Assembly: GCF_003367905.1 (NCBI RefSeq)
Contig: NZ_CP029462.1
Coordinates: 806,001 to 870,000, forward strand
Length of the DNA stretch: 64,000 nucleotides
From: Megasphaera stantonii
GTDB lineage: Bacteria; Bacillota; Negativicutes; Veillonellales; Megasphaeraceae
Direction of reading: 5' to 3'
The notes under the pieces were generated by a model. That model saw nothing but the letters and a program-made list of their open reading frames with translations, was not told the DNA's origin and made no database searches. Positions 1 through 64,000 of the stretch are shown one piece after another. The translations under genes and the position numbers were made by a program. How positions within the stretch are numbered: position 1 is the first letter of the stretch; each line of letters begins with the position of its first letter.

Positions 1-138
1 TGCATCTTTAACAGACGCTGTAATGATATCGCCAATGTTGCCATATTTACGATATGAGCCACCCATGACCTGGATGCACAAAAGTTTCTTGGCACCGGTG
101 TTATCGGCAACATTCAACATAGTTTCTTGCTGAATCAT
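1..138 (-). CDS. rplN: 50S ribosomal protein L14, N-terminal part (cut by window edge)
   Basis: The first 46 residues of L14 are present and the rest lies outside the window. The translation begins [20 protein letters not shown], the typical L14 start that builds the beta barrel contacting 23S rRNA. The start is an ATG ending at 138, with an AGGAGG-type ribosome binding site just upstream. It is the last visible gene of the S10 operon and follows rpsQ after 26 bases, the usual order rpmC-rpsQ-rplN. Confidence 0.95.
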
Positions 139-164
139 GGCTTAACCTCCTAGTTAATTCAAGC

Positions 165-419
165 TTATTTAGCTGCTTCTACGATCGTCACAACTCTCCA
201 GTGTTTCTGCTTGGACAGGGGACGGGTTTCTTCGATGCGTACGATATCGCCGATATGGCATTCGTTGTTTTCATCATGCGCTTTGAATTTTACAGTCGAA
301 ATAATCGGTTTTTTGTACAGCTTATGCTGCGTCTTATATTCTACAGCAACAACAACGGTTTTGTCCATTTTATCGCTGACAACTTTACCTACGCGGATTT
401 TCCGTTCGTTTCTTTCCAT
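165..419 (-). CDS. rpsQ: 30S ribosomal protein S17
   Basis: S17 binds 16S rRNA early in small-subunit assembly. The open frame extends ten codons further upstream, but AAAAGGAGGT lies within that extension, 11 bases before the internal ATG. I therefore start at [20 protein letters not shown], giving 84 residues, close to the family length of about 85. The OB-fold motif [14 protein letters not shown] near the C terminus is typical. It sits between rpmC and rplN in one transcript. Confidence 0.95.
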
Positions 420-463
420 CTGTGCTTGTAACCTCCTTTTAGATTCCAATCGAGTACGTTATC

Positions 464-664
464 TTACGCCTGCGCTTTCAATTCTGCTTCACGCTGTACC
501 GTTTTGATGCGGGCGATAGTCTTTTTAACTTCGCGGATACGCATTGGATTTTCTAATTGGCCGGTCGCATGTTGAAAACGGAGGTTAAACAATTCTTCTT
601 TAAGGCTAACCACCTTTTCATCCATTTCGGCAGCGCTCAGAGCACGGATTTCTTTAACCTTCAT
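464..664 (-). CDS. rpmC: 50S ribosomal protein L29
   Basis: L29 is a small two-helix protein near the polypeptide exit tunnel. I start at the ATG giving [20 protein letters not shown] (66 residues). In-frame GTG codons four and three codons earlier lie within the AGGTGG ribosome binding site, so they are unlikely starts. The family motif [20 protein letters not shown] is present. The gene follows rplP immediately, with 1 base between the rplP stop codon and this ATG, which suggests translational coupling. Confidence 0.94.
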
Positions 665-665
665 T

Positions 666-1091
666 TTATTCACCACCTAATTCCTGACCTCTAACAACAA
701 ACTTCGTTTTAATCGGCAGTTTATGGCTTGCAAGACGCATAGCTTCGCGAGCTACTTCTTCGCTTACACCGCCCATTTCAAAAAGTACGCGGCCCGGTTT
801 AGCAACGGCTACCCAGTATTCGGGAGCGCCTTTACCGGAACCCATACGAGTGCCAGCCGGTTTAGCCGTAATCGGCTTATCCGGGAAAATTTTAATCCAA
901 ACTTTACCGCCACGTTTGATATAACGAGTCATAGCAATACGGGCAGCTTCGATCTGACGGTTTGTAATCCAAGACGGTTCTGCTGCTACCAAACCGAAAT
1001 CGCCGTGAGCGACTTTATTGCCGCGCTGAGCCTGACCTTTCATGCGGCCGCGGAACTGTTTACGATATTTAACACGTTTTGGAATTAACAT
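666..1091 (-). CDS. rplP: 50S ribosomal protein L16
   Basis: L16 (141 residues) sits near the A site and helps organise the peptidyl-transferase region. The N-terminal [19 protein letters not shown] and the internal [18 protein letters not shown] are diagnostic. Its ATG overlaps the rpsC stop in a TAATG arrangement, so the two are likely translationally coupled. Length and sequence are ordinary for the family. Confidence 0.97.
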
Positions 1092-1762
1092 TATGCTTCA
1101 CTCCCTTCGTGTTTTTTCTGCGGAGCTTTTTTAGCTTCCGGCAGGATTTCACCTTTGTAAATCCAGCATTTTACGCCGATGCAGCCGTATGTCGTATGAG
1201 CTTCGGCAAAGCCGTAGTCGATATCGGCACGGAGCGTATGCAGAGGAATGGAGCCGTCGCGAACGCTTTCGCTGCGAGCGATTTCAGCGCCGCCTAAACG
1301 GCCGGAGCACATAATTTTAACGCCTTTAGCGCCCATGCGCATCGTACGGCCTACGCACTGTTTCATAGCGCGGCGGAAGCCGATACGGCGTTCGAGCTGG
1401 CTGGCTACGTTTTCAGCAACGAGGGTTGCGTCCATTTCAGCCTGTTTGATTTCGGCGATGTTAACGTCGACAGTTTTCGTCGTGAAAGCTTTCAGCGCTT
1501 TCTTAATATCTTCAATGCCTGCGCCGCCGCGGCCGATAACCATGCCCGGTTTAGCAGTATGGATAATCAATTTGATACGTTTTGCAGAACGTTCGATTTC
1601 AATACGAGAAACGCCTGCGATGAACAACTGTTTCTTTAAGAATTCACGGATTTTTACGTCTTCATTCAGAAGTGTTGCATAATCCTTTTCAGCATACCAT
1701 TTCGCATCCCAGGGTTTTACAACGCCAACACGAAATCCATGGGCATTAACTTTTTGACCCAC
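1091..1762 (-). CDS. rpsC: 30S ribosomal protein S3
   Basis: S3 (223 residues) has an N-terminal KH domain, with the motif [16 protein letters not shown] near residues 75-90, and a C-terminal domain that lines the mRNA entry channel. [20 protein letters not shown] is the classical start. It lies between rplV and rplP in the S10 operon and its stop overlaps the rplP start. The C terminus ([12 protein letters not shown]) is short and charged, as is common in Gram-positive-lineage S3 proteins. Confidence 0.97.
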
Positions 1763-1775
1763 TACGTTTCCCTCC

Positions 1776-2111
1776 TTATGCTCTTTCTTTTACGACAACA
1801 GTCAAATGACTGGAATGTTTCAAAATCTTGAAAGCCTGTCCACGGCTGCGCGGGTGAATACGTTTCATCGTGGAGTCCTGGTCGACAAAAATTTCCGAAA
1901 CATACAATTTATCTACATTCATGTCGTTGTTGTGTTCCGCGTTCGCTACGGCGGAGCGCAGTGCTTTTTCAACTACGCGGGAACCGACTTTCGGCGTAAA
2001 TTTCAAGATAGAGAAAGCTTCGCCTACGTTTTTGCCCCGAACCAAATCAGCTACGATTCGAATTTTACGGGGGGCAATGCGGATATGTCTAGCAATTGCT
2101 CTTGCTTCCAT
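1776..2111 (-). CDS. rplV: 50S ribosomal protein L22
   Basis: L22 (111 residues) lines the nascent peptide tunnel with an extended loop. [20 protein letters not shown] near the N terminus and the [18 protein letters not shown] loop are family hallmarks. An AGGTAAC ribosome binding site precedes the ATG. It is encoded between rpsS and rpsC. Confidence 0.97.
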
Positions 2112-2125
2112 TGATGTTACCTCCC

Positions 2126-2401
2126 TTATTTCGTTGCTTTTTCAGATTTAGCGTGGCCTTTGAACGTACGAGTCGGCGCAAATTCGCCCAACTTATGACC
2201 TACCATGTCTTCTGTAACATATACAGGAACGTGTTTCCGGCCGTCGTGAACAGCAATCGTATGACCTACGAAGCTAGGCAAAATCGTGGATGCACGAGAC
2301 CAGGTTTTTACTACTTTCTTTTCATTAGCTTCATTCATAGCGTCGATCTTCTTCAGCAGGTGGAATGCTACGAATGGGCCCTTTTTAACGGATCTGGACA
2401 C
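2126..2401 (-). CDS. rpsS: 30S ribosomal protein S19
   Basis: S19 (91 residues) binds the 16S head next to S13. The start [19 protein letters not shown] and the motif [20 protein letters not shown] are typical, as is the basic tail. A GGAGAT ribosome binding site precedes the ATG. Order rplB-rpsS-rplV is conserved. Confidence 0.97.
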
Positions 2402-2424
2402 TTAATTATCTCCTTTCCACAATC

Positions 2425-3252
2425 TTATTTACGTCTCTTCACAATAAATTTATTGGAAGCTTTTTTAGATTCACGAGTCTTAACGCCATAAGCAGGTTTA
2501 CCCCAAGGAGTAACCGGACGTTTACGGCCGACAGGAGACTTGCCTTCGCCGCCGCCATGCGGATGGTCGCACGGATTCATAACGACGCCGCGGTTGCCCG
2601 GACGGATACCCTTCCAACGGGAACGGCCGGCTTTACCGACGGTAATGTTTTCATGGTCCGTATTGCTGACTACGCCGACCGTAGCGCGGCATTTGATATG
2701 GACCTGGCGAAGTTCGCCCGAAGGAAGACGGAGCAGCGCATAGTTGCCTTCTTTAGCCATGAGCTGTGCCGATTCGCCGGCAGAACGAACCATCTGGCCG
2801 CCTTTGCCGATTTTCAATTCAACGTTGTGCACCAACGTACCGAGAGGAATATTAGCCAAGGGCAATGCGTTGCCGATTTTGATATCCGATTCGGGGCCGC
2901 TGTAAACAACGTCACCTACTTTAAGGCCGTTCGGAGCGATGATATAGCGTTTTTCGCCGTCTGCATAGAACAGAAGGGCGATATTAGCAGAGCGGTTCGG
3001 ATCGTATTCGATCGTCGCTACTTTTGCAGGAATGTTATCTTTAATACGTTTGAAGTCGATCAAACGATAACGGCGTTTGTGACCGCCACCCTGATGACGG
3101 ACTGTCATTCTGCCGCTGTTATTACGACCGCCCTTGCTGCTTACTTTAGCCAGCAAGGATTTTTCCGGTTTGGACGTCGTGATGTCTTCGAAAGTCGAAA
3201 CAGTCATGAAACGACGGCCGGCGGAATACGGTTTAAATGATTTAATGGCCAT
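2425..3252 (-). CDS. rplB: 50S ribosomal protein L2
   Basis: L2 (275 residues) is required for subunit association and peptidyl-transferase assembly. The OB fold and SH3-like domain are followed by the conserved C-terminal segment [20 protein letters not shown], whose histidine (PHGGG) is near the catalytic centre. The N-terminal [20 protein letters not shown] is typical. It lies between rplW and rpsS. Confidence 0.98.
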
Positions 3253-3283
3253 TGTAGTGCCTCCTCCTTTATTTCGTTATCCC

Positions 3284-3568
3284 TTAAGCTCCTTCAAAGA
3301 ATTCGATTGTTTCGCCTTCCTGAAGTGTTACGATGGCTTTCTTGTAATCCGGGCGTTTGCCGATATATTTGCCCATGCGTTTGAATTTACCCATCATACG
3401 AATCGTGTTGACGCTCTTTACTTTTACGCCGAACACAGCTTCAACAGCTTTACGGATTTCGATTTTATTGGCATGGAGCGGTACTCTGAAAGTATATTTG
3501 CCATCAGACATCATCATCGTTGTCTTTTCAGTAATAACCGGTTTTAACAAGATATCATGCATCATCAT
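3284..3568 (-). CDS. rplW: 50S ribosomal protein L23
   Basis: L23 (94 residues) sits at the tunnel exit and is the docking point for trigger factor and SRP. The sequence begins [20 protein letters not shown]. The first ATG overlaps the rplD stop (TAATG) and lies 10 bases after AGGAGG, so I keep it rather than the following ATGs. The motif [20 protein letters not shown] is typical. Confidence 0.95.
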
Positions 3569-4191
3569 TACGCGAGCACCTCCTCAATCTTGGCTACAGC
3601 GCTCTTTGTGACAAACAATTTTGTGTGGTGGAGCAAATCAAAGATGTTCACGCCTTCAGTGGAAACAGCTTTGACGCCAGTGATGTTACGGGCGCAGCGC
3701 GCGACGATTTCGTCATTATCCGTAATGAAGAGAACTTTTTCACCGGCAAACTTGAAGTTGTTGATGATGTTGACGATTTCTTTCGTCTTCGGAGCTGCCA
3801 AGGTGATTTCGTCCAATACGAACAATTCATTCGTATTTACTTTATCGCTCAGAGCAGATTTAACAGCCAGACGTCTTGCCTTGCGAGGCATTTTCTGAGC
3901 GTAAGAACGCGGATGGGGACCCCAAATGGTGCCGCCGCCAACCCACAACGGGCTGCGGGTGCTGCCTACACGGGCCCGGCCGGTTCCTTTTTGTTTCCAA
4001 GGTTTCTTGCCGCCGCCACGAACCAAACCTCTGGTTTTCGTGGAGTGCGTGCCTAAACGTTCGTTAGCGAGCTGACGAAGAACGGCCTGTCTCATGACAG
4101 CTTCGTTTACTTCAACGCCAAATACGCTATCGTTTAATTCGATTTCACCGGTCTGTGCGCCGGCAATATTATACGTGCTTACTTTTGGCAT
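3568..4191 (-). CDS. rplD: 50S ribosomal protein L4
   Basis: L4 (207 residues) lines the exit tunnel. In several bacteria it also represses its own operon by binding the S10 leader. [20 protein letters not shown]-like residues (here [20 protein letters not shown]) and [14 protein letters not shown] mark the tunnel loop. It lies between rplC and rplW. Nothing in the sequence shows whether L4 autoregulation operates here. Confidence 0.97.
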
Positions 4192-4223
4192 TATTATTTA
4201 TCCTCCTTCCTGTGTGACAACAA

Positions 4224-4862
4224 TTAGCGGGGTTTTACAGTATCACGGATCATGACAAGGCTGCCTTTAGCACCCGGAATACCGCCTTTGATCAAGATAA
4301 GGTTTTTATCCATGTCGACTTTTACGACGGAGAGATGAAGAACCGTTGCCTGATTACCACCCATTTGTCCAGGAAGTTTTTTACCTTTGATGACTTTACC
4401 GCCACCGCCGCTGATCATAGGTCCGAGAGAACCAGGTTCACGGTGAGATTTAGAGCCGTGAGTCATTGGCCCGCGATGGAAGCCGTGACGTTTGATGGTA
4501 CCTGCAAAACCTTTCCCCTTGCTGGTGCCAATTACGTCGACGAGATCGCCGCTTGCGAATATATCAGCTGCCAGAGTTTGGCCTACCGTGTATTCCGGCG
4601 TATCTGTCAAACGGAATTCGCGAAGATACTTAACAGGAGCTACGCCTGCTTTGTCGAATTGACCCTTAACGGGTTTTGTCAGATGTTTTTCTTTGATTTC
4701 GCCATAGCCCAGCTGAATGGAGTTGTATCCGTCCGTATCAACGGTTTTTACGCGGACAACGACATTCGGCGAAGCTTCGACGACTGTTACGGGGATGACT
4801 GCGCCTTCTTCAGTAAAAATCTGAGTCATACCCAACTTTTTCCCCAAAATAGCTTTAGACAT
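4224..4862 (-). CDS. rplC: 50S ribosomal protein L3
   Basis: L3 (212 residues) starts assembly of 23S domain VI and reaches toward the peptidyl-transferase centre. The start [20 protein letters not shown] and the central loop [20 protein letters not shown] are diagnostic. A GGAGGTGCG ribosome binding site precedes the ATG. It follows rpsJ after 14 bases. Confidence 0.97.
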
Positions 4863-4876
4863 AATCGCACCTCCTC

Positions 4877-5188
4877 CTATAATTTGATTTCAATGTCTAC
4901 GCCAGCCGGCAGGTCGAGTCTCATCAAAGCGTCAACAGTTTTATTGGAAGCTTCGAGAATATCGATCAAGCGTTTGTGCGTACGCAGTTCGAACTGTTCA
5001 CGAGAATCTTTGTTTACGTGGGGCGAACGCAGAATCGTGAAGATGTTCTTTTCCGTCGGAAGCGGAATCGGGCCAGATACCATAGCACCTGTCCGTTTCG
5101 CCGTATCGACGATTTTCGCCGCGCTCTGATCCAACGTCTTGTGGTCATAAGCTTTGAGGCGAATTCTGATTCTTTCCTGTTTTGCCAT
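4877..5188 (-). CDS. rpsJ: 30S ribosomal protein S10 (NusE)
   Basis: S10 (103 residues) is a ribosomal protein and, as NusE, a transcription antitermination partner of Nus[21 protein letters not shown] and the loop [20 protein letters not shown] are family signatures. It is the first gene of the S10 operon, with an AGGAGG ribosome binding site and a promoter candidate about 135 bases upstream. Confidence 0.97.
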
Positions 5189-5321
5189 TACTTAATTCCT
5201 CCTAACGTCCATTTCTTAGAATAGACTGCTCCATAGGAGTTTCCCCGCAGGGCGGGCAACATCCTATATCATAGTTTTTTTACGCATAGTCAGGGCATCC
5301 CCTGTTGTCGCGTACTTAGAT

Positions 5322-5350
5322 AGTTTACTACAAAAAGAGCGGGCATGCAA
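5322..5350 (-). promoter_or_regulatory. Candidate promoter of the S10 operon
   Basis: On the minus strand TTGCAT (5345-5350) and TAAACT (5322-5327) are separated by 17 bases. They lie between the tuf terminator and rpsJ, leaving a leader of about 130 bases. The leader can form a CCCGC/GCGGG hairpin around 5245-5258. The 5189-5500 gap holds only this promoter, the leader and the tuf terminator; I see no gene in it. Confidence 0.55.
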
Positions 5351-5434
5351 GGATTTTTCTACGTTTTTCCGTACTTTTTCTAGGGAGCCGAATCAATTTT
5401 GCATGGAATTTATTCTGTAAAATCATGGTAAAGA

Positions 5435-5466
5435 AAAGAGCTGCAAGCCAATGCTTGCAGCTCTTT
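5435..5466 (-). terminator. Rho-independent terminator after tuf
   Basis: A perfect 14-base inverted repeat (5435-5448 and 5453-5466) with a four-base loop lies about 35 bases after the tuf stop. On the minus strand it is followed by a T-rich stretch (TCTTT). It separates the str operon from the S10 operon. Confidence 0.85.
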
Positions 5467-5500
5467 CTATGTCTTAATCTGCTCGTAATCTTACGGCGAA

Positions 5501-6688
5501 TTACGCTTCGATTTCAGATACGACGCCTGCGCCTACCGTACGGCCGCCTTCGCGGATAGCGAAGCGGAGGCCCGGTTCAATAGCGATCGGCGTAATGAGT
5601 TCTACGTCCATCTTTACGTTATCGCCAGGCATGCACATTTCCGTGCCTTCCGGCAATTTGATGACGCCCGTTACGTCCGTCGTGCGGAAGTAGAACTGCG
5701 GACGGTAGCCGTTGAAGAACGGCGTATGACGGCCGCCTTCATCCTTCGTCAATACGTATACCTGTGCTTTGAACGTCGTGTGCGGATGAATCGTTCCCGG
5801 TTTTGCCAATACCTGGCCGCGTTCGATTTCCTTACGGTCGATGCCGCGGAGCAGTGCGCCGATGTTGTCGCCGGCTTCTGCCAAATCGAGGAGCTTACGG
5901 AACATTTCTACGCCCGTTACGACGGTCTGTTTCGGTTCGTCGGACAAGCCTACGATTTCGACTGCGTCGCCTACTTTAACCGTACCGCGTTCTACACGGC
6001 CCGTTGCTACAGTGCCGCGGCCCGTAATCGTGAATACGTCTTCGACAGGCATCAGGAACGGTTTGTCCGTCGGACGGTCCGGCGTCGGGATGTATTCGTC
6101 AACAGCGTCCATCAGTTTGAGGATAGACTGTTTTGCTTCTTCGTCGCCTTCGAGGGCTTTCAATGCGGAGCCTACGACGATAGGTACTTCGTCGCCGGGG
6201 AAATCGTAGGAGCTCAGGAGGTCGCGGACTTCCATTTCTACGAGTTCGATCAGTTCGGGGTCGTCAACCTGGTCGGCTTTGTTGAGGTATACGACGATAG
6301 CCGGTACGCCTACCTGGCGGGCCAACAGGATGTGTTCGCGAGTCTGAGGCATCGGGCCGTCAGCTGCGCTTACGACGAGGATTGCGCCGTCCATCTGAGC
6401 AGCGCCGGTGATCATGTTCTTAACATAGTCGGCGTGGCCCGGGCAGTCAACGTGAGCATAGTGACGGTTGTCCGTTTCATATTCAACGTGAGCCGTATTG
6501 ATCGTAATGCCGCGTTCGCGTTCTTCCGGAGCCTTATCGATATCAGCATAGTCTTCGAATTTAGCATAGCCTTTTTCGGACAATACTTTCGTAATAGCAG
6601 CCGTCAACGTCGTTTTGCCATGGTCAACGTGACCAATCGTGCCGATGTTAACATGGGGTTTGGTTCTTTCGTAATGTTCTTTTGCCAT
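5501..6688 (-). CDS. tuf: Translation elongation factor EF-Tu
   Basis: EF-Tu (395 residues) carries aminoacyl-tRNA to the ribosomal A site and hydrolyses GTP. The GTPase motifs are intact: GHVDHGKT near residue 20, DCPGHAD near 80 and NKAD near 135. Two beta-barrel domains follow, ending [15 protein letters not shown]. It is the last gene of the str operon, 29 bases after fusA, and ends at a strong hairpin terminator. Confidence 0.99.
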
Positions 6689-6717
6689 TTTGCAGTTCCT
6701 CCAATGTAATTAAAATA

Positions 6718-8802
6718 TTAGCCTTTGTCATTAATGACTTTTTCAGCTACGTTCTTAGGAACTTCTTCGTAGTGATCGAAAGTCATCGTATAAACGCCAC
6801 GTCCCTGCGTCTTAGAACGCAAATCCGTTGCATAGCCAAACATTTCAGCCAAGGGTACGAAACCGTTGATATGTTCAGCGCCGCCGCGCATTTCCATGCC
6901 GTCAACGCGGCCGCGACGAGAGTTCAAGTCGCCGATGACATCGCCCATGTATTCTTCAGGGACGACGACTTCGACTTTAACATACGGTTCGAGAAGAACA
7001 GGATCGGCTTTCTTTGCGCCTTCTTTAAAGCCCATGGAGCCGGCAATCTTAAATGCCATTTCCGAAGAGTCGACATCATGATAGGAGCCGTCGAATACGA
7101 TAACCTTGATATCGACCATGGGGAAACCAGCCAAAACGCCTGTTTCCATAGCTTCTTTTACGCCGGCTTCGACAGAGCCGATATATTCTTTCGGAATTGC
7201 GCCGCCGACAACTTTGTTTTCAAATTCAAAGCCTGCGCCGGCTTCCTGCGGGATAAGTTCAAGCCAGCAGTCGCCGTACTGACCGCGGCCGCCGGACTGA
7301 CGAACGAAACGGCCTTCCTGCTTGACGCTCTTGCGAATCGTTTCGCGGTAAGCAACCTGCGGCTTGCCGACGTTGCAGTCTACCTTGAATTCACGAGCCA
7401 TACGGTCGACGATAATATCCAAGTGGAGTTCGCCCATGCCGGAAATGATCGTCTGACCTGTTTCGGCATCGGTCTTAACCTTGAAGGTCGGATCTTCTTC
7501 AGCCAAGCGAGCCAATGCAATACCCATTTTTTCCTGGTCAGCCTTGGTCTTCGGTTCTACGGCAACAGAAATAACCGGTTCAGGGAATTCCATCTTTTCA
7601 AGGATGATGGGGTGTTTTTCATCGCACAGCGTATCGCCTGTCGTCGTATCTTTCAAGCCGACGATAGCGCCGATATCGCCGCAGTATGCTTCCTGTACTT
7701 CTTCGCGATGGTTTGCGTGCATACGCAGGATACGCCCTACGCGTTCTTTCTTGCCTTTCGTGGAGTTGAACACGTACGTGCCGGACTGAAGCGTACCAGA
7801 ATAAATACGGAAGAAAGCTAATTTACCGACAAAGGGGTCAGCCATGATCTTAAAGGCCAAGGCAGAGAACGGTTCTTTGTCGTCAGCTTTGCGGCTGTCG
7901 TCTTCACCTGTATCGGGATTTACACCGGCAACAGGCGGAATATCGAGCGGAGACGGCATATAGTCGACAACGGCGTCGAGGAGCATCTGAATACCCTTAT
8001 TCTTGTAAGCAGAGCCGCAAAGTACGGGGAACATCTTGTTGCTTACAACGGCGTTACGGATAGCTGCCTTGATTTCGTCGATGGAGATTTCTTCACCGTC
8101 GAGGTATTTCATCATGAGCTCATCGTCCGTTTCGCAGACGGCTTCAAGCATAATCTGATGATATTCTTCAGCTTCGTCTTTCATGTCGTCGGGAATATCA
8201 ACGACTTCGATTTCCTTGCCGAGAGCATCGTCATATACTTCAGCTTTCATCGTAACGAGGTCGATGATGCCGCTGAACGTCGCTTCAGAGCCAATCGGCA
8301 GCTGGATCGCTACGGCGTTAGCCTGGAGGCGGTCCTTCATCATCTGAACGCAGTTCAGGAAATCAGCGCCCGTCGTATCCATCTTATTGATGAAAGCGAT
8401 ACGGGGAACATGGTAGTGTTCAGCCTGACGCCATACCGTTTCAGACTGCGGTTCTACGCCGCCTTTAGCCGAAAATACGGCAACAGAGCCGTCCAAAACG
8501 CGAAGAGAACGTTCAACTTCAACTGTAAAGTCAACGTGCCCCGGGGTATCGATGATGTTGATACGATGACCTTTCCAATGAGCCGTCGTTGCAGCGGAAG
8601 TGATCGTAATGCCGCGTTCCTGTTCCTGCGCCATCCAGTCCATCGTTGCGGCGCCGTCGTGAACTTCGCCGATTTTATGAACGCGGCCGGTGTAGAAAAG
8701 GATACGTTCTGTCGTCGTGGTTTTACCGGCATCGATGTGGGCCATGATACCAATATTTCTCGTTTTTTCCAAGGGAAATTCTCTTGCCACGATTTTTTCC
8801 AC
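6718..8802 (-). CDS. fusA: Translation elongation factor EF-G
   Basis: EF-G (694 residues) drives GTP-dependent translocation and, with RRF, ribosome recycling. The motifs [27 protein letters not shown] and [10 protein letters not shown] define the G domain, and domains II-V follow over the expected length. [20 protein letters not shown] marks domain IV. It lies between rpsG and tuf in the usual str order. Confidence 0.99.
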
Positions 8803-8826
8803 TCCTCAAATAAAAAACTTAAATAA

Positions 8827-9333
<507 letters not shown>

Positions 9334-9354
9334 TCATCTGATCAGGCAATACGA

Positions 9355-9726
9355 TTATTTACCCTTTTTAGCGCCGTATTTAGAACGGGACTGCTGACGG
9401 TTTGCAACGCCAGCCGTATCCAAGGCACCGCGGATGATGTGATAACGTACACCAGGAAGGTCTTTAACACGACCGCCTCTGATTAATACTACACTGTGTT
9501 CCTGTAAATTGTGACCAATGCCAGGAATATAAGCTGTTACTTCGATGGAGTTCGTCAAGCGAACACGGGCAACTTTACGCAGAGCAGAGTTAGGTTTTTT
9601 CGGCGTAGCCGTGTATACACGAGTGCAGACGCCGCGTTTCTGCGGGCAGTTTTTCAAAGCCGGCGCTGTGGATTTCGTTACGGAATCCTGACGACCCTTA
9701 CGAACTAATTGGCTGATTGTTGGCAT
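9355..9726 (-). CDS. rpsL: 30S ribosomal protein S12
   Basis: S12 (123 residues) monitors decoding at the A site. The two lysines whose replacement gives streptomycin resistance in other species are present, in [14 protein letters not shown] and [14 protein letters not shown], so the protein looks wild type. It is followed by rpsG after 57 bases. Confidence 0.98.
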
Positions 9727-9765
9727 GTGGGCACCTCCTCTCCAAACAATTAGATTTATAATGTA

Positions 9766-9795
9766 ATCATCATCAGAAAAATATCTGACGATGAT
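9766..9795. other. Imperfect inverted repeat between rplGB and rpsL
   Basis: Arms 9766-9777 and 9784-9795 pair with one mismatch around a six-base loop, just after the rplGB stop and upstream of rpsL. No T run follows on the minus strand. It may be an RNA processing or stability element rather than a terminator. Confidence 0.35.
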
Positions 9796-9805
9796 ATTAC
9801 CAAAG

Positions 9806-10051
9806 TTACTTCAACACTCCAACGGCCGCTGCCTTGACTTTAATGCGACAGGCTATACCGAGCTCTGCCATCGTATTGGAACGGTCGACGGCGATGCCTG
9901 CCTCCTCCGCATACGCGAGAAGCGGCGCGACGACCTGTTCGTCACAGTCGTTAGCAACATACAGCTGGGTGACTTCGTTTCGTTTCATTGCTTTAAGCGT
10001 TTGCTTTGCCCCTACGGTCTTGCGGACATTGCCCGCCAGTTCCAAGCTCAC
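9806..10051 (-). CDS. rplGB: L7Ae-family ribosomal/K-turn binding protein
   Basis: This 81-residue protein belongs to the L7Ae/L30e/S12e family, like Bacillus YbxF, which binds kink-turn RNA. The family pattern is visible in [20 protein letters not shown], then [16 protein letters not shown] and [17 protein letters not shown]. The start is a GTG nine bases after AGGAG. As in many Firmicutes it lies between rpoC and rpsL. Here a terminator separates it from rpoC and a strong promoter precedes it, so it is the first gene of the str transcript. Its exact RNA target is not known from the sequence. Confidence 0.85.
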
Positions 10052-10111
10052 GAAACATCACTCCTTACATCTTGCAAATTGCGCGCAGCACCTTCGCCGC
10101 GACACTTAGAC

Positions 10112-10140
10112 ATTGTAGCATTCCCCCATAGGAATGTCAA
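10112..10140 (-). promoter_or_regulatory. Near-consensus sigma-A promoter of the str operon
   Basis: On the minus strand TTGACA (10135-10140), a 17-base spacer and TACAAT (10112-10117) lie about 55 bases upstream of rplGB. This is one mismatch from full sigma-70 consensus. It follows the rpoC terminator, so rplGB-rpsL-rpsG-fusA-tuf can be transcribed independently of rpoBC. Confidence 0.9.
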
Positions 10141-10210
10141 TGTGTTTTTCGTAAAAACTGCGTAACTAAGACATTTTTTATTACACTCATCCGGGTGTAT
10201 CTTACAAGGT

Positions 10211-10245
10211 AAAAAACAGAGACCTCTCTTACGAGAGGTCTCTGT
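10211..10245 (-). terminator. Rho-independent terminator after rpoC
   Basis: A perfect 13-base inverted repeat (10216-10228 and 10233-10245) with a TTAC loop starts about 20 bases after the rpoC stop. On the minus strand it runs into a T tract (complement of 10211-10216). Confidence 0.92.
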
Positions 10246-10266
10246 ACAGTGCTATAACGTCAGAGC

Positions 10267-14517
<4,251 letters not shown>

Positions 14518-14535
14518 TAATACCGCTCCCTTCTA

Positions 14536-17500
14536 TTAGTCTTCATCTTCGTTAATAGTATCGTCGTTCAGATGTTCCGCTTCGGCAACGGCGTCGAGGC
14601 TCATGGCGCTCATAATATCATCTTCATCGCCGTTGGCAACCGGTTCTTCTGCCGGTTCGCCGTCTCCGGCTTCATCAGCCAGGGGCGCCGACGGGCTGTC
14701 CATGCCTTCGCCTTCCATAACGCGGCGGAGTTCATCTGTCTGTTCCGGTTCTACATCGTCTTCGTCATCCAGTTCCTTGATGACAACTTCTTCGCCGTCT
14801 TCATTGAGAATCTGGACATCTAAGCCGATAGCCTGCAATTCTTTAAGCAATACCTTGAAGGATTCAGGAACGCCCGGTTCAGGAATATTTTCGCCTTTAA
14901 CAATTTTTTCATACGCTTTGACACGGCCGACGACATCGTCAGACTTGACTGTCAGCATTTCCTGCAGCGTGTATGCCGCGCCGTATGCTTCCAAAGCCCA
15001 AACTTCCATTTCGCCGAAACGCTGGCCGCCGAACTGAGCTTTACCGCCCAGAGGCTGCTGCGTAACCAGGGAGTACGGGCCAGTCGAACGAGCGTGGATC
15101 TTATCGTCGACCAGATGATGCAGCTTGAGGAAGTACGTGTAACCGACGGTTACGCGGCGGTCCATCGGTTCGCCCGTACGGCCGTCGTACAGGACGGATT
15201 TGCCGTCTTCCGGCAACCCGGCGATGCGCAGGGATTCGAATACGTCTTCAGCCTGCGCGCCGTCAAATACCGGCGTCGCAATGTGAATGCCGGCCTTATC
15301 GGGCTGCGGCATGCCGTACGTATCGAAATCGTAACCGGCTTCGCGCAGCTTCGCTTCCAAATTCGGGTTCATCTTTTTGATCTGAACGCCCAGTTCGTGC
15401 ATAGCCCAGCCAAGGTGGGTTTCCAAAATCTGACCGATGTTCATACGAGACGGTACGCCCAAGGGATTCAGCACGATCTGAACAGGCGTGCCGTCGGGAA
15501 GGAACGGCATGTCTTCCTGGCGCATTACGCGGGATACGACACCCTTGTTTCCGTGACGGCCAGCCATCTTGTCGCCTTCGTGAATCTTGCGCTTCTGTGC
15601 AATGTATACGCGGACGAGGCGGTTGACGCCCGGCGGCAGTTCATCATTGTTTTCGCGGGAGAAAATGCGGACGTTGACGACCTTGCCCGATTCGCCGTGA
15701 GGCACGCGCAGCGACGTATCGCGGACTTCCCGTTCCTTGTCGCCGAAAATAGCGCGCAGGAGGCGTTCTTCCGGCGTCAGCTCCGTTTCGCCTTTCGGCG
15801 TGACCTTACCGACGAGGACGTCGCCGGGGAATACGTCGGCGCCGATCATGATGATGCCGTTTTCGTCGAGGTTTTTCGTGCTGTCTTCGCTGACGTTCGG
15901 AATTTCGCGGGTAATTTCTTCAGAGCCCAGCTTCGTATCGCGGGCATCGCATTCGTATTCTTCAATATGGATAGACGTATATAAGTCGTTCTTCGGCAAT
16001 TCTTCGCTGAGGAGAACGGCGTCTTCGTAGTTATAGCCTTCCCAAGGCATGTACGCTACGAGGATGTTGTAGCCCAATGCCAATTCGCCGCCGTCCGTAG
16101 CCATGCCGTCGGCCAATACCTGGCCTTCCGTAACGCGTTCGTTCTTGTATACCAAGGGACGCTGGTTAATGCAGGTGCTCTGGTTGGAACGGACGAATTT
16201 AATCAAGCGGTATGTATCAATAGAGCCGGAATCGGTTCTTACTTTAATTTCATCGCCAGTTACGCGGCATACGACGCCGTCGTGCTTAGCCAGTACGCAT
16301 ACGCCCGAGTCACAGGCAGCCTTGTATTCCATGCCCGTACCGACGAGCGGAGCCTGCGTGCGGAGGAGCGGCACGGCCTGACGCTGCATGTTCGCGCCCA
16401 TGAGCGCGCGGTTGGCGTCGTCGTTTTCCAGGAACGGAATCATGGATGTACCGACGGAAACAACTTCCTTAGGCGATACGTCCATGAAATCGACGCGGTC
16501 GGCCGGGAATTCACGCGTATCTTCACCGTGACGGCAAGCGACGCGGCTGTGTACAAAATGACCGTCTTCGGTCAGCGGTTCGTTAGCCTGGGCGATGATA
16601 TACTGTTCTTCTTCATCTGCCGTGATATACCAAACGTCGTTTGTAACGACATGGGTTTCCTTATCGACGCGGCGGTACGGCGCTTCAATAAAGCCGAATT
16701 CATTTACCTTGCCGAAGCAGGCCAGCGAAGAAATCAGGCCGATGTTCGGACCTTCAGGCGTTTCTACAGGGCACATGCGGCCGTAGTGGGAGTGATGAAC
16801 GTCGCGGACTTCAAACCCTGCCCGTTCACGGGACAAGCCGCCGGGGCCCAAGGCGCTGAGACGGCGTTTATGCGTGATTTCAGCCAGCGGGTTCGTCTGG
16901 TCCATGAACTGGGACAACTGGCTGGAACCGAAGAATTCTTTAATCGCTGCAACGACAGGACGGATATTGATCAGGACCTGAGGCGTAATGCTTTCGGCGT
17001 CCTGAATCGTCATGCGTTCGCGGACGACGCGTTCCATACGGGTCAGGCCGATGCGGAACTGGTTCTGGAGCAGTTCGCCGACGCAGCGGAGGCGGCGGTT
17101 GCCCAAATGGTCGATGTCGTCGACGGTGCCGAAGCCGTCCATGAGGTTCAGCAGGTAATCTATGTTGGCGATAATATCTTCGCGGGTAATCGTGCGGTGA
17201 TCGTACGGCAGATTGCTGTTATTGCAGATAATCTTATATACAGACCCGTCAATTTTTTCTACGAAGGCTTCTACGAGCCCTTCGCCGGCGAATACGCCGC
17301 TTTCTTTAATTTTGTTTACTTCAGCTGCGCCGATTTCCGTATGAGCGTCGACGATCACTTCACCCGTTTCGGGATGAACGATCGGCTCGTGGAGCGTCAA
17401 GCCGAATAACCGGCGTTCCCAGCCCAGCTTTTTGCCGGCTTTATAGCGGCCGACGCGGGCCATATCGTACCGGCGGGAGTCGAAAAACAGCCCTTCGAAC

Positions 17501-18255
17501 AAATTGCGGGCGCTTTCTACTGTCGGCGGTTCACCGGGGCGGAGTTTTTTATAGATTTCTACGAGGGCTTCATCCTGGTTTTCCGTCGTATCTTTTTCAA
17601 AGGTATCCTTGAGCCGCTTATCATCGAAGAACAAGTCGAGGATTTCTGCATTGGAAGACCAGCCCAGGGCGCGGATCAGCACCGTGACGGGGATTTTGCG
17701 GTTGCGGTCTATACGGGCATACACGATACCGTTCACGTCCGTTTCCAATTCAATCCAGGCGCCGCGGTTCGGAATGACCGTAGAGTTATACAACATGGTG
17801 CCCATCGGATCGCGTTCGCAGCCGTAATATACGCCCGGCGAGCGCACGAGCTGGCTGACGATAACGCGTTCTGCCCCATTGATAATAAATGTACCTGTAT
17901 CTGTAATCAGCGGGAAATCCCCCATGAATACTTCCTGGTCTTTAATTTCCCCTGTTTCATGATTGACAAGACGGATCTGAACCCGAAGCGGCGCGGCATA
18001 TGTCGTGTCTCGTTCCTTGCATTCCCGGATGTCATACTTAGGTTCCCCCAGTTTGAAATCTTCAAAGGATAAAGACAAGTTGCCCGATGCATCTTCGATG
18101 GGCGAAATATCTTGAAAAATATCTTTCAGCCCTTTTTCTAAGAACCATTCATAAGATTTGTTCTGCAAATCCAACAAATGAGGCATTTTTAAGACCTCGT
18201 TAATCTTAGCATACGTGTATCGAGTTCTTTTCCCTACTTGTACAGGTTTGAACAT
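14536..18255 (-). CDS. rpoB: RNA polymerase beta subunit
   Basis: The beta subunit has 1239 residues. The rifampicin pocket reads [20 protein letters not shown] followed by [11 protein letters not shown], the sensitive-type sequence. The C-terminal catalytic segment [15 protein letters not shown] is present. The last 90 or so residues are strongly acidic (for example [13 protein letters not shown]). It is followed by rpoC. Unlike most Firmicutes, no rplJ or rplL lies upstream; tyrS does. The ATG follows AAGGGGTG. Confidence 0.99.
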
Positions 18256-18289
18256 GCTGATTCTTCACCCCTTATAAAAAGTAAACCAT

Positions 18290-18319
18290 GATATAATCGC
18301 GTCGTAAAGGCATCTTCAA
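18290..18319 (-). promoter_or_regulatory. Possible second rpoB promoter, downstream of the leader hairpin
   Basis: On the minus strand TTGAAG (18314-18319), 18 bases, then TATATC (18290-18295), placed between the leader hairpin and rpoB. If real, it would bypass the hairpin. The match to consensus is moderate. Confidence 0.4.
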
Positions 18320-18324
18320 AAGCG

Positions 18325-18365
18325 ACAAAAAAGCAAGGCTCCGTAATAAAACTTGAACCTTGCTT
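18325..18365 (-). terminator. Terminator-like hairpin in the rpoB leader (attenuator candidate)
   Basis: Arms AAGCAAGG/CCTTGCTT (18331-18338 and 18358-18365) are followed on the minus strand by six T residues. The hairpin lies downstream of the promoter at 18438-18466 and 75 bases before rpoB. It would therefore end both tyrS read-through and transcripts begun at that promoter unless it is overridden. Confidence 0.6.
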
Positions 18366-18379
18366 AATTTTTGTTCACC

Positions 18380-18391
18380 GGAAGCGCTTCC
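18380..18391. other. 12-base palindrome in the rpoB leader
   Basis: GGAAGCGCTTCC is a perfect palindrome between the promoter and the terminator-like hairpin. In RNA it has no room for a loop, so it is more likely a protein site or an intermolecular or alternative pairing element. Its function is unknown. Confidence 0.3.
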
Positions 18392-18437
18392 TCCATGTAC
18401 CTCATAATATCATCAATTGAACATTTTGCAATGAGTT

Positions 18438-18466
18438 ATTATAGCACACGTTTCTGCTTCCGTCAA
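18438..18466 (-). promoter_or_regulatory. Near-consensus promoter of rpoBC
   Basis: On the minus strand TTGACG (18461-18466), 17 bases, TATAAT (18438-18443), directly after the tyrS stop. Transcription would start near 18431, giving a leader of about 175 bases before rpoB. Confidence 0.85.
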
Positions 18467-18479
18467 TATTTATTTTTTC

Positions 18480-19736
18480 TTATTTCTGAATACGGGCCAG
18501 CGTGTAGTTCTTTTTGCCCTTGCGCACGATAACGTATTTGCCGTTTGAGTTTTTATGAGGCAGGACGATTTCGTCGAGAGCCTGGACCTTTACGCCGTTG
18601 ATCGTCACGGCGCCGTTCGTAATATCTTCGCGGGCCTGACGCTTGGATTTGTAAATCGTCGAATCGACAAGCCAGTTTACGACGTCCTTTTCTTCGTTCG
18701 ATACGTCGACTGTCGGCATCTTGCCAAAAGCCTGGGTCAGTTCGTGCTCCGTCAAATCGGCAATGCTGCCGTGATAGAGGGCTTCCGTAATATTCTGCGC
18801 TTCCTTCAGCGCTTCAGGGCTGTGGACGAAGGTCGTTACTTCTTCCGCCAAACGGCGCTGAGCCAGACGTTTTTCCGGTTCCGTCTTGACGGCTTCTTCC
18901 AGGGCGTCGATTTCTTCCTTGCTGAGGAAGGTGAAGTATTTCAAATATTTGACGACATCGGCGTCGTCCTGATTCAGCCAGAACTGATAGAATTCAAAAG
19001 GAGATGTCTTTTCCGGATCCAGCCATACGGCTCCGCCGGCGGTCTTGCCGAACTTCGTGCCGTCCGACTTCAGCATGAGGGGAATCGTCAGGCCGTAGGC
19101 TCGGGCGTCGCTGCCGTGCATCTTATGAATCGTATCGATGCCGGCCGTAATATTGCCCCACTGATCGGCGCCGCCAATCTGAAGCTGGACGTCGTTGTGC
19201 GTAAAGAGATGCTCAAAGTCGATAGACTGCAGTATCTGGTAGGAAAATTCCGTAAAGGAAATGCCCGCTTCCAGACGGCTTGCGACAACTTCCTTCGCCA
19301 GCATCGTATTGACGCTGAACAGCTTGCCGTAATCGCGGAGGAAGTTCAGCAAATCGATTTTGCTCAGCCAGTCGTAGTTATTCATAAAAGAAATATTCGA
19401 GCTTTCGCCGAACAAATGAATGAACTGGGCTTTTAATTTTTCCGCATTTTCATGGATTTTTTCAATCGTCTGCAGCTGCCGTTCCGTCTTGCGGCCGCTC
19501 GGATCGCCGATAACGCCTGTGCCGCCGCCGATGACGACATAGGGATGATGACCTGCCAAGGCAAAGCGTTTCAGCATCATAAAGGGAATTAAATGGCCGA
19601 TATGCATGCTGTCTCCCGTCGGGTCTACGCCGCAGTACAAGGACACGCTCTTTTCTTCCGTCAGCTTGCGCAAGCCTTCTTCGTCGGTCATCTGATTTAC
19701 GGCGCCGCGCCAAGACAATTCATCAATAATATTCAT
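18480..19736 (-). CDS. tyrS: Tyrosyl-tRNA synthetase
   Basis: A class I synthetase (418 residues) that charges tRNA-Tyr. The HIGH motif appears as SMHIGHLIPF near residue 45 and the KMSKS equivalent as KFGKT near residue 230. A C-terminal S4-like RNA-binding domain (QAREDITNGAVTINGVKVQA) completes the TyrS1 architecture. It has its own near-consensus promoter and a short leader, and no T-box leader is visible. It lies between nhaA and rpoB. Confidence 0.98.
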   Translation of the reverse strand: MNIIDELSWRGAVNQMTDEEGLRKLTEEKSVSLYCGVDPTGDSMHIGHLIPFMMLKRFALAGHHPYVVIGGGTGVIGDPSGRKTERQLQTIEKIHENAEKLKAQFIHLFGESSNISFMNNYDWLSKIDLLNFLRDYGKLFSVNTMLAKEVVASRLEAGISFTEFSYQILQSIDFEHLFTHNDVQLQIGGADQWGNITAGIDTIHKMHGSDARAYGLTIPLMLKSDGTKFGKTAGGAVWLDPEKTSPFEFYQFWLNQDDADVVKYLKYFTFLSKEEIDALEEAVKTEPEKRLAQRRLAEEVTTFVHSPEALKEAQNITEALYHGSIADLTEHELTQAFGKMPTVDVSNEEKDVVNWLVDSTIYKSKRQAREDITNGAVTINGVKVQALDEIVLPHKNSNGKYVIVRKGKKNYTLARIQK

Positions 19737-19796
19737 CGAACCCGCTCCTTTTACCGTTATATTTATGGATATGCAAAAAGTATCTTTACCGTACTA

Positions 19797-19825
19797 ATTA
19801 TACTCATCCGACATGCGTCCGTCAA
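19797..19825 (-). promoter_or_regulatory. Near-consensus promoter of tyrS
   Basis: On the minus strand TTGACG (19820-19825), 17 bases, TATAAT (19797-19802), about 60 bases before the tyrS ATG. The leader is too short for a T-box riboswitch. Confidence 0.85.
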
Positions 19826-19857
19826 CAAAAGCCTGAAACCCCGCACTGCCTTCTGTT

Positions 19858-21066
19858 TTACGGCGTCCCGCGCTGAAGCCACTTAAACATGGCCGTCCCT
19901 GCCAGACCGGACAACACAGACGCGGCTACAATGGCAGTTTTGGCCGTCATCAGCACCTGTCCGTCCGTAAAGGCCAGTGCGGCGATAAACAAGGACATGG
20001 TAAAGCCGATGCCGCCCAGCATGCCGGCGCCTAGAAAGTGAGCCGTCCGGACGCCGGCCGGCAATGCTACGACGCGAAGGCGAATCAGGCCGTACGCCGA
20101 TAAGAAAATCCCCAGGGGCTTGCCGAGAAACAGCCCTGCCATGATGCCCAAGCCGACAGGCGTCAGCAAGTTTCCCACGCTGCCGCCGTCTATGGCGATG
20201 CCGGCGTTGCTCAAGGCAAATACGGGCATGACGAAAAACGCCGACCACGGCGTCAGCCTATGCTCCAGTTTTCTAAGCAGGCTCTCGCCGTGCGTTTCTT
20301 CCGTCCCGGCCGGAATGGAAAAGCCCAAGAGGACGCCGGCAATCGTCGGATGAATCCCGCCCTGCAAAAACGCATACCACAGCAGCCCTCCCCCAATCAG
20401 GTACAAAAGGACCGATTGGACGTTGCGCCGCGACAGCCAAAACAACACGAGCAAAACGGCGGCTCCAGCCAACAGAGACGGCCCGTGCAAATCAGACGAA
20501 TAAAACAGGGCGATGACTAAAATGCCGCCCAAGTCATCGACAATAGCCAAGGCCGTCAAAAACACGACGACAGCCCGCGGCGCCCGCGGCGCAGCAAAAG
20601 CCAGTACGCCTAAGGAAAAGGCAATATCCGTAGCCATAGACACGCCCCAGCCGGAAATTGTCGGCTTTCCAATGTTAAAAGCCGTATATAACAGCGCCGG
20701 CATGACCATGCCGCCAACGGCCGCCGCAATGGGAAGAAGCGTAGACGACGGCGATTTCAGTTCGCCGAATAAAAATTCCCGCTTGATTTCCATGCCGATA
20801 ACGAAGAAAAACACAGCCATCAACCCGTCGTTAATCCAGTGAAGCAGCGACATGGACAGCAGGAAATCCCCTGCCCCAACAGACAGCTTCCAATGCAGGA
20901 TCTCTTCATAGGCGGCCGCCCACGGAGAATTGGCAAGGCCCATCGCCACGACGGCAAAGACGAGAAGGACGATGCCGCTGGACGCTTCCTGCTTGAAGAA
21001 TCGTTGAAACGGCATGATCATTTGGCGCGATTGTTCTTGAATACGTTCGTAAATATCTTTGTTCAT
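19858..21066 (-). CDS. nhaA: Na+/H+ antiporter NhaA
   Basis: A 402-residue inner-membrane antiporter exchanging Na+ (or Li+) for protons. About a dozen hydrophobic segments are visible. The paired aspartates of the ion site lie in LTALAIVDDLGGILVIALFY near residue 170, and MEIKREFLFGEL and GGIGFTMSLFIAALAF are family motifs. The short N-terminal cytoplasmic segment and the length match NhaA. The ATG follows AAAAGGAGGG. The leader contains mutually exclusive hairpins, listed separately. Confidence 0.97.
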   Translation of the reverse strand: MNKDIYERIQEQSRQMIMPFQRFFKQEASSGIVLLVFAVVAMGLANSPWAAAYEEILHWKLSVGAGDFLLSMSLLHWINDGLMAVFFFVIGMEIKREFLFGELKSPSSTLLPIAAAVGGMVMPALLYTAFNIGKPTISGWGVSMATDIAFSLGVLAFAAPRAPRAVVVFLTALAIVDDLGGILVIALFYSSDLHGPSLLAGAAVLLVLFWLSRRNVQSVLLYLIGGGLLWYAFLQGGIHPTIAGVLLGFSIPAGTEETHGESLLRKLEHRLTPWSAFFVMPVFALSNAGIAIDGGSVGNLLTPVGLGIMAGLFLGKPLGIFLSAYGLIRLRVVALPAGVRTAHFLGAGMLGGIGFTMSLFIAALAFTDGQVLMTAKTAIVAASVLSGLAGTAMFKWLQRGTP

Positions 21067-21090
21067 GTAACCCTCCTTTTATGGAATCCG

Positions 21091-21125
21091 CAAAAACAGC
21101 GTCACATGCCGCGCTGTTTTCAGCG
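21091..21125 (-). promoter_or_regulatory. Mutually exclusive hairpins in the nhaA leader (attenuator candidate)
   Basis: The segment CGCTG (21112-21116, plus-strand reading) can pair with CAGCG at 21121-21125, giving a tight hairpin with a TTTT loop. It can instead pair with CAGCG at 21097-21101, giving a six-base-pair stem followed on the minus strand by five T residues. The second form resembles a weak terminator 25-30 bases before the nhaA start. Confidence 0.4.
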
Positions 21126-21217
21126 TTATCATATTATATCATAAGGGCATCACATTTCTGCATACTCTATAGGTGCAAAATATGCAACATCTATATCAAA
21201 AACGTACGATATGCAAA

Positions 21218-21250
21218 AAGAGGAAACAGACTTGACGCCTGTCTCCTCTT
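21218..21250 (-). terminator. Rho-independent terminator after fbp
   Basis: Arms 21218-21229 and 21239-21250 pair over 12 bases with one G-U/A-C position. On the minus strand they are followed by TTTTT. The hairpin lies 18 bases after the fbp stop. Confidence 0.85.
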
Positions 21251-21267
21251 ACGCCCTGTATTGCCAG

Positions 21268-23187
21268 TTATATTTCTTTTTCTTCAGGCCGCTCCAGGAT
21301 AATACCCTGACGATACGCATGCAGCAGCGCTTTCAAATCGTCGATCATCTGCAGCAGCTTTTTGCCGTTGTCCGTGTCGCCGATCATAACGCGCTTTGGC
21401 TCCAGTTCGACCTGCGTCGATTCCGAATCGATATCGGCGTTGTTCATCAATACCTGCGTGACATCCTTAAAGGGATAATGGGCTTTGATGCGGATGCCGT
21501 GAGAATTGAAAATTAAGGTGTAGCCGGCAATGCCCGTCGATCCCTGATAGGCCTTGCAGAACCCGCCGTCTATGCAGATTTCCTTCCCTTCCGCACGAAT
21601 CGGGCTTTCCCCTTTCTTGACCTTGACCGGCGTATGGCCGTTGATGATATGGCCCTGGGGAGAATCGATGCCGAATTCATGGAGGATTTTTATGCATTCA
21701 TCCCGATCCCGGTTGAGATGGTAATAATCGTTCTGCGGTTCTTTCCACGTCGACTGATCGACGATATAGCTTCGTTCAAAGGTCTTGACAATCCGGCCCG
21801 ATACAGGAGAATCTATGCCGCACCACATGTACCACATATAGTCCAGGCTGTTCGTATCCCGCTTGTCATAGGCCTGACGGGCGATAAAATCGACCATATC
21901 CATGAAAGCCTTTCCCTTATACGGCTTGCCGTTGAGATAAATTGCTTTAAAGCTGCCGTCTTCATTGAGAGGAACGCCGCCATGGAACAAGAGGTTGTTG
22001 TTATAGCTGCGGTACAGCGAGCCGTGACTGTATAAGAATCGGATATGGCGCTGCAGCCGTTCGCTTTCCAGGAATTCCGATTGAATGGCCGCCATGATGC
22101 GGTGTTCTTCCGGCGACAATTTATAAGGATCCTGCGGATCGACTGTCGGAAAATCCGTCGTCGTCAGCTCATAGGTCTGGCCGTCCAGCGTAATCGTCCC
22201 CTGCTTCCAGTCAATTTTATGGAACATCAGGCGGTCGTCCATGTTGTATTCCGGATGGCGGATGATGACTTGTCCTTCCAGCTTGCTCAAAATGACGTTA
22301 ATCGCCTTGACCATCGGCTCGATGCCGTCGTCTTTTTTATAGGTATCCAACGCGAAAATAGCCAGAGGCCGGAGACTGATGCCGTAACCGCTTTCCAATA
22401 TTTCCATATTATGATAGCGAATATTATTTCGCAGCGCATTGGCAATGCAGGCCTCGCTGCCGGCGGCCGCCCCCATCCACAGGATATCGTGATTCCCCCA
22501 CTGGATGTCGAGGGAATGATGATGCATAAGATAGTCCATGATCTTGTCGGCATGGGGCCCGCGGTCGTAAATGTCGCCGATAATGTGCAGGTGGTCTACG
22601 GCCAGCCGCTTGATCAAATCCGTCAGGGCGTAAATAAACTGCCGCGTGCTGCCCGTTTCTAAAATCGTATTCAATATCTTCATATGATATGCCCGGCGGT
22701 TTTTATCTTCGTCCGGCTGGGCATGGAGCAGTTCGTCAATGACGAAGCGGAACACCTTAGGCATAGCCTTACGCACTTTAGACCGCGTATATTTCGACGA
22801 CAGCAGCTTGACCAGGCGAATCAGATGGCTCAGCGTCTTTTTCGCCCACTGATCGGTAATTGCTTTTTCCCGCTGCAGCATATCCAGCTTTTCCTTAGGA
22901 TAATAAATCAGCGTCAATAAATCGTCCCGCTCCTCTGCCGTCATGGAGTTGGCGAATATCATTTCGACCTTTTCCCGAATGACGCCGGAGCAGTTATTTA
23001 AGATATGATAAAACGCTTCATATTCGCCGTGAAGGTCGCTCATAAAATGTTCCGTCCCCTTCGGCAAGTTGACGATAGCCTGCAAATTGATGATTTCCGT
23101 GAATGTTTCGGCCTGCGTTTTATATTCCTTGGACAGTAATTCCAGATACCGCAAGTATTCCGGAGAATATTTTTCACACGTTTCCAT
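21268..23187 (-). CDS. fbp: Fructose-1,6-bisphosphatase, class III
   Basis: A 639-residue gluconeogenic phosphatase of the Firmicutes-type class III family, unrelated to E. coli Fbp. The metallophosphoesterase motifs are GDIYDRGPHADKIMDYL near residue 200 and WGNHDILWMG near 230. Another is INGHTPVKVKKGESP near 525. The length fits the family (about 640-670). The gene stands alone with its own promoter candidate and terminator. Confidence 0.96.
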   Translation of the reverse strand: METCEKYSPEYLRYLELLSKEYKTQAETFTEIINLQAIVNLPKGTEHFMSDLHGEYEAFYHILNNCSGVIREKVEMIFANSMTAEERDDLLTLIYYPKEKLDMLQREKAITDQWAKKTLSHLIRLVKLLSSKYTRSKVRKAMPKVFRFVIDELLHAQPDEDKNRRAYHMKILNTILETGSTRQFIYALTDLIKRLAVDHLHIIGDIYDRGPHADKIMDYLMHHHSLDIQWGNHDILWMGAAAGSEACIANALRNNIRYHNMEILESGYGISLRPLAIFALDTYKKDDGIEPMVKAINVILSKLEGQVIIRHPEYNMDDRLMFHKIDWKQGTITLDGQTYELTTTDFPTVDPQDPYKLSPEEHRIMAAIQSEFLESERLQRHIRFLYSHGSLYRSYNNNLLFHGGVPLNEDGSFKAIYLNGKPYKGKAFMDMVDFIARQAYDKRDTNSLDYMWYMWCGIDSPVSGRIVKTFERSYIVDQSTWKEPQNDYYHLNRDRDECIKILHEFGIDSPQGHIINGHTPVKVKKGESPIRAEGKEICIDGGFCKAYQGSTGIAGYTLIFNSHGIRIKAHYPFKDVTQVLMNNADIDSESTQVELEPKRVMIGDTDNGKKLLQMIDDLKALLHAYRQGIILERPEEKEI

Positions 23188-23248
23188 AAGACATAAATCC
23201 CCTTTTCTTCATGATATGGTATACAACGTATAGTCTTAATTTCTTTCT

Positions 23249-23277
23249 ATTGTACACTATCTTATGGCATGTGACTA
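23249..23277 (-). promoter_or_regulatory. Candidate fbp promoter
   Basis: On the minus strand TAGTCA (23272-23277), 17 bases, TACAAT (23249-23254), about 60 bases before fbp. The -10 box is good and the -35 box matches at four of six positions. Confidence 0.45.
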
Positions 23278-23336
23278 GGGATAAGTACAGAAAATCACAG
23301 TTCATCGACTATAAAAGACAGCAAGAGCGTTCTACA

Positions 23337-23358
23337 TAATCTTTTAACCAAAAGATTA
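23337..23358. other. Perfect 9-4-9 inverted repeat in the fbp-gdhA gap
   Basis: TAATCTTTT and AAAAGATTA flank AACC in the very AT-rich 490-base stretch between the divergent genes fbp and gdhA. It could be an operator or a weak hairpin. Apart from promoters I see no gene in 23188-23680. Confidence 0.35.
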
Positions 23359-23596
23359 CTATAATATAGTATTATTAATGCGCCGTTTTTCCATAATTAT
23401 CTATGCTAATTCAAAATATATATAGCTCTTTTTCATGGTTGCATTTTTATTATAATTCAAATAATTATTAGGAATGCATTTGCCTATGTATTTAAATTAT
23501 GCGGTGTTTTAAATCGATTTTTACTATATTTAATGGTAATACTTAAAATTTACTCTTAAATTTTCAAAAACAGAAACTCATTTTCATATTACGATG

Positions 23597-23625
23597 TTTT
23601 CAAACGACAAAAAACATGCTATGAT
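23597..23625 (+). promoter_or_regulatory. Candidate gdhA promoter
   Basis: TTTTCA (23597-23602), 17 bases, TATGAT (23620-23625), about 55 bases before the gdhA ATG. The match is moderate. Confidence 0.4.
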
Positions 23626-23680
23626 AAGGCTATAGAAAGACGATTTGTGGGATACTAAATTCTTAGATGAGGTGATTTTC

Positions 23681-25030
23681 ATGAACAAATATCTTGAATC
23701 AGTTATCGAAGGCGTACGTACGAAATATGCTAACGAACCGGAATTCGTCCAGACCGTAGAAGAAGTATTGTCGTCTCTGGAACCGGTTGTAGAAAAACAT
23801 CCGGAATATGAAAAATTCGACTTGCTGAACCGCTTGGTCGTACCGGAAAGACAATTCACCTTCCGCGTCGTATGGCAGGACGATGCCGGCAACTATCATA
23901 CGAATACAGGCTACCGCTTCCAGTTTAACGGCGCAATCGGGCCGTACAAAGGCGGTCTTCGCTTCCAGAAAAACGTATATCCCGGCATCATTAAATTCCT
24001 GGGCTTCGAACAGATCTTCAAAAACGCCTTGACGGGCCTCCCGATCGGCGGCGCAAAAGGCGGTGCGGACTTCGACCCGACAGGCAAATCCGACGCAGAA
24101 ATCATGCGTTTCTGCCAGAGCTTCATGCAGGGCCTCTATCGCTACATTGGTCCCGACATCGACGTTCCTGCTGGTGATATGGGCGTTGGCGGCCGTGAAA
24201 TCGGCTACCTCTTCGGCGAATACCGCCGCTTAAAGGGCGCATTTGAAAACGGCGTATTGACGGGCAAGGGCTTCAGCTTCGGCGGCTCCCTCATTCGTCC
24301 GGAAGCAACGGGCTACGGCGCCGTATACTTCTTGGAAAACGTCCTGAAAGACGACGGCCAGGATATCAAAGGCAAGACCATTGCCGCTGCCGGCTTCGGC
24401 AACGTAACCTGGGGCATCTGCAAAAAAGCTACGGAATTGGGCGCTAAAGTCGTTACGCTGTCCGGTCCTGACGGATACATCTATGATCCCGATGGCGTCG
24501 CTACGGAAGAAAAGATCGAGTACTTGTTAGAAATGCGCAACAGCGGCCGCAACCGCGTACAGGATTATGCGGATAAATTCGGCGTAGAATTCTTCCCGGG
24601 CGAAAAACCGTGGGGCAGAAAAGTCGACATCGTTATGCCGTCTGCTATGCAGAACGACGTTCATATGGAACAGGCAAAACAGATCGCGGCCAACAAGGTT
24701 CGCTACTACATCGAAGTCGCCAACATGCCTACGACGAACGACGCATTGAAATACTTAATGGAACAGAAAGACATGATCGTAGCTCCGTCCAAAGCTGTTA
24801 ACGCCGGCGGCGTAGCCGTATCGGCCCTCGAAATGAGCCAGAACAGCGAACGTCTCGTTTGGACGGCTGAAGAAGTCGACGCACGTCTCCACCAGATCAT
24901 GAATACGATTTACAACAACTGCAAAGACGCAGCAGCTCGCAACGGCTTAGGCTACAACCTCGTCGCCGGCGCCAACATCGCTGGTTTCGAACGCGTTGCC
25001 GACGCAATGCTCGCTCAAGGCGTATTCTAA
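23681..25030 (+). CDS. gdhA: Glutamate dehydrogenase (probably NADP-dependent)
   Basis: Converts 2-oxoglutarate and ammonium to glutamate; this is the main anaerobic ammonium-assimilation route in many rumen and gut bacteria. The 449 residues include the substrate region GPYKGGLRFQ, the catalytic segment LPIGGAKGGADFDPTGKSDA and the Rossmann motif AAGFGNVTWG near residue 245. I start at the ATG after GAGGTGA, since the frame's extra 12 upstream codons include that binding site. Length and sequence match the small hexameric family. The cofactor is inferred from the family, not proven. Confidence 0.96.
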   Translation: MNKYLESVIEGVRTKYANEPEFVQTVEEVLSSLEPVVEKHPEYEKFDLLNRLVVPERQFTFRVVWQDDAGNYHTNTGYRFQFNGAIGPYKGGLRFQKNVYPGIIKFLGFEQIFKNALTGLPIGGAKGGADFDPTGKSDAEIMRFCQSFMQGLYRYIGPDIDVPAGDMGVGGREIGYLFGEYRRLKGAFENGVLTGKGFSFGGSLIRPEATGYGAVYFLENVLKDDGQDIKGKTIAAAGFGNVTWGICKKATELGAKVVTLSGPDGYIYDPDGVATEEKIEYLLEMRNSGRNRVQDYADKFGVEFFPGEKPWGRKVDIVMPSAMQNDVHMEQAKQIAANKVRYYIEVANMPTTNDALKYLMEQKDMIVAPSKAVNAGGVAVSALEMSQNSERLVWTAEEVDARLHQIMNTIYNNCKDAAARNGLGYNLVAGANIAGFERVADAMLAQGVF

Positions 25031-25046
25031 AAACATACTCCAACAT

Positions 25047-25084
25047 AAAAAATACTGTGCAGCTTCGGCTGCACAGTATTTTTT
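25047..25084. terminator. Bidirectional terminator between convergent gdhA and the M20 gene
   Basis: A perfect 17-base inverted repeat (25047-25063 and 25068-25084) around a TTCG tetraloop, with six A at one end and six T at the other. It can stop transcription from both directions. Confidence 0.95.
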
Positions 25085-25105
25085 ATGTCCTGGTAACGGA
25101 CGATG

Positions 25106-26272
25106 TTACAGAGTATGCTTTTTAAAGTCGTCTTGCACGGCCCGGCGCAATCCTTCATTTTCCAAGAGCTTAAATACGATGCGGCCCATAATTTCCGCCC
25201 CCTGGGCGATAACCGGCTCGATAGCTTTATTTTTTACGGCGTCGGCAATTTGTACGGAATGTTCCGGATAATACGTATCTCCCATGGCCAGGCACAGATG
25301 AAGCGCCGGACATTGATGGCTGATATTGCCGATGTCCGAGCTCTGGCACTCTTCCGTATCGGTAAAGGGAATGCCCATTTCACGCAGCACCGACCGCGAT
25401 ACTTCCGTCGCCGCTTCATTCCAAACCATATTGTCAAATTCATATCCCATCTGCGTCACTTCATACGTCGTTTCTGTCGCAATGGCCGCCCCTTCGAAGC
25501 ATTTCATGATTTTAGCAATGACTTCGTTTAAATACGGCCGATCGCTGTGACGAACGCAGCATTCAAGCTCTGCATAGTCCGGCACGACGTTCGACGCCGT
25601 GCCGCCGTTGACGAGATACACGCCAATCCGCGTTTCTGGCCGCACGTGCTGGCGCAGCATGTCGATAGCGTGAATCGCCAGCATCGCGCCGTTCAAGGCG
25701 TTGCGGCCATTCCAGGGGCTGCTCGCCGCGTGAGCCGTTTGCCCATGAAAGGCGACGCGATAATCGCTAAGAGCCAAGAAATGAGAGTTAGCCATCGTCT
25801 TATCGGGCATGACGTGCGTCATCATCGCTAAATCGTAGTCGTGAAAGATCCCCTGCTCGCACATGGCGACCTTGCCGCCCCGCAGCTCTTCGTCAGGCGT
25901 ACCGATGAGGTCAACCTGTACGGGAAGATCAGCCATATCCCAAAAAGCGGCCGCCGCCAGAAAGCTCATAGCCCCATTTGCCGAGTGGCCGCATCCATGG
26001 CCGATTTCCGGCAGGGCGTCATATTCGGCCAGAAGAGCCACTTTCAAAACCGGGTTGGAAACCTTCCGTACCGTCGCCTTAAACGCCGTCGGCAAACCGG
26101 CAAACTGCTCCGTCACCTCCATGCCCAGGGCACGGCAGGCTTCGACATAGGCCGCGCAGGCATGATATTCTTCGCCCGACAGCTCCGGGTCGTCGGCAAT
26201 GCGGTAATTTAAAGAAAAAGCTTGCGGACCATATTTCTGCACGCTTTGTGCAAACTGATTTATGAAAGACAT
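25106..26272 (-). CDS. M20-family amidohydrolase/peptidase
   Basis: A 388-residue zinc-dependent hydrolase of the M20 family, which cleaves N-acyl or aminoacyl amides. Metal-site motifs are LLAEYDALPEIGHGCGHSAN near residues 85-105 and GTPDEELRGG near 140. The dimerisation (lid) domain lies in the middle. It resembles the AbgB/aminobenzoyl-glutamate or N-acyl amino acid hydrolase group, but the substrate cannot be read. It is the last gene of an operon with an AEC permease and a nitrilase-family enzyme, 23 bases after the permease. Confidence 0.88.
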   Translation of the reverse strand: MSFINQFAQSVQKYGPQAFSLNYRIADDPELSGEEYHACAAYVEACRALGMEVTEQFAGLPTAFKATVRKVSNPVLKVALLAEYDALPEIGHGCGHSANGAMSFLAAAAFWDMADLPVQVDLIGTPDEELRGGKVAMCEQGIFHDYDLAMMTHVMPDKTMANSHFLALSDYRVAFHGQTAHAASSPWNGRNALNGAMLAIHAIDMLRQHVRPETRIGVYLVNGGTASNVVPDYAELECCVRHSDRPYLNEVIAKIMKCFEGAAIATETTYEVTQMGYEFDNMVWNEAATEVSRSVLREMGIPFTDTEECQSSDIGNISHQCPALHLCLAMGDTYYPEHSVQIADAVKNKAIEPVIAQGAEIMGRIVFKLLENEGLRRAVQDDFKKHTL

Positions 26273-26295
26273 ATATACACCTATTTCCTATAAAT

Positions 26296-27258
26296 TTATA
26301 GAACGTACTGAATCAAGAACATATACGACGGAATCACGATAAGCCCCAATACTACCGTGATAAAGCTGATCTCCGTAGCATACTTCACATCAGCTCCAAC
26401 CGCCTTGGCGACGACGGTCATCTGCGTCATAGCCGGCATACTGGCCTGCATTGTAAACACCTGAGCCGACATCGGTGTAACAGACACAAAGGGAAGCAAG
26501 GCCAATACGCACAGCGGGCAAACGATAAACCGCCCCGCCAGAGCCCCTATCAAGTCGCGATCCCACTGTACGCTGCGCAGCGGCAGCGAACTCATTTCAA
26601 TGCCGATGACGATAAGAGACAGCGGCGTCGCCAGATTTCCTACGTACTGGAAAGATACGTGAAGGAATTCAGGCAGCTTGATGTCGGCCATAATCAACGC
26701 CAGGCCAATGAGAAAGGCCACCAGCGGAGGCGAAAACACCTTTTTGACAGTCTGCAGCGAAAATAAGGGCATATTTCCCTGTCCGCCCGTGCTGTCGTTG
26801 ACGATGTGATAAATCCCCAAGGTCCAGAACATCGTCGTATTCGCCATATAATACAGCATGACCGAAGGCACGCTCTGCGTACCGAATAAGGCCAGGTTAA
26901 CGGGAAGGCCGATGAAGATCGTATTGGCGACAAAAAAGCAGGTAATAAAGATGCCCTGCCGCTCCCTGCGTATGTGCAGCGCCGCAGCTGCCGCCCGGCC
27001 CACGACGTAGGCCAGTAGGATAGACAAAAAGGGCAGAGCCAAATCCGGCGCAATCCGCAGCAGCGAATCATGTGTAAAATCCCGCTCCAACTGGCAAATC
27101 ATGAACAACGGCAAGGCGACCTTCATGATAAGCCGGGTCAATATTGCGCTGGTATCCGGTCCAAACCACCCTTTCTTCGACAACACAAAACCGATGCCAA
27201 TCATAAACAATATTTCAAAAATACCCTGCAGCCCATGAAGCACAGCTTCCACTATCAA
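26296..27258 (-). CDS. AEC-family (auxin efflux carrier type) permease
   Basis: A 320-residue membrane protein with about ten hydrophobic segments, of the AEC family that in bacteria moves organic and amino acids. The motifs VALPLFMICQLERDF near the N terminus and SLIVIGIEMSSLPLR in the second half fit the two-bundle fold. The start is TTG, preceded by GGGAG at proper spacing. It lies 12 bases after the nitrilase gene and 23 before the M20 gene, so it may carry their substrate or product. Confidence 0.85.
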   Translation of the reverse strand: MIVEAVLHGLQGIFEILFMIGIGFVLSKKGWFGPDTSAILTRLIMKVALPLFMICQLERDFTHDSLLRIAPDLALPFLSILLAYVVGRAAAAALHIRRERQGIFITCFFVANTIFIGLPVNLALFGTQSVPSVMLYYMANTTMFWTLGIYHIVNDSTGGQGNMPLFSLQTVKKVFSPPLVAFLIGLALIMADIKLPEFLHVSFQYVGNLATPLSLIVIGIEMSSLPLRSVQWDRDLIGALAGRFIVCPLCVLALLPFVSVTPMSAQVFTMQASMPAMTQMTVVAKAVGADVKYATEISFITVVLGLIVIPSYMFLIQYVL

Positions 27259-27270
27259 TCCATCTCCCTC

Positions 27271-28056
27271 TTATGTCAAGTCGTATAGCCCAGGCTGTCG
27301 GTCATGAAATATATTGATACGGCTTCGAATATCGGTGACGCTGTCCAAGTCGATATCCGTGCAAAGCATCTCTTCGCCGTCTCCCCCCTGCGCCAAGACA
27401 TTCCCCCACGGGTCGATAATCATCGAATGGCCGCCGAACTGCATGGAATCCGTACTGCCGCAGCTGTTGACCGCCACGATGAACAGCTGGTTTTCAATCG
27501 CTCTGGCCTGATTCAATATGCACCAGTGATCCACGCGGGACGCCGGCCAGGCCGCCGGCACAAAAATAATCTGCGCCCCCGTCAGCGTCGCCATCCGCAC
27601 CCATTCGGGAAAACGGACATCATAACAAATCACGGCAGCCATGGGAATGCTATCCAAGGAAAACGCGCAGCCCTTTGTTCCCGGCGTAAATTTTTCATCT
27701 TCATGGCCCGGCGCAAATAAATGCACCTTGTCATACGAGCTGACAATACGGCCGCTGCGATCTGCCACGTACATCGTATTATACAGCTTACCTTCCCGAC
27801 GGACAGCTGCAGAACCGCCGACAATATGAACGCCGAACCGAGCCGCTGACTCTGATAAGAAGGCCTGCGTCCGCCGCCCGTCCTCATCGGCCAATTCACG
27901 GATATTGTCGGGATAAAAGGACGTATTCCACATTTCCGGCAGTACGATAATATCGGGCCGCTCCTGTGCAGCGTTTCGTATCCAGTCTTCTACTTGCTTA
28001 TAATTATGCTCTACATCCCCCAGCCGCAGAGACATCTGAGCCGCTGCAATCTTCAT
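27271..28056 (-). CDS. Carbon-nitrogen hydrolase (nitrilase superfamily, omega-amidase-like)
   Basis: A 261-residue amidase with the Glu-Lys-Cys triad in place: E41 (VLPEMWNT), K110 (YDKVHLF) and C144 (VICYDVRFPEW). The length and the DVRFPEW segment are closest to the omega-amidase/YafV group that hydrolyses 2-oxoglutaramate-type amides. It is first in the operon with the permease and M20 hydrolase. A two-step amide or conjugate salvage route is plausible but inferred. Confidence 0.88.
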   Translation of the reverse strand: MKIAAAQMSLRLGDVEHNYKQVEDWIRNAAQERPDIIVLPEMWNTSFYPDNIRELADEDGRRTQAFLSESAARFGVHIVGGSAAVRREGKLYNTMYVADRSGRIVSSYDKVHLFAPGHEDEKFTPGTKGCAFSLDSIPMAAVICYDVRFPEWVRMATLTGAQIIFVPAAWPASRVDHWCILNQARAIENQLFIVAVNSCGSTDSMQFGGHSMIIDPWGNVLAQGGDGEEMLCTDIDLDSVTDIRSRINIFHDRQPGLYDLT

Positions 28057-28107
28057 ATCTGTCCCTTCTTTCTACTGTATATTTTTGATAACATCTCGCC
28101 ATAAATC

Positions 28108-28136
28108 ATTATAATAGAAATATAAGAGAAACACAA
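28108..28136 (-). promoter_or_regulatory. Candidate promoter of the nitrilase operon
   Basis: On the minus strand TTGTGT (28131-28136), 17 bases, consensus TATAAT (28108-28113), about 50 bases before the nitrilase ATG. Confidence 0.6.
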
Positions 28137-28196
28137 TATCCGATTGTATGAGAGCCTGCGGCAACAAAACGAAACATCCCCTATCCTTGCCGGGGC

Positions 28197-28225
28197 TTGA
28201 AAAAAGGACTGTATATTGATATAGT
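28197..28225 (+). promoter_or_regulatory. Promoter of ybaK and the uracil-DNA glycosylase gene
   Basis: TTGAAA (28197-28202), 17 bases, TATAGT (28220-28225), about 30 bases before the ybaK ATG. It is divergent from the nitrilase promoter. Confidence 0.7.
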
Positions 28226-28256
28226 AAAATGAATAGCATATGAGAGAAGGGATAGT

Positions 28257-28769
28257 ATGGCTAAAACGAAAAAGACCAACGTCATGCGCATTTTAGATAA
28301 ACAAAAAATTTTCTATACAACGAAAGCTTATGAATATTCTGAAGACGACCTGTCCGGCGTTCACGCCGCCGCCGAGCTCGGCATGGATCCGGCTCAGGTA
28401 TTCAAAACGCTGGTAGGCCAAGGAAACAAGACAGGACCCGTCGTATTCTGCATTCCCAGCAACAAGGAGCTCGATTTAAAGAAGGCCGCATCCTGCAGCG
28501 GCAATAAATCGGTTCAGCTGCTCCACGTCAAAGATCTGCTCGGCTTGACGGGATACATCCGCGGCGGCTGCTCCCCTATCGGTATGAAAAAGCAGTTTCC
28601 TACATATATCGACGAGTCAGCCCTGCAGTACGAAGCCGTCAGCCTCAGCGCCGGCATGCGGGGACAGCAGGTCCTCGTAGCGCCGCAGGACGTCGCTCAG
28701 TTGATTCACGCAGAATTCCATCAGCTCACGATGAAGGACATTACATTGACGGAAGGAAGAGTACGATGA
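28257..28769 (+). CDS. ybaK: Cys-tRNA(Pro) deacylase YbaK/EbsC
   Basis: A 170-residue trans-editing enzyme that clears Cys-tRNA(Pro) formed by prolyl-tRNA synthetase. Family motifs are DPAQVFKTLVGQGNKTGPVV near residue 45, the lysine-containing IPSNKELDLKKAA and GYIRGGCSPIGMKKQFPTYI near residue 100. The ATG follows GAAGGGA. Its last bases overlap the start of the next gene (ATGA), so the two are co-translated. Confidence 0.93.
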   Translation: MAKTKKTNVMRILDKQKIFYTTKAYEYSEDDLSGVHAAAELGMDPAQVFKTLVGQGNKTGPVVFCIPSNKELDLKKAASCSGNKSVQLLHVKDLLGLTGYIRGGCSPIGMKKQFPTYIDESALQYEAVSLSAGMRGQQVLVAPQDVAQLIHAEFHQLTMKDITLTEGRVR

Positions 28770-29425
28770 CAGACAAAGAAATGGAACCTTGGCTGCATGA
28801 ACTCATGCAGTGTTCACAATGCGAATTGCGTCACGAAGGCAACCGCGGCCCGACGCGATACTCCGGCGACCCGGCATCGCCCCTCATGTTCGTCGGCGAA
28901 GGACCTGGCGGTGTGGAAGATGAGTACGGCGTGCCCCTTGTCGGCCCATCGGGACAGCTGCTGGACAAAGCCCTGTGGAGCGTAGGACTGACGCGCGACC
29001 ACGTCTACGTTACGAATATTGTCAAATGCCGCCCCAAGAACAACCGGACGCCGACGCTGGAGGAAGGAAAGCGCTGTGCCAACATCCATCTCCTCCGTGA
29101 AATCGAAATGGTACAGCCGAAGGTCATCGTCTGCCTAGGAAAGGTCGCCTTTCAGTATTTCTACGGAAAAACAGCCAGCATTATGCGCAACCGCGGCATC
29201 TGGTTCAACTATCACGGCATTCCCGTCATGCCGACGTATCATCCGGCCTTTTTGCTGCGCCAAACCGGCAAAGACCTCGTAGAATCTAAATGGCAGGTAT
29301 ACTACGATTTTAAGGCCGCCGTAGACAAAGCCAAGGAAGCCATGCCGGACTATGTATACCAAAGCCCGGAAAAGCCCAACCTGATGGAGCAATTCGAAGA
29401 CCTCCATAAATCCCGCCATTTTTAA
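28766..29425 (+). CDS. Family 4 uracil-DNA glycosylase (4Fe-4S)
   Basis: A 219-residue base-excision enzyme removing uracil from DNA. Motif 1 is GEGPGGVEDEYGVPLVGPSG and motif 3 reads MPTYHPAFLLR near residue 155. Four cysteines at 16, 19, 88 and 104 (VKCRPKNNRTPTLEEGKRC) match the iron-sulfur ligands of the family. Motif 1 has GEGPG where many members have GEAPG. It overlaps ybaK by four bases. The C-terminal 25 residues are not conserved in an obvious way. Confidence 0.92.
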   Translation: MTDKEMEPWLHELMQCSQCELRHEGNRGPTRYSGDPASPLMFVGEGPGGVEDEYGVPLVGPSGQLLDKALWSVGLTRDHVYVTNIVKCRPKNNRTPTLEEGKRCANIHLLREIEMVQPKVIVCLGKVAFQYFYGKTASIMRNRGIWFNYHGIPVMPTYHPAFLLRQTGKDLVESKWQVYYDFKAAVDKAKEAMPDYVYQSPEKPNLMEQFEDLHKSRHF

Positions 29426-29512
29426 CCGACTGCAGCACACGCCCCTTTATATCCCTCCGATGTGAAGAGGCGTATGTTATACCGCGAATACAGATGAGCC
29501 CTACCTTATCTC

Positions 29513-29542
29513 TGGACAGCAAAGATAGCCCTATCATATAAT
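29513..29542 (+). promoter_or_regulatory. Promoter of the AAA-ATPase gene
   Basis: TGGACA (29513-29518), 18 bases, consensus TATAAT (29537-29542), 32 bases before the ATG. Confidence 0.65.
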
Positions 29543-29573
29543 GAATGCAAAGGATATTCGGGAGGTGAAATAC

Positions 29574-31241
29574 ATGAGCACAGCGATGCCCATCGGCGTT
29601 GATGACTTTAAAAAAGTACGGGAAAACTATTACTTTGTAGATAAGACGGATTTTATTCGGCAATTGATAGATTCGCATAGTGACGTAACATTGATTACAC
29701 GTCCCCGGCGTTTTGGGAAAACGCTGACCATGAGCATGTTAGAGTATTTCTTTTCCATTGATCGGAAGAAAGAAAGCCAAGGCTTGTTTTCGGGATTATC
29801 GGTAGAAAAAAGTGGGACGGCGTACATGAAACATCTTGGCGCGCATCCCGTTATCTTCATATCGTTAAAAAATGTATCAGGCGACACATGGGAAAGTATC
29901 GTTAAGAGTCTGGGCTTTGCGTTAGCCGATTTGTATAGAAGTTTTAACTATCTGTCTCAAAGTGCGGTTGTAGACGACTCATTAAAAATTTATCTTCAAA
30001 AAGTCATATATGAGAATGCTACGCAGGATGAATTGGCTGTTTCTTTATTGAGATTGACTACAATGCTGCATCAGCATTATGGAAAACCAGTGATTCTGCT
30101 TATAGATGAATACGATGCGCCAATACAGCAGGCTTGGGAACGGGGATTTTACGGCGAATGTATTCGGTTTATGCGGCAATTTTTAGGCAGCGCTTTAAAG
30201 ACAAATGCATCATTAGATTTTGCGGTTCTAACAGGCGTACTTCGTATTGCCAAAGAAAGTATTTTCAGCGGCCTGAATAACCTAGATGTCTGCTCTGTCC
30301 TGCGCGATAAATACAGTACGGTCTTCGGATTTACGCCGGAAGAAGTCGCTAAATTAACGGAAGATATAGGCAAATCAGAAGTACTGCCGGAACTGAAACA
30401 GTGGTACGACGGCTATCGCTTTGGCAGCAGTGAAATATATAATCCCTTATCGGTCATCAGCTACATCGATAACCAATGCCTCCCTCGGCCCTACTGGATG
30501 AATACGTCCAATAACAGTATCCTGCGCGAGCTAGTTTCCCACGCCGATTACTTACAAATCAAGGCGCTGCGTGGACTCCTCCATGATACACCCGTTTCTG
30601 TCAGCTTGAATGAAGGCGTGATCTATGACCAGATTGGAAAAGACCGAAGCGCCTTATATACCATGCTGCTTACAACAGGGTATTTGACCGTATCGGAAAA
30701 TATCCCGACGAGCTACGACCGCTACTTACTGCGCATTCCCAATGAAGAAATCAAACGGGTATACAGCATGGAAATCCTGAATACCATCGTAGAAGGAATG
30801 GATCGGGACACCTTCGACGGTTTATTTGATTTGCTGTTTACCGGCCAGAGCGAAGACTTTGCGTACCTGCTGCAAAAAATATTGCTGCGGTTTGCCAGCA
30901 CCTATGATACGGCAAATAAAGAAAGCTTTTATCACGGCTTCATGTTGGGCATGGCCGCTCTGTTTTTAGGCCGAAATTATACGGTCGAATCGAATAGAGA
31001 AAGCGGCTACGGCCGGTTTGATCTCGCAATTTTCCCCAAAGATACAAATAAAGCCGGCGTCTTGATGGAGTTTAAAGCCACCAACAGCGAAGCGCAGCTG
31101 GAAGATAAAGCCGACGAAGCGCTGCGGCAGATTGAGGGAAGGCAGTACGGGACAGAATTTGAAAAACGGGGAGTTTCAAAAGTCTGGAAATACGGCATTG
31201 CCTTCTGCGGCAAGCAAATTCATGTAAAAATGAAAATATAA
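29574..31241 (+). CDS. AAA-ATPase with C-terminal PD-(D/E)XK-like domain
   Basis: A 555-residue protein of the AAA-ATPase-like/DUF1703 family that is expanded in anaerobic gut bacteria. The P-loop reads TRPRRFGKTLT (residues about 41-51) and Walker B is LLIDEYDAPI near residue 178. The C-terminal GRFDLAIF and VLMEFKA (near 480-500) form a PD-(D/E)XK nuclease signature. The frame extends 11 codons upstream, but GGGAGGTGAA directs the start chosen here. No cellular role is established; mobile or defence-related functions have been suggested for the family. It is single, with its own promoter and terminator, and appears intact. Confidence 0.85.
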   Translation: MSTAMPIGVDDFKKVRENYYFVDKTDFIRQLIDSHSDVTLITRPRRFGKTLTMSMLEYFFSIDRKKESQGLFSGLSVEKSGTAYMKHLGAHPVIFISLKNVSGDTWESIVKSLGFALADLYRSFNYLSQSAVVDDSLKIYLQKVIYENATQDELAVSLLRLTTMLHQHYGKPVILLIDEYDAPIQQAWERGFYGECIRFMRQFLGSALKTNASLDFAVLTGVLRIAKESIFSGLNNLDVCSVLRDKYSTVFGFTPEEVAKLTEDIGKSEVLPELKQWYDGYRFGSSEIYNPLSVISYIDNQCLPRPYWMNTSNNSILRELVSHADYLQIKALRGLLHDTPVSVSLNEGVIYDQIGKDRSALYTMLLTTGYLTVSENIPTSYDRYLLRIPNEEIKRVYSMEILNTIVEGMDRDTFDGLFDLLFTGQSEDFAYLLQKILLRFASTYDTANKESFYHGFMLGMAALFLGRNYTVESNRESGYGRFDLAIFPKDTNKAGVLMEFKATNSEAQLEDKADEALRQIEGRQYGTEFEKRGVSKVWKYGIAFCGKQIHVKMKI

Positions 31242-31252
31242 GCACGATAGCA

Positions 31253-31280
31253 GCCCTAGCCAGTATCGGCTAGGGCCTTT
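31253..31280 (+). terminator. Rho-independent terminator after the AAA-ATPase gene
   Basis: A perfect nine-base inverted repeat (31253-31261 and 31268-31276) with a six-base loop, followed by CTTTT, 11 bases after the stop. Confidence 0.85.
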
Positions 31281-31370
31281 TGCAATTAATGAAAAATGTC
31301 AAAATCTGTGCTGTTAGGGTTAATATATTGTTGGAGATTACTAATCCACGCGGCGCATACAATACGGGAT

Positions 31371-31655
31371 ATGGCAGAAACAGCCGCTATCAAGTATGCC
31401 TATATGTTAAGTTTAGCGATTAGTACAGGTGATGATCCAGAAGCCGATATACAGACCGACCTTTCGACGACAAAACAAAAGCCAAAAGCTACTGCACAGT
31501 CTTCTGCCCCGATGCAATCAGTAAGAAAGAAACAACCACTGAAATGTGCCGATTGCGGAGCAACAATCAGCGATAAAGTCAGTAGTTATTCTCAAAAGCA
31601 ATTCGGACGTCCCCTATGTATCCGGTGTCAGCATCAAGTATCTCATATTGCATAA
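31371..31655 (+). pseudogene. Remnant of a phage-type recombination protein with zinc ribbon
   Basis: The frame is open from 31296, but sense appears only from about 31371 (MAETAAIKYAYMLSLAISTG). That stretch and the following DDPEADIQTD resemble the end of ERF-type phage single-strand annealing proteins. A low-complexity linker and a C-terminal zinc ribbon follow (KCADCGATIS near residue 63 and LCIRCQ near 87). The N-terminal core of such a protein is missing and there is no clear binding site. I read it as a decayed prophage fragment. The family call rests on pattern memory and is uncertain. Confidence 0.4.
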
Positions 31656-31764
31656 TCTTAGAATAAAAATCCGTTTTATGTAAACTTTATGTATTGTTAA
31701 AAAAGTTCATATAAATTAAATATCTTCAAAATAAGGTGCCAAAAAGCTCTTTTTTATAAAATAT

Positions 31765-31791
31765 GGCCTCATGGAAAACACCCATGAGGCC
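31765..31791 (-). terminator. Terminator downstream of tRNA-Gly
   Basis: Perfect ten-base arms (31765-31774 and 31782-31791) with a seven-base loop. On the minus strand they are followed by ATATTTTAT. It lies 14 bases after the tRNA 3' end. Nothing else is seen in 31656-31805. Confidence 0.75.
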
Positions 31792-31805
31792 AGTTTCTAT
31801 CTGTA

Positions 31806-31879
31806 TGGAGCGGATGAAGGGGATCGAACCCTCGTACCAAGCTTGGGAAGCTCGTATTCTACCACTGAATTACACCCGC
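31806..31879 (-). tRNA. tRNA-Gly (anticodon CCC)
   Basis: A full cloverleaf can be drawn: acceptor GCGGGTG pairing with CATCCGC, a T arm around GGGTTCGATCCCC, and the anticodon stem CGAGC/GCTTG with loop TTCCCAA, so the anticodon is CCC. The discriminator base is T, as in bacterial glycine tRNAs, and CCA is encoded. It reads GGG codons. The gene is single, with its own promoter and terminator. Confidence 0.95.
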
Positions 31880-31897
31880 ATGTTATGGTACTTATTA

Positions 31898-31927
31898 AGT
31901 ATATCAAATACACGAGCCCTTTGTAAA
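31898..31927 (-). promoter_or_regulatory. Promoter of tRNA-Gly
   Basis: On the minus strand TTTACA (31922-31927), 18 bases, TATACT (31898-31903), about 19 bases before the tRNA 5' end. Confidence 0.75.
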
Positions 31928-32031
31928 GAGATTAGAGCTGAAAATATGATAAAATCCCAGGCACGGCCTCCGTCATGTTACTGTTTTGTTACAGTTTCGC
32001 CTCTTCTCTATTCCTAAGGCAGACTTTATGT

Positions 32032-32037
32032 TATAAT
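32032..32037 (+). promoter_or_regulatory. -10 box of the secreted-protein gene
   Basis: A consensus TATAAT lies 37 bases before the ATG at 32075. No convincing -35 box is present at 17 or 18 bases, so this is a partial promoter call. Confidence 0.4.
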
Positions 32038-32074
32038 GCATTCACAAGGATTTTAGAAAGGATAGTGATATGCT

Positions 32075-32548
32075 ATGAAAAAAATCTTAACTGCCGTCGC
32101 AATGGCCGGGACGCTCCTGATGGGCTGTGCCGCCGTCGGCGCAATGGACTCGACGACATTGCTGAATAACCCCGACCGGTACCGCGTCGTAAGCACCCAG
32201 CCCGACGGCGTCGTATACGTCGATATGGATTCTATAAAGAGCATGCAGACCCGGGACTTCCCCAACAGCATCGAAAATATTTCCTGCACGCTGTACGTAG
32301 AAAAGTACAACAGCACCTTGGATGCCATGGCTTTCCAGCAAAATCAGGTCATCCGTCAGATCAACGAATATTCGGCGACGCTTCACGGCAATAAGCGCGA
32401 CAACACGTACGATTTAAAAGCGGAATTGCAGCAGGTCTACTCTCCCCAGGGTGAAGCAAAGGAAATCAGCATCGACACGATTCAATTTAAAAATATCAAA
32501 GACATGTTTGTCAATACCCATCGCCTGGCTGCATTGCCGAAGCAGTAA
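32075..32548 (+). CDS. Small secreted protein, possible lipoprotein
   Basis: A 157-residue protein with a signal peptide (MKKILTAVAMAGTLLMGCAA). LMGC fits a lipobox, so the mature protein may be anchored at Cys18, though cleavage by signal peptidase I after VGA-M is also possible. The mature part has repeated surface-protein-like phrasing (VVSTQPDGVVYVDMDSI) but no family I recognise. The gene stands alone with its own terminator. Confidence 0.7.
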   Translation: MKKILTAVAMAGTLLMGCAAVGAMDSTTLLNNPDRYRVVSTQPDGVVYVDMDSIKSMQTRDFPNSIENISCTLYVEKYNSTLDAMAFQQNQVIRQINEYSATLHGNKRDNTYDLKAELQQVYSPQGEAKEISIDTIQFKNIKDMFVNTHRLAALPKQ

Positions 32549-32570
32549 AGACATATTTTTCCAGAGATAC

Positions 32571-32610
32571 AAAGGGCTTGCCGCACGTCATACGTGCAGC
32601 AAGCCCCTTT
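32571..32610 (+). terminator. Terminator of the secreted-protein gene
   Basis: A long inverted repeat with arms around 32574-32588 and 32592-32606 (two internal mismatches), followed by CTTT, 22 bases after the stop. Confidence 0.8.
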
Positions 32611-32631
32611 ATCATGTCATGCAGCAACAAA

Positions 32632-32669
32632 CAAAACACGCCCTATCCCGAAGGATAAGGCGTGTTTTG
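32632..32669 (-). terminator. Terminator after nifJ
   Basis: Seventeen-base arms (32632-32648 and 32653-32669) with one mismatch and a CGAA loop, about 50 bases after the nifJ stop. On the minus strand the arm ends in TTTTG followed by TTTG. Confidence 0.8.
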
Positions 32670-32717
32670 CTGTATGTGATTCTATGAGCAAATAGAGTTA
32701 TACACTAACGTATCGGC

Positions 32718-35700
32718 TTATTTTCCAGCCAAGGTCTTGTATGCTTCGAGACGGTCTTTCATGTCTTCAGCCGTCTTTTCGAAGAATTCGTCAGCCTTTT
32801 CAGGGAATACGGTCTTCAGCGATGCATAGCGGACTTCGCCCATGAGGAAGTCTTTAATGTCGCTGACCGGTTCTTTAGAATCGAGGATGAACGGATTCTT
32901 GCCTTCAGCTTTCAGAGCCGGGTTGTAGCGATACAGGTGCCAGTAGCCAGCTTCAACGGCTTTCTTAGCTTCGATCTGGCTGTTGGCCATACCGGCTTTG
33001 ATGCCGTGGTTGATGCACGGTGCATAGCCGATGATCAAGCTCGGGCCGTCATAAGCTTCAGCTTCCTGAATCGCTTTCAGGCACTGGTTCTTGTCGGCGC
33101 CCAAGGCAACCTGAGCAACGTATACATAGCCATAGGTCATAGCGATGCGGCCCAAGTCTTTCTTTCTCGTCTTCTTGCCGCCAGCTGCGAACTTAGCGAT
33201 AGCCGAGGTCGGCGTAGCTTTGGAGGACTGACCGCCCGTGTTGGAGTAAACTTCCGTATCGAATACGAAGACGTTGACGTTTTCGCCCTGAGCCAATACG
33301 TGGTCCAAGCCGCCGAAGCCGATGTCATAAGCCCAGCCGTCGCCGCCTAAGATCCACTGGCTGCGTTTTACCAAATTGTCGCGGCGTTCATAGATGCGTT
33401 TGCAGATCGGGCATACGTCCTTAGCTGCTTCTACGACGGCGACAACTTTGTCAGCCCGTTCGCGCGTGCCTTCGCTTACATCCTTATTGTCGAGCCATTC
33501 CTGGAATACGGCTTTCGCGTCGGCCGGCGTATTCGGGTTGTCGATGGCTTCCTGAATATCCATAGCCATTTTTTCGCGAACCTGCTGCGTAGCCAAGAAC
33601 ATGCCCAAGCCGAATTCGGCGTTGTCTTCGAACAAGGAGTTCGCCCAGCCCGGGCCGTGGCCTGCTTCGTTCGTCGTGTACGGCATGGACGGTACGCTGC
33701 CGGACCATACGGAGGAGCAGCCCGTAGCGTTAGCAACCATCATGCGGTCGCCGAAGAGCTGCGTAATGAGTTTTGCATACGGTGTTTCGCCGCAGCCTGC
33801 GCAGGCACCGGAGAATTCGAGCAGCGGCTGTTCGAACTGGCTGCCTTTAACGGTGAATTTATTCATGGGGTTCTTCTTAGCAGGGAGATTGACGGCATAA
33901 TCCCAGAGGGGAGCTTTTTCTTCCTGAGAACCGAAGGGTTTCATTTCCAGGGCTTTTTCCTTAGCCGGGCAAACCTGAGCGCAGCTGCCGCAGCCTAAGC
34001 AGTCGAGGACGCTGACAGCCATGGTGAAGTGCATGCCGGGAACGCCGACAGCCGGTTTCGTCTTGAGGCCGGCCGGAGCAGCGGCGACTTCTTCATCCGT
34101 CAAGAGAACCGGACGAATAGCTGCGTGCGGGCAGACGAAGGAACACTGGTTGCACTGGATACATTTTTCTGCATCCCATTCCGGTACGTTGATAGCAACG
34201 CCGCGTTTTTCATAAGCAGCCGTGCCCTGCGGGAATGCGCCGTCTTCCAGGCCGATGAACGTGCTGACCGGCAAGGAGTCGCCTTCCTGTGCGTTGACCG
34301 GTTCCAAAATCTTCGTAACGAATTCGGGAACGTCTTTGACAGGAGCAGCTTCATCGGCAACGTCAGCCCAGCTGGCCGGAACGTCGATTTTTACGATGCC
34401 TGTTACGCCATTGTCGATAGCGGCGTTGTTCATGTCGACGACTTTCTGGCCTTTTTTGCCGTACGAGGAAACGACAGCGTCTTTCAGGTATTTAACAGCA
34501 TCGTCAATAGGAATGATGTCGGCGATCTTGAAGAACGCAGCCTGCATGATCATGTTGAAGCGGCCGCCTAAGCCGATTTTCTGAGCGATGTTTACAGCGT
34601 CGATCGTGTAGAACTGAATATCGTTCTGCGCGATGTAGCGTTTCATCGAAGCCGGCAGGTTCGCGTCCAGTTCTTCCGGAGTCCAGAGGGTGTTCAGGAG
34701 GAAGCTGCCGCCTTTCTTCAGGCCGGACAATACGTTGTATTTATGTACGTACGACTGCTGCGAACAGGAAACGAAAGCAGCTTTGTTGATGAGGTACGTC
34801 GATTTGATCGGGTTTTTGCCGAAGCGGAGGTGAGATACGGTAATACCGCCGGATTTCTTGGAGTCATAGGCAAAGTAAGCCTGAGCGTGCATATCCGTGT
34901 GGTCACCGATAATCTTAACAGCGCTCTTGTTGGCGCCGACCGTGCCGTCGGAGCCAAGGCCCCAGAACTTGCAGGCCGTCGTGCCTTCCGGCGTCGTGTC
35001 GATGTCTTCGCCGAGGGGCAGGGACGTGTAGGTAACGTCGTCGACGATGCCGATAGTGAACTGATCTTTCGGCTGGTCGAGCTTCAAGTTTTCGAATACG
35101 GAAAGAATGTGGGTCGGAGTCGTGTCTTTTCCGCCGAGGCCAGCGCGGCCGCCTACGATAAGAGGCTGTTTTTCCTTGCCGGCATATACGCCCTTGACGT
35201 CGAGGTACAGCGGTTCAGCAACGGAGCCCGGTTCTTTCGTGCGGTCAAGAACAGCGATCTTCGTAACCGTTTCCGGAATATATTTGAAGAAGTATTTTTC
35301 CGAGAACGGGCGATAGAGGTGAACTGCCAGGAGTCCGACTTTTTCACCGCGTTTGTTGAGGAAGTCTACCGTTTCTTCGATAGCGTCCGTCAAGGAACCC
35401 ATAGCGACAATCATGCGGTCTGCGTCGGGAGCGCCGTAGTATCTGAAGGGATGGTATTCCCGGCCCGTGAGAGCGGAAATTTTTTCCATGTAGTCTTCAA
35501 CGATATCCGGCAGCGCTTCGTAGTACTTGTTCTGTACTTCCTGCTGCTGGAAGTAGATATCCGAGTTCTGCAGCGTGCCCTTCGTCGTCGGATGATCCGG
35601 GTTGGTAGCGCGGTCGCGGAATTCTTTAACAGCGTCCATGTCGACTAATTTTGCCAAATCGTCGTAGTCGAAGGCTTCGATTTTTTGAATTTCATGAGAC

Positions 35701-36227
35701 GTGCGGAAGCCGTCGAAGAAGTTGAGGAACGGAACGCGGCCTTTAATTGCCGATAAGTGAGCGACAGCCGACAAGTCCATAACTTCCTGAACGCTGCCTT
35801 CAGCCAGCATAGCAAAGCCGGTCTGACGGCAAGCCATGACGTCGCGCTGGTCGCCGAAAATGCACAAGGTGTTCGTGCCGAGAGCACGAGCTGCAACGTG
35901 GAATACGCCCGGGAGCAATTCGCCGGCGATTTTGTACATATTCGGAATCATAAGGAGCAAGCCCTGAGAAGCCGTGTAGGTCGTCGTCAAAGCGCCTGCC
36001 TGCAAAGAGCCGTGAACAGCGCCGGCAGCGCCGCCTTCAGCCTGCATTTCCTGAACGCGGACAACTTGTCCGAACATGTTCTTAACGCCCTTAGTCGCCC
36101 ATTCGTCCATTTTTTCCGCCATCGTGGAAGAAGGCGTAATAGGATAAATAGCGGCAACATCAGTAAACACGTAGGACACATAAGCGGCAGCGGTATTGCC
36201 GTCCATGGTCATCATTTTTTTTGCCAT
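32718..36227 (-). CDS. nifJ: Pyruvate:ferredoxin (flavodoxin) oxidoreductase
   Basis: A single-chain PFOR of 1169 residues that turns pyruvate and CoA into acetyl-CoA and CO2 and reduces ferredoxin. Two 4Fe-4S motifs are CIQCNQCSFVCP near residue 690 and CLGCGSCAQVCPAK near 740. The proximal cluster cysteine pair lies in CAGCGETPYAKL and the thiamine-diphosphate site in GGDGWAYDIGFGG near 960. The frame is open 25 codons further upstream, but GGAGGG precedes MAKKMMTMDGNTAAAYVSYV. This enzyme links pyruvate to the acyl-CoA pathways encoded further along. Confidence 0.98.
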   Translation of the reverse strand: MAKKMMTMDGNTAAAYVSYVFTDVAAIYPITPSSTMAEKMDEWATKGVKNMFGQVVRVQEMQAEGGAAGAVHGSLQAGALTTTYTASQGLLLMIPNMYKIAGELLPGVFHVAARALGTNTLCIFGDQRDVMACRQTGFAMLAEGSVQEVMDLSAVAHLSAIKGRVPFLNFFDGFRTSHEIQKIEAFDYDDLAKLVDMDAVKEFRDRATNPDHPTTKGTLQNSDIYFQQQEVQNKYYEALPDIVEDYMEKISALTGREYHPFRYYGAPDADRMIVAMGSLTDAIEETVDFLNKRGEKVGLLAVHLYRPFSEKYFFKYIPETVTKIAVLDRTKEPGSVAEPLYLDVKGVYAGKEKQPLIVGGRAGLGGKDTTPTHILSVFENLKLDQPKDQFTIGIVDDVTYTSLPLGEDIDTTPEGTTACKFWGLGSDGTVGANKSAVKIIGDHTDMHAQAYFAYDSKKSGGITVSHLRFGKNPIKSTYLINKAAFVSCSQQSYVHKYNVLSGLKKGGSFLLNTLWTPEELDANLPASMKRYIAQNDIQFYTIDAVNIAQKIGLGGRFNMIMQAAFFKIADIIPIDDAVKYLKDAVVSSYGKKGQKVVDMNNAAIDNGVTGIVKIDVPASWADVADEAAPVKDVPEFVTKILEPVNAQEGDSLPVSTFIGLEDGAFPQGTAAYEKRGVAINVPEWDAEKCIQCNQCSFVCPHAAIRPVLLTDEEVAAAPAGLKTKPAVGVPGMHFTMAVSVLDCLGCGSCAQVCPAKEKALEMKPFGSQEEKAPLWDYAVNLPAKKNPMNKFTVKGSQFEQPLLEFSGACAGCGETPYAKLITQLFGDRMMVANATGCSSVWSGSVPSMPYTTNEAGHGPGWANSLFEDNAEFGLGMFLATQQVREKMAMDIQEAIDNPNTPADAKAVFQEWLDNKDVSEGTRERADKVVAVVEAAKDVCPICKRIYERRDNLVKRSQWILGGDGWAYDIGFGGLDHVLAQGENVNVFVFDTEVYSNTGGQSSKATPTSAIAKFAAGGKKTRKKDLGRIAMTYGYVYVAQVALGADKNQCLKAIQEAEAYDGPSLIIGYAPCINHGIKAGMANSQIEAKKAVEAGYWHLYRYNPALKAEGKNPFILDSKEPVSDIKDFLMGEVRYASLKTVFPEKADEFFEKTAEDMKDRLEAYKTLAGK

Positions 36228-36269
36228 GAAAATCCCTCCAACTAATAAAAAATAGTCTTCAATGGCTTT

Positions 36270-36298
36270 ATTATAACGCACAATTCTATATCTGTATA
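36270..36298 (-). promoter_or_regulatory. Candidate nifJ promoter
   Basis: On the minus strand TATACA (36293-36298), 17 bases, consensus TATAAT (36270-36275), about 43 bases before the ATG. Confidence 0.6.
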
Positions 36299-36380
36299 AC
36301 AAATGAAATTAATCGCTTTAATCAATATTTTTGATTGTCAAGCCTGATGTAAGCCACTTTTCAATATTTTATAAAAATCA

Positions 36381-36409
36381 TTGACGGAGAAAAGAAAATC
36401 TTGCATACT
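36381..36409 (+). promoter_or_regulatory. Candidate promoter of the LysR-panE genes
   Basis: TTGACG (36381-36386), 17 bases, CATACT (36404-36409), about 28 bases before the LysR ATG. Confidence 0.6.
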
Positions 36410-36436
36410 AGTCATATGAAGGAGAGATTATAAATT

Positions 36437-37339
36437 ATGGAAATACGAAACTTAAATACCTTTCTTCAAGTCGTTTCTATAAAAAACTTCACGCAGGCGG
36501 CGAAAATCCTCGGCTATTCCCAGTCCAACGTCAGCGCGCAGATTCAGCAGCTGGAACGGGAGGTCGGCGCGCCCTTATTCAACCGCATCGGCCGCCAGGT
36601 CACGCTGACTCAGCATGGCGAGGAGCTGATTCCCTACGCCCAGAAAATCGTCGCGACGGCCCTACTGATGGAAAATTTCCTGAAATCCAAGGAATCCCTC
36701 GGCGGCACCCTGCGCATCGGCATGGTAGAATCGCTGTACGAAATCCTGTTCGAATCATCCCTTCTCCGTTATCATCAGCACTTTCCCAACGTCAAAGTCG
36801 AGTTAGTCGTCGACGATACGGCGACCCTGAAAAATCGGATGCAGACCGGCGTTCTTGACTTCGCCTGCCTCATTGCCGAGCCCCTGCCGAAAACGCAGTG
36901 GCACACATGGTATTCCCGAAAGGAAGACATCGTCGTCATCGCCAATCCCGGCAATCACCTGTGCCGGCAGAACTCTCTGACCCTGAGCGATTTAAAAGAC
37001 GAGGAGTTCATCTTGATGGAGTTGACAGCTCCCTACATCGTCACCTTTCAGAGCGCCATGTCCGCCCAGAATATTACCCTTCGCCCATTCTTGACGCTGC
37101 AAAGCGCCAACACGGCAACGCGCCTCGTCAGCAAGGGCAATTTTTTATCGGTCCTGCCCCAGTACACCGTCGTGCAGGCAGCCAAGCAGGGCGACGTCGT
37201 CATCCTGCCGATCACCGACTTTTGCGACAGCTCGTACGTCCAGACGGTACTCCACGCCAACAAGGTCATGACGCCTCAGATAGAAGGCTTCCTGCAGGAA
37301 ATACAGGCGGTTATCGAGACGGAAACGTCCCGGCTCTAG
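36437..37339 (+). CDS. LysR-family transcription regulator
   Basis: A 300-residue regulator. The N-terminal winged helix-turn-helix reads FTQAAKILGYSQSNVSAQIQ and a periplasmic-binding-like effector domain follows from about residue 90. It is divergent from nifJ and 54 bases upstream of two ketopantoate-reductase-type genes on the same strand. It is thus a likely regulator of those or of nifJ. The effector is unknown. Confidence 0.92.
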   Translation: MEIRNLNTFLQVVSIKNFTQAAKILGYSQSNVSAQIQQLEREVGAPLFNRIGRQVTLTQHGEELIPYAQKIVATALLMENFLKSKESLGGTLRIGMVESLYEILFESSLLRYHQHFPNVKVELVVDDTATLKNRMQTGVLDFACLIAEPLPKTQWHTWYSRKEDIVVIANPGNHLCRQNSLTLSDLKDEEFILMELTAPYIVTFQSAMSAQNITLRPFLTLQSANTATRLVSKGNFLSVLPQYTVVQAAKQGDVVILPITDFCDSSYVQTVLHANKVMTPQIEGFLQEIQAVIETETSRL

Positions 37340-37393
37340 GCATTCCGCCTTTTTATTACTACAATACACGCTGATTAAGAAGGTGAATACGTT

Positions 37394-38311
37394 ATGAAAT
37401 TAATGGTATCAGGCATCGGCGGCGTCGGCGGCTACATTGCCGCCGTTCTCTGCCGCTATTATCCCGGCAGCGTCACGCTGATCGCCCGGGGCAAACGGAA
37501 GAAGGCCCTGGAGCAGCGGGGACTGGTCGTCCACAGCGCCGTCTTAGGAGAGCAAACCTATCATCCCGCCGTGACGGATTGTCCGGCCGACGCCGGCATT
37601 CAGGACGTAATTTTTGTCTGCGTCAAGGCCTTTTCCCTTGATGAAGCCCTGGCCGCCCTTCGCCCATGCGTCGACGAGCACACCGTAGTCGTCCCTGTTA
37701 TGAACGGCATCGACCATGCCGACCGGACCCGGGCCGCCCTTCCTGCGGGCCGAGTCGTAAATTCGCTTATTTACATCACATCATCCTACGACGGCGAATA
37801 CGCCATCTGCCACGCCAGCCCCTACGTCCGCATGCGCGCAGACAGCCCCGACCGCGACGCCGCAGCCCTGGTCTGCCGCTTGCTGCATCACGAACAGGCC
37901 ATGGAATGTACGATTCCCCAGGATATGAAAAGCGAAGTATGGAAAAAATACATCATAAACTGCGCCTACAACACGATTACGGCCTACTACACCTGCACGA
38001 CGCGGGGCCTGCTGGAGCATCCGGAACGACTGACAGAGTTCCAGGCCCTTCTCGATGAAGCCTACGCCGTAGCCATAGCCGACGGCGTGCAGCTCCCAGC
38101 CGGACTGACGGCGGAGATTTTCGAAGACATGATGCATTACCGCAATGCCGACGCGACGAGCTCCATGGCCCGAGACGCCATGGCTCATAAGCCGACGGAG
38201 CTTGAGACGTTCAGCGGCCATCTCGTCCGCCTGGCCGATCGGCTAGGCGTGCCGGCACCCGTGTCCAAACGGTTTTATCAAGAGCTGCTGAAACGGGAGG
38301 TAGGGAAATGA
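37394..38311 (+). CDS. panE: Ketopantoate reductase family protein, copy 1
   Basis: A 305-residue NAD(P)H-dependent reductase of the PanE/ApbA family. The dinucleotide motif GIGGVGGYIAAVLC is at the N terminus. The catalytic lysine candidate is in FVCVKAFSLDEAL and the C-terminal segment ELETFSGHLVRLADRLGVPA is typical. Members reduce ketopantoate to pantoate or other 2-oxo acids to D-2-hydroxy acids. The next gene is a paralog overlapping it by four bases, so at least one copy may have another substrate. Confidence 0.85.
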   Translation: MKLMVSGIGGVGGYIAAVLCRYYPGSVTLIARGKRKKALEQRGLVVHSAVLGEQTYHPAVTDCPADAGIQDVIFVCVKAFSLDEALAALRPCVDEHTVVVPVMNGIDHADRTRAALPAGRVVNSLIYITSSYDGEYAICHASPYVRMRADSPDRDAAALVCRLLHHEQAMECTIPQDMKSEVWKKYIINCAYNTITAYYTCTTRGLLEHPERLTEFQALLDEAYAVAIADGVQLPAGLTAEIFEDMMHYRNADATSSMARDAMAHKPTELETFSGHLVRLADRLGVPAPVSKRFYQELLKREVGK

Positions 38312-39225
38312 AACTGATGGTAACAGGCATCGGCGGCGTCGGCGGCTACGTCGCATCTGTATTATGCGCCGCCTACTCCGACGTCACGCTGATCGCCCGG
38401 GGACCGCGCAAAGAAGCGCTGCTGAAAAAGGGCCTCGTCCTCCACAGCGACGTATTCGGAGAGCATACGGCCTTTCCCGCTGTAACGGACGACCCGTCGA
38501 CAGCGGGCATACAAGACATGATATTTGTCTGCGTAAAAAATTACTCCCTTGCCGACGCGCTGACGGCAATTCTTCCCTGTGTCAGCCGGCATACCGTCGT
38601 CGTCTTGATTTTAAACGGCGTCGACCATAGCGCCGCAGCGAAAAAGATCCTGCCGAAATGTCCCATCGTCGACACGACGATTTACATTACGTCAGCCTAT
38701 GAAGCAGATTTTTCTATACGCCAATCGGGAACCTTCGCCCGTCTGTTCATCGGCTCCGACGATAAGGAAGCGGCACAGCGCGCCTACGACGTGCTCAACT
38801 GCGAAGGCCTGACGTGCCGACTCTCCGGCGATATTACGGCGGAAATCTGGAACAAATACATTACAAACTGCGCCTACAATGTCATTACGTCCTATTACGA
38901 AGGGACGATCGGCTACGTCTTTTCCCAGCCCAAGGGCAAAGAGGAGTTCCGTACCCTCCTGGATGAGGCCTATGCCGTCGGCAAGGCATTGGGCATCGCC
39001 CTCTCGCCAACCCTTCCCGAGGAAATTTACGACCGCGTCATGCGCCAAAAGGATAAAGACGTCTCCAGCTCCCTGGCCCGCGATATCATGCAGGGCCGTC
39101 AAAGCGAGCTGGAAACCTTCAGCGGATACTTGGTAAAAACGGCTGACGAGCTGCATATTCCCGTTCCCTTCTCAGCCCATTGCTACCACACGATTTTGCA
39201 GCGCCTGCAGCATACGGCGACATAA
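38308..39225 (+). CDS. panE: Ketopantoate reductase family protein, copy 2
   Basis: A tandem paralog of the gene before it, also 305 residues, starting MKLMVTGIGGVGGYVASVLC. I estimate roughly half of residues are identical by eye. The motifs VKNYSLADAL, WNKYITNCAYN and SELETFSGYL are kept, so it should be active. It overlaps copy 1 by ATGA, is preceded by GGAGG and ends at a very strong terminator. Which copy, if either, makes pantoate cannot be told from sequence. Confidence 0.85.
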   Translation: MKLMVTGIGGVGGYVASVLCAAYSDVTLIARGPRKEALLKKGLVLHSDVFGEHTAFPAVTDDPSTAGIQDMIFVCVKNYSLADALTAILPCVSRHTVVVLILNGVDHSAAAKKILPKCPIVDTTIYITSAYEADFSIRQSGTFARLFIGSDDKEAAQRAYDVLNCEGLTCRLSGDITAEIWNKYITNCAYNVITSYYEGTIGYVFSQPKGKEEFRTLLDEAYAVGKALGIALSPTLPEEIYDRVMRQKDKDVSSSLARDIMQGRQSELETFSGYLVKTADELHIPVPFSAHCYHTILQRLQHTAT

Positions 39226-39235
39226 GCATAATACC

Positions 39236-39288
39236 AAAGGCCCTCGTGCTCTATGGATAGATTTCATAGAGCACGAGGGCCTTTTTCT
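39236..39288 (+). terminator. Strong terminator after the panE pair
   Basis: A perfect 20-base inverted repeat (39236-39255 and 39265-39284) followed by TTTTT. The stem is A-rich at the start, so it could also act in reverse. Confidence 0.93.
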
Positions 39289-39291
39289 TAT

Positions 39292-39342
39292 AAAAAGACT
39301 CTTGCCAACCTGCCGGTCATAGCCACAACAAGTTGGCAAGAG
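39292..39342 (-). terminator. Terminator of operon copy A
   Basis: Eleven-base perfect arms (39299-39309 and 39332-39342), followed on the minus strand by TCTTTTT. The same stem is kept in copy B. Confidence 0.85.
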
Positions 39343-39381
39343 CTTGTAAGCACTTAAAAGGTTGTTTTCGTTTACTACAGA

Positions 39382-39443
39382 CCGGACATCCCGTCGGTGA
39401 AACATGTAAGCGGTGAATCATCGGCTTTGAATTCTATGTCCGG
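39382..39443 (-). other. Structured 3' trailer of operon copy A
   Basis: CCGGACAT (39382-39389) pairs with ATGTCCGG (39436-39443) around a 46-base interior containing two related CGGTGAA-type phrases. The element sits between the hydratase stop and the terminator and recurs in copy B. It may protect the mRNA 3' end or be a separate RNA element; I recognise no known family. Confidence 0.45.
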
Positions 39444-39468
39444 GTACTACCTTTGACAGCAGCTCGTC

Positions 39469-39885
39469 TTATTTTTTCATGACGCGAGCTTCGCCGTCGG
39501 TGACGACTTTGCCGTCCTGATTGGTGACAGTCGTCTTGAAGATAATGCGGTGTTTTGCATCGTCTTTTTCCTTGCATTCTACCGTCGCGGTCAGCGTGTC
39601 ACCGTAGAATACCGGTGCCAGGAAGCTGAGGGACTGATTCATGTAAATCGTGTTCACGCCCGGCAGCTCCGTGCCCAGTACGGCCGAAATCAAACCTGCA
39701 GAAATCATGCCGTGGGCAATGCGCTGTTTGAACATGGAATTCTTAGCGAATTCTTTGTTGATGTGGACGGGGTTGAAGTCTGTCGTTACGCCGGCAAAGG
39801 CATATACGTCGAATTCGGAAATCGTCTTCGATACGGATGCTTTATCACCGATCTTAATATCTTCATATTTTACATCACGTGCCAT
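39469..39885 (-). CDS. MaoC/PhaJ-type (R)-specific enoyl-CoA hydratase, copy A
   Basis: A 138-residue hot-dog-fold hydratase. The catalytic pair of the PhaJ family is present as D36 and H41 in TTDFNPVHINKEFAK, followed by RIAHGMISAGLISAVLG. It interconverts (R)-3-hydroxyacyl-CoA and trans-2-enoyl-CoA. It is last in the operon after the CoA-transferase, 39 bases downstream. In a butyrate-producing anaerobe the natural product would be crotonyl-CoA, but the chain length is inferred. It differs from copy B at a few residues (RDVKYED for KDVKYED, GMISAG for GMLSAG). Confidence 0.9.
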   Translation of the reverse strand: MARDVKYEDIKIGDKASVSKTISEFDVYAFAGVTTDFNPVHINKEFAKNSMFKQRIAHGMISAGLISAVLGTELPGVNTIYMNQSLSFLAPVFYGDTLTATVECKEKDDAKHRIIFKTTVTNQDGKVVTDGEARVMKK

Positions 39886-39924
39886 TTTTTCATCTCCTCT
39901 CTTTGTGAAGTATATAACTGCATA

Positions 39925-41466
39925 TTACAGTTCCAAACCCATGGGTTTGTCTTCAAAGATACGAGCGTCCATCAGCTTGACGTCTTTGACGATGGGCTTG
40001 AAGTCCATGTATGCCAATACGTCTTTTTCGATGTCGATGCCCGGTGCGACTTCGATCAGTTCCAAGCCTTCCGGAGTCAGTTTGAATACGGCGCGTTCCG
40101 TGACGTACAGTACGGGCTGGCCTACGGCATTTGCATAAGCGCCGCTGAACGTAACCTGTTCTACCTGTTTCAGGAACTTCTTGTTCCGGCCTTCGCTCGT
40201 GATGACCAGTTTGCCGTCTTTGACTTCTTCCTTCAGGCCGCCGGCTGTGAAGGTGCCGCAGAAGATTACCTTCTTGGAGTTCTGCGTGATGTTGATGAAG
40301 CCGCCGCAGCCTGCTACGCGGCCATTGAACTTACTTACGTTGATATTGCCGTTGACGTCCGATTCAGCCAAGCCGAGGATTGCCAGGTCTACGCCGCCGC
40401 CGTCATAGAAGTCAAACTGGTACGGCTGGTCGAGGATAACCGAGGCGTTCGTGGCTGCGCCGAAGCTCAGGCCGCCGGCCGGTACGCCGCCGATGGTGCC
40501 TGCTTCTGTCGTCAGTACCATGCTGTCGATGCCTTCTTCAGCAGCGACTACCGATACGCCTTCAGGCATGCCGATACCGAGGTTTACAACTGCGTCGGGA
40601 ATCAGTTCCATAGCGCAGCGGCGGGCAATGATCTTGCGGTTGTTCAGTTTCAGCGGAGCTACCGAATCCAGAGGAACTTTTACATCGCCGTTGAATGCCG
40701 GGTTGTACGCATAATCCCAAGTCATCATATGGTCAGCTTCGTCAGCTTTTACGACATAGTCGACGATTACGCCGGGGATCTTAACGTCTCTCGGGTCCAG
40801 CGTATTCTTGGCTGCTACATCTTTTACCTGAACGATAACGATGCCGCCGCAGGCTTTAGCCGCTTCAGCGATAGCCAAGGCTTCGCCCGTGCCGATTTCG
40901 CCGTCCATCGTAACGTTGCCGTCTTCGTCGGCTGTCGTGCCGCGGATGATAGCTACATCAATTTTGTGCGGATGATACCAGAGCCATTCTTCGCCGCCCA
41001 ATTCAATAACTTCAACGATATCTTCCTTCGTTACATCGTTGATTTTGCCGCCTTCCAGACGAGGATCAACGAAGGTACGGAGGCCGACTTTGGTAATCGT
41101 GCCGGGACGGCGGCCCGCGATGTCGCGGAACCACTGGGACAACGTGCCCTGCGGCAGGTTGTAGGCTTCTACTTTATTGTTATTTACCAATTCGCCCAAA
41201 CGCGGTGTCAGGTTGAAGTGACCGCCGATAATACGTTTCAGCATGCCTTCGTCGCCGAGGTGGTTCAGGCCGCGTTCGCCGCTGTCGCCCTGGCCTGCAG
41301 CATAAATAACTGTCATGTCTTTAGGCGTGTTGTTAGCTCTAAAGGAAGCTTCCATTTCTTTCAATACTGCTTCCGGAATCAAACCGCCGACGAAACCGCT
41401 CGTTGCGATGGTTGCGCCGTCTTTAATCTGTTGTACTGCTTCAGCAGCCGTTACAAATTTTGCCAT
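39925..41466 (-). CDS. Family I CoA-transferase (acetate/propionate type), copy A
   Basis: A 513-residue single-chain enzyme moving CoA between carboxylic acids, related to Pct and E. coli YdiF. The active-site glutamate is about residue 321 in LTTEAGTIGGVPAGG, and the acceptor loop GGGVDLAILGLAESDVNG follows. I start at MAKFVTAAEAV because AGGAG overlaps the ATG three codons earlier. The N-terminal ~125 residues differ from copy B at many positions; the rest differs at only about two. Substrates are not proven; the operon suggests a hydroxy acid such as 3-hydroxybutyrate. Confidence 0.9.
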   Translation of the reverse strand: MAKFVTAAEAVQQIKDGATIATSGFVGGLIPEAVLKEMEASFRANNTPKDMTVIYAAGQGDSGERGLNHLGDEGMLKRIIGGHFNLTPRLGELVNNNKVEAYNLPQGTLSQWFRDIAGRRPGTITKVGLRTFVDPRLEGGKINDVTKEDIVEVIELGGEEWLWYHPHKIDVAIIRGTTADEDGNVTMDGEIGTGEALAIAEAAKACGGIVIVQVKDVAAKNTLDPRDVKIPGVIVDYVVKADEADHMMTWDYAYNPAFNGDVKVPLDSVAPLKLNNRKIIARRCAMELIPDAVVNLGIGMPEGVSVVAAEEGIDSMVLTTEAGTIGGVPAGGLSFGAATNASVILDQPYQFDFYDGGGVDLAILGLAESDVNGNINVSKFNGRVAGCGGFINITQNSKKVIFCGTFTAGGLKEEVKDGKLVITSEGRNKKFLKQVEQVTFSGAYANAVGQPVLYVTERAVFKLTPEGLELIEVAPGIDIEKDVLAYMDFKPIVKDVKLMDARIFEDKPMGLEL

Positions 41467-41530
41467 GATGAGCATCTCCTTTTGCTTTACATCTTAAACT
41501 TTACAAAATTTTTGTATATGTTGATGTATC

Positions 41531-42946
41531 TTAGTGAAGCCCTGTTACAGAATAGATAAAGATGATGACGAATACGGTGAAGGTCTTCAGTACCGTAATT
41601 ACGAAGATATCTTTATACGATTCTTTATGCGTCAAGCCGCAAACTGCGAGCAGCGTGATGATAGCGCCGTTGTGGGGCAAGGTATCCAAACCGCCGGAAG
41701 CCATGGAAGCAACACGGTGGAGGATTTCCGGACCCATGCCGATGGACTGTGCCCAAGCGAGCCAATCCTGGGACATTAATTCCAAAGCGATAGCCATACC
41801 GCCGGAAGCAGAACCTGTAATACCAGCAAGCACCGTTACGCTGACAGCTTCGGATACGAGCGGCGTGCCGCCGATATGAATGCTCATGAGGAAGCCTGCT
41901 ACTTCAGCAAAGCCCGGGAGCTGGGAGATAACGTTACCATAACCAACTTCGGATGCCGTGTTCATAATAGCGAGCAGGGAGCCGATAGCGCCAGCGTTGA
42001 GGATCTTGGACATGCTGTCAACCGTCTTGATTTCGCGCCAGCCGGCAATCAAAGCGACGATGATGCCGCAGACAAGGGCGATAATCAAAGCCCAGATACT
42101 AACTACGTTCTGTACCTTAGCAGCTACGAGGGGAACGCCCTTCATATGCTGGAAGGGAACGAGGATATCGGGATTCCAGGTAACGAATTCAGTAACAGCA
42201 AAATTAACGACCAATACAGTCAGCAAGGGGAGGCAAGCAACCTGCCAGGAGAACAATTTTGCGTTCGGGTCCAGTACAGGTTCGTTCAGCGTATGATTGC
42301 CATAGCCTTCGCCTTTAGCGATGCAGGATTTCAAACGATGGATAATAAAGAAACCGCCAACGCCATAAATGATGACGGCGCCGATGATACCAGCAAGCGG
42401 GCCGGCATAAAGGTTCGTGCCGAAATATGTCGTCGGGATAATGTTCTGAATCTGCGGAGTACCGGGCAAGCAGTCCATCGTAGCCGTAAATGCACCTAAA
42501 GCGATGCAGGCCGGAATCAGGTGTTTCGGATAGTTAGCTTCTTTAAAGAGGGCTGCTGCGAACGGATATACTGCGAATACAACGACGAACATGAGAACGC
42601 CGCCGTAGGTCAGGATCGAACCTGCCAATACGATAGAAATAACGGCTTTTGTAGGTTCTTTGCCCAAGCCATTGATGATAGCGCTGGCCAAACCACGGGC
42701 AAGACCCGTTTCTTCCATGACCTTACCAAAAATAGCACCTAACATGAATACCGGGAAGTACGATTTGATGTACGTTACGGCTTTACCCATGAATAATTCG
42801 GTGTATGAAGGCATGAGGTCTAAACCAGTCAGCGTAGCCGCCAGGATAGCCATGATCGGGGCCATCATGATAACGGAGAAGCCGCGGTATGCGAACGTTA
42901 TCAGGCCGATCAAGCTGAGTAAGATGACGAGAATGTTAAAATCCAT
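41531..42946 (-). CDS. GntP-family permease, copy A
   Basis: A 471-residue membrane protein with about a dozen hydrophobic segments. Motifs such as GLARGLASAIINGLG, GGVLMFVVVFAVYPFA and ALGAFTATMDCLPGTPQIQN fit the GntP superfamily, whose members carry gluconate, hydroxybutyrate and related acids in with protons. The frame is open 11 codons further upstream, but the matching copy B starts at the same MDFNILVILLSLIGL and AAGGAG supports it. It is the first gene of the operon, consistent with uptake of the acid that the CoA-transferase activates. Confidence 0.88.
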   Translation of the reverse strand: MDFNILVILLSLIGLITFAYRGFSVIMMAPIMAILAATLTGLDLMPSYTELFMGKAVTYIKSYFPVFMLGAIFGKVMEETGLARGLASAIINGLGKEPTKAVISIVLAGSILTYGGVLMFVVVFAVYPFAAALFKEANYPKHLIPACIALGAFTATMDCLPGTPQIQNIIPTTYFGTNLYAGPLAGIIGAVIIYGVGGFFIIHRLKSCIAKGEGYGNHTLNEPVLDPNAKLFSWQVACLPLLTVLVVNFAVTEFVTWNPDILVPFQHMKGVPLVAAKVQNVVSIWALIIALVCGIIVALIAGWREIKTVDSMSKILNAGAIGSLLAIMNTASEVGYGNVISQLPGFAEVAGFLMSIHIGGTPLVSEAVSVTVLAGITGSASGGMAIALELMSQDWLAWAQSIGMGPEILHRVASMASGGLDTLPHNGAIITLLAVCGLTHKESYKDIFVITVLKTFTVFVIIFIYSVTGLH

Positions 42947-43073
42947 GTGTACTCTCAACTCCTTATAACTTTGTGACAATTAGAACTTAAAAGGACTAAA
43001 AAATAAAACAGCCATGGCTAATGCATTCTTAATATTCAGGATATTGAAATCTAAAAATGCATTCTACACATTC

Positions 43074-43103
43074 ATCATAGCATTTCCATTTCAGCAAAGT
43101 AAA
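43074..43103 (-). promoter_or_regulatory. Promoter of operon copy A
   Basis: On the minus strand TTTACT (43098-43103), 18 bases, TATGAT (43074-43079). The same geometry is kept in copy B (47314-47343), which supports the call. Confidence 0.65.
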
Positions 43104-43113
43104 ATGGTCTGTC

Positions 43114-43130
43114 TTCATTTAATATATGAA
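43114..43130. promoter_or_regulatory. Operator-like palindrome upstream of operon copy A
   Basis: TTCAT, seven A/T bases, ATGAA; it fits a LysR T-N11-A site and lies just upstream of the -35 box. Copy B has the identical half-sites at 47354-47370. The rest of 43131-43556 is AT-rich and I see no gene there. Confidence 0.5.
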
Positions 43131-43556
43131 ATAATTTCATTCTTCGCTTGTAAAACGCTTTACGTCTCAAGAGCTATTTTATCCCATATTCTTTGACTTC
43201 CTTTGCATTCCTTGAATGAAAAAAAGTATAAAAAGTCTATTCCAGACACTATTGTTCCTTATTATGAAATACTGATAGACGCATGTATGCTGTACTTTAA
43301 TTCAAGTCCTCGTAGCAGTTCTAAAAGAAAAAAACTTTTTTGTTTCTCTGCAATAAAAAACGAAGAAAGTATTATGCGTTTTTAATCTAGCTGAAAAAAG
43401 GAAGGGAATGATTCTTTTTGTTCAAAAATGAACATTCTTCCTCTATTATATCGCATATCCATATATTTAAATCAATATATACGGCACATATAGCACTATC
43501 CTCTTCTTCTCATTGCCATTTTTTATACAGTGTTTCACTGCTTCATTAGTAATTTT

Positions 43557-43611
43557 GTAAAAAAAAAGACTCTTGCCAACCTGTCATGTGGGTTAGACAA
43601 GTTGGCAAGAG
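43557..43611 (-). terminator. Terminator of operon copy B
   Basis: Eleven-base perfect arms (43570-43580 and 43601-43611) with the same arm sequences as in copy A. On the minus strand a longer T tract follows. Confidence 0.88.
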
Positions 43612-43650
43612 CTTGTAAGCACTTAAAAGGTTGGTTTCGTTTACTTAACC

Positions 43651-43709
43651 GGACATGTTGTCGGTGAATCATGTAAGCAGTGAATCATCGGCTTAGGCTT
43701 CTAAGTCCG
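43651..43709 (-). other. Structured 3' trailer of operon copy B
   Basis: The counterpart of the copy A trailer. CCGGAC and GTCCGG still pair, while the neighbouring pair is lost. The interior GTCGGTGAATCATGTAAGCA and TGAATCATCGGCTT phrases are kept nearly unchanged. It lies between the hydratase stop and terminator B. Confidence 0.45.
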
Positions 43710-43738
43710 GATACATCGGATACGAGCGAGCGTTTGAC

Positions 43739-44155
43739 TTATTTTTTCATGACGCGGGCTTCGCCGTCCGTTACGACCTTGCCGTCCTGATTGGTTACGG
43801 TCGTCTTGAAGATAATGCGGTGTTTTGCATCGTCTTTTTCCTTGCATTCTACCGTCGCGGTCAGCGTATCACCGTAGAATACCGGTGCCAGGAAGCTGAG
43901 GGACTGATTCATGTAAATCGTGTTCACGCCCGGCAGCTCCGTGCCCAGTACGGCCGAAATCAGGCCTGCCGACAACATGCCATGGGCAATGCGCTGTTTG
44001 AACATGGAATCCTTAGCGAATTCTTTGTTGATGTGAACGGGGTTGAAGTCCGTCGTTACGCCGGCAAAGGCATATACGTCGAATTCGGAAATCGTCTTCG
44101 ATACAGATGCTTTATCACCGATCTTAATATCTTCATATTTTACGTCTTTTGCCAT
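43739..44155 (-). CDS. MaoC/PhaJ-type (R)-specific enoyl-CoA hydratase, copy B
   Basis: A 138-residue protein nearly identical to copy A at 39469-39885, with the same D36/H41 pair. The first two-thirds of its codons match copy A almost base for base; synonymous differences gather in the last 90 bases. Same expected reaction: (R)-3-hydroxyacyl-CoA to enoyl-CoA. Confidence 0.9.
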   Translation of the reverse strand: MAKDVKYEDIKIGDKASVSKTISEFDVYAFAGVTTDFNPVHINKEFAKDSMFKQRIAHGMLSAGLISAVLGTELPGVNTIYMNQSLSFLAPVFYGDTLTATVECKEKDDAKHRIIFKTTVTNQDGKVVTDGEARVMKK

Positions 44156-44193
44156 TTCTGCATCTCCTCCTTGCTTACCTTACGGATATACTA

Positions 44194-45735
44194 TTACAGT
44201 TCCAAACCCATGGGTTTGTCTTCAAAGATACGAGCGTCCATCAGCTTGACGTCTTTGACGATGGGCTTGAAGTCCATGTATGCCAATACGTCTTTTTCGA
44301 TGTCGATGCCCGGTGCCACTTCGATCAGTTCCAAGCCTTCCGGAGTCAGCTTGAATACGGCGCGTTCCGTGACGTACAGTACGGGCTGTCCTACGGCATT
44401 TGCATAGGCGCCGCTGAACGTTACCTGTTCTACCTGATTCAGGAACTTCTTATTCCGGCCTTCGCTCGTGATGACCAGTTTGCCGTCTTTGACTTCTTCC
44501 TTCAGGCCGCCGGCTGTGAAGGTGCCGCAGAAGATTACCTTCTTGGAGTTCTGCGTGATGTTGATGAAGCCGCCGCAGCCTGCTACACGGCCATTGAACT
44601 TACTTACGTTGATATTGCCGTTGACATCCGATTCAGCCAAGCCGAGGATTGCCAGGTCTACGCCGCCGCCGTCATAGAAGTCAAACTGGTACGGCTGGTC
44701 GAGGATAACCGAGGCGTTCGTGGCTGCGCCGAAGCTCAGGCCGCCGGCCGGTACGCCGCCGATAGTGCCTGCTTCTGTCGTCAGTACCATGCTGTCGATG
44801 CCTTCTTCAGCGGCAACGATGGAAACGCCTTCAGGCATGCCGATACCGAGGTTTACGACTGCGTCGGGAATCAGTTCCATAGCGCAGCGGCGGGCAATGA
44901 TCTTGCGGTTGTTCAGTTTCAGCGGAGCTACCGAATCCAGAGGAACTTTTACATCGCCGTTGAATGCCGGGTTGTACGCATAATCCCAAGTCATCATATG
45001 GTCAGCTTCGTCAGCTTTTACGACATAGTCGACGATTACGCCGGGGATCTTAACGTCTCTCGGGTCCAGCGTATTCTTAGCTGCTACATCTTTTACCTGA
45101 ACGATAACGATGCCGCCGCAGGCTTTAGCTGCTTCAGCGATAGCCAAGGCTTCGCCCGTGCCGATTTCGCCGTCCATCGTAACGTTGCCGTCTTCGTCGG
45201 CTGTCGTGCCGCGGATGATAGCTACATCAATTTTGTGCGGATGATACCAGAGCCATTCTTCGCCGCCCAATTCAATAACTTCAACGATATCTTCCTTCGT
45301 TACATCGTTGATTTTGCCGCCTTCCAGACGAGGATCAACGAAGGTACGGAGGCCGACTTTGGTAATCGTGCCGGGACGGCGGCCCGCGATGTCGCGGAAC
45401 CATTGGGAAATCGTACCCTGCGGCAGGTTGTAGGCTTCTACCTTATTGTTGTTGATCAATTCGCCGAGACGCGGGGACAAGTTGAAATGACCGCCGATAA
45501 TGCGTTTCATCAAACCTTCTTCGCCGAGGTGGTTCAGACCGCGTTCGCCGCTGTCGCCCTGACCAGCCGCATATACGATAGACAAATCCTTCGGCGTGCC
45601 GTTGGCTTTAAACGAAGCCTGGATTTCCTTCAATACGGCTTCTGCAAGCAAGCCACCGACAAAACCGCTCGTTGCTAACATGGAACCATCTTTAATCTGC
45701 TGAACCGCTTCAGCAGCCGTTACAAATTTTGCCAT
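44194..45735 (-). CDS. Family I CoA-transferase (acetate/propionate type), copy B
   Basis: A 513-residue paralog of the CoA-transferase at 39925-41466. From about residue 125 to the end I see only two amino-acid differences (V to I in EGVSIVAAEEG, K to N in KKFLNQVEQ). The first 125 residues carry about twenty (for example DGSMLATSGFVGGLLAEAVL). The start MAKFVTAAEAV follows GGAGGAG. The same catalytic glutamate is present. Keeping both copies may raise dosage or adjust substrate choice through the N-terminal domain. Confidence 0.9.
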   Translation of the reverse strand: MAKFVTAAEAVQQIKDGSMLATSGFVGGLLAEAVLKEIQASFKANGTPKDLSIVYAAGQGDSGERGLNHLGEEGLMKRIIGGHFNLSPRLGELINNNKVEAYNLPQGTISQWFRDIAGRRPGTITKVGLRTFVDPRLEGGKINDVTKEDIVEVIELGGEEWLWYHPHKIDVAIIRGTTADEDGNVTMDGEIGTGEALAIAEAAKACGGIVIVQVKDVAAKNTLDPRDVKIPGVIVDYVVKADEADHMMTWDYAYNPAFNGDVKVPLDSVAPLKLNNRKIIARRCAMELIPDAVVNLGIGMPEGVSIVAAEEGIDSMVLTTEAGTIGGVPAGGLSFGAATNASVILDQPYQFDFYDGGGVDLAILGLAESDVNGNINVSKFNGRVAGCGGFINITQNSKKVIFCGTFTAGGLKEEVKDGKLVITSEGRNKKFLNQVEQVTFSGAYANAVGQPVLYVTERAVFKLTPEGLELIEVAPGIDIEKDVLAYMDFKPIVKDVKLMDARIFEDKPMGLEL

Positions 45736-45788
45736 GATGAGCATCTCCTCCCATTCTATACTTCAACAAACGTCTATATATAAATCGT

Positions 45789-47204
45789 TTAGTGGAGCCC
45801 TGTTACAGAGTAGATAAAGATGATGACGAATACGGTGAAGGTCTTCAATACCGTAATCGCAAAGATATCTTTATACGATTCTTTATGGGTCAGGCCGCAA
45901 ACTGCGAGCAGCGTGATAACCGCGCCGTTATGGGGCAAGGTATCCAAACCGCCGGAAGCCATAGAGGCGACGCGGTGGAGGATTTCCGGACCCATGCCGA
46001 TAGACTGACCCCAAGCGAGCCAATCCTGAGCCATCAGTTCCAAGGCGATAGCCAAACCGCCGGAAGCGGAGCCTGTAATACCGGCCAGTACCGTTACGCT
46101 GACAGCTTCAGATACGAGCGGCGTGCCGCCGATATGGATGCTGATGAGGAAGTTAGCAACTTCAGCGAAGCCCGGAAGCTGGGAGATAACGTTACCATAA
46201 CCAACTTCGGATGCCGTGTTCATAATAGCGAGCAGGGAGCCGATAGCACCGGCGTTGAGGATCTTGGACATGCCGTCGACCGTTTTGATTTCGCGCCAGC
46301 CGACAACCAAGGCTACCAAAATACCGCTTACGAGAGCGATGATAAGGGACCAGATACTAGCTACGTTCTGAACCTTAGCAGCTACGAGGGGAACGCCCTT
46401 CATGGAGTGGAAGGGTTCCAAAATAGCCGGGTTCCATGTAACAAATTCCGTAACTGCAAAGTTGACGACCAATACCGTTACCAGCGGCAGGCAGGCAACA
46501 TACCAGGGGAACAATCTTGCGTTCGGATCGATAACCGGTTCGTTCGTCGTGTGGTTGCCGTAGCCTTCGCCCTTGGCAATCGCAGCTTTCAAACGATGGG
46601 TTACATAGAAAATACCTAAGCCGTAAATAATAGCCGAGCCGATGAAGCCGGCGAGAGGACCGGCATAGAGGTTCGTGCCGAAATATGTCGTCGGAATAAC
46701 GTTCTGAATCTGCGGAGTGCCCGGCAAGGCGTCCATCGTAGCCGTAAACGCGCCGAGGGCAATGCAGACCGGGATTAAACGTTTCGGATAATTTGCTTCT
46801 TTAAAGAGAGCCGCAGCAAAGGGATATACTGCGAATACAACGACGAACAAGAGAACGCCGCCATAGGTCAGGATCGAACCTGCCAATACGATGGAGAGAA
46901 CGGCTTTAGCCGGTTCTTTGCCCAAGCCATTGATGATGGCGCTGGCCAAGCCGCGGGCCAATCCAGTTTCTTCCATGACTTTACCAAAAATAGCACCTAA
47001 CATGAATACCGGGAAGTACGATTTGATGTACGTTACAGCCTTGCCCATGAACAATTCGGTGTACGAAGGCATAACGTCAAGGCCAGTCAAGGTAGCCGCC
47101 AAGATAGCCATGATTGGAGCCATCATGATAACGGAGAAGCCACGGTATGCAAAGGTCATCAAGCCAATCAAGCTCAGCAGAATAACGAGAATGTTAAAAT
47201 CCAT
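45789..47204 (-). CDS. GntP-family permease, copy B
   Basis: A 471-residue permease paralogous to copy A. Differences are scattered, for example TMDALPGTPQIQN for TMDCLPGTPQIQN and FHSMKGVPLVAAK for FQHMKGVPLVAAK. This gene pair shows no near-identical tract like the one in the CoA-transferase. AAAGGAGATG precedes the ATG. It heads operon copy B and lies 311 bases downstream of a LysR gene. Confidence 0.88.
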   Translation of the reverse strand: MDFNILVILLSLIGLMTFAYRGFSVIMMAPIMAILAATLTGLDVMPSYTELFMGKAVTYIKSYFPVFMLGAIFGKVMEETGLARGLASAIINGLGKEPAKAVLSIVLAGSILTYGGVLLFVVVFAVYPFAAALFKEANYPKRLIPVCIALGAFTATMDALPGTPQIQNVIPTTYFGTNLYAGPLAGFIGSAIIYGLGIFYVTHRLKAAIAKGEGYGNHTTNEPVIDPNARLFPWYVACLPLVTVLVVNFAVTEFVTWNPAILEPFHSMKGVPLVAAKVQNVASIWSLIIALVSGILVALVVGWREIKTVDGMSKILNAGAIGSLLAIMNTASEVGYGNVISQLPGFAEVANFLISIHIGGTPLVSEAVSVTVLAGITGSASGGLAIALELMAQDWLAWGQSIGMGPEILHRVASMASGGLDTLPHNGAVITLLAVCGLTHKESYKDIFAITVLKTFTVFVIIFIYSVTGLH

Positions 47205-47313
47205 ATGTCTCTCATCTCCTTTACCAATATAAAGTTTTAAAAAGTGAAAACAGTAACAAATTAAGTCATGACAAATGTACGCTTTACATTTAACGAATGC
47301 ATTCTATGCTTTC

Positions 47314-47343
47314 ATGATAGCACTTTCTATGAGGCAAAGTAAA
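47314..47343 (-). promoter_or_regulatory. Promoter of operon copy B
   Basis: On the minus strand TTTACT (47338-47343), 18 bases, TATCAT (47314-47319), matching the copy A promoter. Confidence 0.65.
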
Positions 47344-47353
47344 ACGACGTGTC

Positions 47354-47370
47354 TTCATTTTTTATATGAA
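47354..47370. promoter_or_regulatory. Operator-like palindrome upstream of operon copy B
   Basis: TTCAT, seven A/T bases, ATGAA, the same half-sites and spacing as at 43114-43130. The conserved position just upstream of -35 suggests a shared regulator, most simply the LysR protein encoded at 47516-48397. Confidence 0.55.
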
Positions 47371-47456
47371 AATCATTCAATAATTCATATTTTCATTCAT
47401 CTTTCCAGGTTAAACGTTTGATGTTTTGCATATTTGCCTTTTTATGGCAATAAAAT

Positions 47457-47508
47457 AATGAGTTTTTGTCCAATGAATGCAAATAATGCAATCAGACAAA
47501 AACTCATT
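47457..47508 (-). terminator. Probable terminator of the LysR gene
   Basis: Fourteen-base perfect arms (47457-47470 and 47495-47508) with a 24-base loop, starting 8 bases after the LysR stop. The T-rich follow-on is weak, so termination may be partial. Confidence 0.55.
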
Positions 47509-47515
47509 GACAAGT

Positions 47516-48397
47516 TTATTTTTTTATAAACGTTTGAATCATGTCTAAAAACAGCTGCATCGGCGTGGAAATGAATTTTTCCTTGCGATAGGCCAGCGTC
47601 GGAATCCAGGGAAATTCCGGGTCGGTCAAGTGAATCTGCACGACCTTTCCATCGCAGATCTTATCGATGACCGGCTTGGGCAGAATGGTAATCCCATTGC
47701 CGCAGTTTATGGCTTCAATAAGCAGATCCCACTGCCCGCTCTCCATGACGATATTCGGGGAAAAACCAGCTTTATGGCAGTTGTTGATAATGCTGTCATG
47801 AAGCATGAACGTATTATTCAGTATGTAAAAATCCTCCTGGGCCAGCTGCTTGAAGGAAATCGAATCGTATTCAGCCAGGCGGTGTCCCGGCGGCACGACG
47901 CATACGGCTTCGGACTGCAGAAAGGGGATCTGCACGAAGTCATCGTCGACAAAGGGCTGAATCAGGATACCCATATCTACGGCGCCGGCTTTGACCATAG
48001 AATAGGCCGTCTGCGCCCCTACTTCGGATATCTGAAGGTTAATGGCCGGATACATGGATTGATATTGATGCAGAATAGAATATACGACCGTAATGGTAAC
48101 CGGCGGAACGCCTAAGGTCAAGGTTCCCCGCGCCGATTTCAGCAGCGCCGACAGCACTTCCGTTTCCGATTTATAATTCGACACGATCTTTACGGCGCCA
48201 TGGTAAAAGATTTCGCCGGCAGAGGTTAATTTAAACTTTTTCGCCGTCCGGTCAATTAATTCCGTATCATAGGCTCTTTCCAGCGAACGAATGGCCTTGC
48301 TGATCGTCGACTGGCTGATAAACAACGATTCGGCTGCTTTTGTAAAGCTTTGTTTTTTTACGGTTTCGATGAAATAGATAAAATGGTCTATATTCAT
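47516..48397 (-). CDS. LysR-family transcription regulator
   Basis: A 293-residue regulator with the helix-turn-helix FTKAAESLFISQSTISKAIR and a C-terminal effector domain. It lies upstream of operon copy B on the same strand and 867 bases from the divergent acrylate operon. It could thus control the duplicated operons, pct, or both. Its own upstream region (48398 on) has no clear promoter boxes that I would defend. Confidence 0.92.
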   Translation of the reverse strand: MNIDHFIYFIETVKKQSFTKAAESLFISQSTISKAIRSLERAYDTELIDRTAKKFKLTSAGEIFYHGAVKIVSNYKSETEVLSALLKSARGTLTLGVPPVTITVVYSILHQYQSMYPAINLQISEVGAQTAYSMVKAGAVDMGILIQPFVDDDFVQIPFLQSEAVCVVPPGHRLAEYDSISFKQLAQEDFYILNNTFMLHDSIINNCHKAGFSPNIVMESGQWDLLIEAINCGNGITILPKPVIDKICDGKVVQIHLTDPEFPWIPTLAYRKEKFISTPMQLFLDMIQTFIKK

Positions 48398-48665
48398 ATG
48401 TGTGTCTCCTCTCCGACAGGTTTGTCCCGAATCCTTATCTTCTGGTCACATACAAAAACTTTTACGATTTATTAGAAAAAAGGATTTCACGCCCCGATTC
48501 CATACTATATTTTTTATTATGTCATACAACAAATAGCGTTTAAAATGAAATTATATCATTATCAGCACGCTTTCAATTCATTTTGTTGCCTTTTCTGGAA
48601 TTCCATGGAATTATAAATTAAATTTTTCTTTGCTTTTGGCACGACACGATTCTATTCCAAAATAT

Positions 48666-48719
48666 CCGCCTATTTATCAGAAAAAACATAGGCTCAAAAG
48701 CTCAAGCCGCCTATTTATC
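48666..48719. repeat. 13-base direct repeat in the LysR-pct gap
   Basis: CCGCCTATTTATC occurs at 48666-48678 and again at 48707-48719, 41 bases apart start to start (about four helical turns). That spacing would put bound proteins on one face of the DNA. Apart from this and the palindromes near pct, 48398-49264 is AT-rich and I see no gene. Confidence 0.35.
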
Positions 48720-49145
48720 TTCTTAAATATTATAAACACAGCCTGTCGCAAGCAAATCGATATACTTTTTTCATTCTGACCATTCAAAAAAAGAAAGAAA
48801 TATAATGCTAGTATACTGGGCGTTCTCATACTGCCGCACCACATATATCCACCAGCAGCGCAGCATATTTGTACAAAATTAATATAATATATAGAAAAGA
48901 TTCACGTACTATAGAACAACGTTACGAACGCCTTATCCCATCTTTCATACAGGCAAAAAGCAGCGTTATTTCTTTATTCGCCGCTATATTCGTCTTTTCC
49001 TTCCCTTCATTGCATATCGTTATTGACTAAAGATTCCATACTTCTCCTTATCTATTCCTTGACGTTATTGATTTTTCCATAGTATAATTCTCTCAAGTAA
49101 TTAAACATGTGATTTTTTTATCAATTATTTTCTAACTTTGTTTTT

Positions 49146-49197
49146 ATAATTCTTATAAAGAATTATATTTTCCAATAAATAGTTCTCTATAAGAATT
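49146..49197 (+). promoter_or_regulatory. Tandem operator-like palindromes upstream of pct
   Basis: A perfect 9-3-9 palindrome (ATAATTCTT ATA AAGAATTAT, 49146-49166) is followed at 49181-49197 by an imperfect copy of its core (AGTTCTC TAT AAGAATT). They lie 70-120 bases before pct, where a LysR-type activator would bind. The promoter boxes themselves are not clear. Confidence 0.5.
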
Positions 49198-49264
49198 CTA
49201 ATATAGCAATAGTTCTGTATTTTATGCGATTTAAGACAAAAAAGGGGAAGGGGAATTTTATGTT

Positions 49265-50818
49265 ATGAAAAAAGTGAAAGTTATCACATCATCTCAAGCA
49301 GCCGAATTGGTCAAAGATAACGATACCATAACGTCTATCGGCTTCGTCAGCTGCGCTCATCCCGAGGCTTTGACCAAAGCCTTGGAAAAACGATTTTTAG
49401 AAACAGGCTCTCCTAAAAATCTGACGTATATGTACGCCGCATCGCAGGGAAAACGCGATGGCCGCGGCGGTGAACATCTCGCTCACGAAGGGTTGCTGAA
49501 GCGTATTATTATCGGCCACTACCAAACGGTACCGGCAATCGGCAAGTTGGCCGTAGAAAACAAAATCGAAGCGTATAACTGCTCTCAAGGCACGTTAGTT
49601 CATTGGTTCCGAGCCTTGGCCGGCCATAAAATCGGTGTGTTTACCGATATTGGTCTCGGTACCTTCCTCGATCCTCGTCAAGGCGGCGGCAAGCTCAATG
49701 ACGTTACAAAGGAAGACATTGTAAAACTGTTGGAAATCGAAGGACAGGAACAGCTTTTCTACCCGACATTCCCGATCAACGTCGCCTTCCTGCGCGGTAC
49801 ATATGCCGACGAATGCGGCAATATTACGATGGAAGAAGAAGTAGCTCCGTTGGAAAATACGTCCGTAGCCCAGGCAGTTCATAACTGCGGCGGCATCGTC
49901 GTCGTTCAGGTTAAACAAATTGTCGAACACGGCAACTTGGACCCGCGCCTCGTAAAAATCCCCGGGATTTACGTCGATTACGTCGTAGTCGCCGACGAAG
50001 CCGACCATGAACAGGCCTTTGGCTGTGCATACGATCCGACGCTGTGCGGTGAACGTCGCGCCCCCTTAGGCGAAGCTAGCGAAGCGCTTCCTATGAGCGC
50101 CAAGAAAATTATCGGTCGCCGCGGCGCCTTGTTCCTAAAGGAAAACGCCATCGTCAATCTCGGCGTAGGCGCACCGGAATATGTCGCTTCCATCGCTGAT
50201 GAAGAAGGCATTTCCGATACGATTACCTTAACGGTGGAAAACGGAGCCATCGGCGGCGTGCCCCAGGGCGGCGCGCAGTTCGGCTCAACGCGAAACGCCG
50301 AAGCCATCATCGATCACACCTACCAATTTGATTTCTACGACGGCGGCGGTTTGGATATGGCCTTTTTAGGCTTGGCGCAATGCGATAAAACAGGCAACAT
50401 CAACGTCAGCAAATTTGGAACGAACATCGCCGGCTGCGGCGGTTTTCCCGATATTTCCCAGCAGACGCCAAACGTATTCTTCTGCGGCACCTTTACGGCC
50501 GGCGGCTTAAAAATCGCCGTTGAAGATGGCAAGGTACACATTGTACAAGAAGGTAAATCAAAGAAGTTTGTCGATGCCGTAGATCAGATTACGTTCAATG
50601 GAGCATACGCCGCCCGCCGCGGTCAGCATGTCTTTTACATTACAGAACGATGCGTTTTTGAATTGACGGCAGAGGGTTTGAAGTTGATCGAAGTGGCCCC
50701 TGGCATCGACGTCGAAAAGGATATCCTCGCCCATATGGATTTCAAGCCCATCGTAGGAGAATACAGCCTGATGGACAGCCGCATTTTCCAAGACGGGCCG
50801 ATGGGCTTAAAACAGTAA
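49265..50818 (+). CDS. pct: Propionate CoA-transferase
   Basis: A 517-residue family I CoA-transferase that activates lactate with CoA from propionyl- or acetyl-CoA. The sequence closely resembles what I remember of M. elsdenii Pct along its whole length (for example NDTITSIGFVSCAHPEALTK, NCSQGTLVHWFRALAGHK). The active-site glutamate is near residue 325 in TLTVENGAIGGVPQGG. It is first in the operon with the lactoyl-CoA dehydratase genes, which fixes its role as the entry step of the acrylate pathway. It is clearly distinct from the two duplicated paralogs at 39925 and 44194. Confidence 0.96.
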   Translation: MKKVKVITSSQAAELVKDNDTITSIGFVSCAHPEALTKALEKRFLETGSPKNLTYMYAASQGKRDGRGGEHLAHEGLLKRIIIGHYQTVPAIGKLAVENKIEAYNCSQGTLVHWFRALAGHKIGVFTDIGLGTFLDPRQGGGKLNDVTKEDIVKLLEIEGQEQLFYPTFPINVAFLRGTYADECGNITMEEEVAPLENTSVAQAVHNCGGIVVVQVKQIVEHGNLDPRLVKIPGIYVDYVVVADEADHEQAFGCAYDPTLCGERRAPLGEASEALPMSAKKIIGRRGALFLKENAIVNLGVGAPEYVASIADEEGISDTITLTVENGAIGGVPQGGAQFGSTRNAEAIIDHTYQFDFYDGGGLDMAFLGLAQCDKTGNINVSKFGTNIAGCGGFPDISQQTPNVFFCGTFTAGGLKIAVEDGKVHIVQEGKSKKFVDAVDQITFNGAYAARRGQHVFYITERCVFELTAEGLKLIEVAPGIDVEKDILAHMDFKPIVGEYSLMDSRIFQDGPMGLKQ

Positions 50819-50843
50819 TATATAACATAAGGAGATACTACAA

Positions 50844-51752
50844 ATGAAACCCATGAGATTACACCACGTCGGCATCGTATTGCCGACACTGCAGAAAGCG
50901 CACGACTTCATCGAAGCCAACGGCTTGGAAATCGACTATGCCGGCTTCGTCGACGCCTATCACGCCGACTTGATTTTCACCAAAAAGGGCCCTTTCAGCA
51001 GCCCTTTGGAAATGATCATCCCTCGCGAAGGTGTCCTGACGAAGTTCAATAACGGCAAAGGGGGCATCGCCCATATTGCCTTCGAAGTCGACGACGTAGA
51101 AGCTGTCCGCCAGGAAATGGAAGCTGAATGTCCCGGCTGCATGCTGGAAAAGAAAGCCGTATTAGGCACCGACGATATTATCGTCAACTTCCGCCGCCCC
51201 AGCACCAATCAGGGGATTCTCGTCGAATACGTTCAGACGACGGCTCCTATTACGGGCCGCGACGTCAACCCGTTTGAATCCTTGGGAGAAGCCGGCAAGC
51301 TCAATACATCATGGCATCCCATGCGCCTTCACCACGTCGGCATCGTCCTCCCGACGATGGAAAAAGCCGAAGCCTTTATCAAAGCCAACGGCCTTGAAGT
51401 CGATTACGCCGGCTTCGTCGACGCCTATCACGCCGACCTCGTCTTTACGAAGAAAGGCGAATTCAGTACGCCGCTGGAAATGATTATCCCCCGCGAAGGC
51501 GTCCTGACGAAATTCAACAACGGTAAAGGCGGCATCGCTCATATCGCGTTTGAAGTCGACGACGTAGAAGCCGTCCGTCAGCATATGGAAAAAGAATGCC
51601 CCGGCTGCATGCTGGAAAAGAAAGCCGTATTAGGCACCGACGACATCATCGTCAACTTCCGCCGCCCCAGCACCAATCAGGGCATCCTCGTCGAATACGT
51701 TCAGACCATCGCCCCGATCAACCGCAGCAACCCTAATCCCTTTGAAAAATAA
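50844..51752 (+). CDS. Two-domain VOC protein, methylmalonyl-CoA epimerase-like
   Basis: A 302-residue protein made of two nearly identical vicinal-oxygen-chelate halves 156 residues apart. Each half keeps the metal-ligand pattern of methylmalonyl-CoA epimerase: H8, E56, H77 and E128 in the first, H164, E212, H233 and E284 in the second. Motifs are LHHVGIVLP, PLEMIIPREGVLTKF and GGIAHIAFEVDDV. It lies 25 bases after pct and just before lcdC, inside the acrylate operon. Related enzymes epimerise 2-methylmalonyl-CoA or act as glyoxalases. A lactoyl-CoA epimerase role is my inference. Confidence 0.85.
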   Translation: MKPMRLHHVGIVLPTLQKAHDFIEANGLEIDYAGFVDAYHADLIFTKKGPFSSPLEMIIPREGVLTKFNNGKGGIAHIAFEVDDVEAVRQEMEAECPGCMLEKKAVLGTDDIIVNFRRPSTNQGILVEYVQTTAPITGRDVNPFESLGEAGKLNTSWHPMRLHHVGIVLPTMEKAEAFIKANGLEVDYAGFVDAYHADLVFTKKGEFSTPLEMIIPREGVLTKFNNGKGGIAHIAFEVDDVEAVRQHMEKECPGCMLEKKAVLGTDDIIVNFRRPSTNQGILVEYVQTIAPINRSNPNPFEK

Positions 51753-51779
51753 CAACGCAAACCAGAAAGGATGAAACCC

Positions 51780-52556
51780 ATGTATACTCTTGGAATCGAC
51801 GTCGGCTCGTCGTCGTCCAAAGCCGTCATTTTAGAAAATGGAAAACATATCATATCCCACGCTGTCGTGGAAATCGGCACGGGGTCGACAGGGCCGGAAC
51901 GCGTTCTGGAAGACGTCTTCTCCGGCACGGGCCTTACGATGGACGACATGGCCCATATCATTGCGACGGGCTATGGGCGCTTCAACGTCGACTGCGCCAA
52001 AGGCGAAGTCAGCGAAATTACCTGCCACGCCAAAGGAGCCCTCTTCGAATGTCCCGGCACGACGACGATTCTTGACATTGGCGGCCAAGACGTAAAAGCA
52101 ATAAAGCTAAATACACAAGGCTTGGTCATGCAGTTCGCCATGAACGACAAATGCGCCGCCGGTACGGGCCGCTTCCTCGATGTCATGTCCAAGGTATTGG
52201 AAATCCCTATGTCCGATATGGGCGACTGGTATTTTAAATCACAAAACCCGGCCCCGGTCAGCAGCACCTGCACGGTCTTCGCCGAATCGGAAGTCATTTC
52301 CCTGTTGTCTAAAAACGTCCCGAAGGAAGACATCGTCGCCGGCGTGCACCGCTCTATCGCCAGCAAGGCCAGCGCCTTGGTCCGCCGCGTCGGCGTCGGT
52401 CCCGACCTTACCATGACCGGCGGCGGTTCCCGCGACGCCGGCGTCGTAGACGCTATATCCAAAGAATTAGGCATTCCCGTCAATGTAGCCCTGCACCCCC
52501 AGGTAGTCGGAGCACTGGGCGCCGCATTGATTGCCTATGATAAAGTCACCAAATAA
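51780..52556 (+). CDS. lcdC: Activator of lactoyl-CoA (2-hydroxyacyl-CoA) dehydratase
   Basis: A 258-residue ASKHA-fold ATPase that injects one electron into the dehydratase. The ATP site motifs are GIDVGSSSSKAVIL at the N terminus and ILDIGGQDVKAI near residue 100. The cysteines C125 (NDKCAAGTGRFLD) and C164 (SSTCTVFAESEV) hold the dimer-bridging 4Fe-4S cluster. I use the second ATG, since AAAGGA abuts the first one. It comes before lcdA, as usual. Confidence 0.95.
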   Translation: MYTLGIDVGSSSSKAVILENGKHIISHAVVEIGTGSTGPERVLEDVFSGTGLTMDDMAHIIATGYGRFNVDCAKGEVSEITCHAKGALFECPGTTTILDIGGQDVKAIKLNTQGLVMQFAMNDKCAAGTGRFLDVMSKVLEIPMSDMGDWYFKSQNPAPVSSTCTVFAESEVISLLSKNVPKEDIVAGVHRSIASKASALVRRVGVGPDLTMTGGGSRDAGVVDAISKELGIPVNVALHPQVVGALGAALIAYDKVTK

Positions 52557-52572
52557 CAAAGGAGAGATCTCA

Positions 52573-53859
52573 ATGAGTGAAGAAAAAACGATTGATATTG
52601 AAAGCATGAGCGCTAAAGACGCTCTCGGCTATTTTCTGCCGAAAGTAGACGAAGACGCCCGCATCGCAAAAAAAGAAGGCCGCCTCGTCTGCTGGTCCGC
52701 TTCCGTAGCACCTCCCGAATTCTGCACCGCTATGGACATTGCCATCGTATATCCTGAAACCCACGCCGCCGGCATCGGCGCCCGTCACGGCGCGCCGGCT
52801 ATGCTTGAAGTCGCTGAAAACAAAGGCTACAACCAGGATATCTGTTCGTACTGCCGCGTCAATATGGGCTACATGGAGCTCCTCAAGCAGCAGGCCCTGA
52901 CAGGTGAAACGCCGGAAGCCCTGAAAAACTCCCCCGCTTCGCCGATCCCCTTGCCGGACGTCATTCTGACCTGCAACAACATCTGCAACACCTTGCTCAA
53001 ATGGTATGAAAACATGGCAAAGGAACTGAACATTCCCTTAATTACCATCGACGTTCCGTTTAACCACGAATATCCCGTTACCAAACATGCCAAACAGTAT
53101 ATCGTCGGCGAATTCAAGCACGCCATCAAACAGCTCGAAGAATTATGCGGCCGTCCCTTCGACTATGACAAATTCTTCGAAGTACAGAAACAGACACAGC
53201 GTTCTATCGCCGCCTGGAACAAAATTGCCACGTATTTGACATATAAGCCGTCTCCCTTAAACGGCTTCGACCTGTTCAACTACATGGGCCTGGCCGTTGC
53301 GGCTCGTTCCTTAAATTATTCCGAAATCACCTTTAACAAACTCATCAAAGAATTAGACGCTAAATTAGCCGCTAAAAAATACGCTTTTGGCGAAAACGAA
53401 AAGACCCGCGTAACCTGGGAAGGCATCGCCGTATGGATCGCGTTGGGCCATACGTTCAAAGCCTTGAAGAATCAGGGCGCGTTGATGACCGGCTCAGCAT
53501 ATCCCGGCATGTGGGACGTTTCGTATGAACCGGGCAACCTCGAATCCATGGCCGAAGCTTACACGCGAACCTACATTAACTGCTGCCTCGAACGGCGCGG
53601 CGAAGTATTGGAAAAAGTCGTCCGCGACGGCCAGTGCGACGGCCTCATCATGCACCAGAACCGCTCCTGCAAGAACATGAGCCTCTTAAACGACGAAGGC
53701 GGCAAACGCATCCAGAAGAACCTCGGCGTCCCCTACGTCATTTTCGACGGCGACCAGACGGACCCCCGCAACTTCTCGGAAGCGCAGTTTGACACACGCG
53801 TAGAAGCATTATGCGAAATGATGAACGAAAAGAAAGCCAACGAAGGAGGCAATCACTAA
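52573..53859 (+). CDS. lcdA: Lactoyl-CoA dehydratase, alpha subunit
   Basis: A 428-residue FldB/FldC/HgdA-type subunit that, with LcdB, removes water from (R)-lactoyl-CoA to give acryloyl-CoA by a ketyl-radical mechanism. Cysteines in ICSYCRVNMGYM and TCNNICNTLLKWYE are candidate cluster ligands, as in the family. I start at MSEEKTIDIESM, after GGAGAG; an in-frame upstream ATG would overlap lcdC. The stop overlaps the lcdB start. Other 2-hydroxyacyl-CoA substrates are possible, but the linked pct supports lactate. Confidence 0.93.
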   Translation: MSEEKTIDIESMSAKDALGYFLPKVDEDARIAKKEGRLVCWSASVAPPEFCTAMDIAIVYPETHAAGIGARHGAPAMLEVAENKGYNQDICSYCRVNMGYMELLKQQALTGETPEALKNSPASPIPLPDVILTCNNICNTLLKWYENMAKELNIPLITIDVPFNHEYPVTKHAKQYIVGEFKHAIKQLEELCGRPFDYDKFFEVQKQTQRSIAAWNKIATYLTYKPSPLNGFDLFNYMGLAVAARSLNYSEITFNKLIKELDAKLAAKKYAFGENEKTRVTWEGIAVWIALGHTFKALKNQGALMTGSAYPGMWDVSYEPGNLESMAEAYTRTYINCCLERRGEVLEKVVRDGQCDGLIMHQNRSCKNMSLLNDEGGKRIQKNLGVPYVIFDGDQTDPRNFSEAQFDTRVEALCEMMNEKKANEGGNH

Positions 53860-54980
53860 TGAGCCATATTGATGAACTGATCAGCAAATTTCAAGACGTA
53901 GCAAACCATCCGAAAAAAACGGTATTAGAATATAAAAAGAACACCGGCAAAGGCCTCGTCGGCATTATGCCCTACTATGCACCGGAAGAAATCGTATACG
54001 CCGCAGGCTATCTCCCTGTCGGACTCTTCGGCGCGCAGAAACCGCAGATTTCCGCAGCCCGCACGTATTTGCCGCCCTTCGCCTGCTCCCTCATGCAGGC
54101 CGACATGGAGCTGCAGCTCAACGGTACCTATGACTGTCTCGATGCGGTCATCTTCTCCGTCCCCTGCGATACGCTCCGCTGCATGAGCCAGAAATGGCAC
54201 GGCAAAGCTCCGGTCATCGTATTTACGCATCCGCAAAACCGTAAAATCGATGCTGCTGTCGACTTCCTCAAAGGCGAATACGAACACGTCCGCAGCGAAT
54301 TAGAACGCATTTTGGGCGTAACCATTACCGACATGGCTTTGCAGGAAGCAATCAAAGTCTACAACGAAAACCGCCGCGTCATGCGCGAATTCTGCGACGT
54401 CGCCGCTCAGTATCCGCAAATCTTTACGCCGGTAAAACGCCATGACGTCATCAAAGCCCGCTGGTTCATGGATAAAGCCGAACACACGGCCTTAGTCCGT
54501 CAGCTCATCGACGCCGTCAAAGCCGAACCGGTACAGCCCTGGAAGGGCAAGAAGATTATTCTGTCCGGCATTATGGCCGAACCGGACGAATTCCTCGACA
54601 TCTTCAGCGAATTCAACATGGCCGTCGTCGCCGACGATTTGGCCCAGGAATCGCGCCAGTACCGCAACGACGTTCCCTCCGGCATCGATCCGTTGGAACA
54701 GCTTGCTAAATGGTGGCAGGACTTCGACGGTTGCCCCTTGGCTATGAACCCGGACAAACCGCGCGGACAAATGCTTATCGACATGGCGAAAAAATACGAC
54801 GCCGACGCTGTTGTCGTCTGCTTGATGCGCTTCTGCGACCCCGAAGAATTCGATTATCCTATCTACAAAGTCGAATTTGAAGAAGCAGGACTTCGCTATA
54901 CTGTTCTCGACGTCGATTTGGAATCGCCGTCTTTGGAACAGATGCGTACCCGTATTCAGGCATTCTCTGAAATGCTCTAA
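53859..54980 (+). CDS. lcdB: Lactoyl-CoA dehydratase, beta subunit
   Basis: A 373-residue partner of LcdA. Its ATG shares a base with the lcdA stop (TAATG), with GGAGG upstream, so the subunits are translated together. The motifs GIMPYYAPEEIVYAAGYLPV and CDPEEFDYPIYK fit the beta subunit of 2-hydroxyacyl-CoA dehydratases, with cysteines in PPFACSLMQAD and LMRFCDPEEF as likely cluster ligands. After its stop a large hairpin precedes the acyl-CoA dehydrogenase gene. Confidence 0.93.
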   Translation: MSHIDELISKFQDVANHPKKTVLEYKKNTGKGLVGIMPYYAPEEIVYAAGYLPVGLFGAQKPQISAARTYLPPFACSLMQADMELQLNGTYDCLDAVIFSVPCDTLRCMSQKWHGKAPVIVFTHPQNRKIDAAVDFLKGEYEHVRSELERILGVTITDMALQEAIKVYNENRRVMREFCDVAAQYPQIFTPVKRHDVIKARWFMDKAEHTALVRQLIDAVKAEPVQPWKGKKIILSGIMAEPDEFLDIFSEFNMAVVADDLAQESRQYRNDVPSGIDPLEQLAKWWQDFDGCPLAMNPDKPRGQMLIDMAKKYDADAVVVCLMRFCDPEEFDYPIYKVEFEEAGLRYTVLDVDLESPSLEQMRTRIQAFSEML

Positions 54981-55000
54981 TTCTTTCACATCGTTGTATA

Positions 55001-55041
55001 ACGCCAAGGCTTACGCGCCTTCAAGGAGCCGGCCTTGGCGT
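55001..55041 (+). terminator. Intra-operon hairpin between lcdB and the acyl-CoA dehydrogenase gene
   Basis: Perfect ten-base arms (55001-55010 and 55032-55041) enclose a 21-base interior, which can add a small CCTT/AAGG stem. Only a weak T stretch follows (TTTACATATA). It may cause partial termination or mRNA processing rather than a full stop. Confidence 0.55.
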
Positions 55042-55085
55042 TTACATATATTCACTTATTTTAATTTTTAGGAGGAATACAACTC

Positions 55086-56231
55086 ATGGATTTTAAGCTC
55101 ACAGAAATGCAGCAAGACATTGCAAACCTCGCGAAAGATTTCGCTGAAAAGAAATTGGCCCCGACCGTCAAAGAACGCGACGAAAAAGAAGTCTTCGACC
55201 GCGCTATCCTCGATGAAATGGGCACCCTCGGCCTCCTCGGCATTCCCTGGGAAGAAGAAAACGGCGGCGTTGGCGCCGACTTCCTCAGCCTGGCCGTTGC
55301 CTGCGAAGAAGTCGCAAAAGTCGACCCCTCCATCGCTTTGAGCTTCGAAGTTCACACCATGCTCTGCTCCTGGCCTATCTGGAAGTTCGGCACGGCAGAA
55401 CAGAAAGAAAAATATTTGAAACCCCTGGCAGAAGGCACGAAGCTCGGCGCTTTCGGCTTGACCGAACCCAACGCCGGCACGGACGCCCTCAACGGCTCCA
55501 CAACAGCCGTTAAAGAAGGCGACTACTACGTCCTCAACGGCTCCAAAGTGTTCAACACCAACGGCGGCGAAGCCGACGTAACCATCGTATTCGCAGCTAC
55601 GGACAAATCCAAGGGCGCGAAGGGCATGAGCGCGTTCATCGTCGAAAAAGGTATGGAAGGCTTCACCTACGGCAAAGAAGAAGTTAAAATGGGTATCCGT
55701 GCTTCCGTACAGCGTGAACTCGTATTCCAGAACGTCAAAGTTCCGGCAGCCAACCTCCTCGGCAAGGAAGGCGAAGGCTTCAAGATCGCTATGATGACCC
55801 TTGACGGCGGCCGCGTAGGCGTCGGCGCACAGGCTCTCGGCATTGCAGAAGGCGCGTATAACGAAGCTGTGAAATACGCAAAAGAACGCGTTCAGTTCGG
55901 CAAACCCATCGCTACGAAACAGGCCATCGCCTTCATGCTCGCTGACATGAAGCTCAAGATTGAAACGGCTCGCCTCGCCGTATACAAAGCTGCCTGGAAG
56001 ATGGGCCAGCCCGACGTGAAGTCTTACTCCATGGACGCGGCTATCGCTAAGAAATACGCTTCCGACATCGCTATGCAGGTCACGACAGACGCCGTACAGG
56101 TCTTCGGCGGCTACGGCTTCACCCGCGAATACCCGGTAGAACGGTACATGCGCGACGCCAAGATCACCCAGATCTACGAAGGCACGAACCAGGTACAGCA
56201 GATGATTATTTCCGGCTCTATCCTGCGGTAA
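55086..56231 (+). CDS. Acyl-CoA dehydrogenase, probable acryloyl-CoA reductase
   Basis: A 381-residue FAD enzyme of the short-chain acyl-CoA dehydrogenase family. GAFGLTEPNAGTDALNGSTT and KVFNTNGGEADVTIVFAAT line the flavin and substrate sites, and the catalytic glutamate is in IYEGTNQVQQM near residue 364. In this operon it should reduce acryloyl-CoA to propionyl-CoA, the last carbon step of the acrylate pathway. Butyryl-CoA dehydrogenase is the alternative. No etfA/etfB genes lie beside it, so its electron partner must be encoded elsewhere. GGAGGA precedes the ATG. Confidence 0.9.
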   Translation: MDFKLTEMQQDIANLAKDFAEKKLAPTVKERDEKEVFDRAILDEMGTLGLLGIPWEEENGGVGADFLSLAVACEEVAKVDPSIALSFEVHTMLCSWPIWKFGTAEQKEKYLKPLAEGTKLGAFGLTEPNAGTDALNGSTTAVKEGDYYVLNGSKVFNTNGGEADVTIVFAATDKSKGAKGMSAFIVEKGMEGFTYGKEEVKMGIRASVQRELVFQNVKVPAANLLGKEGEGFKIAMMTLDGGRVGVGAQALGIAEGAYNEAVKYAKERVQFGKPIATKQAIAFMLADMKLKIETARLAVYKAAWKMGQPDVKSYSMDAAIAKKYASDIAMQVTTDAVQVFGGYGFTREYPVERYMRDAKITQIYEGTNQVQQMIISGSILR

Positions 56232-56273
56232 TCGTACTCTCCACACATACAGAGCTTGCCATTTCTGTTCCCC

Positions 56274-56313
56274 AAAGCATCTCCCGGCAGTTTCCGCCGA
56301 GAGATGCTTTTTT
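56274..56313 (+). terminator. Terminator of the acrylate operon
   Basis: Ten-base arms (56274-56283 and 56301-56310) plus inner pairing, followed by a T run, about 43 bases after the dehydrogenase stop. Confidence 0.88.
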
Positions 56314-56315
56314 CA

Positions 56316-56344
56316 TTGCCCATACGCCGCCAATGCGCTACAAT
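56316..56344 (+). promoter_or_regulatory. Promoter of aroD
   Basis: TTGCCC (56316-56321), 17 bases, TACAAT (56339-56344), directly after the acrylate terminator and 43 bases before aroD. Confidence 0.65.
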
Positions 56345-56386
56345 AACATCAAACCCATTCACGCGATATACGCGAAGGAGGATATA

Positions 56387-57145
56387 ATGATCACTATTGG
56401 CAACGCAGCCCTCGACAACGGCATGCCCAAAATCTGCGTCCCCATTGTCGGACGCACTGTCGAAGAATTGATACAGGAATGCCGTTACCTGCAAGATAAA
56501 CCGTACGACGTCGTCGAACTCCGCATCGACTTCTTAGCAGACGTCACGTCCCTTCCCGCCGTCGGCGAAGCTCTGGCAGCCGTCCGCAGGGAGCTCCCGA
56601 ACAGCGCCTTCTTGTTTACCTTCCGCACGAAGGAAGAAGGCGGCGAAACGGCCGTCCCGGAAGCCTATTATTTTGAATTAATCCAGTACGCCGTCGCCAG
56701 CGGCAAGGTCGACGCCGTCGATGTAGAATACTTCCGCAATCAGGACAGCATCTGCCAGACCCTGGCCGTCGCCAAGGAACATGGCGTCACCGTCGTCATG
56801 AGCAACCACGACTTCGAAAAAACGCCGTCTTTCGACGAAATCACGGGCCGCCTCATCGGCATGAAGCAATTAGGCGCCGACGTAGCCAAATTGGCCTGCA
56901 TGCCGAATTCGGCTAAAGATGTGCTCACCCTCTTATCGGCTACGGAAGCCGTCAAAGCCCAATATCCGGACGAACCGATCATCACCATGTCCATGGGCAA
57001 ATTAGGCGTCATCAGCCGTATCAGCGGCGAAACCTTTGGCTCAGCCATGACATTCGGGTCTGCGAAAAAAGCCTCTGCACCAGGACAATTAGATATCACA
57101 GCTCTGCACTCCATATTGCATACCCTGCACGGCAGTAAATCATGA
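56387..57145 (+). CDS. aroD: Type I 3-dehydroquinate dehydratase
   Basis: A 252-residue TIM-barrel enzyme interconverting 3-dehydroquinate and 3-dehydroshikimate through a lysine Schiff base. The lysine is K168 (ADVAKLACMPNS) and the acid-base histidine H141 (MSNHDFEKTP), close to the family's H143/K170. I start at the ATG after GGAGG; the 18 upstream codons run into the promoter. It is convergent with the MFS gene, with six bases of overlap. Its neighbourhood of transporter, YdiB-like dehydrogenase and TIM-barrel genes suggests a catabolic rather than biosynthetic role. Confidence 0.95.
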   Translation: MITIGNAALDNGMPKICVPIVGRTVEELIQECRYLQDKPYDVVELRIDFLADVTSLPAVGEALAAVRRELPNSAFLFTFRTKEEGGETAVPEAYYFELIQYAVASGKVDAVDVEYFRNQDSICQTLAVAKEHGVTVVMSNHDFEKTPSFDEITGRLIGMKQLGADVAKLACMPNSAKDVLTLLSATEAVKAQYPDEPIITMSMGKLGVISRISGETFGSAMTFGSAKKASAPGQLDITALHSILHTLHGSKS

Positions 57146-58450
57146 ATGCTCTGATGCATCAATACGGTGAATATCGCCGACAATACAAAGGAGAGAAAAG
57201 ACGCCGACAGCCGCCACGGCGCTGATAAATACCATAGCCCCGATGAATGAGTCTGTCACATGTACGATAAAGCCAATGACAATAGGCGTAATAATACCTG
57301 CCAAATTGCCGACAAAGCTGAAAACGCCGCCGGCAATACCCATGGACTCGGCAGGAGCTATATCACCGACAGTACTCCAAAGAATAGCCGCCATGCCTTG
57401 TCCAAAAAAAGAAACGGCCATAATAGCGATAATCACTGCAAGGGAATCGGCGTAATTTGCAGCCATGATCGACATGGAACAGATAAGGCCGCAGACAATA
57501 GGCGTTTTGCGTGCTTTCGACAAGGAAGAACCGCTGCGCAGCATATAATCAGACCAACGCCCGCCCAACAATACGCCGCACAGCGCTCCGGCATAAGGAA
57601 TAACGGCATAAAACCCGGCCTGAATCATAGGAAGCTGCTTAGCCATAACCAAATACATAGGAAACCAGGTCAGGAAGAAATACATTGTACTCGTATTAGC
57701 AAATTGCCCTAAATAAATGCCCAATAACTGGCGATGTTTAAATAGCTCAAGGATCTGCGCTGCTGTAACCTTCTGTGCCGTGCCAGCCTTTTCAGCCTGC
57801 CCTCCGCCTTCCCGGATATAAGCTAGTTCGGCTTCATTGACGCCCTTGCAATCTTTAGGGTCACGATATAAAAGATACCAAAATAAACTGATAATAATGC
57901 CGACACAGCCTGTCACATAAAAAATTTCCCGCCAGCCGAAAGCCTGCAGAATCCAAAACAGCACTGGCGTCAAAAATGCCAATCCAATAAACTCGGCAGC
58001 AGTATAGATCGATGTCGCCGTAGCCCGTTCTCTATCAGGAAACCATGCAGATACGACGCGATTATTCGTCGGAAACGCCGGTGCTTCCGCAGCGCCAATG
58101 AGCATCCGTATGATAAACAGCGCGGTAAAACTGCTGCCCAAGCCCATAATCATCGTAAACAAGGACCAGAAAAACAAGGACAATGCATATGTAATACGCG
58201 GTCCAAGTCTTTCCAGTATATATCCGCCAGGAACCTGCATAAACGCATACGCCCAAGCAAACGCCGACAACAGCATGCCCATTGTTACAGCATTGAAACC
58301 AAGCTCAGCACTCATACTGGAAGCGGCAACAGCCATATTAGTCCGGTCCAAATAATTAATAGCCGTAAGAACAAAAATAAGCGACAACATAAACCAGCGT
58401 TTATTCGTCTTTCGGGGAATAGATTTTTCCACATGTTCCCATCTATTCAT
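57140..58450 (-). CDS. MFS transporter, anion:cation symporter type
   Basis: A 436-residue permease with about 12 hydrophobic segments. The N-terminal INYLDRTNMAVAASSMSAEL and the RG-type loop ERLGPRITYALSLFFWS fit the ACS family (hexuronate, glucarate and aromatic acid carriers). It overlaps the aroD end by six bases on the opposite strand. With the other MFS gene it may import quinate, shikimate or related acids. A terminator lies upstream, so it may have its own promoter. Confidence 0.88.
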   Translation of the reverse strand: MNRWEHVEKSIPRKTNKRWFMLSLIFVLTAINYLDRTNMAVAASSMSAELGFNAVTMGMLLSAFAWAYAFMQVPGGYILERLGPRITYALSLFFWSLFTMIMGLGSSFTALFIIRMLIGAAEAPAFPTNNRVVSAWFPDRERATATSIYTAAEFIGLAFLTPVLFWILQAFGWREIFYVTGCVGIIISLFWYLLYRDPKDCKGVNEAELAYIREGGGQAEKAGTAQKVTAAQILELFKHRQLLGIYLGQFANTSTMYFFLTWFPMYLVMAKQLPMIQAGFYAVIPYAGALCGVLLGGRWSDYMLRSGSSLSKARKTPIVCGLICSMSIMAANYADSLAVIIAIMAVSFFGQGMAAILWSTVGDIAPAESMGIAGGVFSFVGNLAGIITPIVIGFIVHVTDSFIGAMVFISAVAAVGVFSLLCIVGDIHRIDASEHS

Positions 58451-58580
58451 TATACTGCTCCTTTCTCTATCTCGGGGCCGTCTTTATTTGTTATATTTTT
58501 CACATTCTTAAGCAAAAAGAAAGTTACGCTGTACATCCTTGCACATATACAACCATATTGCCAGAAAATTAAAACAAGAA

Positions 58581-58614
58581 TAATAGTAGGAGCTGAAGGC
58601 AGTTCCTACTATTA
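58581..58614 (-). terminator. Terminator between the two MFS genes
   Basis: Fifteen-base arms (58581-58595 and 58600-58614) with one mismatch and an AAGG loop, just after the stop of the upstream MFS gene. On the minus strand TTCTTGTTTT follows. It divides the cluster into two transcripts. Confidence 0.7.
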
Positions 58615-58616
58615 TA

Positions 58617-59840
58617 TTATGCGTGCCGTTTGCTGGAAATATTGACAAACAAGGCCAATAGTACACTCATCAACGTGACAGCACTATTAAAGAGGATCAC
58701 GTATTCCGGCCCGTTATTTCCGCCCATAGAGGCAATAGAGCCGGCAGCAGATACGCCGACCCATGTCCCTATGCTGGACATGACCATGACGACACTGATA
58801 ATCGTTCCTTTCAAATGGGGAAATAAGTCGCTGACAACAGCCGTTACCAGCTGCAGTACGCCGCCGGCTGCCGAATATCCAAGTACAAATCCGCCGATAA
58901 TAGCAATAAGCGGATGATGGACAAAAAGCAAAACAATGAGCATCGTCAAGGCAATAGCCGGATACAGCAGCAATAGGCGAATAGACTTGATATACTTATC
59001 AACGACAGCGGCCGTGAGTAATACAGCAGCGACAATGCCAACAGAATAATAAGACTGGATAATCGCCGGATTCTCCATGCCTACCCATCGTCCAAATTCC
59101 TGATTGCAGTTAACCCATATCTGAAATGTCGCTGTCGTCGTAAAGCCCATGATGATGAGGGCAATGCTGGATGGCGTGAAATGAATCGCCTTTATTTCCT
59201 GCCAGAATGAGGGCTGGTCTTTCGAACTTTTGTCCGCTGCAGTCATTGCTGGAAAAGGCATGACAAAGGTCAATATCGTCAACACAGCACATAAGACAGG
59301 GAATACATAAAACAACGTCGTATACGGCATGTGATTCGAGGCGACGAACAAAATCAGCAGCGGTAAAATAAACTGACCGATGGCAACGAAAAGCTTCGTC
59401 AAAATGCTGGCGACAGCCGTCTTGCCGACGAAGATTTCCATAACTGCCGGCATTACGCCGCCGTTAGAAAAAGCATTAGCAATCCCGCCAATGAGACCGA
59501 ATACGTATGCAGCCTGCAAATTAGTCGAAAATACCATGCCCAAAAAGAAAACTGCATAACAAATACTGCCGACAGCCGACACGATGCGCCGCCCTATCTT
59601 ATCTGATAAGGGGCCTGATACGAAACTGCCAATCAGGCATCCTAACCCCAATGAAGCCGACACCCAGACGACGCCGCTGGCATCAAAGGCGCCATTCGCC
59701 AAAGTCGCCGCGCCCCACTGCGCGGCAAATTCCTGTTTGTACTGTCCCAAAATAGATGCGGCAACACCAAGAACCAGATAGTTAAGGTATAAGACGATAG
59801 CCGTCGGATATAGTCGTTTATGATTTTGTATAATTTCCAT
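58617..59840 (-). CDS. MFS transporter, YdiM/YdiN-like
   Basis: A 407-residue permease with 12 hydrophobic segments. SFVSGPLSDKIGRRIVSAVG is the MFS loop motif, and FVLGYSAAGGVLQLVTAVVS strongly recalls E. coli YdiN, which lies beside ydiB and aroD there. It is 83 bases after the flavoprotein gene in the same operon. The substrate is probably a shikimate- or quinate-like acid, by context only. Confidence 0.86.
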   Translation of the reverse strand: MEIIQNHKRLYPTAIVLYLNYLVLGVAASILGQYKQEFAAQWGAATLANGAFDASGVVWVSASLGLGCLIGSFVSGPLSDKIGRRIVSAVGSICYAVFFLGMVFSTNLQAAYVFGLIGGIANAFSNGGVMPAVMEIFVGKTAVASILTKLFVAIGQFILPLLILFVASNHMPYTTLFYVFPVLCAVLTILTFVMPFPAMTAADKSSKDQPSFWQEIKAIHFTPSSIALIIMGFTTTATFQIWVNCNQEFGRWVGMENPAIIQSYYSVGIVAAVLLTAAVVDKYIKSIRLLLLYPAIALTMLIVLLFVHHPLIAIIGGFVLGYSAAGGVLQLVTAVVSDLFPHLKGTIISVVMVMSSIGTWVGVSAAGSIASMGGNNGPEYVILFNSAVTLMSVLLALFVNISSKRHA

Positions 59841-59923
59841 AAGGTACCTCCGGTCTATCCGGGCAGCTTTTCTTTTACCGAAAAGCTGCCTCTGAGACCT
59901 GCGTATATATACAGCAAAATACG

Positions 59924-61852
59924 TTAAATAGCTAATGCGGCATCGAACGCTTCGCCTGTAGCCAGCATAGCATTGCCCGGGGCCTTGACAGCTTCGCCGA
60001 TGACGAAGACCTGCGGGATAACAGCGGAAAGTTCTTCTTCCAAGGGATTGTAGCTTCGTGAACCCATGGCCAGAACAATCGTGTCAAATCCGCGGATTTC
60101 ACCTTCCGTACCATCAGCAGTCGTATAAGAAACGCCGTCAGCAAAGAACTGTTCAACTTTCGCACCAGGAAGGAGCTGCACATCATGCCGTTCGAAATCC
60201 TGGAAAATAAATAAACGGTTTTCAGCGCTTACATCACCGGCGATGGTATCCTTCATCTCAATTACAGTAACGTCATGATTGCGTTCCGCAAGGAATTCAG
60301 CAGCCTCACATCCAACCATGCCCCCGCCTACGACAAGAGCTTTTTTACCGACATGAACCTTGCCTTCCAGCATATCCTGAGCCGTTACATAGCCGCAGTC
60401 GGCAAGTCCGGAAATCGGCAGGATAAGCGGCTTAGACCCAGTAGCCAAGATGACGGCATCGGGAGCCATCTCCTTGATAAGCTCTGCCGTCGCTTCCGTA
60501 TTCATCCGGATTTTTACGCCAGCGTCTTCACAGCTGACAATAAAGCTGCGGATAGCGCTCGTCAAGTCGCCCTTATCGGCCGGGAATGCCGCAATGTAGA
60601 AATTACCGCCCAACGTGCCGTTCTTTTCCAGCAAGGTAACGTCATGACCGCGAAGAGCGCAAACCTTAGCGGCATATAAACCGCCGGGACCGCCTCCAAC
60701 AACGACGACCTTCTTCGGCACTGCAGCTTTCGTCAGCTCACCTTCCCGGCCCACAATCGGATTGACAGCACACGTAATCGGTTCGCCCTTAAACATTTTC
60801 GGCACGCAGCCCAACAGACAGCCAATACACGGAGTAATAAAATCGGAAGCACCGTGTTTCACTTTATTCGGCATATCCGGATCAGCAATGCTCTGACGGC
60901 CAAAGGCTACGATATCCGCGCGGCCTTCCCGTACCAGGAGTTCTGCATACTGCGGCTCCGTATATCTGCCCACTGTAATAACAGGTACTTCGACAGCCCG
61001 TTTGATTTCCGTAACCAATTCGGCACTAAAGCCGCCATGTACCGCACCGGGAGCCCACATAAATTCATCGTGGAGATGGACGGCGCGGCTGACGTGGAGC
61101 GCATCGACACCGCATTCCTCTGCTAAATACACTGCCACTGCAGCTGCGTCCTGCACGGTCTGGCCGCCTTCGACATCATCGCTGCCGTTAATCCGACACA
61201 AAATAGGCAATGTGCCGTTTGTCTTCTTGCGAATATTTTCAATGATCAGAGAAATGAGCCGCATGCGATTTTCAAAGCAGCCGCCGAATTCGTCAAGGCG
61301 ATTGTTCGTCCGCGAGGAAATAAAAGTGCTGACTAAATAGCCGTGAGCACAATGCACCTCGACCATATCGATGCCGGCGCGCTGAGCGCGGGCTGCCGCG
61401 TCGCCGTAGCATTCGATGAGTTTGTAAATTTCTTCTCGGGAAATAGCCTGGGGGATTTCCCGGCCGCTCGACGGCGCAATAGCACTGGCAGCCTTCAGCG
61501 GATACCCTGTCAGCTTAGAATTGCCTTCCGGACCAGCATGCTGCAGCTGGATCGAAACTTTTGCGCCGTATTTATGACATTCGTCAGCGACAGCGCGGAA
61601 ACTATCTATGGTATCGTCGGAATACAGGCAGGGCTTGCGGGGTCCGCCCTTAGCTTCTTTGTATACAACCGTCGATTCTATCGTAATAAGGCCGTAGCCG
61701 CCTTTGGCACGGGCACCGTAATATGCAACGGATTTACTGCTCAAGGAGCCGTCCGTATTGGCAAAATTATTGCCCATGGGCGGAACAGCGAAGCGGTTGG
61801 GAATCGTCACGCTGCCGATTGTAAGCGGCGAAAACATGGCTTTATACTTCAT
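59924..61852 (-). CDS. Old Yellow Enzyme-family FeS flavoprotein (enoate/dienoyl reductase-like)
   Basis: A 642-residue protein with an FMN TIM barrel (residues 1 to about 330) and a cysteine cluster CIGCLLGCVPKMFKGEPITC for one 4Fe-4S near 340. A C-terminal FAD/NAD(P)H module follows, with VVVVGGGPGGLYAAKVCALR and ALVVGGGMVGCEAAEFL. This is the layout of 2,4-dienoyl-CoA reductase, enoate reductase and BaiCD/BaiH. It likely reduces an activated carbon-carbon double bond. In an operon with aroE, a shikimate-pathway enone such as 3-dehydroshikimate is a candidate substrate, but that is inference. Confidence 0.88.
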   Translation of the reverse strand: MKYKAMFSPLTIGSVTIPNRFAVPPMGNNFANTDGSLSSKSVAYYGARAKGGYGLITIESTVVYKEAKGGPRKPCLYSDDTIDSFRAVADECHKYGAKVSIQLQHAGPEGNSKLTGYPLKAASAIAPSSGREIPQAISREEIYKLIECYGDAAARAQRAGIDMVEVHCAHGYLVSTFISSRTNNRLDEFGGCFENRMRLISLIIENIRKKTNGTLPILCRINGSDDVEGGQTVQDAAAVAVYLAEECGVDALHVSRAVHLHDEFMWAPGAVHGGFSAELVTEIKRAVEVPVITVGRYTEPQYAELLVREGRADIVAFGRQSIADPDMPNKVKHGASDFITPCIGCLLGCVPKMFKGEPITCAVNPIVGREGELTKAAVPKKVVVVGGGPGGLYAAKVCALRGHDVTLLEKNGTLGGNFYIAAFPADKGDLTSAIRSFIVSCEDAGVKIRMNTEATAELIKEMAPDAVILATGSKPLILPISGLADCGYVTAQDMLEGKVHVGKKALVVGGGMVGCEAAEFLAERNHDVTVIEMKDTIAGDVSAENRLFIFQDFERHDVQLLPGAKVEQFFADGVSYTTADGTEGEIRGFDTIVLAMGSRSYNPLEEELSAVIPQVFVIGEAVKAPGNAMLATGEAFDAALAI

Positions 61853-61874
61853 AGTTGTACCCTCTCCTTACCAT

Positions 61875-62750
61875 TTATTCAGCAAAAAATTTTTCTTCTA
61901 CTTCTTTGTAAGGCATATCCTGGCCCGTATACAATTTAAACGCCGCCACGCCCTGCCACAGCAGCATGCCGATACCGCCGATAGCAGCTTTACATCCTGC
62001 CTTCTGTGCTTCTTTGATTAAGATAGTTTCTCGAGGATTGTATACCGTATCGGCTACAACCAAATCGGGACGGAGATACTCAGGATGAATCAAGCTGTCA
62101 TCATCGAGGGGCTTCATGCCCATTTTCGTCGCATTGACGAGAATATCCGCATCTGCAATGGCAGTCTTCAAAGCTTCAGCATTGGCCAAATCATCGACTT
62201 CGACATGGCAGGCCGGTACGGCTTCACTCAACTTAGCGGCAATATCTTCGGCATTGGCATAAAATTCATCTTTAATATTAAAAATCTTCAAATCAGCAGC
62301 TCCATCCAATGCTGTCTGTACGGCAATAGCCGTCGCAGCACCGCCGGCACCCAATAAGACAATTTTTTTCCCCTGTACGCCGACGCCGTGTTCCTGCAGA
62401 TTTTTGACAAATCCGATACCGTCCGTATTATAAGCAACGAGCTTGCCTTCTTCTGTAATGACGACAGTATTGCTGGCTCCAATCAATTTCGCAGCCGGCG
62501 TGATTTCGTCAACATAATTCAGCACTTCCCGCTTGCAGGGCATGGTGACGTTAAAACCGCCGACGTTCAGCATTTTGAGAGCAGCAACGCCTTCGCCGAC
62601 CTTATCGACGGGAATATCAAAGGCCAGGTATGCCGCATCAATACCCAGACGTGCGAAGGAATAATTGTACATAGCCGGCGAGCCGGAATGCCCTACAGGA
62701 GAACCGATCAATGCAAATAAACGAGTATGTCCAGAAATTCTTGTTTCCAT
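61875..62750 (-). CDS. aroE: Shikimate/quinate dehydrogenase (AroE/YdiB type)
   Basis: A 291-residue dehydrogenase. The substrate site has SPVGHSGSPAMYN, K73 in NVTMPCKREVLNYVDE and the YNTDGIGF motif. The cofactor motif is VLLGAGGAATAIAVQ near 130 and ADTVYNPRETILIKEAQKAG follows. Length and phrases such as ILVNATKMGMKPLDDDSLI and GMLLWQGVAAFKLYTGQDMP are closer to E. coli YdiB, which uses quinate and shikimate with NAD or NADP, than to AroE. It follows the TIM-barrel gene after 40 bases. Confidence 0.92.
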   Translation of the reverse strand: METRISGHTRLFALIGSPVGHSGSPAMYNYSFARLGIDAAYLAFDIPVDKVGEGVAALKMLNVGGFNVTMPCKREVLNYVDEITPAAKLIGASNTVVITEEGKLVAYNTDGIGFVKNLQEHGVGVQGKKIVLLGAGGAATAIAVQTALDGAADLKIFNIKDEFYANAEDIAAKLSEAVPACHVEVDDLANAEALKTAIADADILVNATKMGMKPLDDDSLIHPEYLRPDLVVADTVYNPRETILIKEAQKAGCKAAIGGIGMLLWQGVAAFKLYTGQDMPYKEVEEKFFAE

Positions 62751-62790
62751 GTTATATCACCTTTCATTTTAGAATATATTGTTTTATTCA

Positions 62791-63633
62791 TTATTGGAGA
62801 GCTTCAGGCCAAACCGATTCCAATACGGTTTTTGTATGGTCATAATCATGAACAGCCGTTTCGGCAACGCCTTTTGCTAAAATATCATCGCTGATGACTT
62901 CAACGCCGATGACGGCCGGTTTAATGCCCTTATCCTTGATCATCTTGACAAAACCTGCCGTGTCGCCATATCCCGTGCCGGGCGCTACGCGGTCATGCAT
63001 GGACTCATCGCGAAGAATAGCCGCTGCATATGGACGGGCCAGGACATCATTAATCTGAATGGACACGACCTTATCAGCAGGTACATCGGCAAGGATAGAC
63101 GGATCATACGACTGGTTAGCCCGTACCCAGTGCCATGTATCAAGGATAAGCTTGGCATTATCACAACCAGACAGTTTTACTACATCCCAAGCTTTTTTGA
63201 CATCGGGAAGACCGCTGTACGGCATAGGTTCTACACCGATGACCCATTTGCCGGCACGCTGGCATAATTCTTTCAATTTCTGCGCTGTATGCTCCACAGA
63301 ATAATTCTCCATAAGACCGCAGTTGATATGCTGTACGCCGAACAATTCGCACATGTGGAAGCAAATTTGTTCTTTATACTTCTGCTCATACGAACGATGA
63401 TTTTCGGCCCATTGTACAATGTATTCTACTTCCGTGACTTTCATATCATATTTTTTCAAAATTGCCAAAATATCTTCATCGTGAAGCCCTTCAGCTAACG
63501 CGTCGACATACGTTTCAGCACGAAGGCCGATTCCTTCAAAGCCGGCTTCTTTGGCAGCGCGCACGCGTTCTTCAAAGGTGCATTGGTCTCCTAATGACCA
63601 GGAACTAATCGTAATAGGGAATTTTTTTGACAT
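62791..63633 (-). CDS. Xylose-isomerase-like TIM-barrel protein (3-dehydroshikimate dehydratase candidate)
   Basis: A 280-residue AP-endonuclease-2/xylose-isomerase-like TIM barrel. Likely metal ligands are the acidic and histidine residues in VIGVEPMPYSG, LILDTWHWVRAN, SIQINDVLARP and VIGVEVISDD. The superfamily includes sugar epimerases, IolE and the AsbF/QuiC 3-dehydroshikimate dehydratases. As first gene of an operon with a YdiB-like dehydrogenase, a dehydroshikimate-acting enzyme is plausible. An isomerase of a related carbocyclic acid is the alternative. AAGGAG precedes the ATG. Confidence 0.8.
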   Translation of the reverse strand: MSKKFPITISSWSLGDQCTFEERVRAAKEAGFEGIGLRAETYVDALAEGLHDEDILAILKKYDMKVTEVEYIVQWAENHRSYEQKYKEQICFHMCELFGVQHINCGLMENYSVEHTAQKLKELCQRAGKWVIGVEPMPYSGLPDVKKAWDVVKLSGCDNAKLILDTWHWVRANQSYDPSILADVPADKVVSIQINDVLARPYAAAILRDESMHDRVAPGTGYGDTAGFVKMIKDKGIKPAVIGVEVISDDILAKGVAETAVHDYDHTKTVLESVWPEALQ

Positions 63634-63729
63634 CGTATATACATCTCCTTATATGATTTTCGTGAAAATTAGAACTATATATACTGCACAGATGCTATAT
63701 GCATCACATGCATCACTAACTCTGTGAAC

Positions 63730-63758
63730 ATAGTAACATGTCAGTTCCCTATTAACAA
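63730..63758 (-). promoter_or_regulatory. Candidate promoter of the aroE operon
   Basis: On the minus strand TTGTTA (63753-63758), 17 bases, TACTAT (63730-63735). The match is moderate, as expected for an activator-dependent promoter. The predicted start near 63723 puts the palindrome at 63779-63795 at about -64. Confidence 0.5.
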
Positions 63759-63778
63759 ATCAATCATTTTTATTTTTC

Positions 63779-63795
63779 CATAGATTACATCTATG
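63779..63795. promoter_or_regulatory. LysR-type operator between the aroE operon and lysR
   Basis: A perfect 7-3-7 palindrome, CATAGAT TAC ATCTATG, containing T-N11-A. It lies between the divergent genes, centred about 64 bases upstream of the predicted operon start, the usual place for a LysR recognition site. It is 36 bases before the lysR ATG, so autoregulation is likely. Confidence 0.65.
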
Positions 63796-63830
63796 TACTA
63801 TGATATACTACAGCTAAGGAGGAATACGCT

Positions 63831-64000
63831 ATGAATTTATCGCAACTTAGATACTTCGTAAAATTGGCCCACGAAAAGCATTATACAAAAGCAGCCGAGC
63901 AGCTCTGCATTACTCAACCCAGCCTGAGCCATGCTATTTCAACGCTGGAAAAAGAATTGGGAGTACAGCTATTTGAAAAGAAAAGCCGCAACACCGAGCT
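63831..64000 (+). CDS. LysR-family regulator, N-terminal part (cut by window end)
   Basis: The first 56 codons are present. They encode the winged helix-turn-helix, with YTKAAEQLCITQPSLSHAIS and TLEKELGVQLFEKKSRNTEL, the standard LysR DNA-binding start. AAGGAGG precedes the ATG. The gene is divergent from the aroE/flavoprotein/MFS operon and its regulator candidate. The effector domain lies beyond the window. Confidence 0.93.
   Translation, partial: MNLSQLRYFVKLAHEKHYTKAAEQLCITQPSLSHAISTLEKELGVQLFEKKSRNTE

Follow-up and report, generated by a model that had tools for sequence, protein, structure and literature searches.

How bacteria that rely on the acrylate pathway make use of L-lactate is a question raised directly by the gene described here, for the pathway dehydrates only (R)-lactoyl-CoA, yet some of these bacteria subsist on L-lactate. 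In the window, by which we mean the whole 64,000-nucleotide stretch of the Megasphaera stantonii genome that was analysed, an ORF with an ATG start (50844-51752, plus strand) encodes a protein of 302 residues with two Glyoxalase_4 (PF13669) stretches. It begins 25 bp past the stop of pct (49265-50818, plus strand), whose product is a predicted propionate/lactate CoA-transferase on the basis of a CoA_trans (PF01144) match and its operon position, and ends 18 bp ahead of lcdC (51771-52556, plus strand), the dehydratase activator ATPase (BcrAD_BadFG; TIGR00241 above cut-off). The plus strand continues with the two lactoyl-CoA dehydratase subunits, both assigned from HGD-D (PF06050) matches and their translations, namely lcdA (52531-53859 as a TTG ORF, with the likely start an ATG near 52573) and lcdB (53811-54980 as listed, likely start an ATG near 53859), and then with an acyl-CoA dehydrogenase that is the probable acryloyl-CoA reductase (55086-56231; Acyl-CoA_dh Pfam set, with NF042972 as top NCBIfam match below its cut-off). 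A VOC gene resembling methylmalonyl-CoA epimerase (MCE) within a pct-lcdCAB (lap) cluster is what defines lapB, and we therefore refer to the gene by that name. A few kilobases upstream of the operon lies a separate cluster on the minus strand (43739-47204) with a second Pct-type CoA-transferase (44194-45744), a MaoC-type hydratase and a large permease-like gene.

The preliminary description of this DNA had reported a duplicated VOC protein between pct and lcdC, and the gene bears this out. Its N-terminal half (residues 1-137; 50844-51254, plus strand), delimited by alignment, the domain model and matches to MCE structures, is joined by a linker (residues 138-159; 51255-51320, plus strand), placed by alignment of tandem and single-domain forms, to a C-terminal half defined by alignment (residues 160-302; 51321-51749, plus strand). 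Aligned with one another, the two halves match at 125 of 143 residues and at 349 of 429 nucleotides. The His-Glu-His-Glu ligand pattern, likewise noted earlier, is found in each half, as H8, E56, H77 and E128 in the first and H164, E212, H233 and E284 in the second. These positions are unchanged across both halves of all 10 tandem proteins aligned, and the same set occurs in 41 of 41 LapB domains, so that LapB probably binds metal and a single chain would carry two active sites. The model predicted for one LapB domain has a pLDDT of 89.4. Confidence in the full-length prediction is low (pLDDT 55), so no model supports how the halves pack against one another.

We consider it probable, at roughly 0.7, that the gene encodes a VOC-fold CoA-thioester epimerase that would interconvert (S)- and (R)-lactoyl-CoA, a substrate and reaction read from sequence, ligand conservation, the predicted domain fold, operon context, the absence of a mutase and the distribution of the gene. 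Pct would presumably move CoA onto L-lactate, and a divalent metal held by the His-Glu-His-Glu set of each VOC half would chelate lactoyl-CoA through its thioester carbonyl and its C2 hydroxyl. By analogy with glyoxalase I and MCE, acidic residues at the ligand positions would then take and return the C2 proton via an enediolate, and the resulting (R)-lactoyl-CoA could pass to the D-specific dehydratase LcdABC or return through Pct to give D-lactate for oxidation. The tandem protein would be the usual dimer in covalent form, both of its active sites complete. An enediolate mechanism is known for glyoxalase I and for MCE with their own substrates. Against this reading stands the chemistry, in that a 2-hydroxyacyl-CoA has no second carbonyl of the kind that eases deprotonation of methylmalonyl-CoA, as does the presence of LarA homologues in this organism, with which the step may not be needed.

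The idea itself is not new, contrary to what the preliminary description had supposed, although that description arrived at it independently. Passages of Sheridan et al. 2022 (PMC8914356) report a lap cluster in Coprococcus catus found by transcriptomics, in which an MCE homologue, named lapB and up 11.8 log2 on lactate, was proposed to convert L- to D-lactoyl-CoA, and they note lap homologues in M. elsdenii that include one of lapB. A search of full-text literature retrieved only this paper and a review that cites it, and no assay of an epimerase or racemase acting on lactoyl-CoA or a 2-hydroxyacyl-CoA was found. Going by these passages, the LapB of C. catus GD/7 and the window protein agree in their partners (Pct, LcdABC and a lactate permease), in their homology to MCE and in the proposed reaction, a likeness drawn from gene context and description. 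The window protein differs in being two fused domains, and the passages in question make no mention of duplication, of separate permease cassettes or of a mutase test. What is added here, namely the wider context, the permease cassettes, the mutase test, a LapB residue signature and the distribution of tandem and single forms, makes the genomic case for the earlier proposal considerably stronger.

One competing explanation makes the protein a genuine methylmalonyl-CoA epimerase that works in the succinate (methylmalonyl-CoA) route. Its top NCBIfam match is TIGR03081, and the closest solved structures are MCEs (PDB 1jc5, 3rmu and 6wf6), to which the domain model matches with Z scores of 14-17. 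LapB shares with these enzymes the VOC fold, the metal ligand positions (His, Glu/Gln, His, Glu), a CoA-thioester context and about 21-28% identity. However, the full protein scores only 81.6 bits over two domains against TIGR03081, and the single LapB domains tabulated score 41-64, under a cut-off of 114.95; two clostridial MCE controls in the same genome search gave 178.7 and 178.8 bits. Methylmalonyl-CoA mutase (PF01642), a full pathway for which had been named beforehand as evidence against a lactoyl-CoA epimerase, was found in none of 17 genomes of the window's family, this one included, and in none of 32 lapB genomes, but is present in all four genomes of the true-MCE controls. No lapB gene was seen next to a mutase in the loci inspected; the two MCE controls inspected adjoin a B12-binding mutase part, a MeaB-like GTPase and a carboxyltransferase (gene names assigned by eye from the sequences).

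The residues point the same way. LapB H8, E56, H77 and E128 align with H7, Q60, H84 and E134 of the Streptomyces coelicolor MCE, and the human enzyme holds its metal via His50, His122 and Glu172. Three residues, H7, Y39 and R118, are invariant and specific to LapB, whereas seven MCE-like proteins have D/N, Q/H and H there; the fused tandem form in Megasphaera is a further difference. Taken with the mutase absence and the TIGR03081 score, these led us to discard the MCE role, which is ruled out to the extent that genomes allow and which we regard as extremely improbable. E43 of the S. coelicolor MCE, the residue altered in PDB 6xbr and 6xbs, was also considered as a discriminator and dropped, being Val in human MCE and other than Glu in Bacillus and clostridial proteins; the Leu that LapB has at this position was nonetheless counted against a lactoyl-CoA epimerase. 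MCE-like matches of the LapB type can be misread in annotation as a succinate route to propionate, a route that the mutase test finds absent from the lapB genomes examined.

The fold is also that of glyoxalase I (lactoylglutathione lyase), with which LapB shares the His-Glu-His-Glu metal site and whose known mechanism passes through a lactoyl-thioester enediolate. Two-domain glyoxalases of about 300 residues exist (5d7z and 6bnn), and clostridial glyoxalases match the domain model with a Z score of 15. One could accordingly imagine a glyoxalase-like enzyme that forms lactoyl-CoA from a methylglyoxal-CoA hemithioacetal or a related by-product, or that removes such a compound. The scores are nevertheless marginal and indicate another subfamily (27.5 bits against a cut-off of 120 for TIGR00068, and 19.4 against 165 for NF050074). 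Moreover, lapB keeps company with genes for lactate uptake and CoA transfer, and no methylglyoxal genes were noted in the loci inspected, which makes such a role decidedly improbable.

The distribution of lapB bears on the lactoyl-CoA epimerase reading from a different side. Scanning 84,980 species genomes yielded 29 loci, 26 of them with at least 62% identity, hereafter the named relatives, which span Megasphaera, Peptoniphilus, Intestinimonas, Clostridium, Fusobacterium and Desulfovibrio. The preliminary description had suggested looking for the gene beside pct and lcdABC elsewhere, and all 26 relatives indeed adjoin pct and/or lcdCAB, with lcd genes nearby in 23 and pct only in three, one of which is interrupted by the end of its contig. 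The genes are arranged as pct-lapB-lcdCAB, as lapB-lcdCAB-pct or, in the same-genus genome G014, as pct-lcdC-lapB-lcdAB. Since the order varies and the cassette is present in metagenome-assembled genomes (MAGs) labelled Fusobacterium and Desulfovibrio, these sequences suggest transfer of the lapB cassette between lineages.

Within the window's family, lapB and an lcdB orthologue (>80% identity) coincide exactly, both being present in 10 genomes (10/10 lapB genomes) and neither in seven, counts that describe related genomes and not independent events. So tight a linkage to lcdCAB in most genomes would also suit a protein with some other, accessory role in the acrylate pathway, for example in the handling or repair of acryloyl-CoA. 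The co-occurrence in the family of Tyzzerella sp. An114 is, however, one-way, with an lcdB-like gene in 51 of 58 genomes and lapB in nine, all nine of which have the lcdB-like gene (9/9), so that most lcdB-bearing genomes lack lapB. Separate cassettes also exist in several genomes of this family, as pct-lapB-permease (L086, L087 and L148) or lapB-permease (L144 and L145), and the permease adjoining lapB in L087 is a Lactate_perm (PF02652) protein; in the two genomes examined the lcd cluster and its own pct are located apart from lapB (loci L151 and L152). D-lactate specialists likewise manage without lapB (PMC8914356, in the passages cited, and PMC13411273), and an accessory role of this kind is unlikely. 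Because lapB occurs with a lactate permease and pct apart from lcd, it is tied to lactate or lactoyl-CoA and not to the dehydratase: it moves with lactate uptake and CoA transfer and is dispensable to the dehydratase, as expected of an epimerase at the entry point. In the stretch read, one further copy (genome G480), with 60% identity to the Tyzzerella protein, is remote from pct, lcd and permease genes.

It is also conceivable that the enzyme is an epimerase working mainly on a different 2-hydroxyacyl-CoA (2-hydroxybutyryl-CoA, for instance) and that lactoyl-CoA is a secondary substrate. Close relatives are present in organisms beyond the known lactate fermenters, Peptoniphilus and Desulfovibrio among them, and a more distant one, 47% identical, stands near a pct-like gene with no lcd genes nearby. 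The lactate permease genes next to lapB in several genomes and the strong lactate induction of C. catus lapB (PMC8914356, same passages) argue for lactate instead, leaving this option a small share of the probability. The distant relative, treated here as an outgroup, is the VOC gene of genome G252 (L071, 7737-8126, minus strand), compared with LapB of G014; its neighbours are thiolase-like, 3-hydroxyacyl-CoA dehydrogenase-like and pct-like CoA-transferase genes, and its product may epimerise a different acyl-CoA.

If LapB interconverts the lactoyl-CoA enantiomers, its relation to the lactate racemase LarA (PF09861) has to be considered, an unrelated nickel enzyme that acts on free lactate and leads to the same physiological outcome of making both enantiomers usable. 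LarA-family homologues are encoded elsewhere in this genome (L074, 3560-4600, minus strand; L075, 2249-3577 and 16272-17579, both plus strand). The last of these is followed by a D-lactate-dehydrogenase-type FAD-linked oxidase and preceded, at a distance of a few genes, by a lactate permease. Two of the LarA-family genes in all adjoin FAD-linked oxidase-type genes, one of them confirmed by Pfam. The anticorrelation of lapB with larA that the preliminary description predicted was not found among the 26 named lapB genomes or in the 58-genome family: a clear LarA is present in 16 of the former, and in the latter it occurs in 4 of 9 genomes with lapB and 11 of 49 without, which counts against a lactoyl-CoA epimerase. 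The 10 named genomes without a clear LarA, some of them MAGs that may be incomplete, include M. hutchinsoni, Peptoniphilus indolicus, Clostridium sporosphaeroides and Tyzzerella sp. An114. LapB can therefore stand without LarA, yet it is no simple replacement for it. The suggestion that it replaces or supplements LarA thus holds in its second part here, because LarA homologues are present, while replacement is plausible only in those 10 genomes. The reading as a lactoyl-CoA epimerase stands as the best explanation, with no mutase in this genome or its family, but without the claim to novelty and without the larA pattern.

Published phenotypes can be set beside this distribution. According to the passages of PMC8914356, Anaerotignum propionicum has the acrylate pathway without lapB and cannot use L-lactate; it is a D-lactate specialist whose MAG lacks a lactate racemase (PMC13411273). 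A. neopropionicum grows on D- and not on L-lactate and has no annotated racemase (PMC9205015, for phenotype and racemase annotation only). M. elsdenii uses both lactate isomers and has a lactate-inducible racemase activity (PMC10819428, PMC13319893), part of which could in principle be Pct and LapB acting together in extracts that contain CoA. The broader proposition, that a VOC-fold 2-hydroxyacyl-CoA epimerase and a reversible Pct together provide a nickel-free, CoA-dependent racemisation of lactate, in Megasphaera through a single-chain tandem with two active sites, we hold to be evenly balanced. If true, an epimerase at the level of the CoA ester would explain L-lactate use by acrylate-pathway bacteria without LarA, make it easier to tell in advance which bacteria of the gut and rumen remove L-lactate, and extend a well-studied fold by one enzyme activity.

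The tandem arrangement appears to be a local elaboration. LapBs seen outside the Megasphaera/Anaeroglobus clade are single-domain, the common form, and tandem fusions were seen only within that clade. In the tree, the C halves form a supported group (95/88) within the 16-row set of fused halves, and the single-domain lapB of G014 branches outside this set. In Clostridium sp. ZS2-4 two separate lapB genes, 92% identical, stand next to each other (L076, 9869-10884), a pair that resembles an unfused stage of the Megasphaera arrangement. The earlier wording of near-identical halves fits this genome best, with 121 residues and 88 third positions out of 138 shared between its N and C halves, compared with 99-113 and 65-76 in the other tandem proteins. 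Its halves also share A25, L55, N70 and L107, which occur in no other tandem half compared. This unusual likeness and the four private residues are suggestive, and only suggestive, of partial gene conversion between the halves rather than a recent duplication.

Many of the lapB genes or operons outside Megasphaera have next to them, in divergent orientation, a conserved gene for a protein of about 495 residues with a helix-turn-helix-like start (GYDISYISKWCNK). Copies lie on the minus strand in L079 (8111-9613), L080 (8308-9795), L086 (6327-7823), L087 (6337-7830), L088 (8204-9694), L091 (8388-9836), L101 (8155-9668, as two ORFs) and L147 (7861-9342), and on the plus strand in L144 (4043-5569). 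The two copies scanned gave no Pfam match, and the protein may be a lactate-responsive regulator.
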